The position numbers and the translations under genes were made by a program. Of a stretch of 64,000 nt of DNA, positions 1 to 64,000 are shown piece after piece. The stretch's first letter is position 1, and the number at the start of each line of letters is the position of its first letter. Below the pieces are notes generated by a model, which saw only the letters and a list, made by a program, of their open reading frames with translations, was not told the origin of the DNA and ran no database searches. This DNA is from Streptomyces dangxiongensis (GTDB lineage: Bacteria; Actinomycetota; Actinomycetes; Streptomycetales; Streptomycetaceae): contig NZ_CP033073.1 of NCBI RefSeq assembly GCF_003675325.1, positions 8,021,192 to 8,085,191 of the forward strand, given 5' to 3'.

Positions 1-969
1 ATGGGGGAGTGGGGCAGGCCCGCCCCCGAGGACCTCACCGACGAGCCCCGCGATCTCGCCGAGGCGGCCCGGCTCCACCTGCGGGAGAAGTTCCTGCGGG
101 CCAAGGTCGCCGTCTCCGGCGCCAATTTCGCGGCCGCCGACACCGGAACGGTGGCGGTGGTGGAGTCGGAGGGCAACGGGCGGATGTGCCTGACCCTGCC
201 GGAGACCCTGATCACCGTCATGGGCATCGAGAAGATCCTGCCGTCCTTCGCCGACCTGGACGTGTTCCTCCAGCTCCTGCCCCGCTCGTCGACCGGTGAG
301 CGGATGAACCCGTACACCTCCCTGTGGACCGGGGTCATCGAGGGCGACGGTCCCCGGAACTTCCACCTGGTGCTGCTGGACAACGGCCGCACCGCCACTC
401 TCGCCGACGAGGTGGGCCGCCAGGCCCTCGCCTGCATCCGGTGCTCGGCGTGCCTCAATGTCTGCCCGGTGTACGAGCGCACGGGTGGCCATGCCTACGG
501 TTCGGTCTACCCCGGGCCGATCGGCGCCGTCCTGACCCCGCAGCTGGCCGGCATCCAGAACGCGGCCTCGCTGCCCTTCGCCTCGACCCTGTGCGGCGCC
601 TGTTACGACGCCTGCCCTGTGAAGATCAACATTCCCGAGGTGCTGGTCCACCTGCGCGCCGAGGCTGTGGAGGCCGAACGCCGGGACCGACTGCTGCCCA
701 CATTCGAGGCACTAGCCATGAAGGCCGCTGGTGCCGTCCTGGGCTCACCCCGCCGGCTGGCCACCGTACAGCGGCTGGCCGCCATGGGAGCTCGGCTGCT
801 GGCCCGTGACGGCCGGATCGGCGCCCTGCCCGGTCCGTTCGCCCGCTGGTCCGACACCCGGGACATCCCGGCGCCGGCCCGCGAGTCCCTGCGCGCCTGG
901 TGGCGCCGCACGCGACCGCCCAGCAGCGAAGGCAGTAGTACGACAGCAGAGGGGAAGGGACGACGATGA
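1..969 (+). CDS. lutB: LutB-type lactate utilisation iron-sulfur protein, 5' end outside window
   Basis: This is the iron-sulfur subunit of the cytoplasmic LutABC system, which oxidises L-lactate to pyruvate. Two ferredoxin-type cysteine clusters are visible: C145-x2-C148-x2-C151-x3-C155-P and C198-x2-C201-x3-C205-P. The family is about 470 residues long, so the 322 seen here are the C-terminal two thirds and the ATG at base 1 is almost certainly an internal Met. The stop overlaps the ATG of the lutC-like gene by four bases (ATGA), which indicates one operon. Lactate is a known end product of oxidative L-fucose breakdown, and a fucosidase gene lies 1.3 kb downstream, so a shared role is plausible but inferred. 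Confidence 0.85.
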   Translation: MGEWGRPAPEDLTDEPRDLAEAARLHLREKFLRAKVAVSGANFAAADTGTVAVVESEGNGRMCLTLPETLITVMGIEKILPSFADLDVFLQLLPRSSTGERMNPYTSLWTGVIEGDGPRNFHLVLLDNGRTATLADEVGRQALACIRCSACLNVCPVYERTGGHAYGSVYPGPIGAVLTPQLAGIQNAASLPFASTLCGACYDACPVKINIPEVLVHLRAEAVEAERRDRLLPTFEALAMKAAGAVLGSPRRLATVQRLAAMGARLLARDGRIGALPGPFARWSDTRDIPAPARESLRAWWRRTRPPSSEGSSTTAEGKGRR

Positions 970-1602
970 ACGGCCGCCAGACCGTCCTGAGCGCGATCCG
1001 CGGAGCACTGTCCGGCGTGCCGGGTTCGGAGCGCCCCGACGATGTAGCGATGTCGCACGGTCGCCGCGCCGATCACGCGGGACCGGACATCGTCAGCCTG
1101 TTCGTCGAGCGTGCCGCCGAGATACCGCGCCACGGTGGTCCGTGTGCCGCCGGCCGGTGCCGCGGCGGCCGTCGGTCATGCGCTGGCCCGAACCGGAGCA
1201 CGGTCCCTGGTGGTTCCGCCCGGGCTTCCTGAGGACCTGGTTCCGGAGGGGGCGTGGTCACTGCTGGCGGACGTCCCGCCGTTGACAGCCGGACAACTCG
1301 ACGCGGCGGACGCCGTGGTCACCACTGTCGCCACCGCCATCGCGGTCACCGGCACCGTGACCCTCGACCATGGTCCGGGCCAGGGACGGCGGGTCCTGAC
1401 CCTGCTTCCGGACCAGCACATCTGCGTGGTCCGGGCGGACCAGATCGCTTCCGACGTACCCGAGGCATGGGGCCTGCTCGACCCCTACCGCCCGCTGACG
1501 CTCATCTCCGGCCCCTCGGCCACCAGCGACATAGAACTGGACCGCGTCGAGGGCGTGCACGGGCCCAGGACCCTGGACATCGTCGTGGTGGGGGGCGCCT
1601 GA
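966..1602 (+). pseudogene. lutC: LutC-like protein with a frameshift
   Basis: LutC is the third subunit of the LutABC lactate oxidation system, usually about 210 residues. The N-terminal part (MNGRQTVLSAIRGAL...) is read from 966, but the family-like sequence YRATVVRVPPA and the conserved C-terminal part (DQHICVVRADQI, then the ISGPSATSDIE signature) continue in another frame from about 1120. Removing one A in the gagataccgc stretch at about 1124 restores a continuous protein of about 211 residues. The gene is therefore either a recent pseudogene or carries a sequencing error. It overlaps lutB by four bases. Confidence 0.8.
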
Positions 1603-1609
1603 AGGCCGG

Positions 1610-2088
1610 CTCGTAACTGCGTCTGCTGCGGTTCGGGGAGGCCGGTGCTGGGCCGGGCGGGCGCGTATTCGGCGACGGGAGGCGTTGTGGTCGTCTCTCC
1701 AGCCTTCGAGCTGGTCCTGGTCGGCCTCGCGGCGACGCGGAACGAGGGCGCCGGTGCCGTGGTAGCCGCCGTCGGCCAGGACGGTGGCCTTGCCGACGGT
1801 GCTGTCGATGCCGGACTCGGTGAAGGCGGTGCGGTCGTTGCGGTTGCCGGGCAGCGGCCGGCCGACGACCAGCACCAGGCGGGTGTCGGCGTGCACCAGG
1901 ACCTGCAGGTTCGCCGAGTACCGGTAGTTCTTGGAGGAGCCGGCCACGCTGCGGTCGCCGGCGGGCACGAGCGTGCCGTCGACGATGACGACCTCGGCCG
2001 CCTTCTGCTCGCCCCGGTCCGGGCCGGGGCGAGCAGTGAACCGTGCCGATCGATGATCCGGCCGACCGCTGCGCGACATTGATCCCAT
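1610..2088 (-). pseudogene. Fragment of an IS5/HARBI1-type DDE transposase
   Basis: The minus strand reads VIVDGTLVPAGDRSVAG, a YRYSANLQVL segment and then VLADGGYHGTGALVP. These are the first and second catalytic Asp regions of the HARBI1-like DDE_Tnp_4 transposases common in Streptomyces. The sequence ends after HNASRRRIRA, just before the position of the third catalytic residue, and there is no convincing N-terminal third. It is a dead fragment lying between lutC and the fucosidase gene. No terminal inverted repeats were recognised. Confidence 0.6.
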
Positions 2089-2305
2089 GATTTACCCCAG
2101 GCTCCTGGCGGCGATGTGTTGTGACCAGGGATTTTCCGAATTCCCTCTCCTCGCTCTGGACACGGGGTATGACTGTGCCCGTTAATACATCCGATGTCCG
2201 TGGGAGGCGCTTGAGGCCCGGCCGGATACGAGCCGCCGTCTGCGCAGTGCCGCGGACAAGCAGTCACCGGCACCCTGTGTCCCTCACCCCTCCAGGAGCC
2301 GCACG

Positions 2306-4072
2306 ATGTCCTCCGCTCCCCTCAGCAGGCGTTCCCTCATCAAGGCCGCAGCTCTCGCCGGCGGTACCGTGGCGTTCGGTCTGCCGCAGGCCCTGTGGCC
2401 CACCACCGCCGAGGCCTACTCCGTCTCCCCGAAGCTGGACTGGTGGTACCAAGCCCGGTTCGGGATGTTCATCCACTTCGGGTCCTACTCCTACTACGGC
2501 AAGGGCGAGTGGGAGTTCAGCCAGAACCACTGGTCCAAGGCCGACTGGCAGAACAACGTGAGCAAGCGGTTCAACCCGTCCACCTTCAACGCCGCCCAGA
2601 TCGCCGAGCTGGCCAAGAACGCCGGCATGAAGTACCTTGTGATCACCTCCAAGCACCACGAGGGCTATGCGATGTGGGACTCCGACATCGCGGGCTTCAC
2701 CGACACCACCGGCACCAAGCAGTACAACCTGCACGACTACAGCAACTTCCAGCCCGACCTGCTGGCCCAGTTGAAGACCGAGTGCACGAACCGGGGCATC
2801 AGGTTCGGGCTCTACTACTCGATCATGGACTGGAACCATCCCTCGCAGACCTGTGTCCCCGAGCGCTGGACCGCCGACATATCCCCGACGGCCCGCACCG
2901 GCTACATCAACGACATGAAGGGCCAGTTGCAAGAGTTGCTGGACCGCTATGACCCGGCCGTCCTGTGGTTCGACGGCGACTGGTGCGATTGGTGGGCCAA
3001 ATCCGACGGCCAGGACCTGTACAACTGGCTGATGCAGCGCAAGCCCGGCCTCGTCGTGAACGAACGTGTCAAGCGGGACGAGAATCTCGGCGACTTCGCC
3101 TGCCCGGAGCAGACGGTTCCCGACGGGCCGATGGACCGGCCGTGGGAGACCTGCGCCACCATGAACGGCCAGTGGGGCTACACCGACTGGGCGGAGAACC
3201 TCTACCGGCCCGTCAAGGACATCATCCGTGAGATGGTCACCGTCATCTCCCGGGACGGCAACTACCTGCTCAACATCGGCCCCAAGGGCGACGGTTCCGT
3301 GACCGCCGGATCCGTGACCGTTCTGAACGGCCTGGCCTCGTGGATGGCCACCCACGGCGACAGCATCCACGGCACCAGCGGCAGCCCCTTCGCCACCGAG
3401 CCGTCCTGGGGCAAGATCACCAAGAAGAACGGCAAGCTCTTCGCCCACGTCTTCAACTGGCCCACGGGCGGCACCCTCCAGATCCCGGCGGTGTACAACA
3501 CGATCAACCGCGTGTACCTGATGAACAACCCCGGCACCAGCCTCAACTACTGGGCCGGTGGCGGGCAGATCAACGTCCAAGTGCCGGCCACCGCGCCCGA
3601 TGCGAACGACTCCGTGGTCTGCGTGGAGGTCAACGGCATGCCCGCCGTCCTCGCCAACGGCGTCTACCGGCTGGTCTGCGCCCAGAGCGGCAAGGCTCTC
3701 GACAACGCCAACGTCGGCAACGAGGGCAGCCCGGTCATCCAGTGGACCGTCAACGGTGGCACGCCGCAGCAGTGGACGGTCACCGACCTGGGCCACGGCT
3801 ACTACAAGCTGGTCTGCGTCCGCAGCGGCAAGGCCCTCGACGACAACAACAGCACCTCCGACAGCGCAGTGATGGTGCAGCGTACCGACGACGGCAGTCG
3901 TCAGCAGCAGTGGGCCGTCACCGCGCTGGGCGACGGCGCGTTCCGGCTCGTCAACCGGCACAGCGGAAAGGCGCTGGACAACTCCAACAACGCCGCGGAC
4001 AACACCCAGCTCATCCAGTGGACCCCCAACGGCGGCGCCCCGCAGCGGTGGGGCATGACCAAGGTCGGCTGA
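2306..4072 (+). CDS. Secreted GH29 alpha-L-fucosidase with C-terminal ricin-type lectin domain
   Basis: The 588-aa protein removes alpha-L-fucose from glycans outside the cell. The N-terminus has a twin-arginine signal (SRRSLIKAA, R8-R9, then a hydrophobic stretch ending near residue 38), so Tat export is predicted. GH29 signatures follow: WWYQARFGMFIHFG, the ITSKHHEGYAMWDS block, and VLWFDGDW containing the likely nucleophile D223. After about residue 445, three GKALD-type beta-trefoil repeats ending in QQW or QRW form a RICIN/CBM13-like module. An AGGAG ribosome binding site lies 9 bases before the ATG. The same lectin module recurs in the other exported enzymes of this island, suggesting binding to galactose- or arabinose-rich polymers. 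Confidence 0.93.
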   Translation: MSSAPLSRRSLIKAAALAGGTVAFGLPQALWPTTAEAYSVSPKLDWWYQARFGMFIHFGSYSYYGKGEWEFSQNHWSKADWQNNVSKRFNPSTFNAAQIAELAKNAGMKYLVITSKHHEGYAMWDSDIAGFTDTTGTKQYNLHDYSNFQPDLLAQLKTECTNRGIRFGLYYSIMDWNHPSQTCVPERWTADISPTARTGYINDMKGQLQELLDRYDPAVLWFDGDWCDWWAKSDGQDLYNWLMQRKPGLVVNERVKRDENLGDFACPEQTVPDGPMDRPWETCATMNGQWGYTDWAENLYRPVKDIIREMVTVISRDGNYLLNIGPKGDGSVTAGSVTVLNGLASWMATHGDSIHGTSGSPFATEPSWGKITKKNGKLFAHVFNWPTGGTLQIPAVYNTINRVYLMNNPGTSLNYWAGGGQINVQVPATAPDANDSVVCVEVNGMPAVLANGVYRLVCAQSGKALDNANVGNEGSPVIQWTVNGGTPQQWTVTDLGHGYYKLVCVRSGKALDDNNSTSDSAVMVQRTDDGSRQQQWAVTALGDGAFRLVNRHSGKALDNSNNAADNTQLIQWTPNGGAPQRWGMTKVG

Positions 4073-4077
4073 GCGGC

Positions 4078-4400
4078 CCCGCGGTGGCGCACCCTGGCAC
4101 CCTGCCCGGCGGCCCAGGTCACCACGAACGAGGGGTGCCGACCTTCGCCACCAGGACGCCGAGCAGCAGGCCGGTGACCGTACCGGTGAGGATGGCCGCG
4201 CCCGACGGCGCTGTAGCCAGGGCCACCCGTGGTCGGTGAGCAGGATGGCCGGAACGGCGGCGCGAGACCCGCTGGCGTACCCGGCGGGCAGGCTGATCTC
4301 GCCGAGGAGGAGGACGAGGACCAGCCCCATGGCGATGGCGTGGAGGGTTCGCGCCGATGGCGTTTCACTGGCCGTGCCGCGTCCGTGCCCGCAGTGGTGT
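4078..4400 (-). pseudogene. Remnant of a sugar ABC transporter permease (XylH/RbsC type)
   Basis: The minus strand reads MGLVLVLLLGEISLPAG and then AAVPAILLTDHGWPWL in one frame. It then gives APSGAAILTGTVTG followed by LLLGVLVAKVG in a second frame and HPSFVVTW in a third. Together this matches a central transmembrane part of sugar ABC permeases of the BPD_transp_2 family (typical block: GLLVAKLGIPSFVVTLA). At least two frameshifts and the short length show that it is decayed. Together with the sugar-binding protein remnant near 9.2 kb it suggests a lost uptake system. Confidence 0.5.
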
Positions 4401-4921
4401 GCGCGTGTGCGCGTGTGCGCGGCCACCGGGTCCGGGACGGCCCGCATGGCTGACGTCAGAGGGATCCGGCTGTTGCCGCGGGAGTCCGGAGTGGGGGCGT
4501 GAGTCGGAGGTGGGGCGAGAGCTGTGTCATGCCATTCACCGTGACAGCGCAGGGGGTTGACGATCGGCAGGGCGCAACAACGACGCAGGTCAGGCCGGTT
4601 GGGCCTGTTGATCAGCGGGTGGAGGGCTGCCTCTCCGGCCAGTCCCGGCCGTCCCGGACGGCTCGCTGGATCCGCACCAGGTCTTGACGGGGGCATGCTG
4701 CGACCCCACAGTAAGCCCGATTAATCAACTGCCCTTACAAAAAGGCGCAGTGTTCGGGGTGGGTGGGAGGAGAGATGTTTCGCAGCTTCTGCGGCGTCGT
4801 TCCGAAACGTCCGGTGCGCAGGTCATCGCACTGGCAGTGGCCGCCGCAGGCCTTCTCAGACCGCCGTGCGCCGTGCCTCGAGGACGGGCCGCCCGGGCCC
4901 TGATGACGAAGGAGGAAACAG
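4401..4921. other. Intergenic region without a convincing gene
   Basis: No open frame here has family resemblance or a good ribosome binding site until the GH62 gene. The last 15 bases contain its Shine-Dalgarno (gaaggaggaaac). A relatively AT-rich patch at about 4712-4745 (gattaatcaactgccctta) may hold the promoter. Confidence 0.5.
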
Positions 4922-6451
4922 ATGATGGCCATTGGTAGGGCCGGAGCCACCCTGCCCCGAGAACGTGGCGTGGTGGCATTAGTGGTCATGGCCATGGTGG
5001 CCGCATTTCTGGTTGTGGCCGGTGCGCCCCGGGCGTCGGCGGCGACTGTGGACCTCGACGGGTGGTACGTGCTGGTCAACCACAACAGCGGCAAGGCGAT
5101 GGACGACGCCAACTTCGCCACCGGTGACGGTGCCGCGGTGGTGCAGTGGACGCGCGGCGACGCAGCCAACCAGCAGTGGCGGTTCCTCGACTCGGGGGGC
5201 GGCTACTACCGCTTGCAGAACCGGCATTCCGGCAAGGTGCTCGATGACCAGGGGTGGTCGACCACGGCCGGGGCCGACATCGTGCAGTGGAGCGATCAGA
5301 ACGCGACCAACCAGCAGTTCCGGCTGGCGGACTCGCCGGGCGGCTATGTGCGGCTGATCAATCGTCACAGCGGTATGGCCGCTGAACTGAAGGACGGCTC
5401 CACCGCTGACGGGAGCAGGGTCACCCAGTCCTGGGACTGGGACGGGAGCAACCAGCAATGGCAACTGGTCCGCGTCGGCAACGCCTCCACCCCGTCACTG
5501 CCGTCGACGTTCAAGTGGAGCTCCAGCGGCGTACTGGCGGGCCCGAAGCCGGACGCGAAGCACAACACCGTCGCCATCAAGGACTTCTCGGTGGTCCGCT
5601 ACGACAACGAGTGGCTGGTCTACGCTTCGGCGGTCGGCCCGAACTTCGGCTACGGTCTCGAGACCTTCAAGTTCGGTGACTGGTCACAGGCCGCTTCGGC
5701 GCCACAGACGTACCTCGACGAGGTGTCGCCGATGGGACCGGGTTACCGGGCCGCGCCGCAGGTGTTCTACTTCGCCCCGCAGAAACTGTGGTACATGGTC
5801 TACCAGACCGGTCCACCCACGTACTCGACGAGCACCGACCCCAGCAACCCGGCGTCCTGGTCGGCGCCGAAGACGTTCATCGACAACGAGCCTCCGATCG
5901 TGCAGCAGTACAACGGTGGCTGGCTCGACTTCTGGGTCATCTGCGACACGACCGACTGCCATCTGTTCTTCACCAACAACAAGGGGCAGCTCTTCCGGGC
6001 GGACACCAGCCTGGCCAACTTCCCCAACGGCTTCGGCAACACCACCGTGGCCCTCTCCGACACGGCCAGCAACCTGTTCGAGGCGACCAACGTGTACAAG
6101 GTCGCCGGCACCAACCAGTACCTGCTGATCGTCGAGGCGATGGCACCGTCCAACGGACGACGCTATTTCCGGTCCTGGACCTCCACCAGTCTCACCGGAA
6201 ACTGGACACCGCTGGCCGGCACCGAGTCCTCGCCTTTCGCGGGCGCCAAGAACGTCACCTTCTCCGGCACACCCTGGACCCAGGACATCAGCCACGGAGA
6301 GATGGTCCGCGCCGGCAACGACCAAACACTTCCCATCGACCCCTGCAACATGCGGTACGCCTACCAGGGCGTGGATCCCGGTGCCACCGGCGATTACAAC
6401 TCGCTCCCGTGGCGGATGGGCCTCCTCACCCAGACCAACTCGACCTGCTGA
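4922..6451 (+). CDS. Secreted GH62 alpha-L-arabinofuranosidase with N-terminal ricin-type lectin domain
   Basis: The 509-aa enzyme releases arabinose from arabinoxylan or arabinan side chains. A Sec signal peptide covers about residues 1-41 (hydrophobic VVALVVMAMVAAFLVV, then ASA-A). Residues about 45-182 hold three trefoil repeats (HNSGKAMDD, HSGKVLDD, HSGMAAEL) ending in QQW or QQF. Residues about 195-509 are the GH62 five-bladed propeller. Likely catalytic residues are D221 in IKDFSVV, D342 in FWVICD and E387 in NLFEATN, by analogy to characterised GH62 enzymes. A strong GGAGG site precedes the ATG-ATG start. It shares its lectin type with the GH29 enzyme, but here the lectin is N-terminal. 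Confidence 0.93.
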   Translation: MMAIGRAGATLPRERGVVALVVMAMVAAFLVVAGAPRASAATVDLDGWYVLVNHNSGKAMDDANFATGDGAAVVQWTRGDAANQQWRFLDSGGGYYRLQNRHSGKVLDDQGWSTTAGADIVQWSDQNATNQQFRLADSPGGYVRLINRHSGMAAELKDGSTADGSRVTQSWDWDGSNQQWQLVRVGNASTPSLPSTFKWSSSGVLAGPKPDAKHNTVAIKDFSVVRYDNEWLVYASAVGPNFGYGLETFKFGDWSQAASAPQTYLDEVSPMGPGYRAAPQVFYFAPQKLWYMVYQTGPPTYSTSTDPSNPASWSAPKTFIDNEPPIVQQYNGGWLDFWVICDTTDCHLFFTNNKGQLFRADTSLANFPNGFGNTTVALSDTASNLFEATNVYKVAGTNQYLLIVEAMAPSNGRRYFRSWTSTSLTGNWTPLAGTESSPFAGAKNVTFSGTPWTQDISHGEMVRAGNDQTLPIDPCNMRYAYQGVDPGATGDYNSLPWRMGLLTQTNSTC

Positions 6452-6623
6452 CCGAACCGCGCACTCCCGCCCGCGAGTCCCTCACCCACAACGCGTAGAC
6501 CTGGCCGAGCGACGCCTCCGAGGGTCGTGGCAAGCCCGTGGTCGCGTTGATGGGTGACAGGCCGCGAGCAGTTCGTCCGGGCGCTCGGCTGGGCTCTCCA
6601 GCCGAGCGTTCTGCGTGGGCGGC

Positions 6624-7240
6624 TCAGGAGGCGGAGCCGATGACGGCCGTCCCGGAAGGGGTGGTGCGGTAGGTGACGGTCGCGCCGCTCCAGAAGTGGT
6701 AGGTGAGGGTCACCTGCGCGCCGTCCTTGATCGTGGACAGGGAGTCCGAGGTGAGGACGATGGCGCCCTGGGCGTAGTCGGGGGCGAAGGACCGGCCGGA
6801 CTCTTGGTACGACGTCCAGGGCGCGGGACCGGCGTTGCGGTCGGCGGCGTACTTCGCCTCCGTCGTGGCCAGCACGTCGCCGCGAACTGGCTGGGGATGC
6901 TGACGGAGCTGGTGGTCCACGACGGGTTCTCGATCTGCGGTTGACCGGCGGCCGCCCCTACGGCACGTTCGGGCACCGGTCCGGCGAACTCCGTGCCCGC
7001 GTCCACGAACTGCTGCGCCCAGGCGTCCGGGGCGAACTTGCCGCCCTGCGACACCAGTTGGTGAGCGAACTGCACCCAGTTGCCCGCCTTGTCGCGGGCC
7101 CCGTCGGGGTGCGGCGGGGGACACGTCGGGCGGGGGCCGCCCCTCTGCCGCGGACGGAACGTGTCGCACGGCCGCCCGCGGCAACCGCCGCACCGAACCC
7201 GGCCTGCGGACGCCGCAGTCTGCAACGGCGGAGCCAACCG
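6624..7240 (-). pseudogene. Decayed secreted protein with a C-terminal X2/Ig-like carbohydrate-associated domain
   Basis: The last 85 residues (6624-6880, minus) read FAPDYAQGAIVLTSDSLSTI and then VTLTYHFWSGATVTY. This resembles the X2-type Ig-like modules attached to bacterial cellulases. Upstream, in a shifted frame, is DKAGNWVQFAHQLVSQGG followed by KFAPDAWAQQFVDAGTEFAG. No intact start exists, and further frame changes occur towards 7240. The catalytic identity could not be recognised. The protein was probably a secreted sugar-polymer enzyme of this island. Confidence 0.45.
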
Positions 7241-7827
7241 GAAACGGACTTTCGGCTGAGTGGCGGCGGCCTCCGAGCCCGGGCACGGGCAACGTCGCCC
7301 AGGCTGCCCGCCGGCGCGTCACACCGCCGGCTGTTCGTTGGCCCAGAGCGACGCGGCGCCGTCGGCTGGCCGGGTAGACCGTCATGGTGATGGGCCGCGC
7401 TCTCGGTCGGAACATCCGCGACGCAAGTGGCCGCGGCGTCGCCGACCACCGTCACGGTGAGCGGAGCGTTGCCCGGGCTGACACCCGACGGTGAAGGCAC
7501 GAGCAGCGGAGGCGGGGGGAAACAGCCGACCGCTGATGGACGAGACCGGCACAGCAGCGAAGGGATCGGCCAGCTATCGGTGGACCCGGGCCTTGCCCGT
7601 TTTCACCTCCTCGAGACGAGCCGACGGCCCTCCAGCCGGTCCGACGACACGGTGAGGGCTGGCCGGTCGACGGCGGTAAGGACACCGGGCGTCGACCGGC
7701 CGAGCGGGCCGTTCAGCCCTGTCCGCCGGGGGGTGTCAAGGGGCCGCACAGCGTCCTCGACGGGTCCTTCACCGCGACCGGCTTCGGTCTGACCACGACG
7801 AGCCGCAGCCAGCAATCTCACCGACGT
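7241..7827. other. Non-coding or decayed stretch
   Basis: Short open frames occur on both strands, but none shows a recognisable domain. The minus frame around 7400-7500 (NAPLTVTVVGDAAATCVADV) could be the remnant of an exported protein belonging to the pseudogene beside it. Nothing else stands out. Confidence 0.4.
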
Positions 7828-8535
7828 CTACCGAAGGGAGAGCGCTTCGCCGGAGCGCAGGTGTTCTCTCAGCCACTGTTCGGTGTTGCTCACGTGCAGC
7901 AGCGCGGCGGCCTGGCTGAGGGCGGCGTCGCGGGTGGACAGGGCGTTGAAGATCGCCTCGTGCTCGGCGAGGGTGCGGTCCGAGGCCTGGGCGTCGAGGA
8001 GGCCGCGCCAGATGCGGGCGCGCAGGGTGCGGCCGGAGATGCTCTCCAGAAGGGTGAGCAGGGTCTCGTTGCCGGTGGCGGAGACGACCGCGTGATGGAA
8101 GGCGGCGTCGTGTGCGGTGAGCCGCTCGGGCTCGTCGCGGGCCTCGCGCATGGCATCGAGGTGGCCCTTGATCTCGGCCAGCTGGGCGTCGTTGATCCGG
8201 GTGGCGGCCAGGGCGGTGGCGACCGGTTCCAGGAGCCGTCTTACCTCCATGAGGTCCTGCAGGGCGGCCGAGTCGCCCTGCAGCAGTTCCACCGCACCGC
8301 CCAGACCTTCCAACAGCAGGCTCGGCTGCAGGCTGGTCACGTACGTGCCGTCGCCCTGCCGGACCTCCAGGACCCGCGCGACGGCCAGCGCCTTGACCGC
8401 CTCACGGGCCAGGTTGCGGGACAGGCCTAGCTGGGCCGCAAGGTCCGGTTCGGGCGGCAGCTTCGATCCCGGCGGCAGCGCACCCGTGCGGATCAGCTCA
8501 CGGATCTGCGCTATGGCCTTGTCCGTCAGAGACAC
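7828..8535 (-). CDS. GntR-family (FadR/FCD type) transcriptional regulator
   Basis: The 235-aa protein has an N-terminal winged helix (LPPGSKLPPEPDLAAQLGLS, then the VRQGDGTYVTS wing) followed by an all-helical FCD ligand-binding domain from about residue 85, containing the metal-site histidines of HDAAFHHAVVSATGN. Such regulators usually respond to sugar acids or other carboxylates. I chose the GTG at 8535 because aaggag lies 6 bases upstream; an ATG 24 bases earlier has no such site. The gene follows the remnants of an aldo/keto reductase and a sugar-binding protein on the same strand, so it probably controlled that sugar operon. It appears intact. Confidence 0.88.
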   Translation of the reverse strand: MSLTDKAIAQIRELIRTGALPPGSKLPPEPDLAAQLGLSRNLAREAVKALAVARVLEVRQGDGTYVTSLQPSLLLEGLGGAVELLQGDSAALQDLMEVRRLLEPVATALAATRINDAQLAEIKGHLDAMREARDEPERLTAHDAAFHHAVVSATGNETLLTLLESISGRTLRARIWRGLLDAQASDRTLAEHEAIFNALSTRDAALSQAAALLHVSNTEQWLREHLRSGEALSLR

Positions 8536-8559
8536 TGCGAACTCCTTCCCGGACCGCAC

Positions 8560-9000
8560 GCTGTAGGCACGTCCGACCTGATCAGCCCTCGGAGGCGGAG
8601 ATCGTCCCGGAGGCCGTCGGGGACCTGCCGGCGGTGGAGTTCCACGTCTCGTATCACCTGTTCCGGGTCCCGCATACCGAGCGTAACGTTGATGATAGTG
8701 GGATGCCTGAGGGGGGAAGGCGATGGCGGCGGCCAGCAGACTCGTGCCGTGCGCGGCACGGATCTCGGCGATCGCCAGAGCGCGGGCCGCCAGATCCGAG
8801 GGCGCGTCCTGGTAGTCGTTCCTTCATGCCCTCCGCGGGGCGGTCGCGGGAGAGTAGTCCCGAGTCGAACACGCCCACGGCCACCACGCTCTCGCCGAGT
8901 GCCTGCGCGGCGGGCAGGACGTCGTCGAGGGCGGACCGGTCGAGGAGTTGGCAGCGCCCCGCGAGCATCACCACTCCGTACGGAGGCGAGGTCGGCGCCG
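8560..9000 (-). pseudogene. Aldo/keto reductase remnant (L-fucose / D-threo-aldose dehydrogenase type)
   Basis: The minus strand gives MLAGRCQLLDRSALDDVLPA, then LGESVVAVGVFDSGLLSRD in one frame. In another it gives HPTIINVTLGMRDPEQVIRD, then VELHRRQVPDGL and RSDVP at the end. These are the C-terminal half of NAD-dependent aldose 1-dehydrogenases that oxidise L-fucose-like sugars. At least two frameshifts and the missing N-terminal half make it a pseudogene. It lies between the sugar-binding protein remnant and the GntR regulator in one direction, like a former operon. Confidence 0.6.
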
Positions 9001-9029
9001 CTCATCGGCCGAGCCGTCCGCCGTCGACG

Positions 9030-9330
9030 GAGAGGACGCCGGGGAGGCTGCCGTGGGTGCCGCCGTCGACGGTGACCAGAGGAGCGGAGAGCCGGTCCTC
9101 CAGCAGACTCACGGATCTGGATGATCGTGCCGTCGTGGTCGGTCTTGCCCGGCTCGAACGTCTTCCCGTCGATCGCCGCCTTGAGGTAGCACGGGGCGTA
9201 CTTGGCGTACAGGTCGGCGGGCCGGGAGGCAGTCAATGCTGCCGACGGCGATGTTCTTGAGTTCCTCGGGGATGCCGTCGGTGGACACGATGAAGACGCG
9301 CTCTTTGTCCCTCGGCCCCACCAGCAGGCC
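9030..9330 (-). pseudogene. C-terminal remnant of a periplasmic sugar-binding protein
   Basis: Joined across frames, the minus strand reads VFIVSTDGIPEELKNIAVGS, then ADLYAKYAPCYLKAAIDGK, then a C-terminal tail (LLEDRLSAPLVTVDGGTHGS). This resembles the end of RbsB/XylF-type sugar ABC transporter binding proteins. The N-terminal two thirds are absent and the frame changes twice. It supports the view that a sugar uptake operon has been lost here. Confidence 0.45.
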
Positions 9331-9604
9331 CTCTACTTCCTCGCGCTTGTCCCGGAGCGGGGTTGTTACGTCAGTGCGACGGCTGACCCGGAAGATGCTC
9401 TGGCGGCGCAAGCCCAGCACCTTCTCGGGGGTCGATCCATCGCATCGATGATGTTTGTCGGTGACACGCTGGCGGAAGGCGGTGCCCGCTCGGTCGCAGC
9501 CGGGTTCGTGCGAGGTCGGACGGAGCAGGACCGCCCGGGGCGACCACCCACGTCAGCGGGTCCTCCCCGGGCGGTCCGGACGCGACGAAGCCGGTCATGG
9601 CAGG

Positions 9605-11470
9605 TCAGCCACCGCTGGCCGCCGTCCATGACTGGTTGGAGCCGCCCGAGCAGCCCCACAGTTGGACCGGGGAATTGTTGGTCGTGGCGTTGTCGGTGAT
9701 GTCGAGGCAGAGGCCGGACAGGTCATTGGTGATGCTGCCGTCGGGGTGGAAGGTCCACTTCTGGCTGCTGGTGCCGTTGCAGTCCCATGTGATGACCTTG
9801 GTGCCGCTGCTGGTGCCGTTGCCGGCCGCGCCCAGGCACTTGCCGCCGATCTGCAACTCGCGGGCGGCGGAGTACAGGAAGTACTGGTTGTAGTTGCCGG
9901 ATCCGCAGTCCCAGATGATCTGCTGGGTGCCGTTGCCGGGGTTGCCGGCGTCGTCCAGGCAGCGGCCCGAGCCCTTGCTCGCTATCCGCGTCGCGGCTCC
10001 GCCCGCGTTCTTGGTGAAGGTGACCGTGGCGTGCGCGGGGAGCGTGTAGCTGAAGGATCCGGAGCCGTTCCAGGTGACGGTGAAGTCGGTCCGTGAGGAG
10101 TTGGTGTTGTAGGCCACCGCCACCTCGCCGCCGTCGGGGTTGCGATAGGCCTGGGACCAGATGCCGCCGCCGTCGGTCGACCCGATGCGGGTGGCGCCCG
10201 GCACGACGAACTTCGAGAACTGTCCGAGCTGGTAGTAGTTGTCGTTGTAGGTGACCTTGCCGGTGGACTGGTCGATGGTGACCAGACCAGTGCAACCGTT
10301 GCACCCCTCACCCATCTTCGGGCCGCCGTTCGCGTCCAGGGCCAGATTCCACAGCAGTGCGCCACTGGCCCAATTGGACGTGGACTCCAGCGCGAGTTGC
10401 GTGGCGTTCATCGGAGCGATGCCAGGACCGGTGGAGCACTCGCTCTCGTACAGCTTCTTCCCGGGGAACGAGTTGTGGATCGTGGTCATGTTCTGGAGGT
10501 CGTTCCAGTAGCAGTGCCACGCCGTTCCGTAGACCGCGTTGTAGGTGGCGCTGTCGCCCAGGAGTGTGTTGGCGAAGGGCAGGTCCGGGTGGCTGCTGTC
10601 ACCACCGAGGATCACCGTGTTCAGACCCGCCTGCGCCAGCGCCGGCGCCAGGTTGTTCTTGATGAAGTCGGACTCCTCGGCGCCCGACAGGACCATGCCC
10701 GAGTAGCTGGACGGGGCCTGGTCCGGCTCGTTCTGCGGGGTGATGCCCCAGACGTCGACACCCTTGGCCTTGTAGTCCCGCAGGAACTTCACGTAGTACT
10801 GCGCGAGCGGGCCGTAGGCAGAGGGGTTGAGACTGCCGTTGCCGCCTCCGCTGGAGCCCAGCATCGAGTTGTTCGTCTTCATCCACGCCGGCGGGCTCCA
10901 GTTGTTGGCGAAGAGCTTCATCGACGGGTTGAGCGACTGGGCCCGCTTGATGACCGGGATGACGTAGGTGTCGTCGTGTGCGGTGGAGAAGTGGCTCAGG
11001 GAGGGGTCGGCGACGCCGTTGTCGTCGTCGTAGGAATACGTCGAGGGGTTGCTCGCGGGGGTGGCGGTGTAGTCGGAGGACCCCATCGGCACGCGCATCA
11101 GCGAGAGCCCGATGCCGGTGCCCCGGCTGAACAGCGCCTTCATCACCTGGTCGCGGGTGGTGGCATCGAGCTTGTTCTGCAGCAGGTAGGTCGAGGAGTC
11201 CGTGAAGGCGGCGCCGAACCCGTCGATGCTCTGGTACGACCTGCTGTCGTCCACCGTCAGGTTCACCGGCCCGGAGGACACGGGGCCGAGGCCGACGCCC
11301 GGCTGAGGCGTCAGAGCGCTGCTCAGGTCGGACGTGGTCAGCGTGACCCCTACGGTGGCCGTCGTCGCGTCGGCGGTCCCGCTCGACACCGCCAGTAGCC
11401 CGCTTGCCGCGGTCATCGCCAGAGCGAGGGCCGGCGCTCCGACTCCGCGGTATGTGCGTCTGAGGTTCAT
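9605..11470 (-). CDS. Secreted GH30 glycosidase (glucosylceramidase / beta-1,6-galactanase type) with ricin-type lectin domain
   Basis: The 621-aa enzyme carries a Sec signal peptide (about 1-36). The GH30 (beta/alpha)8 domain contains the acid/base E248 in WGITPQNEP and the likely nucleophile E344 in YESECSTG. A beta-sandwich follows, then from about residue 495 a ricin B beta-trefoil (GSGRCLDD, GKCLGA and GLCLDI repeats with YNQYF, SQKW and NQSW ends). GH30 members hydrolyse beta-1,6-galactan, beta-1,6-glucan or glucosylceramide; the lectin and the galactan-active neighbours favour galactan, but this is inference. The gene is divergent from the expansin-like gene across a 350-bp gap. Confidence 0.92.
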   Translation of the reverse strand: MNLRRTYRGVGAPALALAMTAASGLLAVSSGTADATTATVGVTLTTSDLSSALTPQPGVGLGPVSSGPVNLTVDDSRSYQSIDGFGAAFTDSSTYLLQNKLDATTRDQVMKALFSRGTGIGLSLMRVPMGSSDYTATPASNPSTYSYDDDNGVADPSLSHFSTAHDDTYVIPVIKRAQSLNPSMKLFANNWSPPAWMKTNNSMLGSSGGGNGSLNPSAYGPLAQYYVKFLRDYKAKGVDVWGITPQNEPDQAPSSYSGMVLSGAEESDFIKNNLAPALAQAGLNTVILGGDSSHPDLPFANTLLGDSATYNAVYGTAWHCYWNDLQNMTTIHNSFPGKKLYESECSTGPGIAPMNATQLALESTSNWASGALLWNLALDANGGPKMGEGCNGCTGLVTIDQSTGKVTYNDNYYQLGQFSKFVVPGATRIGSTDGGGIWSQAYRNPDGGEVAVAYNTNSSRTDFTVTWNGSGSFSYTLPAHATVTFTKNAGGAATRIASKGSGRCLDDAGNPGNGTQQIIWDCGSGNYNQYFLYSAARELQIGGKCLGAAGNGTSSGTKVITWDCNGTSSQKWTFHPDGSITNDLSGLCLDITDNATTNNSPVQLWGCSGGSNQSWTAASGG

Positions 11471-11586
11471 GGAGGGCGTCCCGCTTCCGCCAGGGCCCGC
11501 TGCTGCTGTCCCCGACTGCGCGCAGCAGATTTGTCAGGGCCGCTTACAATTGGATGCCCAATGTGCAAAGGGGTAAGTGCCGCTGT

Positions 11587-11600
11587 CAACACTCGTGTTG
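11587..11600. promoter_or_regulatory. Short palindrome between the GH30 and expansin-like genes
   Basis: CAACAC-TC-GTGTTG is a perfect 6-bp inverted repeat within a slightly longer imperfect palindrome. It lies 117 bases before the GH30 start on the minus strand and 221 bases before the expansin-like start. It could be an operator for either gene; the factor is unknown. Confidence 0.3.
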
Positions 11601-11820
11601 GCACTCGTTGGGAAGGTCCCGATCGCGCGCGGCCTGTTCGTCGCCGAGGAGCGGGACGCCGGACTGTGACCTCTGCGGGTCGTGGCGCAGGACCGACCCG
11701 CCGAGGGCGCCGTCCGCGGGGACTGTGCCGAGGAAAAAAGGACACGCGCCCGGCAACCTTTTCGCGTTCAGTGCCCACTGAGGAGTGCACCATCGGCTTC
11801 CATCTCCGAAACGGACAGAC

Positions 11821-12792
11821 ATGAGCACAGCGAGGCAGGTCGCGCGGGAGCGCAGACGCAGGCGCAGACTGATGCTGGGGGCCACCTTGACACTGGCCGC
11901 CACGGGCGTGGTCGCCTGTCTGGTGATGGCGTTGCTGCCCGATGGCAAGGCCGACGCGAAGCCGGCCGCGAGCACATCTGTCGCCGCCGGCCGAGTGACG
12001 GCAGCCACGGCGAGCGGCTCTGGCACCCCCTCCCCGAAGGGGAAGGCTTCCCCGAGCCCGTCCCGCTCCCGGAGCGCGACCGACGCCCCGAAAGCGTCTG
12101 CGACCACCACGAAGGCGAAGGCCTCGCCCGCGAAGACCCCGCGTCCGGCGCGCACGGGGTCCACCACGGCCGCGTCGCCGGGGCGGATCCGGCCCGGCAC
12201 CAGCTATCGGGGCGTCGCCACCGCCTATGAGGCCGGCGTCGGGGACGGCGCCTGCGGGTTCGGTCCGAGCCCCGACATGATGATCGCGGCGATGAACACC
12301 ACCGACTACGAGTCGGCCAGAGCCTGCGGGGCGTATGTGCACGTCCGCGCGGCGAACGGCGCCTCCGTCACGGTGCGGATCACCAATGAGTGCCCGCTGC
12401 CCTGCGCGCCTGGCCAGATCGACCTCAGCCACGAGGCGTTCATCAAGCTCGGCGACCTCGGGCTCGGCCGGATCCCGATCACCTGGAGCCTGCTCAGCCC
12501 CGGCAGCCCAGGTGCCCTCTTGGTCCGCTACAAGACGGGCTCCAGCCCCTACTGGTGCGGCATCCAGGTCCTCAACCACCGCAATCCGGTCGCCGCGCTG
12601 GAGGTCCGCACCTCGGGAGGCTGGCGGCAGCTGCCCCGTACCCCCTACAACTACTTCCTGTCCGCCGACGGCAGCGGCTGCGGCGGCGCGATCAGAATCA
12701 CGGACATCTACGGGCAGCGGCTGACCGTCGGTGACATCGGGATACGGCCGAACGTCATCCAGCCCACCGGTGTCCAGTTCGCCCGGCACTGA
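11821..12792 (+). CDS. Expansin-like protein (double-psi barrel plus C-terminal binding domain), membrane-anchored or secreted
   Basis: The 323-aa protein loosens polysaccharide networks without hydrolysis, judged by its resemblance to bacterial EXLX1-type expansins. A basic N-terminus and one hydrophobic helix (about 17-37) act as signal or anchor. A Ser/Pro/Lys/Thr-rich linker follows to about residue 125, then a double-psi beta-barrel with paired cysteines and the conserved Asp D201 in GQIDLSHEA. A CBM63-like domain comes next (LVRYKTGSSPYWCGIQVLNH onwards). I prefer the ATG at 11821 (MSTARQVARERR) over an upstream in-frame GTG at 11785, because the basic run is typical of a start; neither has a strong ribosome binding site. 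Confidence 0.85.
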   Translation: MSTARQVARERRRRRRLMLGATLTLAATGVVACLVMALLPDGKADAKPAASTSVAAGRVTAATASGSGTPSPKGKASPSPSRSRSATDAPKASATTTKAKASPAKTPRPARTGSTTAASPGRIRPGTSYRGVATAYEAGVGDGACGFGPSPDMMIAAMNTTDYESARACGAYVHVRAANGASVTVRITNECPLPCAPGQIDLSHEAFIKLGDLGLGRIPITWSLLSPGSPGALLVRYKTGSSPYWCGIQVLNHRNPVAALEVRTSGGWRQLPRTPYNYFLSADGSGCGGAIRITDIYGQRLTVGDIGIRPNVIQPTGVQFARH

Positions 12793-17868
<5,076 letters not shown>

Positions 17869-17898
17869 GCGCGGTCAGACCCCCGGCCGGCGAACGCA

Positions 17899-17931
17899 AG
17901 GGCCCGCCCCCTCGAGAGGGGAGCGGGCCTG
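17899..17931 (+). terminator. Terminator hairpin after the GH59-SGNH operon
   Basis: GGCCCGCCCCCTC pairs with GAGGGGAGCGGGCC across a small loop, with one bulge. It lies 30 bases after the SGNH stop codon and ends the operon. There is no T-run, as is common in actinomycetes. Confidence 0.75.
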
Positions 17932-18259
17932 GGCAGAGGCCGGATCAGGGCGGACGGACCTGCGCCGCACGGGGTGCGCCGACCGTACGGGGTCTGCGTC
18001 CCAGGCTCAACAGGACGTGAGCAGGAAGCCCTCGTCGGTGCTCGGTGCAGGAGCAGCCGCCGGGGACTTCTTTCGTCATCCGGGCCCACGGGGGGAGGCG
18101 CCGGGAGACGGCTCAGAGGGAGGCGACCGCTGCCTCGTCGCCGGCAGGCACAGCGGCCCGCAACCGGTCCAGCCGCTCGTACAGCGCGCGGATCAGCCAA
18201 GCCCGGTTGTGCACCCGGTGCAGGCTCGGGCACGGCTGGGACAGGCGGCCGTCGGCCTC

Positions 18260-18712
18260 CTGGCACGCTGCCGTCGCTGGTGGTCCGCATGTGGACGGAC
18301 ACCGACGTGCAGGAGGGGCACACAGTGCTGGAGACCGACACCGGCACCGGCTACTCCACCGCGCTGGCTGCGAACGACTCGGCTCGGCCGCCATCACCTC
18401 GATCGAGATAGACGGCCGCCGGCTGGAGCAGGCGGCGAGCGGCTCTACGCCTGCGGGTAGACGCCGACGCTGGCGGTGGCGGACGGGCTGTACGGGTACT
18501 GGCCCGAGGCGAAGTCCGACCGGATCGTGGCCGCCTGCTCCTTCCGCGCCGTGCCCCCGGCCCTGCTCGCACAGGTGAGGCCGGGCGGGAAGATCCTTCT
18601 CACCTTGTCCGGCTGGCTCCACGGATACGCCCGCGTCCTGCTCACCGTCGCCGAGGACGGCACCGCCGAGGGGCAGCTGCTGGGCGACACCGCGCCCGGA
18701 CGGAGGACGTGA
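18260..18712 (+). pseudogene. PCMT-like methyltransferase remnant (RiPP-associated type)
   Basis: Three frames together read GHTVLETDTGTGYSTALAA, SAAITSIEIDGRRLEQAASG and then ERLYACG-stop-TPTLAVADGLYGYW. The last continues open as RIVAACSFRAVPPALLAQVR and LTLSGWLHGYARVLLT. This is the SAM-binding core of protein-L-isoaspartate O-methyltransferase-like proteins; from memory, closely similar ones sit beside ATP-grasp RiPP maturases in Streptomyces. Two frameshifts and a TAG codon at about 18452 inactivate it, and the C-terminal part is missing. No ATP-grasp partner is left in the window. Confidence 0.65.
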
Positions 18713-19193
18713 CGGACCTCCGCCGGGCGCCTGGTCTGCCCTGGGCTCAGCCGCCGCTTCCTTGTACGCGAGATGTGCCCAACGACCGCCGTTCACCCGC
18801 CGCCGGGGTGTCCTTCGTGGCGGCTTCTCGCCGTCATCGAGCCCGCGTGAGCTCCCTTGTGGAGCCCTGTCCAGCGGGCGGTGGCCGGCCCACCGGTGTC
18901 GGCCACCGCCCGCCGAGGCAAACTGAACACCAAGGGCCAGAGCGTCTACCGTGCTCCAGCCGGAGTTGCTCGGAAGCGCCCGGTGGGTTCTTCCACTTGT
19001 TGATCAAAGCGAACCGCTCTTCGTACGTCAGCTGTCGTGCCTTGAACGCCTCCTGGCTCCAGCGCGCCTGCGCTGGCAACAGCGTACGAGTGGGGACCGA
19101 CAGGCAGCCGGTGGAACGCAATCCACGCGGAGTCCCGGAATCGCTGTGGCATCCCGGGACCTCCCGCAAGGTCGCTCAGTACTGCAGCCGCAG
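18713..19193. other. Decayed stretch between methyltransferase and IS701 remnants
   Basis: A minus-strand stretch around 19000-19070 (AFKARQLTYEERFALINKWK) looks like real protein sequence, but I cannot assign it, and its frame is disrupted on both sides. No intact gene is present. Confidence 0.4.
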
Positions 19194-20512
19194 TTACGGG
19201 GGTCGGTGGCCTCGTCGGCGGTAGTGGCTGAGGCGGGCGCGGTGTTGATGACGGCGTCGCCAGTATGACCAGTGCAGGATATGACCGGCTTCGTGCCGGA
19301 CGGCGTGGGTGAATCTGCTCAGCAGGCGGCGGATCTCGTTCACGCTCAGTCGGATCAGGTCGCTGCCGTGTCCCCCTTTTCGTGAGCGGTGGCCCGGACC
19401 GCAGCCAGGTGAGCGGCGGCCGCCATGGCCAGGGTGATGTGCCGGTACCAGGCCGCGTACTGACGGACTTGGTAGTGATCCAGACCCGCCTCGTTCTTCG
19501 CGGCCTGGAAGCACTCCTCGATCGCCCAGCGGGCCCCGGCAGCGTGGACGATCTCGGCCGGCGCAGTGTTCGCGGGCGCGTGCACCAGGTAGTAGGCCCG
19601 TTCGTCGTCGGCGAGGGACCGTCGGATCAGCAGTGCGTCTTCGAAGCCGTCGTCGCCCTCGCCGGGCAGCGGGACCAGGGCCCAGGCGTATTCACGCAGG
19701 CCGTGCGCACCGTCACCGGCGGAACGGATCTCCCAGGCATGTTCCGGCAGGATCGCCGAGACGGTGCGGGCGTTCTGCCCGCGCGGCCCGCACCGGTGCT
19801 TGCCGGAGATCGCCAGGACGTAGCTCAGGCGCTGCCCGGCCAGCCAGCGGCGCAGGACGGGGTCCTGGCCGTAGACCTCGTCCGGTCACCCAAAACGGCA
19901 CCCTCGCGGCAACCGCCCGCTCCAGCATCGCGCGGGCCAGCGCGGGCTTGGTGCGGAAGACGACCTCGGCGCCGATCCTCGCATCCGCCCGGCGGGCCGG
20001 ATCCTCGATCCAGGAGGTGGGCAGGTACAGCTCTCGGTCGATCAACGCCCGCCCCTTCGTGGAGGCGTAGGCCAAGAACACTCTTAGCTGACAGTTGTCG
20101 ATCTTCCCGGAGGTGCCGGTGTACTGCCGCTGCACGCCGGCCGACCGGGAGCCCTTCTTGATGAAGCCGGTCTCGTCCACGGCCAACACGCCGTCCTCGG
20201 CGCCCAGATGTTCCAGCACGAAGCCGCGAACCTCGTCACGGACCGCGTCGGCGGACCAGTCGGCCTGGTTCAGCAGCCGCTGCTGCCGTCCGGGCACAGC
20301 TCACCGGCCTGCTCGGCCAGCGTCCAGCCGTTCTTGCGTTCCAAGGGTGCAAGCAGTCCGCGCAGATACTCCCTTGCCCGCCGACGTGGCTCGGACCTGC
20401 GGAAATACCCACCGATCCGAGCATGCAGTGCGTCCAGACCGGTCGCCCAGCGGTGCACCTCATCAACCGTGACGTCCCCACCCATGCCCAGCTCAACGAG
20501 CAGCCAGACCAA
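19194..20512 (-). pseudogene. IS701-family transposase, broken by frameshifts
   Basis: The minus strand carries the parts of an IS701 transposase in order. The N-terminal [20 protein letters not shown] (about 20330) comes first, then the catalytic block GVLAVDETGFIKKGSRSAG (about 20180), DPARRADARIGAEVVFRTKP (about 19970), and the C-terminal EECFQAAKNEAGLDHYQVRQ (about 19480). The tail is HILHWSYWRRRHQHRARL. Frame changes occur at about 20296, 19890 and 19370, so no full-length product can be made. A second, shorter fragment of the same family lies at 37.4 kb. Confidence 0.8.
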
Positions 20513-20608
20513 CCGTCACAGCAACTGCGGCTGCAGTATTAGGGCTTGTTGATAGCGCGCTTGTGCGGCAATCATGGCTTGCTCAGCATCCATCGGTGGG
20601 GGAGAAGC

Positions 20609-21709
20609 ATGGAATCGGATGGGTTGGTGTCGGTGGTCATGTCGGCACTCACGGGGTTAGCAAGCAGTGCGGGCACTGGCCTTGGCACCGCGGCTACGGA
20701 GGAGGTTCGGCGCCTGGCACGAGAGCGCCTCGGTTCCTCAGACGAGGGAAGCGCGACACTCACGCAGCTCGATGAGGCGCCGTCTGCACCTGGCCCTCAA
20801 GAGGAAGCCCGCGCACAACTCGCAACAGCGATCACCAGCGACCCGGAGTTTGTGAGAAGGCTTCGGGAGGCCCTGGAGCCGGCGCACGTCAGGGCCGGAT
20901 CGGACATCAACACCATCACCATCGGAGGTGGCGTAGAGAAGAGCACGATTACTATCGGCCCCGTAACACTTCAGAACACCCCCGGAGCGCGGGCCTCGCT
21001 GACCGCCATCGTTGCCATCCTGGCCGTACTCATTGCCTTAGGTTTATACGGAGGGGTGAAATGGCTTACCGGCGAGGGGACTGATATACCGTCCTCCTTG
21101 GGTGAGTCAGGGGGGAATGGGTCGGATCCGGGGGCTCTGCCGGGCGGAGGCAAAAATACGCCGCGCAAGATGATGCCAATCACCGAGACGGGTCAGCTCG
21201 AAGCGGTCCTGCCTGGCGTAGACAGTATCTTGAATGGCTGGTCGTTAAAGACACCCGCTAACACCTTCTCGGGGAAAGCCTGCACCACCTCCTGTGCCGG
21301 GATCCTTTGGGAGAGCACGGTCACCTTCACTGACCCGAGTGCCAACAACGTTGCGGTGTTCCGTGTCCTCTCGTACCGCACGGAAAAATCGGCTGAAGCG
21401 GGCTACAAAGACTTTCTAACCGCCGCAGCTCAGCCCAGCGACGATGGTTTGAAGGGGCGACCTATGGCGATGAGCGCTGTGGGAGAGCAGACTGCTGCCT
21501 TCGCCACGGAGGGATACAACGGCAATGCAACGACCTATCAGATGGCTTCGATCAACCGCGCTGGCACGGTTGTTTCCCGTATCGTCTATGGAGGTGGCAC
21601 TCGTGAACTCGACACAAACGTGCTGCTTGCCTTCACGAGGATGGTCGACGAACGAGCCCGTCAAGGCCAACGTGGTGAGACCCCAACGGCGGTAGCGTCT
21701 CTTTCATAG
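20609..21709 (+). CDS. Single-pass membrane protein of unknown function, low GC
   Basis: The 366-aa protein starts at the ATG at 20609, which has ggggga about 6 bases upstream; an in-frame start 63 bases earlier lacks a site. Residues about 1-115 form a helical, Ala/Ser-rich cytoplasmic part (SALTGLASSAGTGLGTAATE). A DINTITIGGGVEKSTITIG beta-type repeat comes before one transmembrane helix at about 146-168 (LTAIVAILAVLIALGLYGGV). About 200 extracytoplasmic residues with two cysteines (CTTSC) follow. No family was recognised. Base composition is clearly lower in GC than the neighbours, suggesting separate acquisition. It stands alone between two transposase remnants. Confidence 0.75.
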   Translation: MESDGLVSVVMSALTGLASSAGTGLGTAATEEVRRLARERLGSSDEGSATLTQLDEAPSAPGPQEEARAQLATAITSDPEFVRRLREALEPAHVRAGSDINTITIGGGVEKSTITIGPVTLQNTPGARASLTAIVAILAVLIALGLYGGVKWLTGEGTDIPSSLGESGGNGSDPGALPGGGKNTPRKMMPITETGQLEAVLPGVDSILNGWSLKTPANTFSGKACTTSCAGILWESTVTFTDPSANNVAVFRVLSYRTEKSAEAGYKDFLTAAAQPSDDGLKGRPMAMSAVGEQTAAFATEGYNGNATTYQMASINRAGTVVSRIVYGGGTRELDTNVLLAFTRMVDERARQGQRGETPTAVASLS

Positions 21710-21811
21710 AGTCAGCACGGAAGAGACTGGGCCGTGTTTTAAGCCGCCGACGGCGCTCAGGCTCTAGGGCGTGTTGCGAAAGTGGATCTTGTTCGTTGAT
21801 GATCATGTCTT

Positions 21812-22318
21812 GTGGGACGTGGGGATCTGGCGAACGGACAGTGGGCCCGGCTTGAACCGTTGCTGCCGCGGGGCATCAAGCCGGGCCGTCCGCAGGTGTG
21901 GACGCGGCGGCAGCTCATGGACGGCATACGGTGGCGAACCCGGACCGGTGCTCCCTGGCGCGATGTGCCCGAACGCTATGGGCCGTGGGACCGGGTCTAT
22001 GACTTGTTCCGGCGCTGGCAGCGAGACGGGACCTGGGCAAGGATCCTCACCCAGCTCCAGGCCGAGGCGGACGCCGAGGGCCTGATCACCTGGGACGTGA
22101 ACGTCGACTCCACCGTCTAGGCCGCGCAAGCGCCCGGACCGGGTGCGGGCCGACAAGGCGTACGACTCCCGTGGCAACCGCTCCTACCTGCGCAGACGCG
22201 GGATCAAGGCCACCATCCCCATCCCGGCGGACCGTGTCCGCAACCGCCTCAAGCGCGGATCACGCGGCGGGCGGCCACTGACGTTCGACAAGGACGATTA
22301 CAAGCAGCGGCACGCGGT
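21812..22318 (+). pseudogene. IS5-family transposase with internal deletion, fused to tpg remnant
   Basis: The first 102 residues (LANGQWARLEPLLPRGIKPG, WRTRTGAPWRDVPERYGPWD) are the N-terminal half of an IS5/IS427-group transposase, ending at the first catalytic Asp (NVDSTV-stop). The sequence then jumps to the later DKAYDSRGNRSYLRRRG block with the second Asp, and stops at DKDDYKQRHAV, before the catalytic Glu. About 200 bases of the middle and the whole 3' end are missing. The junction at about 22318 runs straight into the tpg-like sequence. Confidence 0.75.
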
Positions 22319-22346
22319 ACAGCCGATCTTGAAGGGAACCCTCCCA

Positions 22347-22900
22347 TTGGGCCTGGTCGCCGACGGCCTGGACCGCGCCGTGCAGAAGGCGTTCACCCGC
22401 CCCATCCCGAAATCCGCGGGCGCGCAGATGCGCTACCTCGTCCGTCAGCTCAAGGGCACCCGCGCGGTCGCCACCGCGCTCGGCGTCTCCCAGCGCACCG
22501 TGGAGCGCTACGTCAAGGACCAGATCCGCCGGCCCCGACCGCCTCGCTCAACGCCTGGCCGACGCCGTACGGGCCCGCTGGCAGCCCCGTATCCGCGAGC
22601 AGGCCCGCCGCCAGGCCGCCACCAGCACCGGCCTGGTCATCGACACCCGCGCCCGGTTCGGGTTCACCGCCGCGCCCGGCACCACTGACGACGCCCGCCT
22701 GCGCCACCTCACCCTCGCCCTGCCACCCGACTACGCCGCCCGCCTGTTCGACGCCCAGCAAGCCGGCGCCACCGAGCAGCAGAACTGCGCGACATCACCG
22801 CCGAAGCCCTCGCCCACGTCTACTTCCGCGACGGCGGCGCCGCGCCCAGGAGCTGATGGTGGAGTTCACCGACGTCGAGCAACTGGAGTTCGACCTGTAG
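22347..22900 (+). pseudogene. tpg: Telomere terminal protein gene (tpg-like), broken by frameshifts
   Basis: The sequence reads LGLVADGLDRAVQKAFTRPI, then RYLVRQLKGTRAVATALGVS with the HTH helix QRTVERYVKDQI. After a frameshift at about 22535 it continues AVRARWQPRIREQARRQAA, then STGLVIDTRARFGFTAAP, and ends ELMVEFTDVEQLEFDL-stop. This is the order of Streptomyces Tpg, the protein covalently bound to 5' ends of linear replicons. Three frameshifts (about 22535, 22788 and 22845) and loss of the usual ATG, now TTG, make it inactive. Tpg genes usually lie near linear chromosome or plasmid ends, so this is a marker of replicon position. Confidence 0.75.
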
Positions 22901-23094
22901 CTCGGGAAAGGCGAAGTGGTCGGCTGTGCGTGCCGTTGTGACTGAGCGCTTCAGTTGGCGGATGAGCAGTTGAGTTGGCGAGCTGAGCGTGCGAATTCAC
23001 CGGACCGACTCCACCGATGCCCCGCCCAGCCCGCGTACGGCTCGCGACCCGAAGTGCTCGGTCCGTCCGGGGCGCCTGGCGGGGCGGTCAGGTA

Positions 23095-23884
23095 TCAGCC
23101 GAGCCCGACCAGTTCGGCGATCGTCCCGCCGAGGACCCGGTCGCGTACTTCGCCCGGGCTGGTGACCCGTTCCACCAGCGCCCGGGCGAGGACCGGGTCA
23201 CCGTAGGGTGCGTCCGAGCCGAACAGGGTCCGGTCCGGGATCTCCTTGATAGCCAACCGGACCGCGAAGACGATGTTGGCCGTGGACAGCTCCAGGTACA
23301 TGTTCGGGGTGTCCCGCACCAGTTCGAGGGCCTGCATCCAGTGCTGCCCTCCCAACTGGCTGACCACCAGCGGAACGTCATGGTATCGGCGGGCCAGTGC
23401 GGCCAGCGTTGCCAGGTCCTCCGTACGGGTTGGCGCGGATCCGTGCACGACCACGGGCAGCCGCCCCTGGTCGGCCGCCGCCTGGAGGACCGGTTCGATC
23501 AGCCCTGCCCCTCCAGGCGGTGGTGTCAGCTCCCCGATCCCGTGCAGTCCGCGCCCGACCACCTCCTGCTCCACGATCTCGGCTGTCTCCTGCAATCCCA
23601 GACCCAGCGGCACCGACAGAAAGCCGATGAACCGGTCCGGCAGTGCGGCAAGCGCGGCGTCCAGTTCCCGCCACGCCCCCCCGGTACGCCTCGACCGTGC
23701 CGGCCCGGCCTCCAAGTGCCCTCTCCAGAACGGCCATCTCCCGGCGCAGTGCGGCCAGGTCGCCGGCCCGCTCCGGGTGCGGTCGGGTGGGGAACAGGAC
23801 GGCGCGGTCGACTCCGGCCTCGTCCAGCAGCCCCACGTGCGCCTCAACCGGGTCGTGGACGTGGCTGTGCGCGTCGATGATCAC
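23095..23884 (-). pseudogene. Amidohydrolase family 2 protein with one frameshift
   Basis: The N-terminal frame (MIIDAHSHVHDPVEAHVGLL) has the metal-binding HxH motif of amidohydrolases and runs to about 23690. The rest continues in a second frame (RELDAALAALPDRFIGFLSV, LPVVVHGSAP, RTLFGSDAPYGDP) with the later metal-binding His and Asp, giving about 262 residues overall. The shift lies at a run of seven G (minus strand), a typical place for a real or sequencing indel. The substrate is unknown. The gene is divergent from a MerR regulator 106 bases away. Confidence 0.7.
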
Positions 23885-23911
23885 TGATTCGTTCCCTGTT
23901 CCCTCCGTCTT

Positions 23912-23935
23912 GACCGGTCGGGAATTCGGCCGGTC
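23912..23935. promoter_or_regulatory. Candidate MerR operator between amidohydrolase and MerR genes
   Basis: Arms GACCGG and CCGGTC flank a centre containing GAATTC, giving a largely symmetrical 24-bp element in the 106-bp divergent intergenic region. MerR-type regulators bind such inverted repeats in their own or a divergent promoter. The link is by position only. Confidence 0.4.
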
Positions 23936-23990
23936 AGGGCACTGTTGCTCCCTGACACCGTTGGAAGGTCAAATCGAAAGGAACGGATCG

Positions 23991-24377
23991 GTGCTGATCG
24001 GAGAGCTGTCACGCCAAACCGGAGTGAGCGAACGGCTGCTGCGCTACTACGAGCGGACGGAACTGATCCATGCCGAACGCCGCGCCAACGGCTACCGCGA
24101 ATACGACGACCAGACGGTGGAGACGGTGCGCCGCGTGCGCGCCCTGCTCGCCGTCGGCCTGCCCACCCGCATCATCCGCCAGGTCCTGCCCTGCACCCAG
24201 GACACGGCGACGCTGCGCCCCTGTCCCGGAGTCCTCACCAGCCTGCGCGACCAGTTGGATATCCTCGACCAGCGTGCCGCCGAGCTGAAGACCGCCCGTC
24301 GCCTGCTGCGCCAGACGATCGCCGCCACCGAGGACACCGAGAACACGGCCGGCCAGGCTCCAACGCCGGGCACCTGA
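23991..24377 (+). CDS. MerR-family transcriptional regulator
   Basis: The 128-aa protein starts with a MerR winged helix (LIGELSRQTGVSERLLRYYE, then NGYREYDDQTVETVRRV), followed by a dimerisation coiled coil (about 85-115). The two cysteines, C70 and C80 (LPCTQDTATLRPCPG), could sense an effector but are not a classical metal site. The GTG at 23991 is preceded by aaagga 9 bases upstream. It is divergent from the amidohydrolase gene and probably controls it. Confidence 0.88.
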   Translation: MLIGELSRQTGVSERLLRYYERTELIHAERRANGYREYDDQTVETVRRVRALLAVGLPTRIIRQVLPCTQDTATLRPCPGVLTSLRDQLDILDQRAAELKTARRLLRQTIAATEDTENTAGQAPTPGT

Positions 24378-24395
24378 ACTCCGTCGCCTCACTGA

Positions 24396-25226
24396 GTGCT
24401 CGCCGGGGCAAACCGCAGCCGCCCTCTCGTCCGTCGGGTGAAGACTTCGGGCTCATCACGTCGAGCGCCCAACTCGCGAACTGAAGAGCTCAGTCACACT
24501 TCCCCGAGCGGCGCGGACGGCGTCGAGCGCCACCCCTGCCCGCGCTGCCGGGCCGAGCCCGGCCCGCCGTGCCGCTCGCGTTCCGGCGCGGTCGCCGGTA
24601 CTTACCACACCGGCCGCTTCACCAAGGCGCCCCGGCTCGCCAAGCTCCTGCGCGTGCCCACCCCCGCCGACCGCGGGCCCGGCCAGCCGTGGCGCCCCGG
24701 TACCCCGGGCCCGCTCGCCCTCGCACCGGACACTCCGAGTGCCGACATCCGCATCGGGTACGCCCGATGCTCGACGCTCACCCAGGAACTCCAGTCGCAG
24801 CTCGACGCCCTCGCGGGGCACGGCATCGAGCGCGGCAAGGTGTTCTCCGAGAAGATCAGCACCCGCGTACGGGTGCGGCCCCACTTCGAGGCCGCGCTCG
24901 CGCTCGCCCGGCAGATCAAGGCCCACGCTCCCCACTGCCGCGTCATCTTCACCGTGTACGAGATGAAGCGCCTGGGCCGCGACGCCGCCGAACTCACCGC
25001 CCTCGCCGACCACCTCACCGCCCACGGCCTGGTCCTGGAGATGCTCGCCGGACCCCTGCCCGGGATGTACGACCCCAGCGGGCCTGGCCGCCTGCTGTTC
25101 GCGTTCTTCGCGGCGATGGCGGAGACCGAGCGGGAGAACATCCGGGAGTCGACCCTCGAAGGAATCGACGCGGCGGCCCGCAAGGGCAAGCACGGCGACC
25201 GGCCCGGGTGCCGGCTCTGGGTCTGA
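24396..25226 (+). pseudogene. Serine recombinase, C-terminally truncated
   Basis: Residues about 45-105 hold a small Cys-rich N-terminal segment (HPCPRCRAEPGPPC) found in a family of actinobacterial mobile-element recombinases. Residues about 118-265 are the resolvase catalytic domain, with the likely nucleophile S126 in GYARCSTLTQELQSQLDAL, EKISTRVRVRPHFEAALALA, and the E-helix (AETERENIRESTLEGIDAAA). The protein ends with GKHGDRPGCRLWV where the DNA-binding domain should begin, just where the IS6-like sequence starts. It is therefore truncated by insertion. The start is uncertain. Confidence 0.7.
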
Positions 25227-25234
25227 CCGTTGCG

Positions 25235-25941
25235 GGCAGGCCGGCGGTGCCGGTGATCTGGTTCCAGATTGCGAAGCGGTTGATCATCTCGGTGCGGTGG
25301 TCGGGGGCGTTCGTGAGGTGCCGTCGAGGGCGGAAGTGGGGCGAGATGCCGCTGAAGGCGGACAGGAACCGTTGGGCTGCGCCGACGCTGCGGAAGCCCT
25401 TCATCGCGCGCTCGCGTTGCCTGGTGGGCTGGTGGCTGTTTCTCCGCCCGGTTCTTCAGGTACTTCGACTGCCGGTGCTCGACGGCGGGCATGACTTCGC
25501 GGTGGGCCGCGACGTAGGAGCGGAGCTTGTCGGTGAGCGACACCCGCGGCACCGTGCGGGTTCTTGTGAGAAGACGGCGGAAGAAGCGTCTGGCCGCGGC
25601 CTTGTCCCACCGGTTCTGTACAGGATGTCGAGGACGTTGCCGTCCTGGTCGACGGCCCGCCACAGGTACTGCAACCGCCCGTTGACCTTGATGAAGACCT
25701 CGTCCAGGTGCCACTTGTCCCCCAACTGGGGCTGCCGGCGGCGCAGCGCGTTGGCGTAGGTCTGCCCGAACTTCCCGCACCAGCGGCGGATCGTCTCGTA
25801 CGAGACGACGATCCCGCGCTCGAGCATGAGCTCCTCGACTTCGCGGAACGACAGCGGGAAACGGAAGTACAGCCACACACAGTGGCAGATGACCTCGACC
25901 GGGTACCGGTGCCCCTTGTACGACAGCGACGCGCTCCCCAC
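25235..25941 (-). pseudogene. IS6-family transposase, broken by frameshifts
   Basis: The minus strand reads YKGHRYPVEVICHCVWLYFR, VVSYETIRRWCGKFGQTYAN and WHLDEVFIKVNGRLQYLWRA. This is the N-terminal HTH and first catalytic Asp region of IS6/IS26-type transposases. The later part (KGFRSVGAAQRFLSAFSGIS, FRPRRHLTNA) is in other frames, with shifts near 25615 and 25430. It lies at the truncated 3' end of the serine recombinase gene. Terminal repeats were not identified. Confidence 0.75.
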
Positions 25942-26117
25942 GGACGACCCTTCCCAGGTTGATCAACCCGAAGATCATCCCACCGGGCAGCCAACGTGAC
26001 AGTGCCGTCGAGATCGATGTGCTGGCCGATGCGCCCTCAACCAGCACCACGCGCATCAGGGCTGGCAATGCCGCTCTGCGGCGGGTGCAGGAGGAGCCGA
26101 GTGGGCATTGTGCTCGG

Positions 26118-27074
26118 TCAACCGTCCCGCTGTGTCGCGCAGTTGGATTCTCCTGGGCCGAGGCGGCGGGCTCGGCCGGTCGGTGCGTCGCGTCGGGAGT
26201 CGGCTCCCGTTGCCCGGGACCGGATGCGGCCGGCGGCCGTGGCGGCGATGGGTTGCCCGAGCGCGATCCCGAGCAGGACAAGGACCAGTCCGCATATCTG
26301 TCGCAGAGTGAGGGTCTCTTCGGCGATGACGGTGCCGAGCAGTACGCCGGTGACCGGGTTCAGCAGCCCGATCAGGCCGACAGCGGCTGCCGGCAGGTGA
26401 CGCAGGCCGGCAAACCAGGCAGCGAAGGCGACCGCGGTCGCGACGATGGTGACGTAGGCGAATCCGAGGATGGCGCCCACACCGAGGTGGGGCGGTGCTC
26501 CTTCGCGGACGACGGCCAACGGAAGCACGACCAGGCCTCCGGCAATGAGCTGCCAGGACGTCGAGGCGAGGATGTCGACCTCGGTGCTCCACCGCTTCGC
26601 GAGCACGTAGCCGAAGGAGGACGTCACCATTGCTGTGGCCGATGCGAGGACGCCGAGTGGGTTCAGGGTGACGTTGCCGGTGAGCAGCATCAGGCAAACA
26701 CCTGCGATACCGATGCCGGCGCCCATCAGTGGGAGGCCGTGAGGGCGTTCCGCGTTCACGGCCCAGGCGAGCAGCATCAAGACTGTCGGTGAGGCCGCCA
26801 TGATGGTGGAGGCGATGCTCGTCGGCAGTAGCTGCGCCGCGAGGTAGATCAGGGCGAAGAAGGACCCCATGTTGAGGGTGCCGAGCACCAGCGACTTCCA
26901 CCACCACGCTCCGTGCGGCACCTGTCGGCACAGTGCCAGCAGCAGGGCCCCTGCGGGAAGAGCCCTGATTGCCGCACCGTAGAGCGGTTGGCCGGTGGGC
27001 AGGTATTCGTGGGTGACGAAGTAGTTCGTAGCCCAGGCGACCGGAGCGATCGCCGTCACCAGTGTCCATCGCAT
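26118..27074 (-). CDS. EamA/DMT-family exporter
   Basis: The protein of about 318 residues has ten predicted transmembrane helices in two EamA repeats (LVTAIAPVAWATNYFVTHEY to GNVTLNP, then GVLASATAMVTSSFGYVLAK to ICGLVLVLLGIALGQPI). It ends with a hydrophilic tail. Members export small metabolites or amino acids across the inner membrane. I chose the ATG at 27074 (MRWTLVT), with ggaag 6 bases upstream; a GTG at 27086 is an alternative. It is divergent from a MarR regulator. The palindromic operator of that pair covers the ribosome binding site and promoter zone of this gene, so MarR repression is likely. Confidence 0.9.
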   Translation of the reverse strand: MRWTLVTAIAPVAWATNYFVTHEYLPTGQPLYGAAIRALPAGALLLALCRQVPHGAWWWKSLVLGTLNMGSFFALIYLAAQLLPTSIASTIMAASPTVLMLLAWAVNAERPHGLPLMGAGIGIAGVCLMLLTGNVTLNPLGVLASATAMVTSSFGYVLAKRWSTEVDILASTSWQLIAGGLVVLPLAVVREGAPPHLGVGAILGFAYVTIVATAVAFAAWFAGLRHLPAAAVGLIGLLNPVTGVLLGTVIAEETLTLRQICGLVLVLLGIALGQPIAATAAGRIRSRATGADSRRDAPTGRARRLGPGESNCATQRDG

Positions 27075-27076
27075 AG

Positions 27077-27116
27077 TAGCTTCCACGGAAGGAATATAGC
27101 TTCCAGGGAAGCTATA
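27077..27116. promoter_or_regulatory. Double MarR operator between EamA and MarR genes
   Basis: The perfect inverted repeat TATAGCTTCC / GGAAGCTATA with a 2-base centre lies at 27095-27116, nine bases before the MarR GTG. A second, imperfect copy (TAGCTTCC-AC-GGAAGG, 27077-27092) lies directly over the EamA ribosome binding site. Such paired palindromes are the usual binding sites of MarR dimers and would allow simultaneous control of exporter and regulator. Confidence 0.75.
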
Positions 27117-27124
27117 ATGAAGCC

Positions 27125-27640
27125 GTGAACTACTACGAGGATCACGTTGCCCGCATCCAGCGCGAGTGGGCTCGCGAGCGTCCGGATGTGGATGTGAGCC
27201 CCCAAGGCGTGATCGGCCGGCTCCATCGCCTCGCCAGCCTTCTGACCGAGCAGCTATGCCTGGTCTACCGGCGTTACGGATTGAGCGAGGGAGAGTTCGA
27301 CGTCCTGGCGGCGCTCCGGCGGGCCGGGGACCCCTTCGAGCGCGCCCCGGGCGAACTGGCCACGTTCACCATGGTCACCACGGGTGCGATGACCAAACGC
27401 ATCGACCGGCTCGAACGTAACGGACTGGCCACACGACGCCGGTCCGCCGAGGACGGCAGGGGACGCGTGGTCGCACTCACCCCGGCAGGACGGGAGCTGA
27501 TCGACCGGGCCTTCGCCGACCACATGAGCAACGAACGCCGCATACTCGACGAGCTTGACCCCGACGAGGCCGCACGTCTCGAAACACTGCTCACCACCTG
27601 GCTGGCACGTGTCGAGCCGCCTCCCAGCGCACCGGAGTGA
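27125..27640 (+). CDS. MarR-family transcriptional regulator
   Basis: The 171-aa protein has the MarR winged-helix core (YRRYGLSEGEFDVLAALRRA, the MVTTGAMTKRIDRLERNGLA recognition helix, and wing SAEDGRGRVVALTPAGRELI) between helical dimerisation arms. It starts at GTG 27125. It is divergent from the EamA exporter with two palindromic sites between them, so it probably represses both and responds to an exported compound. It appears intact. Confidence 0.92.
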   Translation: MNYYEDHVARIQREWARERPDVDVSPQGVIGRLHRLASLLTEQLCLVYRRYGLSEGEFDVLAALRRAGDPFERAPGELATFTMVTTGAMTKRIDRLERNGLATRRRSAEDGRGRVVALTPAGRELIDRAFADHMSNERRILDELDPDEAARLETLLTTWLARVEPPPSAPE

Positions 27641-27742
27641 CTCCTTTGCATGGCACTGCCGAAGCTCTTCGCCTCGACTTGCTCAGCACCCCCGTGTTTT
27701 ACCCGAATCTACGGATGCACCGACCTGAAGCACGCTGATGGA

Positions 27743-27789
27743 CCCGTGGGTTCGAGTTGAAGAGCCTTCGGTTTTCCCGAACCCACGGG
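27743..27789. repeat. 12-bp inverted repeat downstream of marR
   Basis: CCCGTGGGTTCG at 27743-27754 pairs perfectly with CGAACCCACGGG at 27778-27789 across a 23-base loop. It lies about 100 bases after the MarR stop codon. It may be a transcription terminator or a remnant of a mobile element end. Confidence 0.5.
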
Positions 27790-27866
27790 GATCGCGGGGG
27801 CTTGCCGCCCTGCGCCGAATAGACGCGACATCCTCCACATGTACACCACCCGCCGCTGAGACCACA

Positions 27867-27916
27867 CAGCAGTGGGCCGGGCAGAAGTCCTAGAAGGCCT
27901 GCCCGGCCCACTGCTG
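27867..27916. terminator. Perfect 18-bp hairpin, probable bidirectional terminator
   Basis: CAGCAGTGGGCCGGGCAG (27867-27884) is perfectly complementary to 27899-27916, with a 14-base loop. It sits between the MarR gene reading right and the IS256 transposase reading left. This fits a convergent terminator, although there is no T-tract. Confidence 0.6.
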
Positions 27917-27995
27917 CACCTGTGTGCTACGACCACCGCATCCCGATGGCGGACAGTTGCTCCATCCGCTGTTCAGGAGCGGTTCTTCTGATCGG

Positions 27996-29366
27996 GTCTG
28001 TCAAACGAGCGGTGTAACTGGGTTGTTGGAGTTACTGGCGGGCTGCAGAGAGGCGGCCGTCGAAGGTGATGTCGAAGGCATTGAGTGCGGTCTTCCAGCG
28101 CATGGTCCAGCGGGCTTGTCCCTTGCCGGTGGGGTCCAGGGACATGATGGCCATGTAGACGCACTTCAACGCGGCCTGCTCGTTGGGGAAGTGCCCGCGG
28201 GCCTTGACTGCCCGCCGGATCCTGGCGTTGACGGACTCGATCGCATTCGTGGTGCAGACGATGCGGCGGATCTCGGTGTCGAAGCGGAGGAACGGCGTGA
28301 ACTCCTCCCATGCGTTCTCCCAGAGCCGCACGATCGGGTATTTCTTGCCCCAGGCGTCGGCGAACTCGGCGAACCGATCAAGTGCGGCCTCCTCGGTTGC
28401 CGCGGTGTAGACGGGCTTGAGGACACGCGCGATCTTGTCCCAGTCCTGGCGGGCGGCATAACGAAAGGAGTTCCGCAGCAGGTGGACCACGCAGGTCTGG
28501 ACCGTGGTGCGGGGCCAGACGGTCTCGACCGCGTCGGGCAGGCCCTTGAGTCCGTCGCGGACCAGCATCAGGACGTCGTTGACACCGCGGTTCTTGATCT
28601 CGGTGAGGATGTGCATCCAGTGCTTGGCGCCCTCGCCGCCGTCGCCGGCCCACAGCCCGAGGATGTCCCGCCGGCCCTCGACAGTGACCGCCAGGGCCAC
28701 GTGAATGGGCCTGTTGGCTACCGCGCCGTCACGGATCTTCACGTGGATGGCGTCAATGAAGATCACGGGATAGACGGCGTCGAGGGGCCGGTTCTGCCAT
28801 TCGGCCATGCCGTCGAGGACCTTGTCGGTGATCGTGGAGATCGTCTGGCGGGACACCTCGGCTCCATAGACCTCGGCCAGGTGGGCCTGGACCTCGCCGG
28901 TCGTCAGGCCCTTCGCCGCGAGCGAGATGACCATCTCGTCCACGCCGGACAGACGCTTCTGCCGCTTCTTGACGATCCTCGGCTCGAAGCTGCCTTCCCG
29001 GTCGCGGGGCACGGCTATCCCGACAGGGCCGACGTCGGTAAGGACGGTCTTGGCGCGGGTGCCGTTACGCGAGTTGCCGCCGTTCTTCCCGGCCGGATCG
29101 TGCTTGTCATAGCCGAGGTGGTCGGTGATCTCACCCTCCAGAGCGGACTCCAGGAGCCGCTTGGTCAGCTGCTGCAGCAGCCCGCCCTCGCCGGTCAGCT
29201 GGAGGCCTTCGGCCTGAGCCCGGCCCACCAACTCGTCAATCAGCCGATCGTCCACAGACTTCGCCGGCACCGCCTCAGACGGCGCGACGGGTTCAGCCTC
29301 GGTCATGTTGTTGCTGGTCATCGATGCATCTTCCATGATCGGGAGTTACACCGAACGTTTTACAGT
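27996..29366 (-). mobile_element. IS256-family insertion sequence, copy 1
   Basis: The element is bounded by imperfect inverted repeats: GTCTGTCAAACGAGCGGTG... on the left and, on the complementary strand, GACTGTAAAACGTTCGGTG... on the right. It contains one transposase gene on the minus strand. It is about 1371 bp, three bases shorter than copy 2 at 32700-34073 because of one missing codon. No 8-bp target duplication is visible at the flanks, so a later recombination between copies is possible. Confidence 0.85.
28032..29321 (-). CDS. IS256-family transposase, copy 1
   Basis: The 429-aa DDE transposase contains the Transposase_mut signatures: EITDHLGYDKHDPAGKNGGN, ITDKVLDGMAEWQNRPLDAV, VIFIDAIHVKIRDG with the first catalytic Asp, and QTCVVHLLRNSF. 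The C-terminal TTNAIESVNARIRR holds the catalytic Glu. It differs from copy 2 by the loss of one Ala codon (KKYPIVRLW against KKYPAIVRLW) and a His for Tyr in NRPIHVAL. The start is taken at MTSNNM as in copy 2; an ATG 15 bases earlier exists only in this copy. It is probably active, or was until recently. Confidence 0.92.
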   Translation of the reverse strand: MTSNNMTEAEPVAPSEAVPAKSVDDRLIDELVGRAQAEGLQLTGEGGLLQQLTKRLLESALEGEITDHLGYDKHDPAGKNGGNSRNGTRAKTVLTDVGPVGIAVPRDREGSFEPRIVKKRQKRLSGVDEMVISLAAKGLTTGEVQAHLAEVYGAEVSRQTISTITDKVLDGMAEWQNRPLDAVYPVIFIDAIHVKIRDGAVANRPIHVALAVTVEGRRDILGLWAGDGGEGAKHWMHILTEIKNRGVNDVLMLVRDGLKGLPDAVETVWPRTTVQTCVVHLLRNSFRYAARQDWDKIARVLKPVYTAATEEAALDRFAEFADAWGKKYPIVRLWENAWEEFTPFLRFDTEIRRIVCTTNAIESVNARIRRAVKARGHFPNEQAALKCVYMAIMSLDPTGKGQARWTMRWKTALNAFDITFDGRLSAARQ

Positions 29367-29374
29367 CTCCCTTT

Positions 29375-29486
29375 AGGTAGCCGCCCGCCGGGCGACCCCG
29401 GCATCTGGGACCGGGATCAAGGCTGGAAATGGGTCAACGACCCGGAGTGGGCGGCATGGGCCGGCGCGGAGCTGCGCCGGACCTGA
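29375..29486 (+). pseudogene. C-terminal gene fragment cut by IS256 copy 1
   Basis: Immediately after the IS end, the plus strand reads PPGDPGIWDRDQGWKWVNDP and then EWAAWAGAELRRT before a stop. A good terminator follows 27 bases later, so this was the 3' end of a real gene on the same strand as the RiPP precursor. I do not recognise the family. The rest of the gene is absent on the other side of the IS element. Confidence 0.45.
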
Positions 29487-29513
29487 GCGCTCGGACGGAA
29501 AACCCGAATGAAG

Positions 29514-29534
29514 CCCCCGCCGATTCGGCGGGGG
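29514..29534 (+). terminator. Terminator hairpin with T-rich tail
   Basis: CCCCCGCCG and CGGCGGGGG form a 9-bp stem with an ATT loop, followed by tattcgcttccctttt. This is a classical intrinsic terminator for the truncated upstream gene. It isolates the RiPP precursor gene from upstream transcription. Confidence 0.8.
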
Positions 29535-29670
29535 TATTCGCTTCCCTTTTCATGGAACTCGTAATTCCACTTTCTCGCCTGTCGCTTTTCTCGTGACATC
29601 AGTAATTACGGGAGTGACAAGTGTCAATCGAAGGTGCCACACAGTGGTTTTCGGCCGGGAAATTCGAAAT

Positions 29671-29708
29671 AGTTTCCTTGTGCGGCCGTCCGGTCGCACA
29701 AGGAAACT
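29671..29708 (+). promoter_or_regulatory. Perfect 14-bp hairpin just upstream of the RiPP precursor ribosome binding site
   Basis: AGTTTCCTTGTGCG (29671-29684) pairs perfectly with CGCACAAGGAAACT (29695-29708) across a 10-base loop. It ends three bases before the gaggag ribosome binding site (29712-29717) of the precursor gene. It could be a 5' UTR stabiliser, an attenuator or an operator. There is no T-run, so simple termination is less likely. Confidence 0.6.
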
Positions 29709-29723
29709 GTTGAGGAGTTCTCA

Positions 29724-29900
29724 ATGAACACCGTCTCGGTTAACTCTGCCGACATCGAGCAGGTCTTCGACTCGTTCGACGTGACCGAACTGGAGGTCCT
29801 CGAGATCTCGCAGGGCGTGGCTCTGCCGGAGATGGGCGCCTCCGGCGGTAAGGGCGGTACGTCGTCCTCCTCGTCGACCTGCTCTTCGTCCACCTGCTGA
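29724..29900 (+). CDS. Thiopeptide-like (thiazolylpeptide-type) RiPP precursor peptide, orphan
   Basis: The 58-aa peptide has an acidic leader (IEQVFDSFDVTELEVLEISQ) and the junction GVALPEMGAS. This is typical of thiopeptide precursors, where cleavage occurs around the MGA-S position (compare LPENGAS in the lactazole precursor and the MGAS junction of thiocillin). The predicted core, SGGKGG then TSSSSSTCSSSTC, is rich in Ser, Thr and Cys, the residues turned into azoles and dehydroamino acids. A gaggag ribosome binding site lies 6 bases upstream, a perfect hairpin just before it and a terminator after it, so it is one short transcription unit. No YcaO, dehydratase or cyclase gene lies in the window. 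Confidence 0.8.
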   Translation: MNTVSVNSADIEQVFDSFDVTELEVLEISQGVALPEMGASGGKGGTSSSSSTCSSSTC

Positions 29901-29927
29901 CGAAGGCAGATGTCTGATCCGGTGACG

Positions 29928-29971
29928 CGGGCGGCGGTGTTCGCCCCCTCGGGGGTGGACACCGCCGCCCG
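29928..29971 (+). terminator. Terminator hairpin after the RiPP precursor gene
   Basis: CGGGCGGCGGTGT (29928-29940) pairs perfectly with ACACCGCCGCCCG (29959-29971); the loop itself contains a small CCCCC/GGGGG hairpin. It lies 28 bases after the precursor stop. It could also serve the convergent membrane protein gene, whose stop is 20 bases further. Confidence 0.75.
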
Positions 29972-29991
29972 TCCGGAACCGAGCCCGCGGC

Positions 29992-30558
29992 TCAGCCCCT
30001 GCGGGCGACGTGCAGCGCGGTGGCCCACAGGATACCGGCGGCCCCGAATCCCAGCAGGGCACGGGCGTTCGCCGCGTCCATGCCGCCGGCCAGCGACAGG
30101 ACCGTGACCAGTGCCAGGGCCATGAGCAGCCCACCGGTCCACCAGTACTGCGGCTGCGCGAAGGACCGCGCGAGCGGGAGGAAGTGCAGCGCGACGATCA
30201 GGCACACCGCGGCGGGAACGTAGAGCCACAGATCGAGCCGGCCGAGGATCAGGATCGTCCCGACGACGGCCACGGTCTGACCGATATTCACCTGGCCGAA
30301 AACCTGGAAGCTGTTCGGCGCCCCCCGGCGCATGCGTCTCTGTCCCGGCAGCGCGCCGAACCGGATGGTGAGGGTCAAAGCCGTGACCGCCACGGCCGCC
30401 GCCAGCGCGACTATGCAGAACGATGCTGGCGCGGACACCCGAGGTATCAGGCCGGACACTCCCAGGATTTCCCACATTGACGCGAAAACGGACATTATGA
30501 CCGCGCCTTGCAGGGGCCGGTTTTCGCTCAATTTTCGGCTGCCGGATTCATTGATCAC
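29992..30558 (-). CDS. Multi-pass membrane protein, DUF7010-like
   Basis: The product of up to 188 residues has five or six hydrophobic helices (ASFCIVALAAAVAVTALTL, VAVVGTILILGRLDLWLYVP, LLMALALVTVLSLAGGMDAA). The central motif VCLIVALHFLPLARSF resembles DUF7010-type small membrane proteins. The start is uncertain: the GTG at 30558 gives the full frame, while the ATG at 30495 (MSVFASMWEILG) would give 167 residues. It is convergent with the RiPP precursor. A role in immunity or transport would be a guess. Confidence 0.7.
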   Translation of the reverse strand: MINESGSRKLSENRPLQGAVIMSVFASMWEILGVSGLIPRVSAPASFCIVALAAAVAVTALTLTIRFGALPGQRRMRRGAPNSFQVFGQVNIGQTVAVVGTILILGRLDLWLYVPAAVCLIVALHFLPLARSFAQPQYWWTGGLLMALALVTVLSLAGGMDAANARALLGFGAAGILWATALHVARRG

Positions 30559-30683
30559 CTGCTCAGCCTACCGTAGCGGTCCATCCGGAACGCAGTACAG
30601 GTGTCACGAAGCGCATGACGCTTGTCAGCAAGTAATCGGCAGTCCTTTTCTGATCGCATTCGATTCTCGAAAGATGAGTGCCC

Positions 30684-30812
30684 ATGAGTGCCAATGCGCC
30701 AGAAGACCAGCCCGCAGGAGTCCGGCTCTTCACCAGGGCGCCGGTGACGCTGGGGTGGCTCTCCACGTCCGTGGTGCCCGTCGCCCGCTCCTTGGGCGAC
30801 AGGGGGGTGCCT
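30684..30812 (+). pseudogene. N-terminal gene fragment truncated by IS110
   Basis: From the ATG at 30684 the plus strand reads MSANAPEDQPAGVRLFTRAP and then VTLGWLSTSVVPVARSLGD. It then meets the IS110 sequence near 30812. A gaaag lies upstream of an alternative ATG at 30678. It looks like the start of a real gene downstream of the RiPP precursor, possibly once part of the same cluster, but the family cannot be named from 40 residues. Confidence 0.4.
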
Positions 30813-30824
30813 CTATGTCTTTCG

Positions 30825-32023
30825 TCAAGCGAGGCGTGGGGTTCTGGGTTCGTAGAAGGTGCCGTCGCGGAGCATTGCGAACAACACGTTGATCCGTTGT
30901 CGGGCGAGGCGGAGGAGGGCCTGTGTGTGGGTCTTTCCTCTGCTCCGGCACTTGTCGTAGTAGGTGCGGGAGGCGGGATCGTGCAGGGAGGCGAACGCGG
31001 ACAGGAACATCGCGCGTTTGAGCTGCCGGTTGCCGCCGCGTGGGGCATGTTCGCCGTGGATCGAGGTGCCCGATGACTTCGTGGTCGGGGCGAGGCCGGC
31101 GTAGGAGGCCAGGTGGGCGGCGGTGGGGAAGCTGGTGCCGTCGCCGACGGTGACCAGCAGTGTGGCGGCGGTCCTGACGCCGACGCCGGGCAGCGACGTC
31201 AGGACCTTCGAAAGAGGGTGGTCCTCCAGCAGGGCTGTGATCTGGGCTTCTGTCGCCCGGCGTTGTTCGTGGACGGCGCCGAGCGAGCGGGCCAGCGAGG
31301 GGATCACGATGTCGAGCGTGCCTGTTCCCGGAACGACGACGGTCTGCTCATCGAGCGCGTCGAAGACATCGTCGATCAGCCGCTTCGCCATCCGGGGTGC
31401 CTTGGGCCGGATCAGCTCGACGAGCCGTCGGCGGCCGGCCTTTCGCAGCGCGGCCGGGGATCCGTAGCGTTCCAGCAGCCAGGTGACGGCCTGATGGTCG
31501 AGCCGGGGGCCGAGGACGCGTTCCAGCGACGGGTGGAACTGGGTGAGCAGGCGCGGATGCGGTTGCTGGTGGGGTGGCCTCGGCCGCGAGGTCCTGGTCG
31601 AATCCGACGAGCACGGTCAGTTCGGCGGTGATCTCGTCGGTCAGTTCCAGTGAGCGCAGGGTGTGCGGCATGGTGCGGGCCGCGTCGGCGATGACCGCGG
31701 CGTCCTTCGCGTCGGTCTTCGCCTCGCCGGGGTAGAGGTCAGCGATCCGCCGCATGGCGAGTCCGGGCAGGTAGGCGACCTTGCAGCCGGCATCGCGAGC
31801 GACCGTGAGCGGCAGGGCCCCGATGGAGGCGGCTGTCCACGATGACCAGGACGGTGCCGAACTTGGCCTTCAACTTGTCGAAGACGGCCCGTAACCTGGG
31901 TTCGGTGTTGGGCAGCTGCTTGTCGAAGACCCTCTTCCCGGCCGGGGTGAGCCCGAGCCCGTGATGGGCACTCTTGCCGACATCCAGGCCCAGGAAGACG
32001 CCTATCTCGTCGCTGTCGTACAA
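30825..32023 (-). pseudogene. IS110-family transposase, broken by frameshifts
   Basis: The minus strand holds the RuvC-like N-terminal DEDD part (YDSDEIGVFLGLDVGKSAHH, the VLVIVD segment, and YPGEAKTDAKDAAVIADAAR) and the C-terminal transposase-20 part (LPGVGVRTAATLLVTVGDGT, YAGLAPTTKSSGTSIHGEHA, RGGNRQLKRAMFLSAFASLH). Frame changes near 31805 and 31570 split the roughly 400-aa product into three pieces. It interrupts a plus-strand gene at its right end (30812) and lies about 270 bases from the CRISPR array. Confidence 0.8.
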
Positions 32024-32295
32024 GCCATCCTCCGAGGCGGGTTCGTGCGGTGCTGGCCGGGGCGTCGGCGTCGTGCGCGCATCCACGTTATGCAGACCTG
32101 CCGCCCACCAGGTGCCGTGCATTGCGCACGGCCGGGCGGTGGTCGGGCCTCTCATCAGCGTCTCCGACGGCGCCTCTCGGGCCCGGTGGCACCACCCCCC
32201 AGGTCATCGGTTCGACAGGGGGGAACAGCCATGCCGGGCCCGGAGGCCAGCGGCCCTCTTGCAGGACCGCAAAGAAGATAACGGGGGACAACTGC

Positions 32296-32629
32296 CGAAG
32301 CACCCCCGCGTCGGCGGGGAGGACCCGAGGTGGCGGGCGCGTAGAGGCGGCAGCGGCGAAGCACCCCCGCGTCGGCGGGGAGGACCCGAGGTGGCGGGCG
32401 CGTAGAGGCGGCAGCGGCGAAGCACCCCCGCGTCGGCGGGGAGGACGAGCACACGGCCAACCTCGCCTACGATCCCGTCGAAGCACCCCCGCGTCGGCGG
32501 GGAGGACCCGAACGAGCTGCTCACCGACTCCCTCATCAGCGAAGCACCCCCGCGTCGGCGGGGAGGACAAAATAGGGTGGTTGCTAAAACTCCGCCACCC
32601 CGAAGCACCCCCGCGTCGGCGGGGAGGAC
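32296..32629 (-). CRISPR. Orphan CRISPR array, type I-E-like, 6 repeats and 5 spacers
   Basis: Six identical 29-nt repeats start at 32296, 32357, 32418, 32479, 32540 and 32601 (61-bp period), separated by five 32-nt spacers. On the minus strand the repeat begins GTCCTCCCCGCCGACGC and ends GGGGGTGCTTCG, a palindromic hairpin repeat of the actinobacterial type I-E class. The two leftmost spacers (32325-32356 and 32386-32417) are identical; the other three are unique. No cas gene is present in the window. By repeat orientation the leader should be on the right, where an IS256 element is inserted 70 bases from the first repeat. Confidence 0.95.
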
Positions 32630-32699
32630 CCTTTCTGACCTGGGGTTCAAGAAGGGCTTTGCCCGTCCTTTGCATTGGCGGGGGTTCTGCGTCGTGGGG
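32630..32699 (-). promoter_or_regulatory. Probable CRISPR leader remnant cut by IS256 copy 2
   Basis: Only 70 bases remain between the right-most repeat and the end of the IS256 element. Read on the minus strand, the segment next to the repeat ends ...CCCCAGGTCAGAAAGG, a position where type I-E leaders carry conserved motifs. The promoter part is probably displaced beyond the IS, so the array may be silent or driven by the IS. Confidence 0.45.
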
Positions 32700-34073
32700 G
32701 TCTGTCAAACGAGCGGTGTAACTGGGTTGTTGGAGTTACTGGCGGGCTGCAGAGAGGCGGCCGTCGAAGGTGATGTCGAAGGCATTGAGTGCGGTCTTCC
32801 AGCGCATGGTCCAGCGGGCTTGTCCCTTGCCGGTGGGGTCCAGGGACATGATGGCCATGTAGACGCACTTCAACGCGGCCTGCTCGTTGGGGAAGTGCCC
32901 GCGGGCCTTGACTGCCCGCCGGATCCTGGCGTTGACGGACTCGATCGCATTCGTGGTGCAGACGATGCGGCGGATCTCGGTGTCGAAGCGGAGGAACGGC
33001 GTGAACTCCTCCCATGCGTTCTCCCAGAGCCGCACGATCGCCGGGTATTTCTTGCCCCAGGCGTCGGCGAACTCGGCGAACCGATCAAGTGCGGCCTCCT
33101 CGGTTGCCGCGGTGTAGACGGGCTTGAGGACACGCGCGATCTTGTCCCAGTCCTGGCGGGCGGCATAACGAAAGGAGTTCCGCAGCAGGTGGACCACGCA
33201 GGTCTGGACCGTGGTGCGGGGCCAGACGGTCTCGACCGCGTCGGGCAGGCCCTTGAGTCCGTCGCGGACCAGCATCAGGACGTCGTTGACACCGCGGTTC
33301 TTGATCTCGGTGAGGATGTGCATCCAGTGCTTGGCGCCCTCGCCGCCGTCGCCGGCCCACAGCCCGAGGATGTCCCGCCGGCCCTCGACAGTGACCGCCA
33401 GGGCCACGTAAATGGGCCTGTTGGCTACCGCGCCGTCACGGATCTTCACGTGGATGGCGTCAATGAAGATCACGGGATAGACGGCGTCGAGGGGCCGGTT
33501 CTGCCATTCGGCCATGCCGTCGAGGACCTTGTCGGTGATCGTGGAGATCGTCTGGCGGGACACCTCGGCTCCATAGACCTCGGCCAGGTGGGCCTGGACC
33601 TCGCCGGTCGTCAGGCCCTTCGCCGCGAGCGAGATGACCATCTCGTCCACGCCGGACAGACGCTTCTGCCGCTTCTTGACGATCCTCGGCTCGAAGCTGC
33701 CTTCCCGGTCGCGGGGCACGGCTATCCCGACAGGGCCGACGTCGGTAAGGACGGTCTTGGCGCGGGTGCCGTTACGCGAGTTGCCGCCGTTCTTCCCGGC
33801 CGGATCGTGCTTGTCATAGCCGAGGTGGTCGGTGATCTCACCCTCCAGAGCGGACTCCAGGAGCCGCTTGGTCAGCTGCTGCAGCAGCCCGCCCTCGCCG
33901 GTCAGCTGGAGGCCTTCGGCCTGAGCCCGGCCCACCAACTCGTCAATCAGCCGATCGTCCACAGACTTCGCCGGCACCGCCTCAGACGGCGCGACGGGTT
34001 CAGCCTCGGTCATGTTGTTGCTGGTCATCGATGCATCTTCCGTGATCGGGAGTTACACCGAACGTTTTACAGT
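32700..34073 (-). mobile_element. IS256-family insertion sequence, copy 2
   Basis: The element is nearly identical to the copy at 27996-29366, in the same orientation, with the same imperfect terminal repeats. It is 1374 bp long. No 8-bp direct repeat was found at its flanks (left ...tcgtgggg, right cctccgcg...). The two copies bracket the RiPP precursor, the IS110 remnant and the CRISPR array. Confidence 0.88.
32736..34028 (-). CDS. IS256-family transposase, copy 2
   Basis: The 430-aa DDE transposase (Transposase_mut) has an intact frame and all conserved blocks: VIFIDAIHVKIRDG, a TVQTCVVHLLRNSF block, and TTNAIESVNARIRR with the catalytic Glu. It keeps the Ala codon in KKYPAIVRLW that copy 1 has lost and a Tyr in NRPIYVAL. 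The start ATG (MTSNNM) is just inside the right terminal repeat. It appears functional. Confidence 0.93.
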   Translation of the reverse strand: MTSNNMTEAEPVAPSEAVPAKSVDDRLIDELVGRAQAEGLQLTGEGGLLQQLTKRLLESALEGEITDHLGYDKHDPAGKNGGNSRNGTRAKTVLTDVGPVGIAVPRDREGSFEPRIVKKRQKRLSGVDEMVISLAAKGLTTGEVQAHLAEVYGAEVSRQTISTITDKVLDGMAEWQNRPLDAVYPVIFIDAIHVKIRDGAVANRPIYVALAVTVEGRRDILGLWAGDGGEGAKHWMHILTEIKNRGVNDVLMLVRDGLKGLPDAVETVWPRTTVQTCVVHLLRNSFRYAARQDWDKIARVLKPVYTAATEEAALDRFAEFADAWGKKYPAIVRLWENAWEEFTPFLRFDTEIRRIVCTTNAIESVNARIRRAVKARGHFPNEQAALKCVYMAIMSLDPTGKGQARWTMRWKTALNAFDITFDGRLSAARQ

Positions 34074-34074
34074 C

Positions 34075-34361
34075 CCTCCGCGGGTGACAGCGGCGGCTCC
34101 ATGGCCTCCGTTAGCTGGAGCCGTTCAACGTCGAAGAGGTCAATACCCACGGGGGGCAGCGTCTCGGTCACCGGGTCATCGTAGAACTTTGACGTCGGGC
34201 CTTGACCCTGAGTGGGACCGGGCTCGTTGTGGGTTTCGCCAGTGTGTAAAAGATCGGTTGGTGTTTGTGCTGGTCAGCGCTGTTTTGCCTGGTCGGTCTG
34301 GTGAGGGTTAGCGGTTGTGGGTGGGGCGTCTGTGTTGTTCGGCGAGGTGGTCGAGTTGTAG
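34075..34361. other. Remnants between IS256 copy 2 and the IS3 element
   Basis: The minus strand at 34075-34190 reads FYDDPVTETLPPVGIDLFDV and then ERLQLTEAMEPPLSPAE, an open, protein-like fragment cut by IS256 at one end; the family is unknown. A second IS3-like end motif (GGGCCTTGACCCTGAG) occurs at about 34197, matching the start of the IS3 terminal repeat at 34362. The interval may therefore contain the end of another, deleted IS. Confidence 0.4.
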
Positions 34362-34389
34362 GGCCTTGACCCTGATTCCTGGACACGGG

Positions 34390-35290
34390 TTATGCGGCTT
34401 GGGTCAGCGTAGTTGGTGTCGTTCGGAGGGTGTTCTCGTAGGCGGTCGGGCTGCGGTGGCCGAGGCGGGAGTGACGGCGTCGGGTGTTGTAGCGATGGAG
34501 CCAGTGGAACGCGTCGAGGCGGGCCTCGCGCTCGCTGGACCAGTGCTTTCGGCCCTGGAGCGTCTCGCGTTTGAACGTCGCGTTGAAGGACTCGGCGAGC
34601 GCGTTGTCCGCGCTGGAGCCGATCGCGCTCATCGACTGGCGGACGCCGGCCTGGCGGCAGGCGTCGGCGAAGGCCCGGCTGGTGTACTGGGCCCCGTGGT
34701 CGGTGTGCATGACCGCCCCGGCGAGGCTGCCGCGGGTACGTTCGGCGGCGGCCAGGGCGTCGGTGACGAGGTCGGTGCGCATGTGGTCCGCGATCGCCCA
34801 GCCGGCCAGGCGGCGTGAGGCGAGGTCGATGACGGTGGCCAAATACAAGAACTTCCCGCCGTCCAGCGGGAGATAGGTGATGTCGCCGACGTACTTCGTG
34901 TTCGGCTCGCTTGCCGTGAAGTCGCGGCCGATGAGGTCCGGGGCCTTCGCCGCAGCCGGGTCCGCAACAGTGGTGCGGTGTCTGCGGCGCAAGCGCACGC
35001 CCGCCAGACCGGCGCCCCGCATCACCCGCGCGATCCGCTTGTGGTTGACGCGTTCGCCCGCTTCGCGGAGCTCGGCCGTGATCCTGGGGACGCCATAGGT
35101 GCCGTCCGACTCGCGGTGCACGGCCCGTATCCGGGCAGCGAGGCGAGCGTCCGCTGCCTGCCGGGCGGCCCGATCCACGGCCGTTCGCCCGCCAGTGGTA
35201 GAAGCTGGAGCGGGCGATGCCCACGATGGTGCACAGCCGCTTCACGCCGTAACGGCGCTGATGGTCGGCGACGAACTGGAAGCGGTTCAC
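34390..35290 (-). pseudogene. IS3 OrfB transposase with an extra frameshift
   Basis: OrfB starts at 35290 (MNRFQFVADHQRRYGVKRLC, ARSSFYHWRANGRG), overlapping orfA by four bases. After about 35185 the conserved sequence continues in another frame: TYGVPRITAELREAGERVNH, the DDE core KYVGDITYLPLDGGKFLYLA, VMHTDHGAQYTSRAFADAC, and NALAESFNATFKRETLQG with the catalytic Glu. Normal IS3 orfB is a single frame apart from the orfA-orfB shift. The extra shift therefore inactivates this copy, unless the sequence is in error. Confidence 0.8.
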
Positions 35291-35592
35291 CAGCGCGTCT
35301 CCCCGGCGAAATACTTGGCCGCCTTCCGCAGGATCTCGCGCTCTTCCTCCAGCTCACGGACCTTTTTGCGCAGAGCGACGTTCTCCGCTTCCAGCGGCGT
35401 GGGCGGCTCGGCCGGCGCCTCCGCCCGTCGCCCCCGGGGCCGGCTCGCTCCGGCCGCTCGGACCCAGTTCCGCAAGGTTTCGGGATTGATCCCCAGATCG
35501 GCGGCGACCTGCCTGATCGTCGCCTCGGGCCGTGACCGGTACAGCGCGACCGCGTCCGCCTTGAACTGCGGCGGATAGTTCTTCATGACCAC
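35287..35592 (-). CDS. IS3 OrfA (helix-turn-helix transposase subunit)
   Basis: The 101-aa protein has the IS3 OrfA HTH (NYPPQFKADAVALYRSRPEA, RQVAADLGINPETLRNWVRA) and a C-terminal leucine-zipper-like coiled coil (ENVALRKKVRELEEEREILR). It binds the IS ends and normally forms the OrfAB transposase by programmed frameshifting into orfB, which here carries an additional shift. Confidence 0.9.
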   Translation of the reverse strand: MVMKNYPPQFKADAVALYRSRPEATIRQVAADLGINPETLRNWVRAAGASRPRGRRAEAPAEPPTPLEAENVALRKKVRELEEEREILRKAAKYFAGETRW

Positions 35593-35801
35593 GAGATATC
35601 CGTTCTCAGATCCTCAGGATCCAGTGTCTCGTGTGTCCAGGATCAAGGGTCAAGGCCCGGGGGCGTAGGGGAGCGTGCTGCGACACTGCCGGTCACCGTC
35701 AGGGATCCCCCGCTCCGGGTCCCCGTCGGGCCTGCGCCGCCGGACGTCCGTGACGAAGAACTGCAGAAGGGCCGGCCGACTGGCCGGGCCCTTCGTCGTC
35801 C

Positions 35802-36420
<619 letters not shown>

Positions 36421-36508
36421 CACGAACAAGTGTTACGGAGAGTAAGGAAACCAATCACCCTAGGTTGATGCATCTTCATCAATGTCCCGGGAGGCGCCCC
36501 CGGGGCTA

Positions 36509-37403
36509 GGAGTTGTCGTCAAAGTGTTCACGCCCACATCAGGAGCGATGCGAGGGTGACGGCTGCTTGGTAGGACTGGGCGGTCTTGTCGTACCTGGTG
36601 GCGATGCCGCGCCATTGCTTGAGGCGGTTGAAGCAGCGTTCGACGACGTTGCGGTGCTTGTAGACGCTGCGGTCGAAGGCCGGAGGGCGGCCGCCAGTGC
36701 TACCGCGCCGGGCCCGGTTGGCGACCTGGTCAGACCGTTCGGGAATGGTGTGGGCAATGCCGCGGCGGCGGAGCCAGGTGCGGATGGCTTTCGAGCTGTA
36801 GCCCTTGTCGCCGATCACGTGATCGGGCCTGATCCGGGGCCGGCCTGGCCCGATTCGGGGCACCCGTATCGCGTCCATCACGGCGGTGAACTGGGTGCAG
36901 TCGTTGGTGTTCCCGCCCGTCAGCACGAAGGCCGGCGGGCGGCCCGAGCCGTCGCAGGCAAGGTGAGTCTTGCTGGTCAGCCCGCCTCGGGACCGGCCCA
37001 GTTCCGGACCCCGGAGCCCCCTTTTCGGGCTCCGGCGGCGTGCTGGTGGGCTCGGACGATGGTGGAGTCGACCGACACCAGCCACTCGATGTCGCCCGCG
37101 GCATCCGCTTGCGCCTGCGCGGTTTGGAGCATCCGCTCGAAGGTTCCGTCCGCCGCCCACCGGCGGAAACGCGTGTGGAGGCTGGCCCACGACCCGTATC
37201 GCTCGGGCACATCCCGCCAGGCGACCCCGGTGCGGAACTTCCACACGATCCCGTTCAGGACCGTCCGGTCGTCCAGCCGGGGCCGGCCCAGCGCAGGCCG
37301 GGGCAGCAGCGGCTGCACGAGTTCCCACTCGGCATCGGACAGTTCATGGCGACGTATCACGACTCCATGATCCACAAAACAAGATCACTTTGACGACAGA
37401 CCC
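36509..37403 (-). mobile_element. IS5-family (IS427 group) insertion sequence with TA target duplication
   Basis: The 895-bp element has ends GGAGTTGTCGTCAAAGTG on the left and, complementary, GGGTCTGTCGTCAAAGTG on the right. It is flanked by TA (36507-36508 and 37404-37405) within CTA-G contexts, as expected for IS427-group insertion at CTAG. It carries the two-frame transposase on the minus strand and appears complete. Confidence 0.88.
36528..37375 (-). CDS. IS5/IS427-type transposase in two overlapping frames
   Basis: The first frame (36977-37375, MDHGVVIRRHELSDAEWELV) encodes the N-terminal domain and first catalytic Asp (WLVSVDSTIVRAHQHAAGAR). The second (from about 37020 to 36528) encodes LGRSRGGLTSKTHLACDGSG, the DHVIGDKGYSSKAIRTWLRR Asp, and RNVVERCFNRLKQWRGIATR with the Glu. 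The switch occurs at a run containing ccccctttt (37016-37024), as in IS427-group elements that use programmed ribosomal frameshifting. Both halves look intact, so it may be functional. Confidence 0.85.
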
Positions 37404-37414
37404 TAGTACTCCAG

Positions 37415-37790
37415 TCAGAAATCGTTGCCTGAGCTGGTTCTTCTTCGGTAGTGGCAGCGGCGGGCTGTGGCTTGGTGTCGTCTGCGCCAGAGGGACCAGT
37501 TCAGGGCATGTGCAACGGGTCCGAGGCGGGGTGTGGGGCGGGGCAGCAGAGCGTCCAGGAGTCGGCGGACTTCTGCCACGGTGAAGTGGATGGTGCTGGT
37601 GGGCTCGTTTCTGCGGCCCCCCTTTCGGTGGTCTGGGCTGCGACGGCGGCCAGGAACGCGTGGGCGAGCATGGCAAGTGTGATGTGCCGGTACCAGCCCG
37701 GGTAGCGGCGAACTTCGTACTGGTCGAGGCCGCATTCGTTCTTCGCTGCCTGGTGTGAAGTGTCTTCTTGGTGCCAGGGGCCGCACGTCG
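37415..37790 (-). pseudogene. C-terminal fragment of an IS701-family transposase
   Basis: The minus strand reads [20 protein letters not shown], then [20 protein letters not shown], then in a second frame [20 protein letters not shown] and [20 protein letters not shown]. It corresponds to the last third of the transposase seen at 19194-20512 but is clearly diverged from it. It is a dead fragment next to the IS5 element. Confidence 0.75.
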
Positions 37791-37829
37791 CTTCTCTGCC
37801 ACCACCGGATTCCTTGACCATGTGCCCTG

Positions 37830-38228
37830 ACCTGGTGAGATCCTAGTTCGGCCTACTGGCGTCTAGTGGCACCAGTTGCTGGCAGATAGTGGCACCAGCC
37901 AGAACAGATTTGCGGCACTTCCCCAGACGACTTCGCTTGTTAGGACGCGCGTTTCCAGGGGTGGGGTCAGGGCGTACTCCATCAACTGACGATCACGGTG
38001 AGGGCCCGCTTGATGGTGAGGGCTGGGCGTGTTTGTCGAGCTATGCGGTGTGTGTAGGGGCAGCGGCCGTGTTGGGGGAGACGTGGCTGCGAGCGGTGTG
38101 CTGTGCGGCGGTTCAGGGCGTGGTCGGCCGGGACATCGGATGCCCGTTCCTTATCGATCGGCACGGCAGGCAGCACCATCGTGGCGAGTCCGCCGCAGGC
38201 CGGCCCGTGTGTGCATTTGGGTATGGCG
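37830..38228. other. Intergenic region, nothing recognised
   Basis: No family or strong ribosome binding site is visible. A repeated motif TAGTGGCACCAG occurs at about 37865 and 37888, flanking GTTGCTGGCAGA. It could be a minor duplication or binding site. Confidence 0.4.
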
Positions 38229-39206
38229 CTACTTGCCCCTGAGGTCATCGATCCGACGCTGTTCCCACCAGTCTTGGATCATGTCGAGGCGCTTGACGGA
38301 CGGTTCGATACGGCTCAGGGCTCGGTCCAGGTTGAGGAACGGCACCATCAGGCCGGTGAGTGACGAGGTCTTGGACTTCAACCCCTCTGCCTGCCTCGTC
38401 CAGGAGGCCAGGTGTTTGGCTGTGTCGCTGAGGCCGGTCAGCATACGCGCCATGTCGTCATCCGGCGGGGCCACGGCCGTTTCACCGGAGCTTTTGGAGC
38501 CGAGGAGTTGTTGGGCGGTAGCGACGGCTGTGGAGACAGCCTGGACTCGCTTCGCAGCGTGGTCGTGGAACCGGCGGGCCATCGATGTGAGATCGATGTC
38601 GACGCCTTCGGCCAGGCGGCCCCGAAGCTGGTGTGGCGTCACGATGGGGGCGGGGTCCGATGAAGCCATGACCCAGGCGATCGGTTTGTGTCGGCTGAGG
38701 AGTTCGTCCGCCAACACCCGGTAGGCCAGTACGAGGTCTGCGATCAGGTCGGGTTCCAGGGTGTCGCGGTGGTAGGCCGCGTTGCGGTATTCGTGCAGCC
38801 GGTCGAGTACGTCGCGTTCGTGGTCCGTCAGCACGCCCCGCTGCCTCAGGAACTTGGTCTTCTGGTCCAGATGGTTGTCCATCTTTGCCCGTCGGTCCGG
38901 GCCTACATGCTGGTCGATCAGCTGACTCAGCTGTCCGTCGAGCTGCCCGCCGCTGTCACGGAACTTCCACATCTCTTCGATGGTGCTGTCGGGGATTTGG
39001 AAGGCCAGTTGGGCGTTGACCTCACGGCCGATGATCACCTCGACTAGATGGTCCAGGAGGATGAGGGCAAGGCGATCGTGTGCTTGGTCGCCTGCCTCGG
39101 CACATCGCCGGATCTCGGCTATTTCGACCGCGAGCCAGTTCCACTGTTCGGAGTCCTGCGAGGCCGGGCGGTCCCAATCGGAAGCGAAAGGCTGCATGAG
39201 AGGCAT
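38229..39206 (-). CDS. HEPN-motif protein of unknown function
   Basis: The 325-aa, mostly helical, soluble protein has no named family that I recognise. Residues about 40-165 form a helical bundle ending in LDRLHEYRNAAYHRDTLEPD. R141-x4-H146, preceded by a charged helix, matches the RNase motif of HEPN domains (R-x4-6-H), which occur in toxins and abortive-infection proteins. The C-terminal half (about 200-325) is a long helical region (RRFHDHAAKRVQAVSTAVAT, SSLTGLMVPFLNLDRALSRI). It starts at ATG 39206 after a GGAGG-like stretch. It stands alone beside a TatD remnant and 1.2 kb from the ImmA/XRE pair, a defence-like setting. Confidence 0.75.
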   Translation of the reverse strand: MPLMQPFASDWDRPASQDSEQWNWLAVEIAEIRRCAEAGDQAHDRLALILLDHLVEVIIGREVNAQLAFQIPDSTIEEMWKFRDSGGQLDGQLSQLIDQHVGPDRRAKMDNHLDQKTKFLRQRGVLTDHERDVLDRLHEYRNAAYHRDTLEPDLIADLVLAYRVLADELLSRHKPIAWVMASSDPAPIVTPHQLRGRLAEGVDIDLTSMARRFHDHAAKRVQAVSTAVATAQQLLGSKSSGETAVAPPDDDMARMLTGLSDTAKHLASWTRQAEGLKSKTSSLTGLMVPFLNLDRALSRIEPSVKRLDMIQDWWEQRRIDDLRGK

Positions 39207-39414
39207 GACTGCACCCTTTCATCCTCCCTCCGGGCGACCACCAGGTGAGATAGACAGCCACTGAGGCGACCCACCGCCCAAGGGCGATCGGTGCGGCGCC
39301 ACCCGAGGCCCGCACCAGTGACCTTCGCGCTTACTGGTCCGCTCGGATTCCCACGCTGTGGTTGCTCAGCGCCCAGCCGCGACCGTGAGGAACGGGGCGT
39401 AGGAGGCGCTTGAC

Positions 39415-39613
39415 GCTGCGGTCATTGGGGAAGTCCAGTGGCGCCGAGGAAACGCTGTTGGTTGCCGCAGATGTGCCGGCGGCTTGTTCGGGTGTCAGCG
39501 CCCAGCAGGTGGCGAGGCGGGCGACGACGTCGGAGGTCTGCCGGTCGAGCGGGGTGCCTGTTGTGACGGGCGAACGGGCCATCGGTCTCAAGGAGGACAC
39601 GGTCGGGCGGCAA
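39415..39613 (-). pseudogene. TatD-family nuclease C-terminal remnant
   Basis: The minus strand reads PPDRVLLETDGPFARHN, then in another frame TPLDRQTSDVVARLATCWAL, then back to HICGNQQRFLGATGLPQ. TETDGPF and the final N-x2-R-F-L are TatD hallmarks. TatD homologues occur in housekeeping and in QatABCD anti-phage operons. No other qat gene is visible, so the origin is open. Confidence 0.55.
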
Positions 39614-39798
39614 ATCCCACGGAGTGGGGCCTGAGGCCGGGCCGCGGCCGCCGCAACAGGCGCCGGCCAGCGTTGCCCACTACAACGGCGACGGGCACCA
39701 CTTCAGCCGGGCGGCCCTCGGACGCCGTCCCGTGACCTCGGTTTCGAACCGAGGTCGCGGCATGGAGTGAGCCTCTGCCCCGTCGAGGTCTGAAGAGG

Positions 39799-40386
39799 TT
39801 AGGCGAACCCATACTTCCTGGCGGCCCGCTCGGCCCGAACCCGCGGTCCCTTCATCTGCATTTGAGCGAACTGCTCGCTGACTCCGTAGGTGTTGGCCAC
39901 ACGCTCGTTGTCCCAGCCGCGGTAGGCCATGCGCTGTGCTGCGATGAGCGGAACCAGTAGTTCGCCGGCCATGAAGGTGGCCTGCTTCTCTTGCACGGGG
40001 TCGAACTGGCGATTGTGGTCCTCGCCGAGCACCACACCGTCGAAGGAGTGCTCCAGCAGGTGGTGCCCGAGCTCGTGGGCGATGTTGGAGCGACGCCTGA
40101 CGAGCTTGTGGGACTCGTTCTCCACTATCACTCGCGCACTGCCGAGAGGCACCAGAGCGGCAGACCAGGACGAGGAGCTCTGCACGGTGAAGTGGCTGAG
40201 AGCCTCGTCTCGCAACTCGAACCTCAGCAGACCCTCGAGGGTGTACACCTTGATTCCGTGCTCCTCGGCGAGGGCGTAGGGATCGAGGGGGTCGAGGGGA
40301 CCCAAACTCAGCCCGGCGCGTTCCTCCTGCGCGACCTCACGCATCAGCGCCTGCGTCCAGCGCAACTCAGTGGCTCCGGGATTCAC
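39799..40386 (-). CDS. ImmA/IrrE-family metallopeptidase
   Basis: The 195-aa protein has the zinc-peptidase motif H104-E105-L-G-H108 in NIAHELGHHLLEHSFDG, followed by a helical region with FMAGELLVPL typical of ImmA/IrrE. Such enzymes cleave a partner XRE repressor to release transcription, as in ICEBs1 ImmA/ImmR. The gene overlaps the upstream XRE gene by 20 bases and starts at GTG 40386. The pair is divergent from the ubiquitin-like operon, with repressor-like palindromes between them, so proteolytic induction of that operon is a reasonable inference. Confidence 0.9.
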   Translation of the reverse strand: MNPGATELRWTQALMREVAQEERAGLSLGPLDPLDPYALAEEHGIKVYTLEGLLRFELRDEALSHFTVQSSSSWSAALVPLGSARVIVENESHKLVRRRSNIAHELGHHLLEHSFDGVVLGEDHNRQFDPVQEKQATFMAGELLVPLIAAQRMAYRGWDNERVANTYGVSEQFAQMQMKGPRVRAERAARKYGFA

Positions 40387-40747
40387 GCTCGGCGCGGAAC
40401 CGCCGGGCCGCGGCGCTGATCACCTCTTCGAGGTACGCAACGTCGTCGCCGCTGAGATCGCTGCGCGCCCGCAGTAGGGGAACGAGTGACGCCACCAGCT
40501 CAGGCTCTTCCCGGACGGATCCGTCACGGGTTGTTACGTAGAAGGTCTCCGCTGGCATGCGCAGCCACGTCGTCATGGCTGCGAATGCGGTGACGTCCGG
40601 CTTCAGCCCGTTGGCCATACGGGAGATGGTCGAGGCGCTCACCCCGAGGTCCTTGGCGAGCTGTCGCCATGACAGCCCCTTTTCGATGCGTGCCGCATCC
40701 AGCGCCCCATGCAGGGCCTGCACGTCCACGGTCGGACTCTCACTCAT
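40367..40747 (-). CDS. XRE-family helix-turn-helix repressor
   Basis: The 126-aa protein contains a lambda-repressor-type HTH (ALDAARIEKGLSWRQLAKDL, GVSASTISRMANGLKPDVTA) at residues about 12-68 and a C-terminal helical tail (DVAYLEEVISAAARRFRAER). It is co-transcribed with the overlapping ImmA peptidase gene. Two similar TGCTCGA-type sites lie in the 117 bases between this gene and the divergent Ubl gene. Confidence 0.9.
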   Translation of the reverse strand: MSESPTVDVQALHGALDAARIEKGLSWRQLAKDLGVSASTISRMANGLKPDVTAFAAMTTWLRMPAETFYVTTRDGSVREEPELVASLVPLLRARSDLSGDDVAYLEEVISAAARRFRAERESRSH

Positions 40748-40768
40748 GCCTGTCCCCGATTTTCGTCA

Positions 40769-40824
40769 CTGCTCGACTTTTCGATCACCCCTGGTACAGT
40801 GTAACTGCTCGACATTTCGAGCAG
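40769..40824. promoter_or_regulatory. Operator/promoter region of the XRE-ImmA and Ubl operons
   Basis: CTGCTCGA-CATT-TCGAGCAG is a perfect 8-bp inverted repeat at 40805-40824. A degenerate copy (CTGCTCGA-CTTT-TCGA) lies at 40769-40784. Between them TCGACT (40773-40778) and TACAGT (40795-40800), 16 bases apart, form a possible sigma-70-type promoter towards the Ubl gene. An XRE dimer at the two sites would block it. Confidence 0.65.
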
Positions 40825-40864
40825 TGATGCACTTTCGCGTCACCGTGTGCGCGACAGGAACGCC

Positions 40865-41122
40865 ATGACGCAGGACCGCGGGCCCAAGCCCGTCACGATC
40901 ATCGTCAACACCCGCTCCCACACCTGGGAGACCAAGGAGATCACCTACGAGCAGGCCGTCGCCCTGGCCTACCCCGGCCAGCAGCCGAACGAGCAGGACA
41001 CCTACACAGTTCAGTACAGCCGCGGCCGCGACGGACACGGATCGGGCAGCCTCACGGCCGGCCACAGCGTCCGGGTGAAGGAGGGGATGATCTTCGATGT
41101 CTACCGTACTTCTCGCTCGTGA
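40865..41122 (+). CDS. Ubiquitin-like protein of the bacterial multiubiquitin (PF14452-like) family
   Basis: The 85-aa protein reads PVTIIVNTRSHTWETKEITY, EQAVALAYPGQQPNEQDTYT and VRVKEGMIFDVYRTSRS. This matches the single beta-grasp unit of bacterial multiubiquitin-domain proteins. The C-terminus is RTSRS, without a Gly-Gly, so processing or an unusual tail must be considered. ATG 40865 has AGGA 9 bases upstream. It overlaps the E1-like gene by 26 bases. In known bacterial Ubl operons the Ubl is activated by a ThiF/E1 protein and attached to targets or used as a signal. Control by the divergent XRE/ImmA pair is inferred. Confidence 0.85.
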   Translation: MTQDRGPKPVTIIVNTRSHTWETKEITYEQAVALAYPGQQPNEQDTYTVQYSRGRDGHGSGSLTAGHSVRVKEGMIFDVYRTSRS

Positions 41123-42266
41123 CCCGGACCTGTCCCGCCTCCTCGACGATGGCTACGACGTCGTCCTCCACGCCGGCCACATCATCGTCCGGCACATCCC
41201 CTATGCCACCGAGAACCGCACCGTCGACCACGGTTTCCTCGCCTACCCCATGACCGTCAGCGGAGACCACCTGGTCTCCGGCACTGATCACCGCATCTGG
41301 TTCGGCGGCTCCACTCCCTGCGATGAGCACGGCCGCCGTCTAACCCTCGTCAATCCGGAGACCCGGGTAATCGCCGAGGGCATGCAGGCGAACTTCATGC
41401 TCTCGGCCAAACCCGGTCCCGATGGCTACCCCGACGAGTACACGAAGATCACCGCGTACGCCAGGATCATCGCCGCCCAGGCGCAAGCCCTCGACTTCAC
41501 GGCCACTCCCACCCCCGGCGCGGCGTGGCAGGAGATCGTCGACGACAGTCCCTTCGCCTACCGTGACACCGCCACCTCCCGCGCCGGTATCGCGGCCGTC
41601 AACCGCCGCTTCCGAGGCCACCGCATTGTGATCGTCGGCCTCGGCGGCAGCGGAACCTACATCCTCGACCAGATCGCCAAGACCGAGGTCGACTCGATCC
41701 TCCTCATCGACGGCGACACCTTCGACAACCACAACGCCTTCCGCGCCCCCGGCGCCCCCACTCTCGACACCCTGCGCGAACGCCCCAACAAGGCCGCCCA
41801 CTTTGCCTTGGTCTACTCCAACATGCACCGAGGGGTATCCGCGTGTGCGCAGTACCTCGACGAGGACAACCTCGACCTCCTCGAAAGCGCGACATTCGTG
41901 TTCCTCGCCTCCGACGACGCCGCAAGCAAACCGGTGATCATCGACTGGCTCGAAGCCCACGAAGTACCGTTCATCGACGTCGGCATGGGCATCGAAGAGA
42001 TCGACGGCCGCCTGAGCGGACTCCTGCGCGTCACCACCAGCCTCCCGGGCCGCCGAGACACAGCCCGTCACCGCATCCCCCAGCCGGCGCCCGAAGGCGA
42101 CGCCTACGCACGCAACATCCAGACCGCCGACTTGAACGCACTCAACGCCGTCCTGGCCGTGATCCGCTGGAAACGCTCCATCGGCGTCTACGCCGACGCC
42201 ACCGACGAGAGCCACACCACGTACTCGCTGATCACCAACGAGATCACCAACGAGGACCTGCCGTGA
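41097..42266 (+). CDS. ThiF/E1-like adenylyltransferase with N-terminal E2-like (DUF6791-type) region
   Basis: The 389-aa protein has two parts. Residues 1 to about 140 resemble the DUF6791/E2-like N-terminus found on bacterial ThiF proteins and contain C75 in GSTPCDEHGRRLTL. Residues about 155-389 are a ThiF Rossmann domain with the ATP loop G181-L-G-G-S-G186, LLIDGDTFDNHNAFR (D205, D207) and FVFLASDDAASKPVIIDWLE. The only other cysteine is C250 (SACAQYL), so C75 or C250 would be the thioester candidate. It should activate the upstream Ubl. It overlaps the next gene by four bases (GTGA), giving translational coupling. Confidence 0.85.
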   Translation: MSTVLLARDPDLSRLLDDGYDVVLHAGHIIVRHIPYATENRTVDHGFLAYPMTVSGDHLVSGTDHRIWFGGSTPCDEHGRRLTLVNPETRVIAEGMQANFMLSAKPGPDGYPDEYTKITAYARIIAAQAQALDFTATPTPGAAWQEIVDDSPFAYRDTATSRAGIAAVNRRFRGHRIVIVGLGGSGTYILDQIAKTEVDSILLIDGDTFDNHNAFRAPGAPTLDTLRERPNKAAHFALVYSNMHRGVSACAQYLDEDNLDLLESATFVFLASDDAASKPVIIDWLEAHEVPFIDVGMGIEEIDGRLSGLLRVTTSLPGRRDTARHRIPQPAPEGDAYARNIQTADLNALNAVLAVIRWKRSIGVYADATDESHTTYSLITNEITNEDLP

Positions 42267-42664
42267 CCGCACAAGACACCCTGCGCCCGGTCTTCACCGA
42301 TACCTTCCCCGAAACGATGGACGCGGGAGTGCTGTACGTCTCGATCCCCTACCGCACCTGCAGCCACCTCTGCTGCTGCGGTTGCGGCCACGAAGTCATC
42401 ACACCACTCTCCCCGGCACAGTGGTCGATTACCTACGACGGCCAAAACGTGTCCCTCACCCCCTCGATCGGCAACTGGGCGCTGCCTTGCCGCTCGCACT
42501 ACTGGATTGATGACGGCCGCATCCGATGGAGCCGGCACTACTCGACAGCAGAAGTCGCCCAGAACAGGGATCGTGACCGCCATCTGTTGTCCCAATACAC
42601 CGAAGAGCACAGGCCAAGGCCGCTGACCAGTCTGCGTCGCCACCTGCGGTCGTGGCTCCGGTAG
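42263..42664 (+). CDS. DUF6527-like cysteine-rich protein of the Ubl operon
   Basis: The 133-aa protein contains CSHLCCCGCGHEVITPLSP and, later, SIGNWALPCRSHYWIDDGRI. These cysteines and histidine suggest a zinc-binding fold, as in DUF6527 proteins that accompany ThiF and multiubiquitin genes. The GTG start overlaps the ThiF stop, with gagga 6 bases upstream. It could be the ligase-like or target-recognition component; this is inference, as no catalytic activity is established for the family to my knowledge. Confidence 0.75.
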   Translation: MTAQDTLRPVFTDTFPETMDAGVLYVSIPYRTCSHLCCCGCGHEVITPLSPAQWSITYDGQNVSLTPSIGNWALPCRSHYWIDDGRIRWSRHYSTAEVAQNRDRDRHLLSQYTEEHRPRPLTSLRRHLRSWLR

Positions 42665-42769
42665 GCCGATGAGCGCGGGGACTCGGCCCGCGTACGCACC
42701 CCTGGACCCTAAGCCAGGGAGCATCAACGCCTGCGCGACCCGCACCGGGATGACGTCAGCACGACGATC

Positions 42770-43190
42770 GGCATGAATTTCGGCAACTACACCCTCGGAC
42801 CCCTGTTTTCGGGCCGCGACAACTACGACGACCTCCCACCCCGGCCACCGGGAAGCCACTGCTGTCGTCCTCGGCGTGGTGTACGCACTGGGCTGGCGCC
42901 CCGACCCGTTCGATGAGGTGGAACGCCGCATCACCTCAGCAGCTTCCCGGCGGGGTCGCACCTCCGGCGGCCGGATCGACTGCTACGGCAAGAAGTGCGG
43001 CTGGATCGGCTTCCACACCATGGCGGGCATGCTCGCCGACCGCGGCCAGCCACCCGAGGACCTCGAAATAGACATCGACCCGATCTTCCCCCAGTCCCCG
43101 GTCTCGGATCCGGTCGCGCTCGGCACCTGGACGCCGCGGGCACCAGTCGACGACATCGAGTGGCTGCGCCAGGGAATGGCTACCCCGCAT
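42770..43190 (+). pseudogene. C-terminal remnant of a large NTPase-type protein (NACHT/AVAST-like)
   Basis: Two frames read MNFGNYTLGPLFSGRDNYDD and then ATAVVLGVVYALGWRPDPFD, VERRITSAASR and CYGKKCGWIGFHTMAGMLAD. They end with LEIDIDPIFPQSP. From memory, the block R-x-GKKYQWIA-x-HE-x-LAD followed by D-x-DP-x-FP-P is found near the C-terminus of very large P-loop ATPases of bacterial defence loci. The N-terminal bulk, including any ATPase, is absent, and a frameshift at about 42850 splits the remnant. Confidence 0.4.
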
Positions 43191-43379
43191 CACGAGCAGA
43201 CACCGAGAGCTGTCCGGTCGCCGAGCGATCAAGAGGTCAGCGGACACCGCGCGAAGCAGCATCCAATGCGGCGGAACCTGTGCGCTCCATCGCGCCGTCA
43301 CCATCCGCAGCGAGGAAAACCCGGCCCTGCCGAATGCTCGTCAGGACCGGGCTGCTGCAAAGCGTGCTCTATGCCTGCG

Positions 43380-43490
43380 TCAGTGCCGGGCGAGGTTCAG
43401 TGCGAAACTGACGACTGCCCGCGCAGCGCCCGACAGCACCGCGGCCGTCAGGGTCAACCACGCCGGACATTGCTTCTTGAACAACTGCAT
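43380..43490 (-). CDS. Possible 36-aa hydrophobic small protein
   Basis: The frame MQLFKKQCPAWLTLTAAVLS continues GAARAVVSFALNLARH-stop and encodes one short amphipathic or transmembrane helix with a basic N-terminus. A weak gggag precedes the ATG. It could be a small membrane protein or chance; no family is known to me. Confidence 0.3.
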   Translation of the reverse strand: MQLFKKQCPAWLTLTAAVLSGAARAVVSFALNLARH

Positions 43491-43668
43491 CGCGACTCCC
43501 GAGGGAAGTAGAAAGGAAACATCCACCCCTCAGGCGAGACCCGCCGACCCGCCGGCCTGACGGCCAAGGCGACGGTGCCCGCCCGACGGCAGACCGAACG
43601 GGACCACCGGATGCTGCCCAGGTAGCTGGAGTGTCTGACCGATCCAGGCCCGGGCTGCCTGCCCGGCA

Positions 43669-44352
43669 TCAGGCCGGAACGGCGTCCACTTGTTCGATCA
43701 TCGTTTTGAAGCTGCGCAGCACCGACACGTACTGCGAGGTGGGAAGCCGTCGCAATTCCTCATTGCACATGCCCATCACGTAGCCATCGGACGGCTCGTG
43801 CTCGGACTTGCGCGGCTGCGGAAGCGTAGAGGCTGGCGGCACCTGGCCGGGGCTCGTTGCATAGACCCTGCCGTGCCGGTCGGGATGGATGATCAGCCCC
43901 TCGATCAGCCACTCCACGACATACAGGCCACGGCGGGGGTGGCCGGGCAGGCCCAACTGAAGATGCTGGGCCAGCGCCTCGGCCTCCACGGGTCCCTGTG
44001 CCAGAGCAGTCCGGGCGGCATCGGTGGCCCAGTGGCCCTCAAACAGGTGGTGAAGCATCACCCGGGCACGCGTCTCGTCAGCGGGCCACACCTCGGCCAG
44101 CGCAACGCCTTCCTCGGTAGCGGCGTAGCGGCCGCGAGCGCCGGTAACGATGCCCAAGGTGTCGAAGAAGCGCAGGCTCTCGGTGACTGTGTCGCCGCTC
44201 AGACCGACCTCCTTGGCGACGTGCGTGCTCTTGATCACGAGACGCTCCGGGCCACTGAGCCGAACGGCACCAAGGAACACTTCGCGCTGATGGCGCAAGC
44301 TGGCCCGGCCGGTCGGCAACACGCGTCCATCGATGCCTGTGACGGTCGTCAT
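43669..44352 (-). CDS. Winged-helix DNA-binding protein of unknown function
   Basis: The 227-aa protein starts at ATG 44352 (MTTVTGIDGRVLPTGRASLR) after a G-rich ribosome binding site. The long upstream extension of the frame is not credible. Residues about 20-90 form a winged helix (HVAKEVGLSGDTVTESLRFF, GIVTGARGRYAATEEGVALA). A second, similar helical segment follows at about 115-160 (EAEALAQHLQLGLPGHPRRG), with the C-terminal PTSQYVSVLRSFKTMIEQVD. It may be a regulator of the surrounding accessory genes; an imperfect 30-bp palindrome lies 110 bases upstream. Confidence 0.7.
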   Translation of the reverse strand: MTTVTGIDGRVLPTGRASLRHQREVFLGAVRLSGPERLVIKSTHVAKEVGLSGDTVTESLRFFDTLGIVTGARGRYAATEEGVALAEVWPADETRARVMLHHLFEGHWATDAARTALAQGPVEAEALAQHLQLGLPGHPRRGLYVVEWLIEGLIIHPDRHGRVYATSPGQVPPASTLPQPRKSEHEPSDGYVMGMCNEELRRLPTSQYVSVLRSFKTMIEQVDAVPA

Positions 44353-44461
44353 CAACGAGCCCCCCTCGCACAGGCCGACGCTGGAAGCGATAGGGCGCCA
44401 GCAGAATATACGAACATGTGTACCGCTTTTCGAAATGGGTGGGTGACCCATCCGCGCGGTC

Positions 44462-44491
44462 CGCGCGTGCTCGCTATAGTGAGTACGCGCG
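44462..44491. promoter_or_regulatory. 30-bp imperfect palindrome upstream of the winged-helix gene
   Basis: CGCGCGTGCTCGCT and AGTGAGTACGCGCG (12 of 14 positions symmetrical) flank a central AT, and TATAGT lies within. It is 110 bases upstream of the winged-helix gene on the minus strand. A nearby TGGGTGACCCA palindrome (about 44446) may be a second site. A repressor operator with an embedded -10 element is likely. Confidence 0.45.
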
Positions 44492-44596
44492 GAGCCGATC
44501 GGTGGGTTGTTTGGTGACTTCAGCTGATTTGTGCGCGCATCACAGCACCGTCGGGGCCAACCGGCGGTGCTTTGCGCTGCTCGAGAACCGTCCGGG

Positions 44597-45079
44597 TCAG
44601 GCACTCCCCTCGTGTGACTTAGCGGTTGGGGAAAGGCTGTATACGCCCTGCCGTGGCCGCACCACATCGCCCATTTTCACCAGCCGGCTCAACTCGGGGC
44701 TGACGTTGGAGGAGTTGGTCGAGGGGCGTGACTGGCGGACGTGCTCGATGATCTCACCCGTTGTCGCTTCCCCGCGCGGCCGCAGGAATTCCCGGATCAG
44801 ATCGACCACAGGCATCGGTGGAGTGGAGGCGTTCGCGTCAGCCGTGGTCGACGGGAACAGCACATCCTGCGATGCCAGGGGTGAGCCCACCACCTTGCTC
44901 AAACGGCTCTCCACGCTCTGGAGAACTTCTCGCGAGGCCTCCGCCCGCAGCTGAGCGTCCTCGAGCGACTCCTGCGCTTCCTGGACCCGCTTCGCTGCGG
45001 CCCGCACTGCCTCTTCGTCCTCAGCCACCAAGCTCCGCAAATGTCTGGCGCTGTTGAGCAGGAAGCTTTGATGAGCCAC
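44597..45079 (-). CDS. Coiled-coil protein with C-terminal winged helix
   Basis: The 160-aa protein starts at GTG 45079 (VAHQSFLLNSARHLRSLVAE), with ggaagggggaagg directly upstream. Residues about 15-65 form a coiled coil (EEAVRAAAKRVQEAQESLED). After a linker, residues about 92-155 form a small winged helix (DLIREFLRPRGEATTGEIIE, VSPELSRLVKMGDVVRPRQG). This matches HTH modules found at the ends of restriction or regulatory proteins. Function unknown; the gene is upstream of the other winged-helix gene on the same strand. Confidence 0.65.
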   Translation of the reverse strand: MAHQSFLLNSARHLRSLVAEDEEAVRAAAKRVQEAQESLEDAQLRAEASREVLQSVESRLSKVVGSPLASQDVLFPSTTADANASTPPMPVVDLIREFLRPRGEATTGEIIEHVRQSRPSTNSSNVSPELSRLVKMGDVVRPRQGVYSLSPTAKSHEGSA

Positions 45080-46068
45080 CCTTCCCCCTTCCTCAACCTG
45101 TGCCGTGACCTTAGCGCTACGCGGACGCGAGCAGAGACCGCAGTGAGAGAGAAGCCGCGAACTCTGCCCGCCGATGTGGGTTAAGAACGCCGCAGGTACC
45201 GCTGTTACGGCCTTACTTCCACGCATTCCGCCGCGGCAACATCGGTGGCACATCGATAGAGTGATAAGCCGGTTCTCGGTTGACAGAAGCGGCCTCCGGC
45301 TAACCCACACCTCACGCCGGTACCCCGGCGTCGTGTCCAGATGTGGCAGGGCCGCGTCATCTGGCGAAGCCCCGCGGGACCACCTACTGGGCTTGCACAG
45401 TTGCAGTGGTGCCGCCTCTCCGGCTGGGGCCCCGCACCGTCGGCAGTGGGGTGCCCACACAGTTGCCCAGGGCGGAGCCGTAAGGGACACGACAGATCTT
45501 CGTGAACCTTCCTCCCATTTTGCTGCCGGGCGCGCACGACGGTGGGCGCCGTCGCAACCGACGTTTCTGGAGGCAGGGCTTGGTACGGTCAGCGACAGGC
45601 CCACCCCACATGCTTGCTCTCCCTGCCGACGCGTACAGCGCGATAGTCGCCTCGGCAGCGGCCATAGCTGCATGGGCCATTGCCATCCGAGACGCCAAGC
45701 GGGCTCGCGAGGAGAGCATGACGCACAGGTCGCCCAAGCGCGGCTCATCACCGGCCGGTTGAGCGGAAAGACCATGCCGTGATCCGCAATGACAGCCTGC
45801 ATTGCATCCCGCCAGGCCTGGCTGGGACGCCCTCGCCGCACCACTGTGTGACGCTGCCGCTCGGGGCGTTGTTCCGGAGAAGACTTCAGCGGATGATTGA
45901 GGCCCCTCGCCTACCGAACCGCGCAGCGGAAGCAGTGGTAACTGCCCCTCCCACTCCGACATGTCGGCCCGCGCCCGATGTCCGGAGTGCAATGAACATC
46001 CTCAGCTACCGTCGGCCGAGGCTCGACGCCGGACCCATTGTCAGTGGCGACGGCTAGCCTCCACCCTC
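45080..46068. other. Mostly non-coding stretch with one small broken gene
   Basis: At 45610-45780 the plus strand reads LPADAYSAIVASAAAIAAWA then IAIRDAKRAREESM, and in a shifted frame AQVAQARLITGRLSGKTMP. This is a small membrane-anchored protein broken by a frameshift. Otherwise no supported gene is seen between 45080 and the next start at 46069. Confidence 0.4.
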
Positions 46069-47421
46069 ATGAGTCTTGCGCGCCGACCGGCTAGCGAACT
46101 TCCCGGCGACCCGGCCCAGTTGCGGCTCGTCTACAGCCACGGGCACCCCGCCGTGCCTTACGAGGATGAGGACACCCTCGAGCACTGGGGTGTCTCCATC
46201 CGCGCCTACCACGATGAGGAGGAGGAATGCGCTGGCGGTTGCACCGAAGCCTGTCAGCAGCTTATCGACGACGGCAGCGAGGTCGGCTGGCTGCGTCTGT
46301 GGCGGCTGCGTGACTACACCGGTGTGGACCGCTGGATGGTCGCGGACGCCCAGTCGGGAGACCTGGAGAGCATCGCCTCCGCCATCCTTCACGACGGCGA
46401 GTATTCCGATGCCTTCCAGGAGACCATCGACTGTCCGGTGGGGGATCTGCTCATCGTGGACCGGGTGTTCCTGACCCGTCCCTGGCGCGGCTTCGGCCTG
46501 GGCCCGGTGTTCGCCGCCGAGGCCATCCGCCGCCTGTCCGGTGGCTGCTGCGCGGTCGCGGCTGAGCCCGGCATGGCCGAATGGCCCGAAAACCGGGACG
46601 AGGTGAGTGACGCCTACCGTGCTACCGCGAAGGCCAAAATCGCCGCCCTGTGGGAGTCGATCGGCTTCCACGCCTTCCACGGCGGGGTGCAGCTGCTCGA
46701 CACCAGCCTGCAGGAGCCCATCGACCTGCACCGTGCGCGCCGCCAGGACTTGGAGGACCTCTCCGCTGCCTACCGGGCCCACCTCGAGGATCGGCCCGCT
46801 CTCCCTGAGCCAGCCGTGACCCCGCCCGCCCCGCTGGCCGCTTCCGTGCCGGCCGCTCCCCGTCAGCCGCCCCCGCTCGCCCCGGAGGCAGAGGCGGAGC
46901 CCAGCGACGGACTGGCTGCCGCCGCGAGCCTGTCCGACCTTCGGCGGGAGTGCGAGTCCTCCGGCTGGAGCCACAGTGACCGCGCCACCGCCCTGGCCGT
47001 CGCTGCACAGGCCACCCACGACACCGACCTGCGCCAACTGGCCGCCCGCATCGCGCACATGCACTTCGGCCTGCGCAACGCCTGGACCGACGCCCTCACC
47101 TTCCCCGGTCGCCGCTTCAATGTGCATCTCTTCCGGGAAAACCCCGCCGCCCTCGGGCCGCTGGCCGACCTGTGGATCTACGGCAGCAACCTCAACGGCC
47201 GTTACCGGGGGCGCTCCCATGCTGTGGGCGGGGACTGCCAGCACGCCCACCCCCTCACCCCGGACACCGAACGAATGACCCTGGCCGAACTCCTCGACCT
47301 GACGACTTTCTGCGAATGGAACGGCCCCAGCTGCTCCTTCTGCCACGGATGGTCCGGCCAACGCCTGACGCCCGACCAGTACACCCACTACCTCACCGTC
47401 CGTGCCGGCCTCTCGCGTTAA
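46069..47421 (+). CDS. GNAT-like acetyltransferase domain fused to an uncharacterised C-terminal domain
   Basis: The 450-aa protein starts at ATG 46069 (MSLARRPASELPG); the upstream extension lacks support. Residues about 60-230 contain GWLRLWRLRDYTGVDRWMVA and the acetyl-CoA loop region RPWRGFGLGPVFAAEAIRRL, which resembles GNAT folds. A Pro/Ala-rich linker (about 265-310) leads to a C-terminal domain with LADLWIYGSNLNGRYRGRSH and a late CEWNGPSCSFCHGWSGQRL cluster that may bind zinc. The combination was not recognised as a named family. It sits among other GNAT and nuclease-like orphans. Confidence 0.7.
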   Translation: MSLARRPASELPGDPAQLRLVYSHGHPAVPYEDEDTLEHWGVSIRAYHDEEEECAGGCTEACQQLIDDGSEVGWLRLWRLRDYTGVDRWMVADAQSGDLESIASAILHDGEYSDAFQETIDCPVGDLLIVDRVFLTRPWRGFGLGPVFAAEAIRRLSGGCCAVAAEPGMAEWPENRDEVSDAYRATAKAKIAALWESIGFHAFHGGVQLLDTSLQEPIDLHRARRQDLEDLSAAYRAHLEDRPALPEPAVTPPAPLAASVPAAPRQPPPLAPEAEAEPSDGLAAAASLSDLRRECESSGWSHSDRATALAVAAQATHDTDLRQLAARIAHMHFGLRNAWTDALTFPGRRFNVHLFRENPAALGPLADLWIYGSNLNGRYRGRSHAVGGDCQHAHPLTPDTERMTLAELLDLTTFCEWNGPSCSFCHGWSGQRLTPDQYTHYLTVRAGLSR

Positions 47422-47638
47422 TCGTGATGCTCACGGAACCGGCCACGGGTTCTGGTCCCGCGCTGCTCCCGAACCGGCGGGTCAGTGCCCACCTGCTGCC
47501 CGCAGACAGTCGAAACAGATGCAGTCGGCGAGGGCACTGCCCGAAGTGGCGCCCTCTTCTGACGGGCGCAACGCCCCGGCGGGCCAAGCGGATGCCACCG
47601 GCAGCACCGGAGCCCTACGCCAGACAGGAACCCGCACC

Positions 47639-48256
47639 GTGAATATCACCGTCTTCACCACCGACCTCCACATCGCCGGCCACGACTTACCCGGTATCTC
47701 CGTTACCCTGACGTCGTCCCGGCGTCCGCCCCGTCCTCCCTTCCGGCGCCTAGATATCGACATCGCCACTGTCATCGAACTGCTCGCGCTGGTCGAGGGC
47801 GGCGCTGCCAGTGCCGGCGCGGTGCGCGACATGCTCGAAGCCGTCGTGGACGAGGTTGAGGAGGCCGACGAAGAAGACCGGCGCGAGGACGAGGCGCTGC
47901 GCCAGCTCAGATCTACGCCGGTCCCTAAGGCCCCGGCCAGGACACCTCAGTACGACACCCGGTCCGTGTACGTCGTCTCATCTGAGGCCGAAGCGAAGAT
48001 AGTCAAGATCGGTGTGTCCAAGAACGTGCCCGGACGTCTGAGATCGCTGCAGTCCGGATCCGGATCTCCGCTAGCGGTGCGGTGGACCTCAACCGGAGGC
48101 GGCCTCCTGGAGAGCCGCCTGCACGACCGCTTCGCAACCAGAGCGCTGGGGGGTGAGTGGTTCGACTTCACAGACGTCGCAGACCCCGTCGCAATGATTG
48201 CGAAAGCCGCGCGAGGCCTGCTGAAGAACGCCACAATCGTCGAGTTTCCGACGTGA
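47639..48256 (+). CDS. GIY-YIG-like (T5orf172/Mug113 type) domain protein
   Basis: The 205-aa protein, taken from GTG 47639 with an alternative start upstream at 47402, has a C-terminal T5orf172-like domain. It reads SVYVVSSEAEAKIVKIGVSK, GRLRSLQSGSGSPLAVRW, and LLESRLHDRFATRALGGEWF. This is the GIY-YIG fold variant with its conserved Arg and Glu. The N-terminal 120 residues are beta-rich and then acidic (EAVVDEVEEADEEDRREDEA). Such domains are common in phage and mobile-element proteins; nuclease activity is inferred only. Confidence 0.75.
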   Translation: MNITVFTTDLHIAGHDLPGISVTLTSSRRPPRPPFRRLDIDIATVIELLALVEGGAASAGAVRDMLEAVVDEVEEADEEDRREDEALRQLRSTPVPKAPARTPQYDTRSVYVVSSEAEAKIVKIGVSKNVPGRLRSLQSGSGSPLAVRWTSTGGGLLESRLHDRFATRALGGEWFDFTDVADPVAMIAKAARGLLKNATIVEFPT

Positions 48257-48590
48257 ATGAAGGCAGGAAACTGCCATCAAGTCCGGCCTGTTCGGCCGCG
48301 GGAGCACCCACCGCGCGGGTACCCTCAGCCATCGGCGCCGCACCTCGCGACCGCATCCCCCGATGCGTCCCCCGTGAGGCCTGTAGCGGCAGGCTGCTGG
48401 ACGCCTGTGCGGGGCGCGGCGAACCCGCTCGGCATCAGATGTTCACCGTGCTCTGGCCGGGAAGCGGCTGAGGATCGAGGCTGCTCCAGTCGACCTCCCC
48501 GTGTAACGAGCGGGAAACTGCTGCGGCTGAAGCTTTGGAGGCAGGCGTATCGCGGCCTTGGTGAGGGTGCCCTGGCAAGATACTGATCGC
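48257..48590. other. Intergenic region, nothing recognised
   Basis: No gene-like frame and no strong repeat is seen between the GIY-YIG-like gene and the GNAT gene. Confidence 0.4.
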
Positions 48591-49115
48591 ATGGTCAACT
48601 ACTCGACGCACGCGGCTACTTCCGCCGACGCTCCTGGCATTGTCCGGCTCTTGGCTCAGATCCCCACTTGGCAGGAAAGCAATGTCTCCCGGTGGAGAGA
48701 AGACCTGGAGCAGTACGAGCAATACGGACTGCGCGCCCGGCGAGGGGGGTGGTTGATCGAATCCGGTGGTGCTGCCATCACCGTGCTCACCGTCGAGTGG
48801 AAGAGTCCGCGGACGATCGCTGGTCGGATCTGGCCGGTGTATCTGGAGTACTTGGTCACCGACGAAAAGCATCGCAGCAGTGGTCACGGCTCGCGGCTCG
48901 TGCGGTACGCGGTCCAGGAGTTGGCCCGTCGCGATTGCCGGGGCGTCTACCTGAAGGTCTTCAAAGGGGACGACGGATGGAGCGGCGCTCTGAGGTTCTG
49001 GGAGGGCCACGGTTGGACAGCACACTCCCGCCTCGCCACCGACACACATGTCCTCATGACCAAGGAAATCGTTCCCGCCCATCCCGCTTCAGGGTCCTCC
49101 GCCATAGGCCGGTAG
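48591..49115 (+). CDS. GNAT-family N-acetyltransferase
   Basis: The 174-aa protein starts at ATG 48591 (MVNYSTHAATSADAPGIVRL). The central strand VYLEYLVTDEKHRSSGHGSR has the pyrophosphate-binding R-x2-G-x-G/S loop, followed by LVRYAVQELARRDCRGVYLK and the late RFWEGHGW strand of GNATs. It resembles single-domain acetyltransferases acting on small molecules or toxins. The partner is unknown. Confidence 0.88.
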   Translation: MVNYSTHAATSADAPGIVRLLAQIPTWQESNVSRWREDLEQYEQYGLRARRGGWLIESGGAAITVLTVEWKSPRTIAGRIWPVYLEYLVTDEKHRSSGHGSRLVRYAVQELARRDCRGVYLKVFKGDDGWSGALRFWEGHGWTAHSRLATDTHVLMTKEIVPAHPASGSSAIGR

Positions 49116-49259
49116 GCGAGTCGGCGCATACGGTGGTCACAGGCTAGTGAAGGCGTCCTGGAGCAGGGGAGACGCAGTGCCCCCGCGACAGTTCCCCCGC
49201 AACAGGCTGGGGCAAAGGCTCTTTGACCTGAGCGCTCACTGCACGGTCACCGCCCATGA

Positions 49260-49430
49260 CTCGATACACGCCCTAGCCGTCCCTCCTACGCAGGCGGTAG
49301 CGATCAGCCGCCCAAGCGCAGCGGCTCCTGCCCGTGCGGCGGCGGCCGCAAGTACAAGCGCTGCGTACACCGGTGGGAGCCGTCCGAGCAGCCCGCTACC
49401 ACCAGATGCCGAGCAGTAAAGGGCCGTCTG
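49260..49430 (+). pseudogene. SEC-C zinc motif remnant
   Basis: In one frame the plus strand reads DQPPKRSGSCPCGGGRKYKR then CVHRWEPSEQP. This is a perfect SEC-C zinc-binding motif (C-x-C-x8-C). The frame has a stop just upstream (49257-49259) and no start, so only the C-terminal end of a SEC-C protein remains. Confidence 0.5.
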
Positions 49431-49481
49431 AACGGGCAGCAGGCGCCTCCTGGTCCGGCTGTGGAGCAGTAGTCCAGAACG

Positions 49482-50084
49482 CTAGTGGTTGGCGGACGGC
49501 AGCAGGACGGTGGCGCCGTGGTCGGCCAGGGCCTGGCGAGCCTCTGTGATCATGCAGTCCAGCCTTGGCTTCAGCTCAGCCAACTCCGGGGGAGGGGGCA
49601 CCTCCTCGCCTGCCATGCCGAACTCAGCTGCCATGTCGCTCTCCTCGATCGAAATGACACGAGCGTGCATGGTGGCGAGCAACTCCATGACACCTTCGGC
49701 CGCTGCGACGACCGCTTCGGGGCCCTCCAGCGAGACCTGGGCGCGCACGTGCTCCAGCCGCCGGCTGAACTCCTCATCCTCTAGCACCAGCAGCAACCGA
49801 CCATAGCCGTCTGGATGGCCGCCGCTCCACGCCTCATACGACTTGGTGCGCAGCTCATGCACCGCGGCGATGAAGTCGCCGTAGACTCGCCGCCGTGGTT
49901 CCATCACCTGCAACAGATGGGCCGACTGCAGTTGGCCCGCTAGAAGTATGTGCTGGGACTGGGTCTGCTCGCGTTGGGCCTGACGGCTCCAACTCGCGCT
50001 CAACAACGCCGGCACACCTGCCAACACCCCACCTGCCACGGCGCCCACCACACCGGCCCACTGCTCATTCATGCCGGCCATCAT
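49482..50084 (-). CDS. Membrane-anchored helical protein of unknown function
   Basis: The 200-aa protein has one N-terminal transmembrane helix (about 9-30, AGVVGAVAGGVLAGVPALLS) followed by a long helical domain (QHILLAGQLQSAHLLQVMEP, RRRVYGDFIAAVHELRTKSY). This is an arrangement common in actinobacterial accessory proteins that look like anchored sensors. The start is one of three nearby Met codons. No family was recognised. Confidence 0.65.
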   Translation of the reverse strand: MMAGMNEQWAGVVGAVAGGVLAGVPALLSASWSRQAQREQTQSQHILLAGQLQSAHLLQVMEPRRRVYGDFIAAVHELRTKSYEAWSGGHPDGYGRLLLVLEDEEFSRRLEHVRAQVSLEGPEAVVAAAEGVMELLATMHARVISIEESDMAAEFGMAGEEVPPPPELAELKPRLDCMITEARQALADHGATVLLPSANH

Positions 50085-50476
50085 CGCTCAGGGGCCCCGC
50101 CCGGCCCGGACCAGGTCCCGCCGGAGTTATCCGGCAGGTCTGGAGGGGCACCGACGCGGGCCCCGCGGGCTGCGGACCGGGCAACGATCTGCTCGGTGCG
50201 CCCGCGCAGCGCACTCTTCGCGAGGCCGGCCGAGCTGTTGGCCCGCAGCCGATCTCACAGCCAGTCTCATCGCCAGCGGCTTCGCAGCCCCGCCTCGGCG
50301 GCACGTGTGCCGCCCGCTGCGTGTGCTTTGAGGTGCTCCACACTGATTTGCCGAGCCAGCAAACGTGATGTATCCCGGCGCGCGGAGGCTGTGGGCCAAG
50401 GCGCCGACTGCGCCACTTCAGACTCGTTAAATGTGCCTACCTCAAGGCGGGCCGGGCTCTACACCAATTTTGGAGC
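50085..50476. other. Intergenic region, nothing recognised
   Basis: The 390 bases contain no supported gene. The region separates the minus-strand membrane protein from the plus-strand zinc-finger protein and must contain promoters for both. Confidence 0.4.
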
Positions 50477-50803
50477 ATGATGTCGCAGTTTGTGTGCGCG
50501 TACTGTGGTGCCGAGGTGCCCACGACCCCCGGGTACGAGATGACTGCTGCGGTGCGGCACGCCAGGGACGCTGGCCACCCGGATGCCGGGCTCCGGCTCT
50601 CCCGGCTGGTTCGGAAGCGGGCAGCGTCGAGGCGGCGCCAGCGGTGGGACGCCCTCCCCCTGCACGTGCGCGGCGCCGTCGCGTTGACGGTTCTTCTCCT
50701 TGCTGCGGTGCTCGCCGGATGGGTCACGGACCAGATGAAGGACGACCAGCCGGGCCACTCTTACGAGCCGTGCACGGGCGGCTTCCCCATACGACGCTGC
50801 TGA
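50477..50803 (+). CDS. Small zinc-finger membrane protein
   Basis: The 108-aa protein has an N-terminal C-x2-C...H-x5-H finger (FVCAYCGAEV with H28 and H34) and one transmembrane helix at about 67-87 (GAVALTVLLLAAVLAGWVTD). A ggag lies just before the ATG-ATG start. The family is unknown. Confidence 0.55.
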   Translation: MMSQFVCAYCGAEVPTTPGYEMTAAVRHARDAGHPDAGLRLSRLVRKRAASRRRQRWDALPLHVRGAVALTVLLLAAVLAGWVTDQMKDDQPGHSYEPCTGGFPIRRC

Positions 50804-50884
50804 GCGTATGCGCGAGGGCGGTGCCGGACTACGTCCGACCCCGCCCGTGAGCGTCGTCCAGTAGGGCCGGCTCAGTCCACCTGA

Positions 50885-51907
50885 TCAAAAAGCGAGGGCT
50901 GAAGCGCGGGGGAGGCGGCGCGCGGCCGGGGGGAGGAGGCGGGCGGGGTCCGGGGGAGGCAGCGGGGTGCCGTGCTGGCCGCCGGTCAGCGCGTGGCAGC
51001 ACGCTTCTCTCAACGTGGCAAGGTCGTGCCGTGCGCCGAGCAGGCCCAGGAAGTCCTCGACGCTCCAGTCGATGAGCGCGCCTTGGCGTGAGAGGTAGAG
51101 CGCGACGGTGGAGATGGAATGGGTGTTGCTGTAGTCGAGGAGCAGGTACCCGGCCAACTGGTAGATCTCGGAGCGGCCCATGCGTTCCGGGCGGATGGTC
51201 GCCTTGCAGTCGATGAGTGTCCCATCGAGGATGAAGTCGGCGTCTGCTCCACCGACCTGCAGGCTGCCGTCGAAGACAGGGCCGCAGATCCGCGCGCTGG
51301 CGTCTAGGAGACGCAGGGCCTCGAAGGGGCCTGGGTGCGCGGCGAGTTGCATCTGCTGGCGGATGTCGTCGACGACGTAGTCCGCCACGGCATCGACGAG
51401 GTCGTCCAAGGTGGAACCGGGAGCGCACAGGCCGAGAGTGTTGCCGCGCATCCAGCCGCAGTGCCGGAAGATCGCCTCGAAGCTGGAAGCGACATGGCAC
51501 AGCCGGATGAGCCGCTCCTCTTCCGCTGGTGCAAGGGACAGGGGCTGCCCGGTGTCGCTCTCGTATCGGGCCAGTTCCTCGAGCATCGCATCGCCGGCCT
51601 GCTGTACGGCACGGATGACGTCCCGGCTGGGCCAGCCGTCGTCGTCGAGGACCGCCCGCACGATGCCTTCCTTGATGGGGATGCCGGTCGGCGCACCCAG
51701 GGAGATGCGCAGGCGGTGGTCGATGGTGTGGCCGAGCATCCGGTATTCGGGCTTGAGACCGGCTTCTGCCCGGGGCAGCAGCGGGGCGGGGAAGCGGGCT
51801 AAGCGCTCACGGTAGTCGGTCAGGACGTCCTTGGTGCCGGGAAGCTGCTCCGCCAGAAAGCGTGAGATAGGGGAGCGCGGGTCCTTGAGATGGGAGGTGA
51901 GACTCAT
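50885..51907 (-). CDS. PD-(D/E)xK nuclease-like protein
   Basis: The 340-aa protein starts at ATG 51907 (MSLTSHLKDPRSPISRFLAE), with AGGA 9 bases upstream. The second half contains GGADADFILDGTLIDCKATI with D224 and the D233-C-K235 pair, followed by the helix SEIYQLAGYLLLDYSNTHSI with Q250. This arrangement fits the PD-(D/E)xK restriction-endonuclease-like fold. The N-terminal half is helical (about 60-200). From the fold it could cleave or bind DNA; the residues fit, but the family is not named. It is the last minus-strand gene before the transposition module. Confidence 0.65.
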   Translation of the reverse strand: MSLTSHLKDPRSPISRFLAEQLPGTKDVLTDYRERLARFPAPLLPRAEAGLKPEYRMLGHTIDHRLRISLGAPTGIPIKEGIVRAVLDDDGWPSRDVIRAVQQAGDAMLEELARYESDTGQPLSLAPAEEERLIRLCHVASSFEAIFRHCGWMRGNTLGLCAPGSTLDDLVDAVADYVVDDIRQQMQLAAHPGPFEALRLLDASARICGPVFDGSLQVGGADADFILDGTLIDCKATIRPERMGRSEIYQLAGYLLLDYSNTHSISTVALYLSRQGALIDWSVEDFLGLLGARHDLATLREACCHALTGGQHGTPLPPPDPARLLPPAARRLPRASALAF

Positions 51908-52713
51908 GCGGGCATCCTGGAGGACGGCTCTGACAACGCCCCCGCGCCGAAACCTTCCTGCGGTTTTTCCTTGAAGGCTTATCAAGCCACCCCTGGGTTC
52001 CGCACTCCCAGGCATGTTCCCCTGACCAGCGAATATGAAAGATCAACTATTCAACAAGACGTCGAAGCAGTAAAAACAAGTCAATCACCGGGTGCAATGG
52101 CGAGGCGCGCGAGGAAGTCGGCCGTTCGTTGTCAGACCCGAACGCTAGTGTTCCTGTTGTCCTGCGTCGACTCGCACCGGCTGACGTGCGCATGCCTAAA
52201 GCGGCGGGGTTCTGCATTATGTACTCGCGAGTAGGGGAGGCGGAGAGCAGAAGTCCCGCTTCTCTCTAGTGGCTCAAAGCAGATCCGAATTATGGGATGG
52301 GCCCGGCTATTTGATTCCTCGGAACCTATGGCACGGCTTGAAGTGGCCGGAATCATGCACTACTTCGCGGGCTGCACTGGCTGACCGGATCGCCGATCGA
52401 TGCCTCGCGTCGATGGGTTCGACGCCTGACGGGCTGGGTCGTTGAGCCGGCCCCGAGGGGGCGAAATGTTCGAAAAGTGCCATCGTCTCGATGTCGGCCT
52501 GAACTCGTTCCGTCGGACTCCCGCTCTCCTAAGGTGCCGTGCATCGGAGCCCATCCGGCTCACGCGTCCCCCACACGCCCACCCGGCACTCACGTTGGGG
52601 CCAGCAGCGCGCTGGAGCACAGCGAATGCGATGCCTCCCCGAACGAGGGAGCCCCTGCCAAGTGCACAGCGCACCACTTCGACATCACGTAAGCCCTTGG
52701 AGATAGAACACGT
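51908..52713. other. 800-bp intergenic region before the transposition module
   Basis: No gene is supported. The stretch 52030-52330 is distinctly poorer in GC (gaaagatcaactattcaaca, gcagtaaaaacaagtcaatc). It may hold the left end of the transposable element that includes the TniA-like gene, or promoters. I could not pair an end repeat with one to the right. Confidence 0.4.
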
Positions 52714-53268
52714 ATGGGATTCGGACGGTTAGGGGCCCAGGGCGTGCCCGGGGCTGTAGCCCTCAACACCACACTCGATGAGATCGCCCAGGTCACCAGC
52801 CGTTGGATAACACCGACACAACGGCTGCGACGCAACCTGCTCTACCTCACCCGCTCCCGAAACGGCTACACCTTTATGCAGGACTGCGGCATCCGGATGG
52901 ACCGGCGGATGATCACTGCCTGGCTCGCCGAGGAACGCATCCCAAGCCCCGAGCAGCAGCGGCGCCTGGAGGACGCGTTCCGCCTGTTGCGCCGCCGCAA
53001 CATGGCGCCCAGCATGACGCGCCGGCTCAACGCCAGGGGCGGGACCCGCGTGGAGATCTACCCCGTCGACCAGAGCGACGTCGATGACAAGCACCGGCGC
53101 ACCGCCCGGTGGCGGCACAAGAACATCTACCGCTGGGACCCCATCATCGCAGCCTGGTCGCGCAGCGACCTGCGCGAACTGACCCACCGGTGGCACGACG
53201 TCATCACCGACCTCGACTCCGACTGGCGCATGTACGAGCACGTGACCCACCTCGGCTTCTGGGCCTGA
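52714..53268 (+). CDS. Helix-turn-helix protein preceding the TniA-like gene (weakly Tpg-like)
   Basis: The 184-aa basic protein starts at ATG 52714. Residues about 45-95 (NGYTFMQDCGIRMDRRMITA, WLAEERIPSPEQQRRLEDAF) look like an HTH followed by a basic helix. The layout (HTH, helix RRLEDAFRLLRRRN, then a beta segment GGTRVEIYPVDQ) is reminiscent of the end-binding protein Tpg, but similarity is too weak to name it. It is 60 bases upstream of the TniA-like gene on the same strand, so it may bind the element ends or regulate the operon. Confidence 0.65.
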   Translation: MGFGRLGAQGVPGAVALNTTLDEIAQVTSRWITPTQRLRRNLLYLTRSRNGYTFMQDCGIRMDRRMITAWLAEERIPSPEQQRRLEDAFRLLRRRNMAPSMTRRLNARGGTRVEIYPVDQSDVDDKHRRTARWRHKNIYRWDPIIAAWSRSDLRELTHRWHDVITDLDSDWRMYEHVTHLGFWA

Positions 53269-53328
53269 ACCCTCCCTCGCCGCCGCAGCACCGAACCCCT
53301 GATCGACCCGCGCCAAAGGAACGCCTCC

Positions 53329-54912
53329 ATGAAGCCCCCGGACCCCGAGGACCTCACCGAAGAAGACCTGGCCCGCCGCCGGCACGCACAACGGGAACTC
53401 ATGGGTCCCGCCGTACGCTCCCTACTGCAGCTCTCGCAGCGCGGAGAGCTGACCACCGCTCATGTCGAACTGTCCGCCCACACCCTCGGCGTTCACGTCA
53501 CGACTGTGTGGCGCAAGCTGGCCCGCGCCCGGCTCGGTGAACCCCTGCACCGCAGCCGGGACCGTTTCGAGATCACCGACGCCATCCGCACGCTGCTCGC
53601 CTACCACCGGGGCAACGTCAAAGCCGTCCACAGAGAACTCGCGCAGGAAGCCGAGACATCCGGCGCCACCCCGGTGAGCCTGTCCACACTGCACCGCGCC
53701 ATCAAACGCGACCTGCCGCCAGGTGACCGAGCCGGCCTCAAGAACGGGCTCCCCGCCTCCCGCGGCCACGACCCGCATCTGCGCCGCCCGCCCACCGCCC
53801 GCAACGAGGAGTGGGAAGGCGACCACAAGCAAGCCCCCGTCTGGGTGTGGGCCAACGACCGGCTGGTCAAACCCTGGGTGACCTGGTTCTGCGACTGCCA
53901 CACCGGCATGATCATGGGCTGGGCCGTCACCCCTCACTTCCCGCACCGCGGGTCCATCCTGGCCGCCCTCAGATCCTGCATCCTGCACGACGACGGCTAC
54001 GGCCCGGCAGGCGGCCTGCCCACCCGGATCCGCATCGACCGCGGCAAAGACTTCCTCTCCCGCGCCGTCCAGGACGCACTCGGCGCCTTCGCCGTCCAGG
54101 TCGACGTCCTGCCTCCCTACACCCCCCACCTCAAAGGCAGCATCGAAAACCTCAACCGCGCCGCCACCAGCATGTTCTTCTCCACCCTGCCCCGCTACAC
54201 CCACGCCCAGAAACTCGACTCCCGCCACCACTCGGGGGACAAGGACCCAGCCCTGACCTTCGAAGGATTCGTCGAGCTCTTCGCGCAGTGGGTCAAGACC
54301 CGCAACGCCGACCACACGATGGCCGGCTACGGCGACCTCACCCCGCTGCAATGGTGGAACAGCGAGAACACCCCGCTGCGCGAAGTCAGCGCCAAGGACC
54401 TTCACGCCTTCCTCCTGGAAGGCGACCGCTCCACCCGCGTCATCAACGGCCACGGCATCCGGTTCAAGGGGCGCGACTACATGGCCGGCTGGATGACCGG
54501 CCGCTCCGGCACCCGCGTCCACATCCGCTTCCAGCCCCACCACCTCGACCAGATCGAAATCTTCGACGCCGACAACCGCCGGCATCTGGGCACCGCCCAC
54601 CTGGCCGACCAGGCCACCGACGAGCAAATCGAGCAGGTCTATCAAGCCCGCGCCGAACGCTCCCGCCGCGTGCGCCGCGACCTGCGCCGGGCCGAAACCC
54701 TGCGCCGCCGCCGCTTCAAAGCACACACCACCACCGGACCGGCCCAGGCCGACACCGCGATGACCCGCAAAGAGGCCGCCAAGGAACTGGGCGCCTGGAG
54801 CTCCGGCCGGACCGCTGACGATCTGCCCTCCGACTACATGCCCCGCCGCATCACCCCGCCCGGCGGCTGGGCCGTCCCCGGCACATCCACCCCCACCGAG
54901 GAAGAGACATGA
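53329..54912 (+). CDS. Mu/TniA-type DDE transposase
   Basis: The 527-aa protein has N-terminal HTH domains (LSAHTLGVHVTTVWRKLARA, TPVSLSTLHRAIKRDLPPGD). An rve integrase core follows with D165 in EEWEGDHKQAPVWVWA, D237 in TRIRIDRGKDFLSRA and E273 in HLKGSIENLNRAATSM; D237 and E273 are 35 residues apart. A Mu transposase C-terminal beta-barrel comes next (YMAGWMTGRSGTRVHIRFQP). It is the transposase of a Tn7/Tn552/Mu-like system that needs an AAA+ partner, and its stop overlaps an ATG in front of the ATPase genes. Confidence 0.9.
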   Translation: MKPPDPEDLTEEDLARRRHAQRELMGPAVRSLLQLSQRGELTTAHVELSAHTLGVHVTTVWRKLARARLGEPLHRSRDRFEITDAIRTLLAYHRGNVKAVHRELAQEAETSGATPVSLSTLHRAIKRDLPPGDRAGLKNGLPASRGHDPHLRRPPTARNEEWEGDHKQAPVWVWANDRLVKPWVTWFCDCHTGMIMGWAVTPHFPHRGSILAALRSCILHDDGYGPAGGLPTRIRIDRGKDFLSRAVQDALGAFAVQVDVLPPYTPHLKGSIENLNRAATSMFFSTLPRYTHAQKLDSRHHSGDKDPALTFEGFVELFAQWVKTRNADHTMAGYGDLTPLQWWNSENTPLREVSAKDLHAFLLEGDRSTRVINGHGIRFKGRDYMAGWMTGRSGTRVHIRFQPHHLDQIEIFDADNRRHLGTAHLADQATDEQIEQVYQARAERSRRVRRDLRRAETLRRRRFKAHTTTGPAQADTAMTRKEAAKELGAWSSGRTADDLPSDYMPRRITPPGGWAVPGTSTPTEEET

Positions 54913-55175
54913 CCACCCCGCGCACCGCCCCCGACCCACCCCAAGCCCCCACACCGCCCTCGGCCAGGAGGAGCGCCGGCGAGGCCACCTCCTGCACGGC
55001 TGCCTGGGCGACCACCCACCCCCGCTGCACCGTCCGCATCCGCTCCGAGGATGCCGGCACCGCCGACCTCGACGACCACGACACCGGCCGGCCACCGGGC
55101 ACTACCCACGCCCAGCCCGCCCACCCCGCACCCGACAGCACCCCCACCGCCCCGACCACCTTGAAGGACACCCAC

Positions 55176-56015
55176 ATGACCGGCACCGACACCACGCAGA
55201 CGACACCCCGCCCCGACCGGGACGACGTCGTCGGCGAACCCGACTTCTACCTCAACCTCGCCGACGCCCGCATCGTGGCCACCGAAGCCCTTCTTGAAGC
55301 CAGCGAGAACATCGCCGACACCATCGAAGCCCGCGCCATGTCCTGCATCTACGGCGACGCCGGCCTCGGCAAAACCTTCTCCGTCCTGGCCGCACTCAAG
55401 GAAATCTCCGCCGAACGCGTCCTGCTCCTGCAGTTCCGCTCCCGCCCCACCCCCCGCGACATCCGCCAGGAACTGTTCACCGAACTCCGCCTCGAAGGCG
55501 AACCCCCCTCCCACCCCAGCGAGTTCGACCGCCTGCTCAAGCGAACCCTCGCCCGCAAGCCCTACGTCCTCGTCTGCGACGAAGCCCAGCAGTTCAGCCG
55601 CGAATGCTTCGAGTTCGTCCGCCACCTGTGGGACACCGGCCAGGGCAAGAACCGCCCCGCCGTCCTCTTCGTCGGCGGCGAAGAAGCCTACAAGACCCTC
55701 TACAGCGAACCCTCCCTCGCCTCCCGCATCTACATCTGGCAGGAATTCGCACCCATGGAGGCCGACGAGGTCCAGAAGAACATTCCCCTTTTCCACCCCG
55801 TCTGGGCCAGCGCATCACCCGAACTCATCGACTACGTCTACGAAGAAGGCGCCGGCGGCACCTTCCGCGTCTGGTCCAAGATCACCTATCACGTCCTCGA
55901 AGGCATGAAGCGCCGCGGCCTGGAGAAGGTCGACGAATCCATCGCCCGCTGGGCGATCCGCCGGGCCCTGCCCCACCGCCGCCGCGCCCGCCGCCCCCAG
56001 CAGGACGCCGGATGA
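55176..56015 (+). CDS. TniB/IstB-like AAA+ ATPase 1
   Basis: The 279-aa protein contains Walker A GDAGLGKT (60-67) and Walker B VLVCDEAQ (D135, E136), plus a C-terminal lid (GTFRVWSKITYHVLEGMKRR). It would choose target sites and activate the TniA-like transposase. I take the ATG at 55176, which has gaagga 8 bases upstream and begins just before the homology to its paralogue. The same frame opens at 54909 (ATG overlapping the transposase stop), which would add 89 low-complexity Pro/Thr-rich residues. The stop overlaps the next start (ATGA). Confidence 0.88.
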   Translation: MTGTDTTQTTPRPDRDDVVGEPDFYLNLADARIVATEALLEASENIADTIEARAMSCIYGDAGLGKTFSVLAALKEISAERVLLLQFRSRPTPRDIRQELFTELRLEGEPPSHPSEFDRLLKRTLARKPYVLVCDEAQQFSRECFEFVRHLWDTGQGKNRPAVLFVGGEEAYKTLYSEPSLASRIYIWQEFAPMEADEVQKNIPLFHPVWASASPELIDYVYEEGAGGTFRVWSKITYHVLEGMKRRGLEKVDESIARWAIRRALPHRRRARRPQQDAG

Positions 56016-56779
56016 CCAGTACACAACCCACCGCACCGGCTCCTCACTACCTCAGCCTGCCCGACGCCCGCACTGTCACCACCCAGGCCGTGCGGGCCGC
56101 CGCCCACGCCCTCGACAAGGTACTGCGCGAGCAGAGCATGATGTGCCTGACCGCCGACCCCGGCGTCGGCAAGACCTTCACTCTGCACACCCTGTGCGAG
56201 CAACGCCCCACCCTGCCCGCACTGCGGTTACTGCAACGCCCCCAGGCACGCCCCGACGACCTCCGTCACAGCCTCCACCACGCCCTCAACCTGCCCGGCG
56301 ACCCGCCCCAGGACGCCGGCATCTGCGACGACTACCTGCGCCACGCCCTCGCACACACGCCCCGCCTCCTCGCCGTGGACGAAGCCCACCAACTGTCCAC
56401 CTCCTGCATCGAATACCTGCGCTACCTCCATGACGACCCCACCCCGCAGGTCACCATCCTGCTCCTGGCCAGCCGTCCCCGCCTCAAAGCCCTGCGCTCA
56501 CAACCCACCCTGCTCAGCCGCGTCACTACCTGGCACCACATGGAACCCCTCGACCCAGATGAAGTCCTCACCGTCCTGCCCGCCTTCCACCCGCTGTGGC
56601 ACAACACGCCAAACCGCACCCTCACCCACCTGGACGAGATGTGGGCGCACGGCAATCTTCGCCGCTGGGCCGCCCTGACTCATCAGCTCCAAGCCCACCG
56701 GCGCCGCCACCCCGACCACCCACCCGACCCGGACGCCCTCCTGCGCCGTCTGCACCACCGACTGGCCCTCACAACATGA
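56012..56779 (+). CDS. TniB-like AAA+ ATPase 2
   Basis: The 255-aa protein is a paralogue of ATPase 1: it begins HYLSLPDARTVTTQAVRAAA, against FYLNLADARIVATEALLEAS in ATPase 1. It has Walker A ADPGVGKT (48-55) and Walker B LLAVDEAHQL (D123, E124), with sensor residues in ILLLASRPRLKAL. Start and stop both overlap neighbours by four bases, so the three ATPase-type genes are translated as a coupled set. It may form mixed rings with ATPase 1 or regulate it. Confidence 0.85.
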   Translation: MTSTQPTAPAPHYLSLPDARTVTTQAVRAAAHALDKVLREQSMMCLTADPGVGKTFTLHTLCEQRPTLPALRLLQRPQARPDDLRHSLHHALNLPGDPPQDAGICDDYLRHALAHTPRLLAVDEAHQLSTSCIEYLRYLHDDPTPQVTILLLASRPRLKALRSQPTLLSRVTTWHHMEPLDPDEVLTVLPAFHPLWHNTPNRTLTHLDEMWAHGNLRRWAALTHQLQAHRRRHPDHPPDPDALLRRLHHRLALTT

Positions 56780-57921
56780 CCTCAACGCCCCACAGCGCTG
56801 CACCCGACGACACCCTCCAAAAGTGGACCCCCAGTTGGTCCCCGGACCACACCGACTCCGGCCTGCCGCCCATCACGTTGATCACCGACACCCACGACCA
56901 GCCCCCCTACACCACCACCGCACTCGCCGCCCACCAACCTGGGCTCGGCCGCATTGCCGTCCACCCCACACCCCTGGCCACCGCGCCCGCCTACCTCGCC
57001 CACGACCTGATCCGCGCGCTCGGCAAACATCTCCCGCCCCCACACATCGACCCGCCCTGGTGGACCGGCAACGCCGACGAGTCCTGGCGCATTGCGGCCG
57101 CGTGGACCCAAGCCCTCAACATCAGCCACTACGTCATCTGCCGCGCCCACCGCATCACCGGCCGCCACCTCGAGCACCTCATGGCCCTGCGCGAACTCAC
57201 CCGCATCCGCCTCACGCTCGTCGTCAGCGGTCCAACATCGGCTGCCCTGGCCACCATCCTCAACACCGTCGCCCACCACCAGATCGACACCCTCGAAGAT
57301 GCCCGCCAGCACCTGAACCAAGACACCTCATCTCGGCCTCCCGCCAGCTACCCCTGGTGGCACAGCGCCCCATTTCCCGGCCCTCACGACGAACCCTGGT
57401 ACGAGCTGCCCCCACGCCCCCGACACCCCGCCGGAACGCCCGACGAAATCACCACCAGCTCCCGCGGCACGCCCACCCGGCTCCATGCCACCGACAGCCG
57501 GCCGCCTGCCATTGCTCTGCCAGCACACACCCACCCAGACACCCCCAGCGGCCCCCACCACGAGATCGTGGCTCAGCGCATCCACACCCGCATCGCCCAC
57601 CCCATACACGCCGCAGCCGTCGCGATCCGAGCCCTGGCCGGCTATGGCACCGACCAGCTGTCCCAGCTCACCACTGCCACCCCAGAACACCCACGAGCGG
57701 ACCTCCCCACCGAACTGCCAAACTGGGCGCGCCTCCTTCTGGACGCCGCCTGCATTCACACCGACCTGCAGGCATACATCCGCCATGATCTGCCCGCCCA
57801 CCTGTCGGGCGCGGACAGGCCGTTCCGGCTGGGGTCCTGGGACAGAAACGACATCGCCCATGCCACCGAAACCTGCCACCTCATTGCAGCCCGCGCCCGC
57901 CGTGCACGCCAACGGTCCTGA
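56776..57921 (+). CDS. Degenerate AAA+-like protein, third gene of the transposition module
   Basis: The 381-aa protein appears to be a diverged relative of ATPases 1 and 2. ITLITDTHDQPPYTTTALAA stands where Walker A lies, but without the G-x4-GKT loop. HYVICRAHRITGRHLEHLMA stands where Walker B (DEAH) lies, with the acidic residues replaced by CR. LTLVVSGPTSAALATILNT matches the sensor-1 strand. A C-terminal extension of about 200 residues (EIVAQRIHTRIAHPIHAAAV, NDIAHATETCHLIAARARRA) is extra. It overlaps ATPase 2 by four bases. A structural or target-selecting role, in place of TniQ, is speculation. Confidence 0.75.
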   Translation: MTSTPHSAAPDDTLQKWTPSWSPDHTDSGLPPITLITDTHDQPPYTTTALAAHQPGLGRIAVHPTPLATAPAYLAHDLIRALGKHLPPPHIDPPWWTGNADESWRIAAAWTQALNISHYVICRAHRITGRHLEHLMALRELTRIRLTLVVSGPTSAALATILNTVAHHQIDTLEDARQHLNQDTSSRPPASYPWWHSAPFPGPHDEPWYELPPRPRHPAGTPDEITTSSRGTPTRLHATDSRPPAIALPAHTHPDTPSGPHHEIVAQRIHTRIAHPIHAAAVAIRALAGYGTDQLSQLTTATPEHPRADLPTELPNWARLLLDAACIHTDLQAYIRHDLPAHLSGADRPFRLGSWDRNDIAHATETCHLIAARARRARQRS

Positions 57922-58020
57922 GAGAAGCGTGTGAGTAGTAGCCTCCCCATCGGAGGCCTTACCTCAAGAGGACCCCGTGCGTCCTGTGCGGGAAGCCGGC
58001 CCAGCCAGAGCGTGGTGGCA

Positions 58021-59244
58021 TCAGAGGCTGGCTCCACAGCTGTGCCGGATCCGCCGCCACAAGGTGGTCGGTTTCAGGCCGCGTTCGACGCGCAGCAGAA
58101 AGCCGGTTGGATTGGCTGCCGCAGCCTGGTCTGATTGTCGTCGTGCGCCGGTGACGAGGCCGAAGGCGGCTACGGCGGTCGTTCCGGCTGCCCCGGCCAT
58201 GGTGCCCATCATGCTGCTGGCGAGAGCGCCGGCTGTACTGAACAGGGCAACTGAGCTGGGCATTTCGAACTTGGCGCTGATCGCCGTGGTGATGGTCTGC
58301 AGGCCGATGCCGTTCATCACCTTGCGTAGATCGTCAACCTTCGTCTCGAAGTCGTGGTGTACTGCTTGCCGCAGATACAGTTCCAGCGCCTGTCGGCTGG
58401 GGATGTCACCCACGTTCTCCTGCAGCTTCTGCGCGGTCTGCCGGACCGCATCGCTGTAGGCGACGAACTCCGACTGATACTTCGTGCGCAGCTCCACGAT
58501 CTTGTCCACGGGCACCGTGGCCAGCCGGGCGGGCAGCACGTACTGCAAGGACAGAACCCCGACTCGACTGGTCAGATCAAGCATCTCGGTAGAGCCCAAG
58601 GGCCCACCCAGCAGAACTGCCGCCATGCGATCAGCGTCCCACTGGCCCGCTGCAGTGTGTGCGGCCACTTGGTCCGTCAGCGGGATGAAGGCCGTACGTC
58701 GTGCGACTTCGGCCGTCAGAGCGCACTTGTACACCCACGCCACAGCCGGATCCAATCCGATCCATTCTGTGCCGGACTGCCCGCTTACAGAGTTACGGAT
58801 CGCCGGCACGGCCAGACCGCTGTCCCCCAAGGCCTGGCGCAGGGAAGCCGTCATCTCGCCGGGGTAAAGGCCGGCAAGACCCTGGCCGCCAAACTGCCTG
58901 CTGTTACCAGAGTGGGTAAGGTGCGCTGAGAACCCGGGAGGTGAAGGCTCGGCGTTCACCCCACCAGCCCGGTACGGTCCGACGCCAAAGGCGCCCGCCA
59001 GTTCATCCCCGTGAGCGTTCACTGTGGCAAGCAAGTGTGCAGACGCGGCTTCGACAGCGTCAGCGGGGTCGAAGTTCTCTACAAAACCCAAGCCATCTTG
59101 AAGCGCCTGGACCTCGCTGGGATCAGACACCCGGAAACCGCGGGGAACGACACGGGCGAGCCGCGGCATGTACAGCGCTGCAGCCTTGATCCAAGCCGGG
59201 TCACGGAAGTGAACGTAGGGGTAGTACAGACCGATGGCCACCAT
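58021..59244 (-). CDS. DUF6236-like protein
   Basis: The 407-aa protein, started at ATG 59244 (MVAIGLYYPYVHFRDPAWIK), has the N-terminal pattern AIGLYYPYVHFRDPAWIKAA then ALYMPRLARVVPRGF, which I recall from DUF6236 proteins. The central part (LTAEVARRTAFIPLTDQVAA) is followed by a helical region (LELYLRQAVHHDFETKVDDL) and two Ala/Gly-rich hydrophobic stretches near residues 330-375. The longer frame upstream of the ATG has no support. Function is unknown; such genes often lie in accessory islands. Confidence 0.7.
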   Translation of the reverse strand: MVAIGLYYPYVHFRDPAWIKAAALYMPRLARVVPRGFRVSDPSEVQALQDGLGFVENFDPADAVEAASAHLLATVNAHGDELAGAFGVGPYRAGGVNAEPSPPGFSAHLTHSGNSRQFGGQGLAGLYPGEMTASLRQALGDSGLAVPAIRNSVSGQSGTEWIGLDPAVAWVYKCALTAEVARRTAFIPLTDQVAAHTAAGQWDADRMAAVLLGGPLGSTEMLDLTSRVGVLSLQYVLPARLATVPVDKIVELRTKYQSEFVAYSDAVRQTAQKLQENVGDIPSRQALELYLRQAVHHDFETKVDDLRKVMNGIGLQTITTAISAKFEMPSSVALFSTAGALASSMMGTMAGAAGTTAVAAFGLVTGARRQSDQAAAANPTGFLLRVERGLKPTTLWRRIRHSCGASL

Positions 59245-59799
59245 CCTCAACTCCCTGGTCGATGCACCAGCCCCCACTGGCGCGACCAGCGTCATACTAG
59301 GGGCTAGAGCGACTGAGCGGGACGACGGAGGCGAGTCCATGGACTGCAGCCGAGCCCTCGAATCTTGAGCTGTACCGGACGTGCGTACAGTGACCGGCGT
59401 TGCACTACGCCAAGGAGAACACCCCTTCTCTCCACGCTTTTCCGCTCCGGCGTCTCTGCCCTCGCTGCTGTCCCGGAGCTGCTGGAGCAACTGCTCTACC
59501 ACTGGCAGCCGGATCGACTTCGTGTTTCGCCTCTGCAGCTACATCACCTACACACGCAGCGAGTTCGGCGACTTCGTGGATGCTCTGCCCTTAAGAGGAC
59601 TGGGCGCCGACCTAACGATCGCCGAACGTCTGATCGACCCCGACACGACCTAGCGAGGCCTACTCGCTCGCTCAGCACACGCCGTCCGCGCCAGCAGTGC
59701 TCGCGGCGGCTCACCAAGAAGCGTTTGACCTCGATCCGCTACGCCGCTATTTTGCATATGCCAACTCAGTTATCAGAGTACGCATGAAGGGTGGGTGAG
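59245..59799. other. Intergenic region with one gene fragment
   Basis: At about 59530-59653 the plus strand reads CSYITYTRSEFGDFVDALPL then RGLGADLTIAERLIDPDTT-stop. This looks like the end of a real protein, but upstream it is broken by frame changes and its family is unknown. The rest is non-coding and should contain the promoter of the following operon. Confidence 0.4.
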
Positions 59800-60396
59800 A
59801 TGCTGCTGACCACCGGGCAGGCCGCGGAAGAAATCGGCTGCGCAATCACCACCCTGCGACGCCTCGTACAGGCAGGACTGCTGCCGGGCCTGTCGCGCCG
59901 TGGCGTACGCGTGATGATTCCGCTCGAAACCGTCCAGGCTCTGCGGGAGCGCAGTCATGCCCCGCTGCATCAACTGGAAGCCCCGGAAGTTGCTGTGCTG
60001 AGGGTCGATACAGCCCAGCCAGCACACGAGCCCGGTCGCGACTGGCTCGGATTCGCTTCATCCCTTACCCCCGAGGACCTGCTCAAAGCACTGCGCGGCT
60101 GGTGGCGATGCGACGCCGCGAGCGTCGCAGCCGGGGGAGTGCTGCCGGTGACGCTGTCCGGCTACGTCGTTGCCGTCCTTACAGGCTTGGAGCGATGGGA
60201 GAAGAACACCAAGGGCCGTCATGCTTTTCCCGACGCCCGACTGGCCGGCTACGTCACTGACCTGGCCACCCCGAAAACCGTGATCACCTCCGGCCCGGAC
60301 GGCGACCGCCGGCTCGCCAAGCTGCTGCTGGGCACCCGGCTCGCCTCCCACTCGGGCGGAGCAGTCGCCTACGTCACCACGCATACCGCAGGCTGA
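59800..60396 (+). CDS. MerR-type/excisionase-like HTH protein
   Basis: The 198-aa protein starts at ATG 59800 with ggtgggtgag upstream. Residues 1-55 form a MerR/excisionase-type HTH (LLTTGQAAEEIGCAITTLRR, LVQAGLLPGLSRRGVRVMI). The remaining 140 residues (LLKALRGWWRCDAASVAAGG, LAGYVTDLATPKTVITSGPD) are unassigned. It is the first gene of an operon with the polymerase-like gene 17 bases downstream. Confidence 0.7.
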   Translation: MLLTTGQAAEEIGCAITTLRRLVQAGLLPGLSRRGVRVMIPLETVQALRERSHAPLHQLEAPEVAVLRVDTAQPAHEPGRDWLGFASSLTPEDLLKALRGWWRCDAASVAAGGVLPVTLSGYVVAVLTGLERWEKNTKGRHAFPDARLAGYVTDLATPKTVITSGPDGDRRLAKLLLGTRLASHSGGAVAYVTTHTAG

Positions 60397-60413
60397 CCGA
60401 ACAAGGACGCCCG

Positions 60414-62513
60414 ATGGACGCACAGAGCTACAACGCCGCGCTCTCCGAACTGCGCACCGTGCGGGACGCGATCAAGAAAGCCCGAGCGGAACTGTCGAAG
60501 CTGGAGGCTGACCGGGACAAGCGCATCACTCAGCTGGCTTCCTACGGCAAGGCAAAGGCGGAGCGGATCGCCCCGGCCGCCGGACTGAGCGTGACCGACG
60601 TCGTCGCAGTCGCCCCCGCCCTGGCACCCGACAGCCTCGCCGTCACAGCCGACAAGCCACAGCCCCAGGGCCCCGCCCCCGAAACACTCGCCGCCGGGCC
60701 CGTTGACGAGACTGCCAAGCCGCAGGCGGCGATCGCCACTGCGGCGAGCACCGCCCTCCCGCGGCTCACCACCGCACCAGACCCTGTCGAACCCGTCAAC
60801 CCGACTTCACCGCCGCCGGCTTCCACAGCACGCAGCCTTCCGTCGATCCCCAAAGACACCACCGGCGATGCCTGGTTCACCCACACACCGGGCCTGGCCT
60901 CCACCCGGCCCAACTTCACCCAGCAGGCCCGTTCCACCGTCTTCCTCGACACCACCACCGGCGTCCTGGTCCACCGCCAGCAGACCCACCACCTCGACCT
61001 CGGCGCCGCCACGGCCGCGGACCTCCTCACCGCCGTCTTCCACGCCGTCCCTGAGGGTGTGGAGCGGATCTACGTCACCGCCGGTGATCCCTGGCACCGC
61101 GAAGCCGACCGCTACCCCTACCTCCGTGACGCCGTCGCCGCCTGGCTCAACGCACCGGCCCCAGGCTGGCGTACCGACACCGGCCGCGGCAAAGACCGGA
61201 TGGCCGGGCACTTCGTCCACGCCCGTAACCCCGTCGGCCGCTACCAGCGCGAGAACAATGACCAGCATGTCGAGATCCGCTCGGTGGGGGAGTGGTTCGA
61301 CACCGACGGCGACGACCCCGCCGTCATCCGCGACGCCTTCGTCCTGCTGTGGCAGGCCCTGCGCCGCCACTGGAGCGACGCCGTCATCATGGGCTCCCCC
61401 TCCCAGACCGGCCGCGACCTGTGGACGCGCACCATCCCCACCCGCGGCCAGTACGCCGACGGCTTCCCCGTCCTGTCCGAGGAGCTCCGCGGCCTGCTGC
61501 ACGCCACCGCAGGTCAGGGCCGCAACGAACTGATCACCCCACCCCGCGTCCCCGAGCAGCTGCCCCGGCTCGTCGAGTACGACCGCACCTTCGCCTACGC
61601 CAAACACACATGGAAATCCCCCGTCGGAACCCCACGCCGCATCACCGCTACCACCTTCGCCGCGTGGAGTGAGAAGGAACAGATGCGGGCCCTGTACGGG
61701 TGCGGGCACTGGCAGGTCCGCGTGACCGTCCCCACCACCTGGAACCACGTCGGCCTGCTGCCGGCGCCCGCTCCCGGCGACCGCGCGTGGCACTACCCCG
61801 CCCAGCCCGGAACCACCTTCACCACCTGGGCAGGCGGCCCCGAGATCCACACCGCCCTGACCAACCCCATCCAGCCGTGGAAGATCGAGATCCTGGACGG
61901 CATCCTGTGGGACGACGGCAAGCCCCTCGACGACTGGGCCAGGAAACTCAAGGAGACCTGGGCGAACCTCTCCGCCCAGGCCCACTTCCAGGGGGATGCC
62001 CAGCAGGCCCGCGCAGCTCACCTCGCCTCCCGCGCGGTGCGCTCCATCCTGCTGTACGGCATCGGCGCCTTCGCCCAGCGCCCCCGCATGGTCACCGGCA
62101 CCACCCCCCGCACCGCCGAACGCGACGTCCCCGCGGACGCCGAAATCATCGCCTTCGACGACGAACGCATCACCTGGCAGAAGCCCACCGGGTTCAGCCG
62201 CGACCCCAACGCCCATCCCGAATGGGCCGCCGCGATCTGGTCCGGCGCCCGGGCCGCCCTGCTCACCCAGCGCCACCGCGACGACAACGCCTACGCGGGT
62301 GCCCTGCACACCCCGCCCGGCAGCGTCATCGCCTTCCGCACCGACGCCCTCTACCTCACCGAGGCCCAGGACTGGCCCTACCACCACCAGCCCGGCGACT
62401 ACCTCCTGCGCGGCCACCTCACCGGCCCCCTGGCTGCCCCCACCAGCGAGGAGGAGCTCCTCAGCCTGCGGGACGCCGGACGTACCGCCCTCACCACGAA
62501 CCAGGAGTCCTGA
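60414..62513 (+). CDS. Large protein with possible divergent family-B DNA polymerase motifs
   Basis: The 699-aa protein begins with a coiled coil (about 10-45) and a Pro/Ala-rich linker to about 145. A globular part follows from TVFLDTTTGVLVHRQQTHHL. Three blocks resemble PolB motifs in order: LVEYDRTFAYA (D390-x4-Y395, motif A); RAVRSILLYGIGAFAQR (R540 to Y548-G549, like K-x3-N-S-x-Y-G of motif B); and IAFRTDALYLT (T643-D644, like the D-T-D motif C). GSPSQTGRDLWTRTIP before motif A resembles the segment after the exonuclease domain of protein-primed polymerases. This is pattern matching by eye; the protein may instead belong to an unnamed family. A basic HTH protein follows, overlapping by one base. 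Confidence 0.7.
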   Translation: MDAQSYNAALSELRTVRDAIKKARAELSKLEADRDKRITQLASYGKAKAERIAPAAGLSVTDVVAVAPALAPDSLAVTADKPQPQGPAPETLAAGPVDETAKPQAAIATAASTALPRLTTAPDPVEPVNPTSPPPASTARSLPSIPKDTTGDAWFTHTPGLASTRPNFTQQARSTVFLDTTTGVLVHRQQTHHLDLGAATAADLLTAVFHAVPEGVERIYVTAGDPWHREADRYPYLRDAVAAWLNAPAPGWRTDTGRGKDRMAGHFVHARNPVGRYQRENNDQHVEIRSVGEWFDTDGDDPAVIRDAFVLLWQALRRHWSDAVIMGSPSQTGRDLWTRTIPTRGQYADGFPVLSEELRGLLHATAGQGRNELITPPRVPEQLPRLVEYDRTFAYAKHTWKSPVGTPRRITATTFAAWSEKEQMRALYGCGHWQVRVTVPTTWNHVGLLPAPAPGDRAWHYPAQPGTTFTTWAGGPEIHTALTNPIQPWKIEILDGILWDDGKPLDDWARKLKETWANLSAQAHFQGDAQQARAAHLASRAVRSILLYGIGAFAQRPRMVTGTTPRTAERDVPADAEIIAFDDERITWQKPTGFSRDPNAHPEWAAAIWSGARAALLTQRHRDDNAYAGALHTPPGSVIAFRTDALYLTEAQDWPYHHQPGDYLLRGHLTGPLAAPTSEEELLSLRDAGRTALTTNQES

Positions 62514-63241
62514 TGCCGCCCCGACGCCGACGCCAGGCCACCGGCCGCACAGCCTTGAACGAGGCGGCCCGCCTGGCCGACCGGCTCCAACAGGCCGGGT
62601 ACACCAAACGCGACATCGCCCGCATCATCGACCGGGACCCCTCTTTGGTGTCGCAGTTCTACACCAGGAACAAGGGAGCGGCCTTCGTCCCCGCCCTGCG
62701 CGAGGTCCTCACCGCTGTCGAGGCCGGCGGCATCACCGACCTGCCCGAACTCCGCGCCATCGCAACCCGTCACATCACGCGCCGCACCACCGCCTCCGGC
62801 GCCCGAGCCCGCGTGCGCGGCAAAGCCGTCCTGATCACCCCTACCGGCACCGGCACCGGGCGCGTCGGTGCCCAGGCCATCGCTTCCGGCTCCGCCCGCC
62901 TGCGGCCCCTGATCGCCGAAGCCGCCCGCCGCGGTCTGCGCCTGGCGTTCACCGTCCGCCTGGCCAGGACCGGCTACCTGCACCCCTCCGGCAGCCGCAC
63001 CGACTCACCAGGGATCCGCCGGGATGTGATCCAACGCGCCGACCACACCGAAGAACGCTCCTACGGCTCCGCCCGGACCCGCGGGTTCGACGCAGCCGAT
63101 TTCGCCCGCCGGGTCGACGCCGCGGGCGGTGACGTCACCGCCGCCGTCCACCAGTGGCTCACCGAAACCGGTCGCATCCAGCCCGATGCCCGTATTCTCC
63201 ACCTCGAGGTCCGTACCTGGCAGCCTCCAGCCTCCCGATGA
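62513..63241 (+). CDS. Basic HTH DNA-binding protein downstream of the polymerase-like gene
   Basis: The 242-aa protein (MPPRRRRQATGRTALNEAAR) has an HTH at about 25-60 (LQQAGYTKRDIARIIDRDPS, LVSQFYTRNKGAAFVPALRE). A basic Ala/Arg-rich middle and a C-terminal domain (SYGSARTRGFDAADFARRVD, VTAAVHQWLTETGRIQP) follow. The ATG shares one base with the preceding stop (TGATG). By position and character it could bind the ends or origin of the element served by the polymerase-like protein, even as a terminal protein, but there is no direct homology to support this. Confidence 0.7.
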   Translation: MPPRRRRQATGRTALNEAARLADRLQQAGYTKRDIARIIDRDPSLVSQFYTRNKGAAFVPALREVLTAVEAGGITDLPELRAIATRHITRRTTASGARARVRGKAVLITPTGTGTGRVGAQAIASGSARLRPLIAEAARRGLRLAFTVRLARTGYLHPSGSRTDSPGIRRDVIQRADHTEERSYGSARTRGFDAADFARRVDAAGGDVTAAVHQWLTETGRIQPDARILHLEVRTWQPPASR

Positions 63242-63417
63242 CCGGCGCTCAGCCGCCGGCCTGAACCGCTCCCGGCCACCCGGCCGACCCCCCGAGTGTT
63301 GTGCGAAGGCCGGGCACGCAGGCGCGTGCACGGTGCGCTCTCAGCCCAGTGCGCAGCATGGGCGTATCTGTCTTCGCTTCGACGAGGGCCTCGGCCAGCC
63401 TGTCGTAAGGTGCGGTC

Positions 63418-64000
63418 ATGACCGGACAGGCCTGTGGGGGCTCCGCCTCGATCGCCCTTGCTGTGCGAGGAGACGGACATGCGGCAGCAGCCCTCGGGGC
63501 TCTTGCTCTCGGCAGTCACCTCGACAGTGCAGCGGTGCCCGCGGTCTTGGCCGCGGCCATCGACGAGCACGGTGGCTGTGTCCCGCTGCCCTACGGTCAA
63601 GGACAGTGCCGCATCGCCAGGGTCGGGGAAACCATCGCGGGGATGCTGTATGCCACTCCGCCCATACGCTGGCTGCGCGCACATCCGCCGGCTCAGCGCA
63701 ACGGCCTGATCCACTCACTCACCGAGATCGAGCTTCTCGCCGTCGCAGAGCCTTACCGCCACCACGGCATCGGTACGGCTCTGCTGGAGGAAACCGAGCA
63801 CGCCGCACGCGCTGACGGGACCCGCCTGGCTCTCGCCAAGGTCCGTATCGGTGCCTTCCCGGTCATGCGCTGGTATCGCAGACGCGGATACACCGTCGCA
63901 GCCCAGGGTGAACCCGTTGTCTTCCGCACCCGACTCGGTGGACTCACCTCCTGTGACGACGGATCCGACGGTTACCAACTCGCCGTCAAGGCACTCCAGC
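63418..64000 (+). CDS. GNAT-family N-acetyltransferase, 3' end outside window
   Basis: From ATG 63418 (MTGQACGGSASIALAVRGDG) the frame stays open to the last base of the window, giving at least 194 residues. IELLAVAEPYRHHGIGTALL is the GNAT acetyl-CoA loop (R-x2-G-x-G), followed by EETEHAARADGTRLALAKVR and MRWYRRRGYTVAAQGEPVVF. The stop codon lies beyond the window. It is transcribed in the same direction as the polymerase-like operon but is separated by 176 bases. Confidence 0.85.
   Translation, partial: MTGQACGGSASIALAVRGDGHAAAALGALALGSHLDSAAVPAVLAAAIDEHGGCVPLPYGQGQCRIARVGETIAGMLYATPPIRWLRAHPPAQRNGLIHSLTEIELLAVAEPYRHHGIGTALLEETEHAARADGTRLALAKVRIGAFPVMRWYRRRGYTVAAQGEPVVFRTRLGGLTSCDDGSDGYQLAVKALQ

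Follow-up and report, generated by a model that had tools for sequence, protein, structure and literature searches.

A JAB-less operon with a serine-ended ubiquitin-like protein, divergent from an XRE/ImmA pair, in Streptomyces dangxiongensis

The window analysed here is a stretch of 64,000 nucleotides at a chromosome end of Streptomyces dangxiongensis (NZ_CP033073.1, positions 8,021,192 to 8,085,191). In the window, three coupled genes encode a ubiquitin-like protein (Ubl), an E1-like enzyme and a DUF6527 protein; they run divergently from an overlapping XRE/ImmA gene pair. The features of the locus, in positions of the window, are as follows.

37747–42215, no strand: stretch repeated in inverted orientation at the left chromosome end with 99.75% identity, spanning XRE/ImmA, the Ubl gene and most of the E1 gene
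39799–40386, minus strand: ImmA/IrrE (M78) metallopeptidase, 195 aa, with an HELGH motif (Pfam PF06114 Peptidase_M78, 2.6e-17; PADLOC capP, 1.1e-8)
40367–40747, minus strand: XRE (Cro/C1-type HTH) repressor, 126 aa (Pfam HTH_3, 1e-8)
40768–40787, no strand: degenerate second copy of the putative operator (0 mismatches in a search with a pattern designed to match both copies)
40804–40825, no strand: putative operator, a perfect palindrome, ACTGCTCGA-N4-TCGAGCAGT (palindrome and motif search)
40865–41122, plus strand: single-domain Ubl, 85 aa, with the tail RTSRS (one PF14452 match, 8.5e-16, residues 10–82)
41097–42266, plus strand: DUF6791-ThiF fusion (E1-like), 389 aa (Pfam matches to both domains)
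41117–41119, plus strand: codon of the C-terminal Ser of the Ubl (TCG), within the 26-nt overlap with E1 (Ser in 80/80 loci with a Ubl)
41124–41570, plus strand: DUF6791 match in E1 (Pfam, 1.4e-42, residues 10–158)
41604–41987, plus strand: ThiF match in E1 (Pfam, 1.9e-13, residues 170–297)
42263–42664, plus strand: DUF6527 protein, 133 aa (Pfam DUF6527, PF20137, 6.4e-25)

The Ubl and E1 genes overlap by 26 nt, the E1 and DUF6527 genes by 4 nt, and the XRE and ImmA genes by 20 nt. The ORF starts were set mechanically to give the longest frame, so the N-terminal lengths should not be taken as annotation. IS elements surround this region at the chromosome end. A sequence-only reading of the locus had proposed a coupled operon for a single multiubiquitin-type Ubl without Gly-Gly, a ThiF E1-like protein and a DUF6527-like Cys-rich protein, divergent from an overlapping XRE/ImmA pair with a perfect palindrome between the two units. 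The sequence, the coordinates and the Pfam search, in which PF14452, ThiF, DUF6791 and DUF6527 all matched, bear out each of these points. The range then given, 40367–42664, covers the operon but omits most of ImmA, which extends to 39799.

The window was compared with 80 related loci (81 in total), chosen as the 80 best among 560 confirmed relatives. Since relatives were recruited via two conserved E1 peptides, the sample is biased to the E1 type of the window; the alignments held 74 rows for E1, 72 for DUF6527 and 59 of the 80 Ubls. Neither the JAB nor the E2_E profile matched in the window or in any of the 81 DUF6791 loci, absences that hold for the DNA covered, since several loci stop at contig ends. 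The absence of JAB reported earlier was thus confirmed; it had been called unusual together with that of Gly-Gly, whereas the family members examined lack both as a rule. Type 6e operons proper in the sense of Iyer et al. (2006, PMC1779556), with JAB and an E2/RWD-like protein, were accordingly not found among the 81 loci by these two profiles. The passages of that paper on type 6e polyUbl operons already contain a JAB-less E1 and a single Ubl, describe a subset in which a 'domain X' replaces JAB, list for it an actinobacterium as well as Ubls of one to three repeats, and present a C-x3-C-x35-38-H-x2-C protein as an accompanying gene. The window likewise encodes a PF14452-type Ubl, an E1-like protein whose uncharacterised N-terminal domain takes the place of JAB, and a small partner protein rich in Cys. 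DUF6791, which has the position held by JAB in the sister operons and is not accompanied by their E2_E, would be this domain X. The same passages make no mention of a serine tail, of a Ubl/E1 overlap or of a tail difference between JAB-bearing and JAB-less operons. Citrobacter BubCD (PDB 9ea4 and others) is 18% identical to E1 over residues 165–389, and its sequence profile aligns only residues 168–301, leaving the N-terminal domains outside the comparison. The pSYSX cassette of Synechocystis likewise carries a Ubl, a ThiF enzyme, DUF6527 and a divergent HTH and ImmA pair, but it differs in the JAB on its E1, in a separate E2_E protein and in a Ubl that ends TTTEG.

Ubls that are activated by an E1 are expected to have a C-terminal glycine. 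In each of the 80 loci that have a Ubl, the last residue is instead Ser, preceded by Lys, Arg or Gln and never extended, so that the glycine of a canonical E1-E2 cascade was found in none of them. Ser also ended all 120 Ubls inspected among the database matches to the Ubl profile (the top-scoring 120 of 2312). JAB-bearing sister loci were picked by hand (19 of 40 listed rows, from 229 matching records, and pSYSX, itself among those 40); TEG occurs in 17 of 19 sister Ubl tails, 11 of those 17 extending beyond the glycine, and is missing from two (L131 and L141). The codons in the Ubl/E1 overlap, in statistics that ignore shared ancestry, indicate that selection acts on the serine of the Ubl and not on the E1 frame. 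The only solved Ubl relative found, PDB 9cd2 (ZDHYS365 multi-ubiquitin domain protein), belongs to the same Ubl family and has the same kind of tail, ending TDKS; unlike the single-domain Ubl of the window, it is a 222-residue chain, which gave a good match only at residues 143–222. Judged from the window and the 80 related loci, the absence of JAB and that of Gly-Gly are one family trait, which is a new finding. With a Ser end common to the relatives, the tag of this family may be attached in an unconventional manner.

In the DUF6527 proteins, C37, C39, C41, C76 and H79 are invariant (80/80) and H35 is present in 79/80. The protein of the window departs from the printed signature of Iyer et al., although PF20137 matches: after C37-x3-C41, the H-x2-C positions are occupied by Pro and Ser, and C76 and H79 lie next to them. 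The printed form is a poor test, since eight of nine sister JAB-type DUF6527 proteins also miss it and only that of Synechocystis fits H-x2-C.

The proposal that XRE/ImmA is conserved beside homologous operons was upheld by the survey, in which ImmA lay upstream in 54 of 72 loci and downstream in none of 75. An ImmA neighbour of this operon class is known since a 2016 report. In the palindrome at 40804–40825, a 4-nt spacer separates two perfectly matching 9-bp arms; mononucleotide shuffling of the 117-bp gap gave arms of at least that length in 8 of 2000 trials. The motif TG[CT]TCGA-N2-6-TCGA[AG]CA was found nine times in eight loci, upstream of the Ubl gene and only with the same XRE type, and not once in the remaining 923 kb; this phylogenetic footprint identifies the palindrome as a putative conserved operator. 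For loci without ImmA, 72 upstream ORFs were picked and 57 scanned. CapK and CapS-like regulator pairs replace XRE/ImmA in eight loci, and an ImmA-UvrD-nuclease fusion was seen among the relatives; both fit induction by damage or infection, which we infer for this operon. The XRE/ImmA pair seems replaceable, since the ImmA-type protein encoded upstream in the nearest Streptomyces relatives (L032–L040, L044 and L047) is a different one, which in 9 of the 11 lies on the same strand. The 15 regulator changes counted on the tree, one of the quick kind, are an upper figure because short contigs were scored as having neither regulator. As in CapH/CapP, an HTH repressor and an adjacent HExxH ImmA-type peptidase lie beside the operon, which in that system is of the immune type; the capP match of ImmA is accompanied by a weak capH match (0.0031). 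A 2026 paper states that protection against phage has yet to be demonstrated for Bub operons (PMC13373217).

How the Ubl is handled can be read in several ways. A canonical relay, in which the Ubl is adenylated, then held as an E2-type thioester by Cys75 of an E2-like DUF6791 and finally transferred to a target lysine, would agree with the invariance of H65 and G71 and with the retention of P74 in 80 and Cys75 in 73 of the 81 loci (51 of 52 rows once the 29-row clade of the window is set aside). H65 and Cys75 are ten residues apart, as are the His and Cys of classical E2s, and the elements predicted for DUF6791 begin with a helix, followed by strands. However, eight loci have His, Arg, Ser or Val at position 75, with at least four changes on the same tree, and seven of the eight retain a serine-tailed Ubl, the eighth having no detected Ubl. 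Cys250 is Cys in 12 of 81 loci and the best Cys column of the ThiF part reaches 37; a strictly conserved cysteine, and with it the invariant catalytic cysteine of a canonical E1, was not found in the DUF6791-ThiF protein among the 81 loci. The comparison of the DUF6791 profile with E2 families gave no significant match, and hhalign against the sister E2_E family did no better than a control profile. The literature searched yielded no experiment showing conjugation by any DUF6791 system. We regard this relay as possible but doubtful. Of the sequence-only reading, the Ubl/E1-like operon and the conserved XRE/ImmA switch are supported; its E2 assignment of the N-terminus and a thioester relay through Cys75 and Cys250 that would hold for the whole family are not.

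The folds closest to E1 include MccB, PaaA and the ThiF from the ThiS complex. MccB and PaaA, both of the ThiF type, have peptides as substrates and use no Ubl-thioester relay, and an enzyme of their kind might adenylate and alter the C-terminus of the Ubl (a nucleotide adduct, a lactone or another Ser rearrangement) to an unconjugated product, in keeping with an invariant last residue in a system that has neither the glycine nor a strictly conserved cysteine. This is unlikely: MccB-type operons encode short peptides, whereas the Ubl is a whole PF14452 domain, with several units by eye in the longer proteins of some relatives (157 aa in L062 and 226 aa in L067), and the gene set of the sister operons, with E2_E and JAB, resembles one for conjugation and deconjugation. 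The ThiF domain and the ThiS-complex fold would also suit a sulphur carrier like ThiS or MoaD, but such carriers require a C-terminal Gly-Gly for the thiocarboxylate, which makes this role very improbable for a Ubl that ends in Ser in 80 of 80 loci. The XRE/ImmA pair might instead have no control over the cassette and serve as an addiction (toxin-antitoxin) module for its retention on mobile DNA. A homologous Synechocystis pair is so interpreted in a passage of PMC4963859, which places COG2856/DUF955 genes beside 70% of PF14452 genes, and the window is terminal on the chromosome, with IS elements around it. We consider this quite unlikely, as the pair is divergent, the putative operators lie between it and the Ubl gene and occur only with the same XRE type, and CapK and CapS-like regulators stand in for it at other loci.

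On balance, we favour a stress-inducible type 6e operon without JAB and E2_E that adenylates a ready-made C-terminal Ser. The XRE protein would shut the divergent promoters via the TGCTCGA-N4-TCGAGCA operators. Once activated, probably by infection or DNA damage, ImmA would cleave XRE and thereby free the expression of Ubl, E1 and DUF6527. The operon may have a role in defence. The ThiF domain would then adenylate the Ubl at a C-terminus born mature as Lys/Arg/Gln-Ser. Since this end has neither glycine nor extension, no JAB peptidase would be needed for processing. DUF6791 may help to pass the activated Ubl to its target, and the Cys-rich DUF6527 protein would be a likely target adaptor or transfer partner; the adaptor role is a guess, since the fold search with DUF6527 gave no match. 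The terminal Ser could also serve a role other than adenylation, in recognition or as a buried end. More tentatively, and with low confidence, the family may be a bacterial and archaeal Ubl branch that starts from a C-terminal serine and has no invariant thioester cysteine. In such a branch, the adenylated Ser carboxylate would be passed on directly or via an oxyester- or lactone-like intermediate using the Ser hydroxyl, and DUF6791 and the CxCGC centre of DUF6527 would replace E2 and JAB.

These findings raise the question of whether, and how, an E1-type enzyme can activate and pass on a protein that ends in serine. The glycine-ended, JAB-bearing sisters and the serine-ended family form a natural experiment on the need for Ubl maturation, and the putative operator and the swapped regulators offer a direct route to testing the response to DNA damage or phage.

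Each of the five genes was assigned to a Pfam family above the cut-off: the Ubl to PF14452, the E1 to DUF6791 and ThiF, and the remaining three proteins to DUF6527, HTH_3 and Peptidase_M78. The genes overlap by 26 nt (Ubl/E1), 4 nt (E1/DUF6527) and 20 nt (XRE/ImmA). The gene make-up proposed by the sequence-only reading was borne out. The features are as follows.

39799-40386, minus strand, ImmA peptidase
40367-40747, minus strand, XRE repressor
40804-40825, palindrome, putative operator
40865-41122, plus strand, single-domain Ubl, tail RTSRS
41097-42266, plus strand, E1 (DUF6791-ThiF fusion)
42263-42664, plus strand, DUF6527 protein

The E1 was also above the cut-off for NF004805 and NF004804 (NCBIfam), both titled only 'hypothetical protein'. 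The window is the final 64 kb of the 8,085,191-bp contig, and its closest relatives are Streptomyces proteins and genomes. Positions 37747-42215 recur inverted at the left chromosome end (G000:C2:1-4470) with 99.75% identity across 4.47 kb, which places the operon within a terminal inverted repeat. The left copy was probably cut short by the assembly, because the deposited left end begins within the E1 gene. Elsewhere in the window, a protein that combines an integrase core with a Mu-type transposase C-terminal domain (53329-54912) is perhaps part of a Tn7-like element, and two open frames (28032-29336 and 32736-34028) have a common start sequence, the second being an IS256 family transposase.

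Genome contigs were scanned with a 16-sequence profile, which gave 560 relatives; the best 80 of these (L032-L111), which come from many phyla and two archaea, were kept and form with the window a set of 81 loci. Using profiles made from the window proteins, Ubl and DUF6527 were each found in 80 of the 81 loci, ImmA in 60 and XRE in 44. L074 was the sole locus without Ubl, and L039, whose sequence stops ca. 600 bases past E1, the sole locus without DUF6527. Within the genus, E1 matched at E < 1e-70 in 9 of 392 genomes (one of the 9 broken), and within the phylum PF14452 matched in 11 of 296 genomes, 9 of these above the cut-off. Among 72,556 plasmid records, 122 had an E1 match, of which 108 covered at least 80% of E1; none of 50,697 phage records had one. 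In the Mucilaginibacter locus L088, the Ubl and DUF6527 genes each occur twice, on opposite strands, probably as two adjoining operon copies. P0084, a short database protein in which a Ubl start is fused in frame to a truncated DUF6791-ThiF, is apparently a deletion chimera.

Serine was the last Ubl residue, directly followed by the stop codon, in all 80 loci with a Ubl; the residue before it is Lys in 40, Arg in 34 and Gln in 6. When 59 of the 80 Ubls were aligned, only N15 and S85 were invariant. Among 2312 database matches to the Ubl profile, the 120 best-scoring, a biased sample, all end T-[DN]-K-S, and the only solved Ubl relative found, 9cd2, has the tail TDKS. Since the two reading frames overlap where Ubl stops and E1 begins, the E1 frame was checked as a possible cause of the serine, and it was ruled out by a codon test on the 79 overlapping loci. 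In these loci the serine codon (TCN) is unconstrained at its third position, and E1 residue 8 varies with it (Arg 56, His 12, Leu 6, Pro 5). T, which accounts for 17.6% of third positions across E1, fills that of codon 7 in 79/79; the naive log10 probability of this is ca. -72 when shared ancestry is ignored. The Ubl of L082, the only locus without the overlap, still ends in serine. The E1 start ATG lies 26 nt ahead of the Ubl end in 74 of the 79 loci; because the start codon falls in the Asp/Asn-Val pair of the Ubl tail, conservation of this pair should not be credited to the Ubl alone.

The sister operons, 20 plasmid loci with a JAB-fused E1, differ in this respect. Profiles for JAB and E2_E, their E2-like family, were made from these loci and match 20/20 of them largely by construction; they matched none of the 81 DUF6791 loci and had no hit in the 64-kb window. 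A Ubl was readable in 19 of the 20 (L132 has none annotated, and that of L133 was taken by eye from an unnamed protein), and 17 of the 19 carry TEG at the tail: the protein stops exactly at this motif in 6, is briefly extended in 4 and continues into an E2_E domain in 7. The two without TEG (L131 and L141) also continue, with an E2_E-like end. Within E2_E itself no cysteine is conserved, Cys occurring in at most 7/19 for every column. Read most simply, JAB would trim the Ubl of the sister operons, which ends in glycine, while in the DUF6791 branch the Ubl would be born mature with serine, and JAB would therefore not be needed for maturation. The lack of JAB and of Gly-Gly, listed by the sequence-only reading as oddities, is real in both cases, but on this reading the two are not separate and form one family-wide trait.

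Several neighbours of the JAB-type operons were observed. Helicase genes are annotated just 5' of two Ubl operons (UvrD-type, L138:1-1537; ATP-dependent DNA helicase, L130:551-2542), and the operon of a Nostoc plasmid (L126) is flanked by an Eco29kI-type restriction system and a nucleotidyltransferase/SAVED stretch. In that of Rhizobium phaseoli, most of the conserved cysteines are gone from the DUF6527 protein (L127:4913-5281); therefore, the metal site is not required everywhere.

ImmA was kept within 2.6 kb upstream in 54 of the 72 loci with at least that much upstream DNA, divergently in 37 and codirectionally in 17, in line with the proposed switch; where downstream DNA of at least that length was present (75 loci), it never lay on that side. 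In 8 loci, a CapS-like (STAS and winged HTH) and CapK-like (GHKL-type) pair, with names taken from PMC13373217, stands in for ImmA, and L108 has a WYL-type repressor resembling CapW by eye. Along the E1 tree, 15 switches of regulator type (ImmA, CapK/S-like or neither) were counted; this is a maximum, since short contigs were scored as 'neither'. In four sphingomonad or Bosea loci (L066, L078, L092 and L111), the ImmA match is a protein of 1133 to 1134 aa; its Pfam domains, taken from L066 alone (L066:1774-5175, 1134 aa, directly 5' of the Ubl operon), are ImmA peptidase, UvrD helicase and PD-(D/E)XK nuclease. Such a fusion may act as a DNA-damage sensor with a built-in peptidase. Two operons that are closely related to each other, L069 and L094, have pPIWI-RE genes nearby on their upstream side.

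The motif TG[CT]TCGA-N2-6-TCGA[AG]CA has 9 occurrences, spread over 8 loci and all upstream of Ubl, and none in the other 923 kb. It is always accompanied by the same XRE type; of the 10 loci whose XRE is closest, 8 have it and two (L055 and L070) do not. This footprint of conservation across loci marks the palindrome as a putative operator. A simple scan found no sigma-70 promoter in the palindrome region. By analogy with the CapH/CapP and CapK/CapS work described in PMC13373217, damage or ssDNA would be the trigger of the switch.

The operon belongs to a known class. In Iyer 2006 (PMC1779556), type 6e operons are described as having between one and three Ubl repeats and an E1 that carries either JAB or, when JAB-less, domain X; an inactive E2/RWD-like protein and a metal-binding partner complete the set. 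A literature search on DUF6791, DUF6527 and multiubiquitin found only PMC4963859, according to which COG2856/DUF955 genes adjoin 70% of PF14452 genes and are interpreted as toxin-antitoxin pairs. In PMC13373217, CapW or CapH and CapP occur in 219 of 544 Bub operons, and phage protection by Bub operons is given as not shown so far. Literature searches on Bub and oxyester and on a serine-ended Ubl returned no paper; the serine tail may already be described in two Bub structure/mechanism papers and the CapH/CapP paper, which these searches did not cover.

The classical thioester relay is possible for most family members, but its cysteine is not required by the family. At the level of sequence, the invariant serine end of the Ubl, in systems with neither JAB nor E2_E, is a feature of the family as a whole and one that deserves tests.
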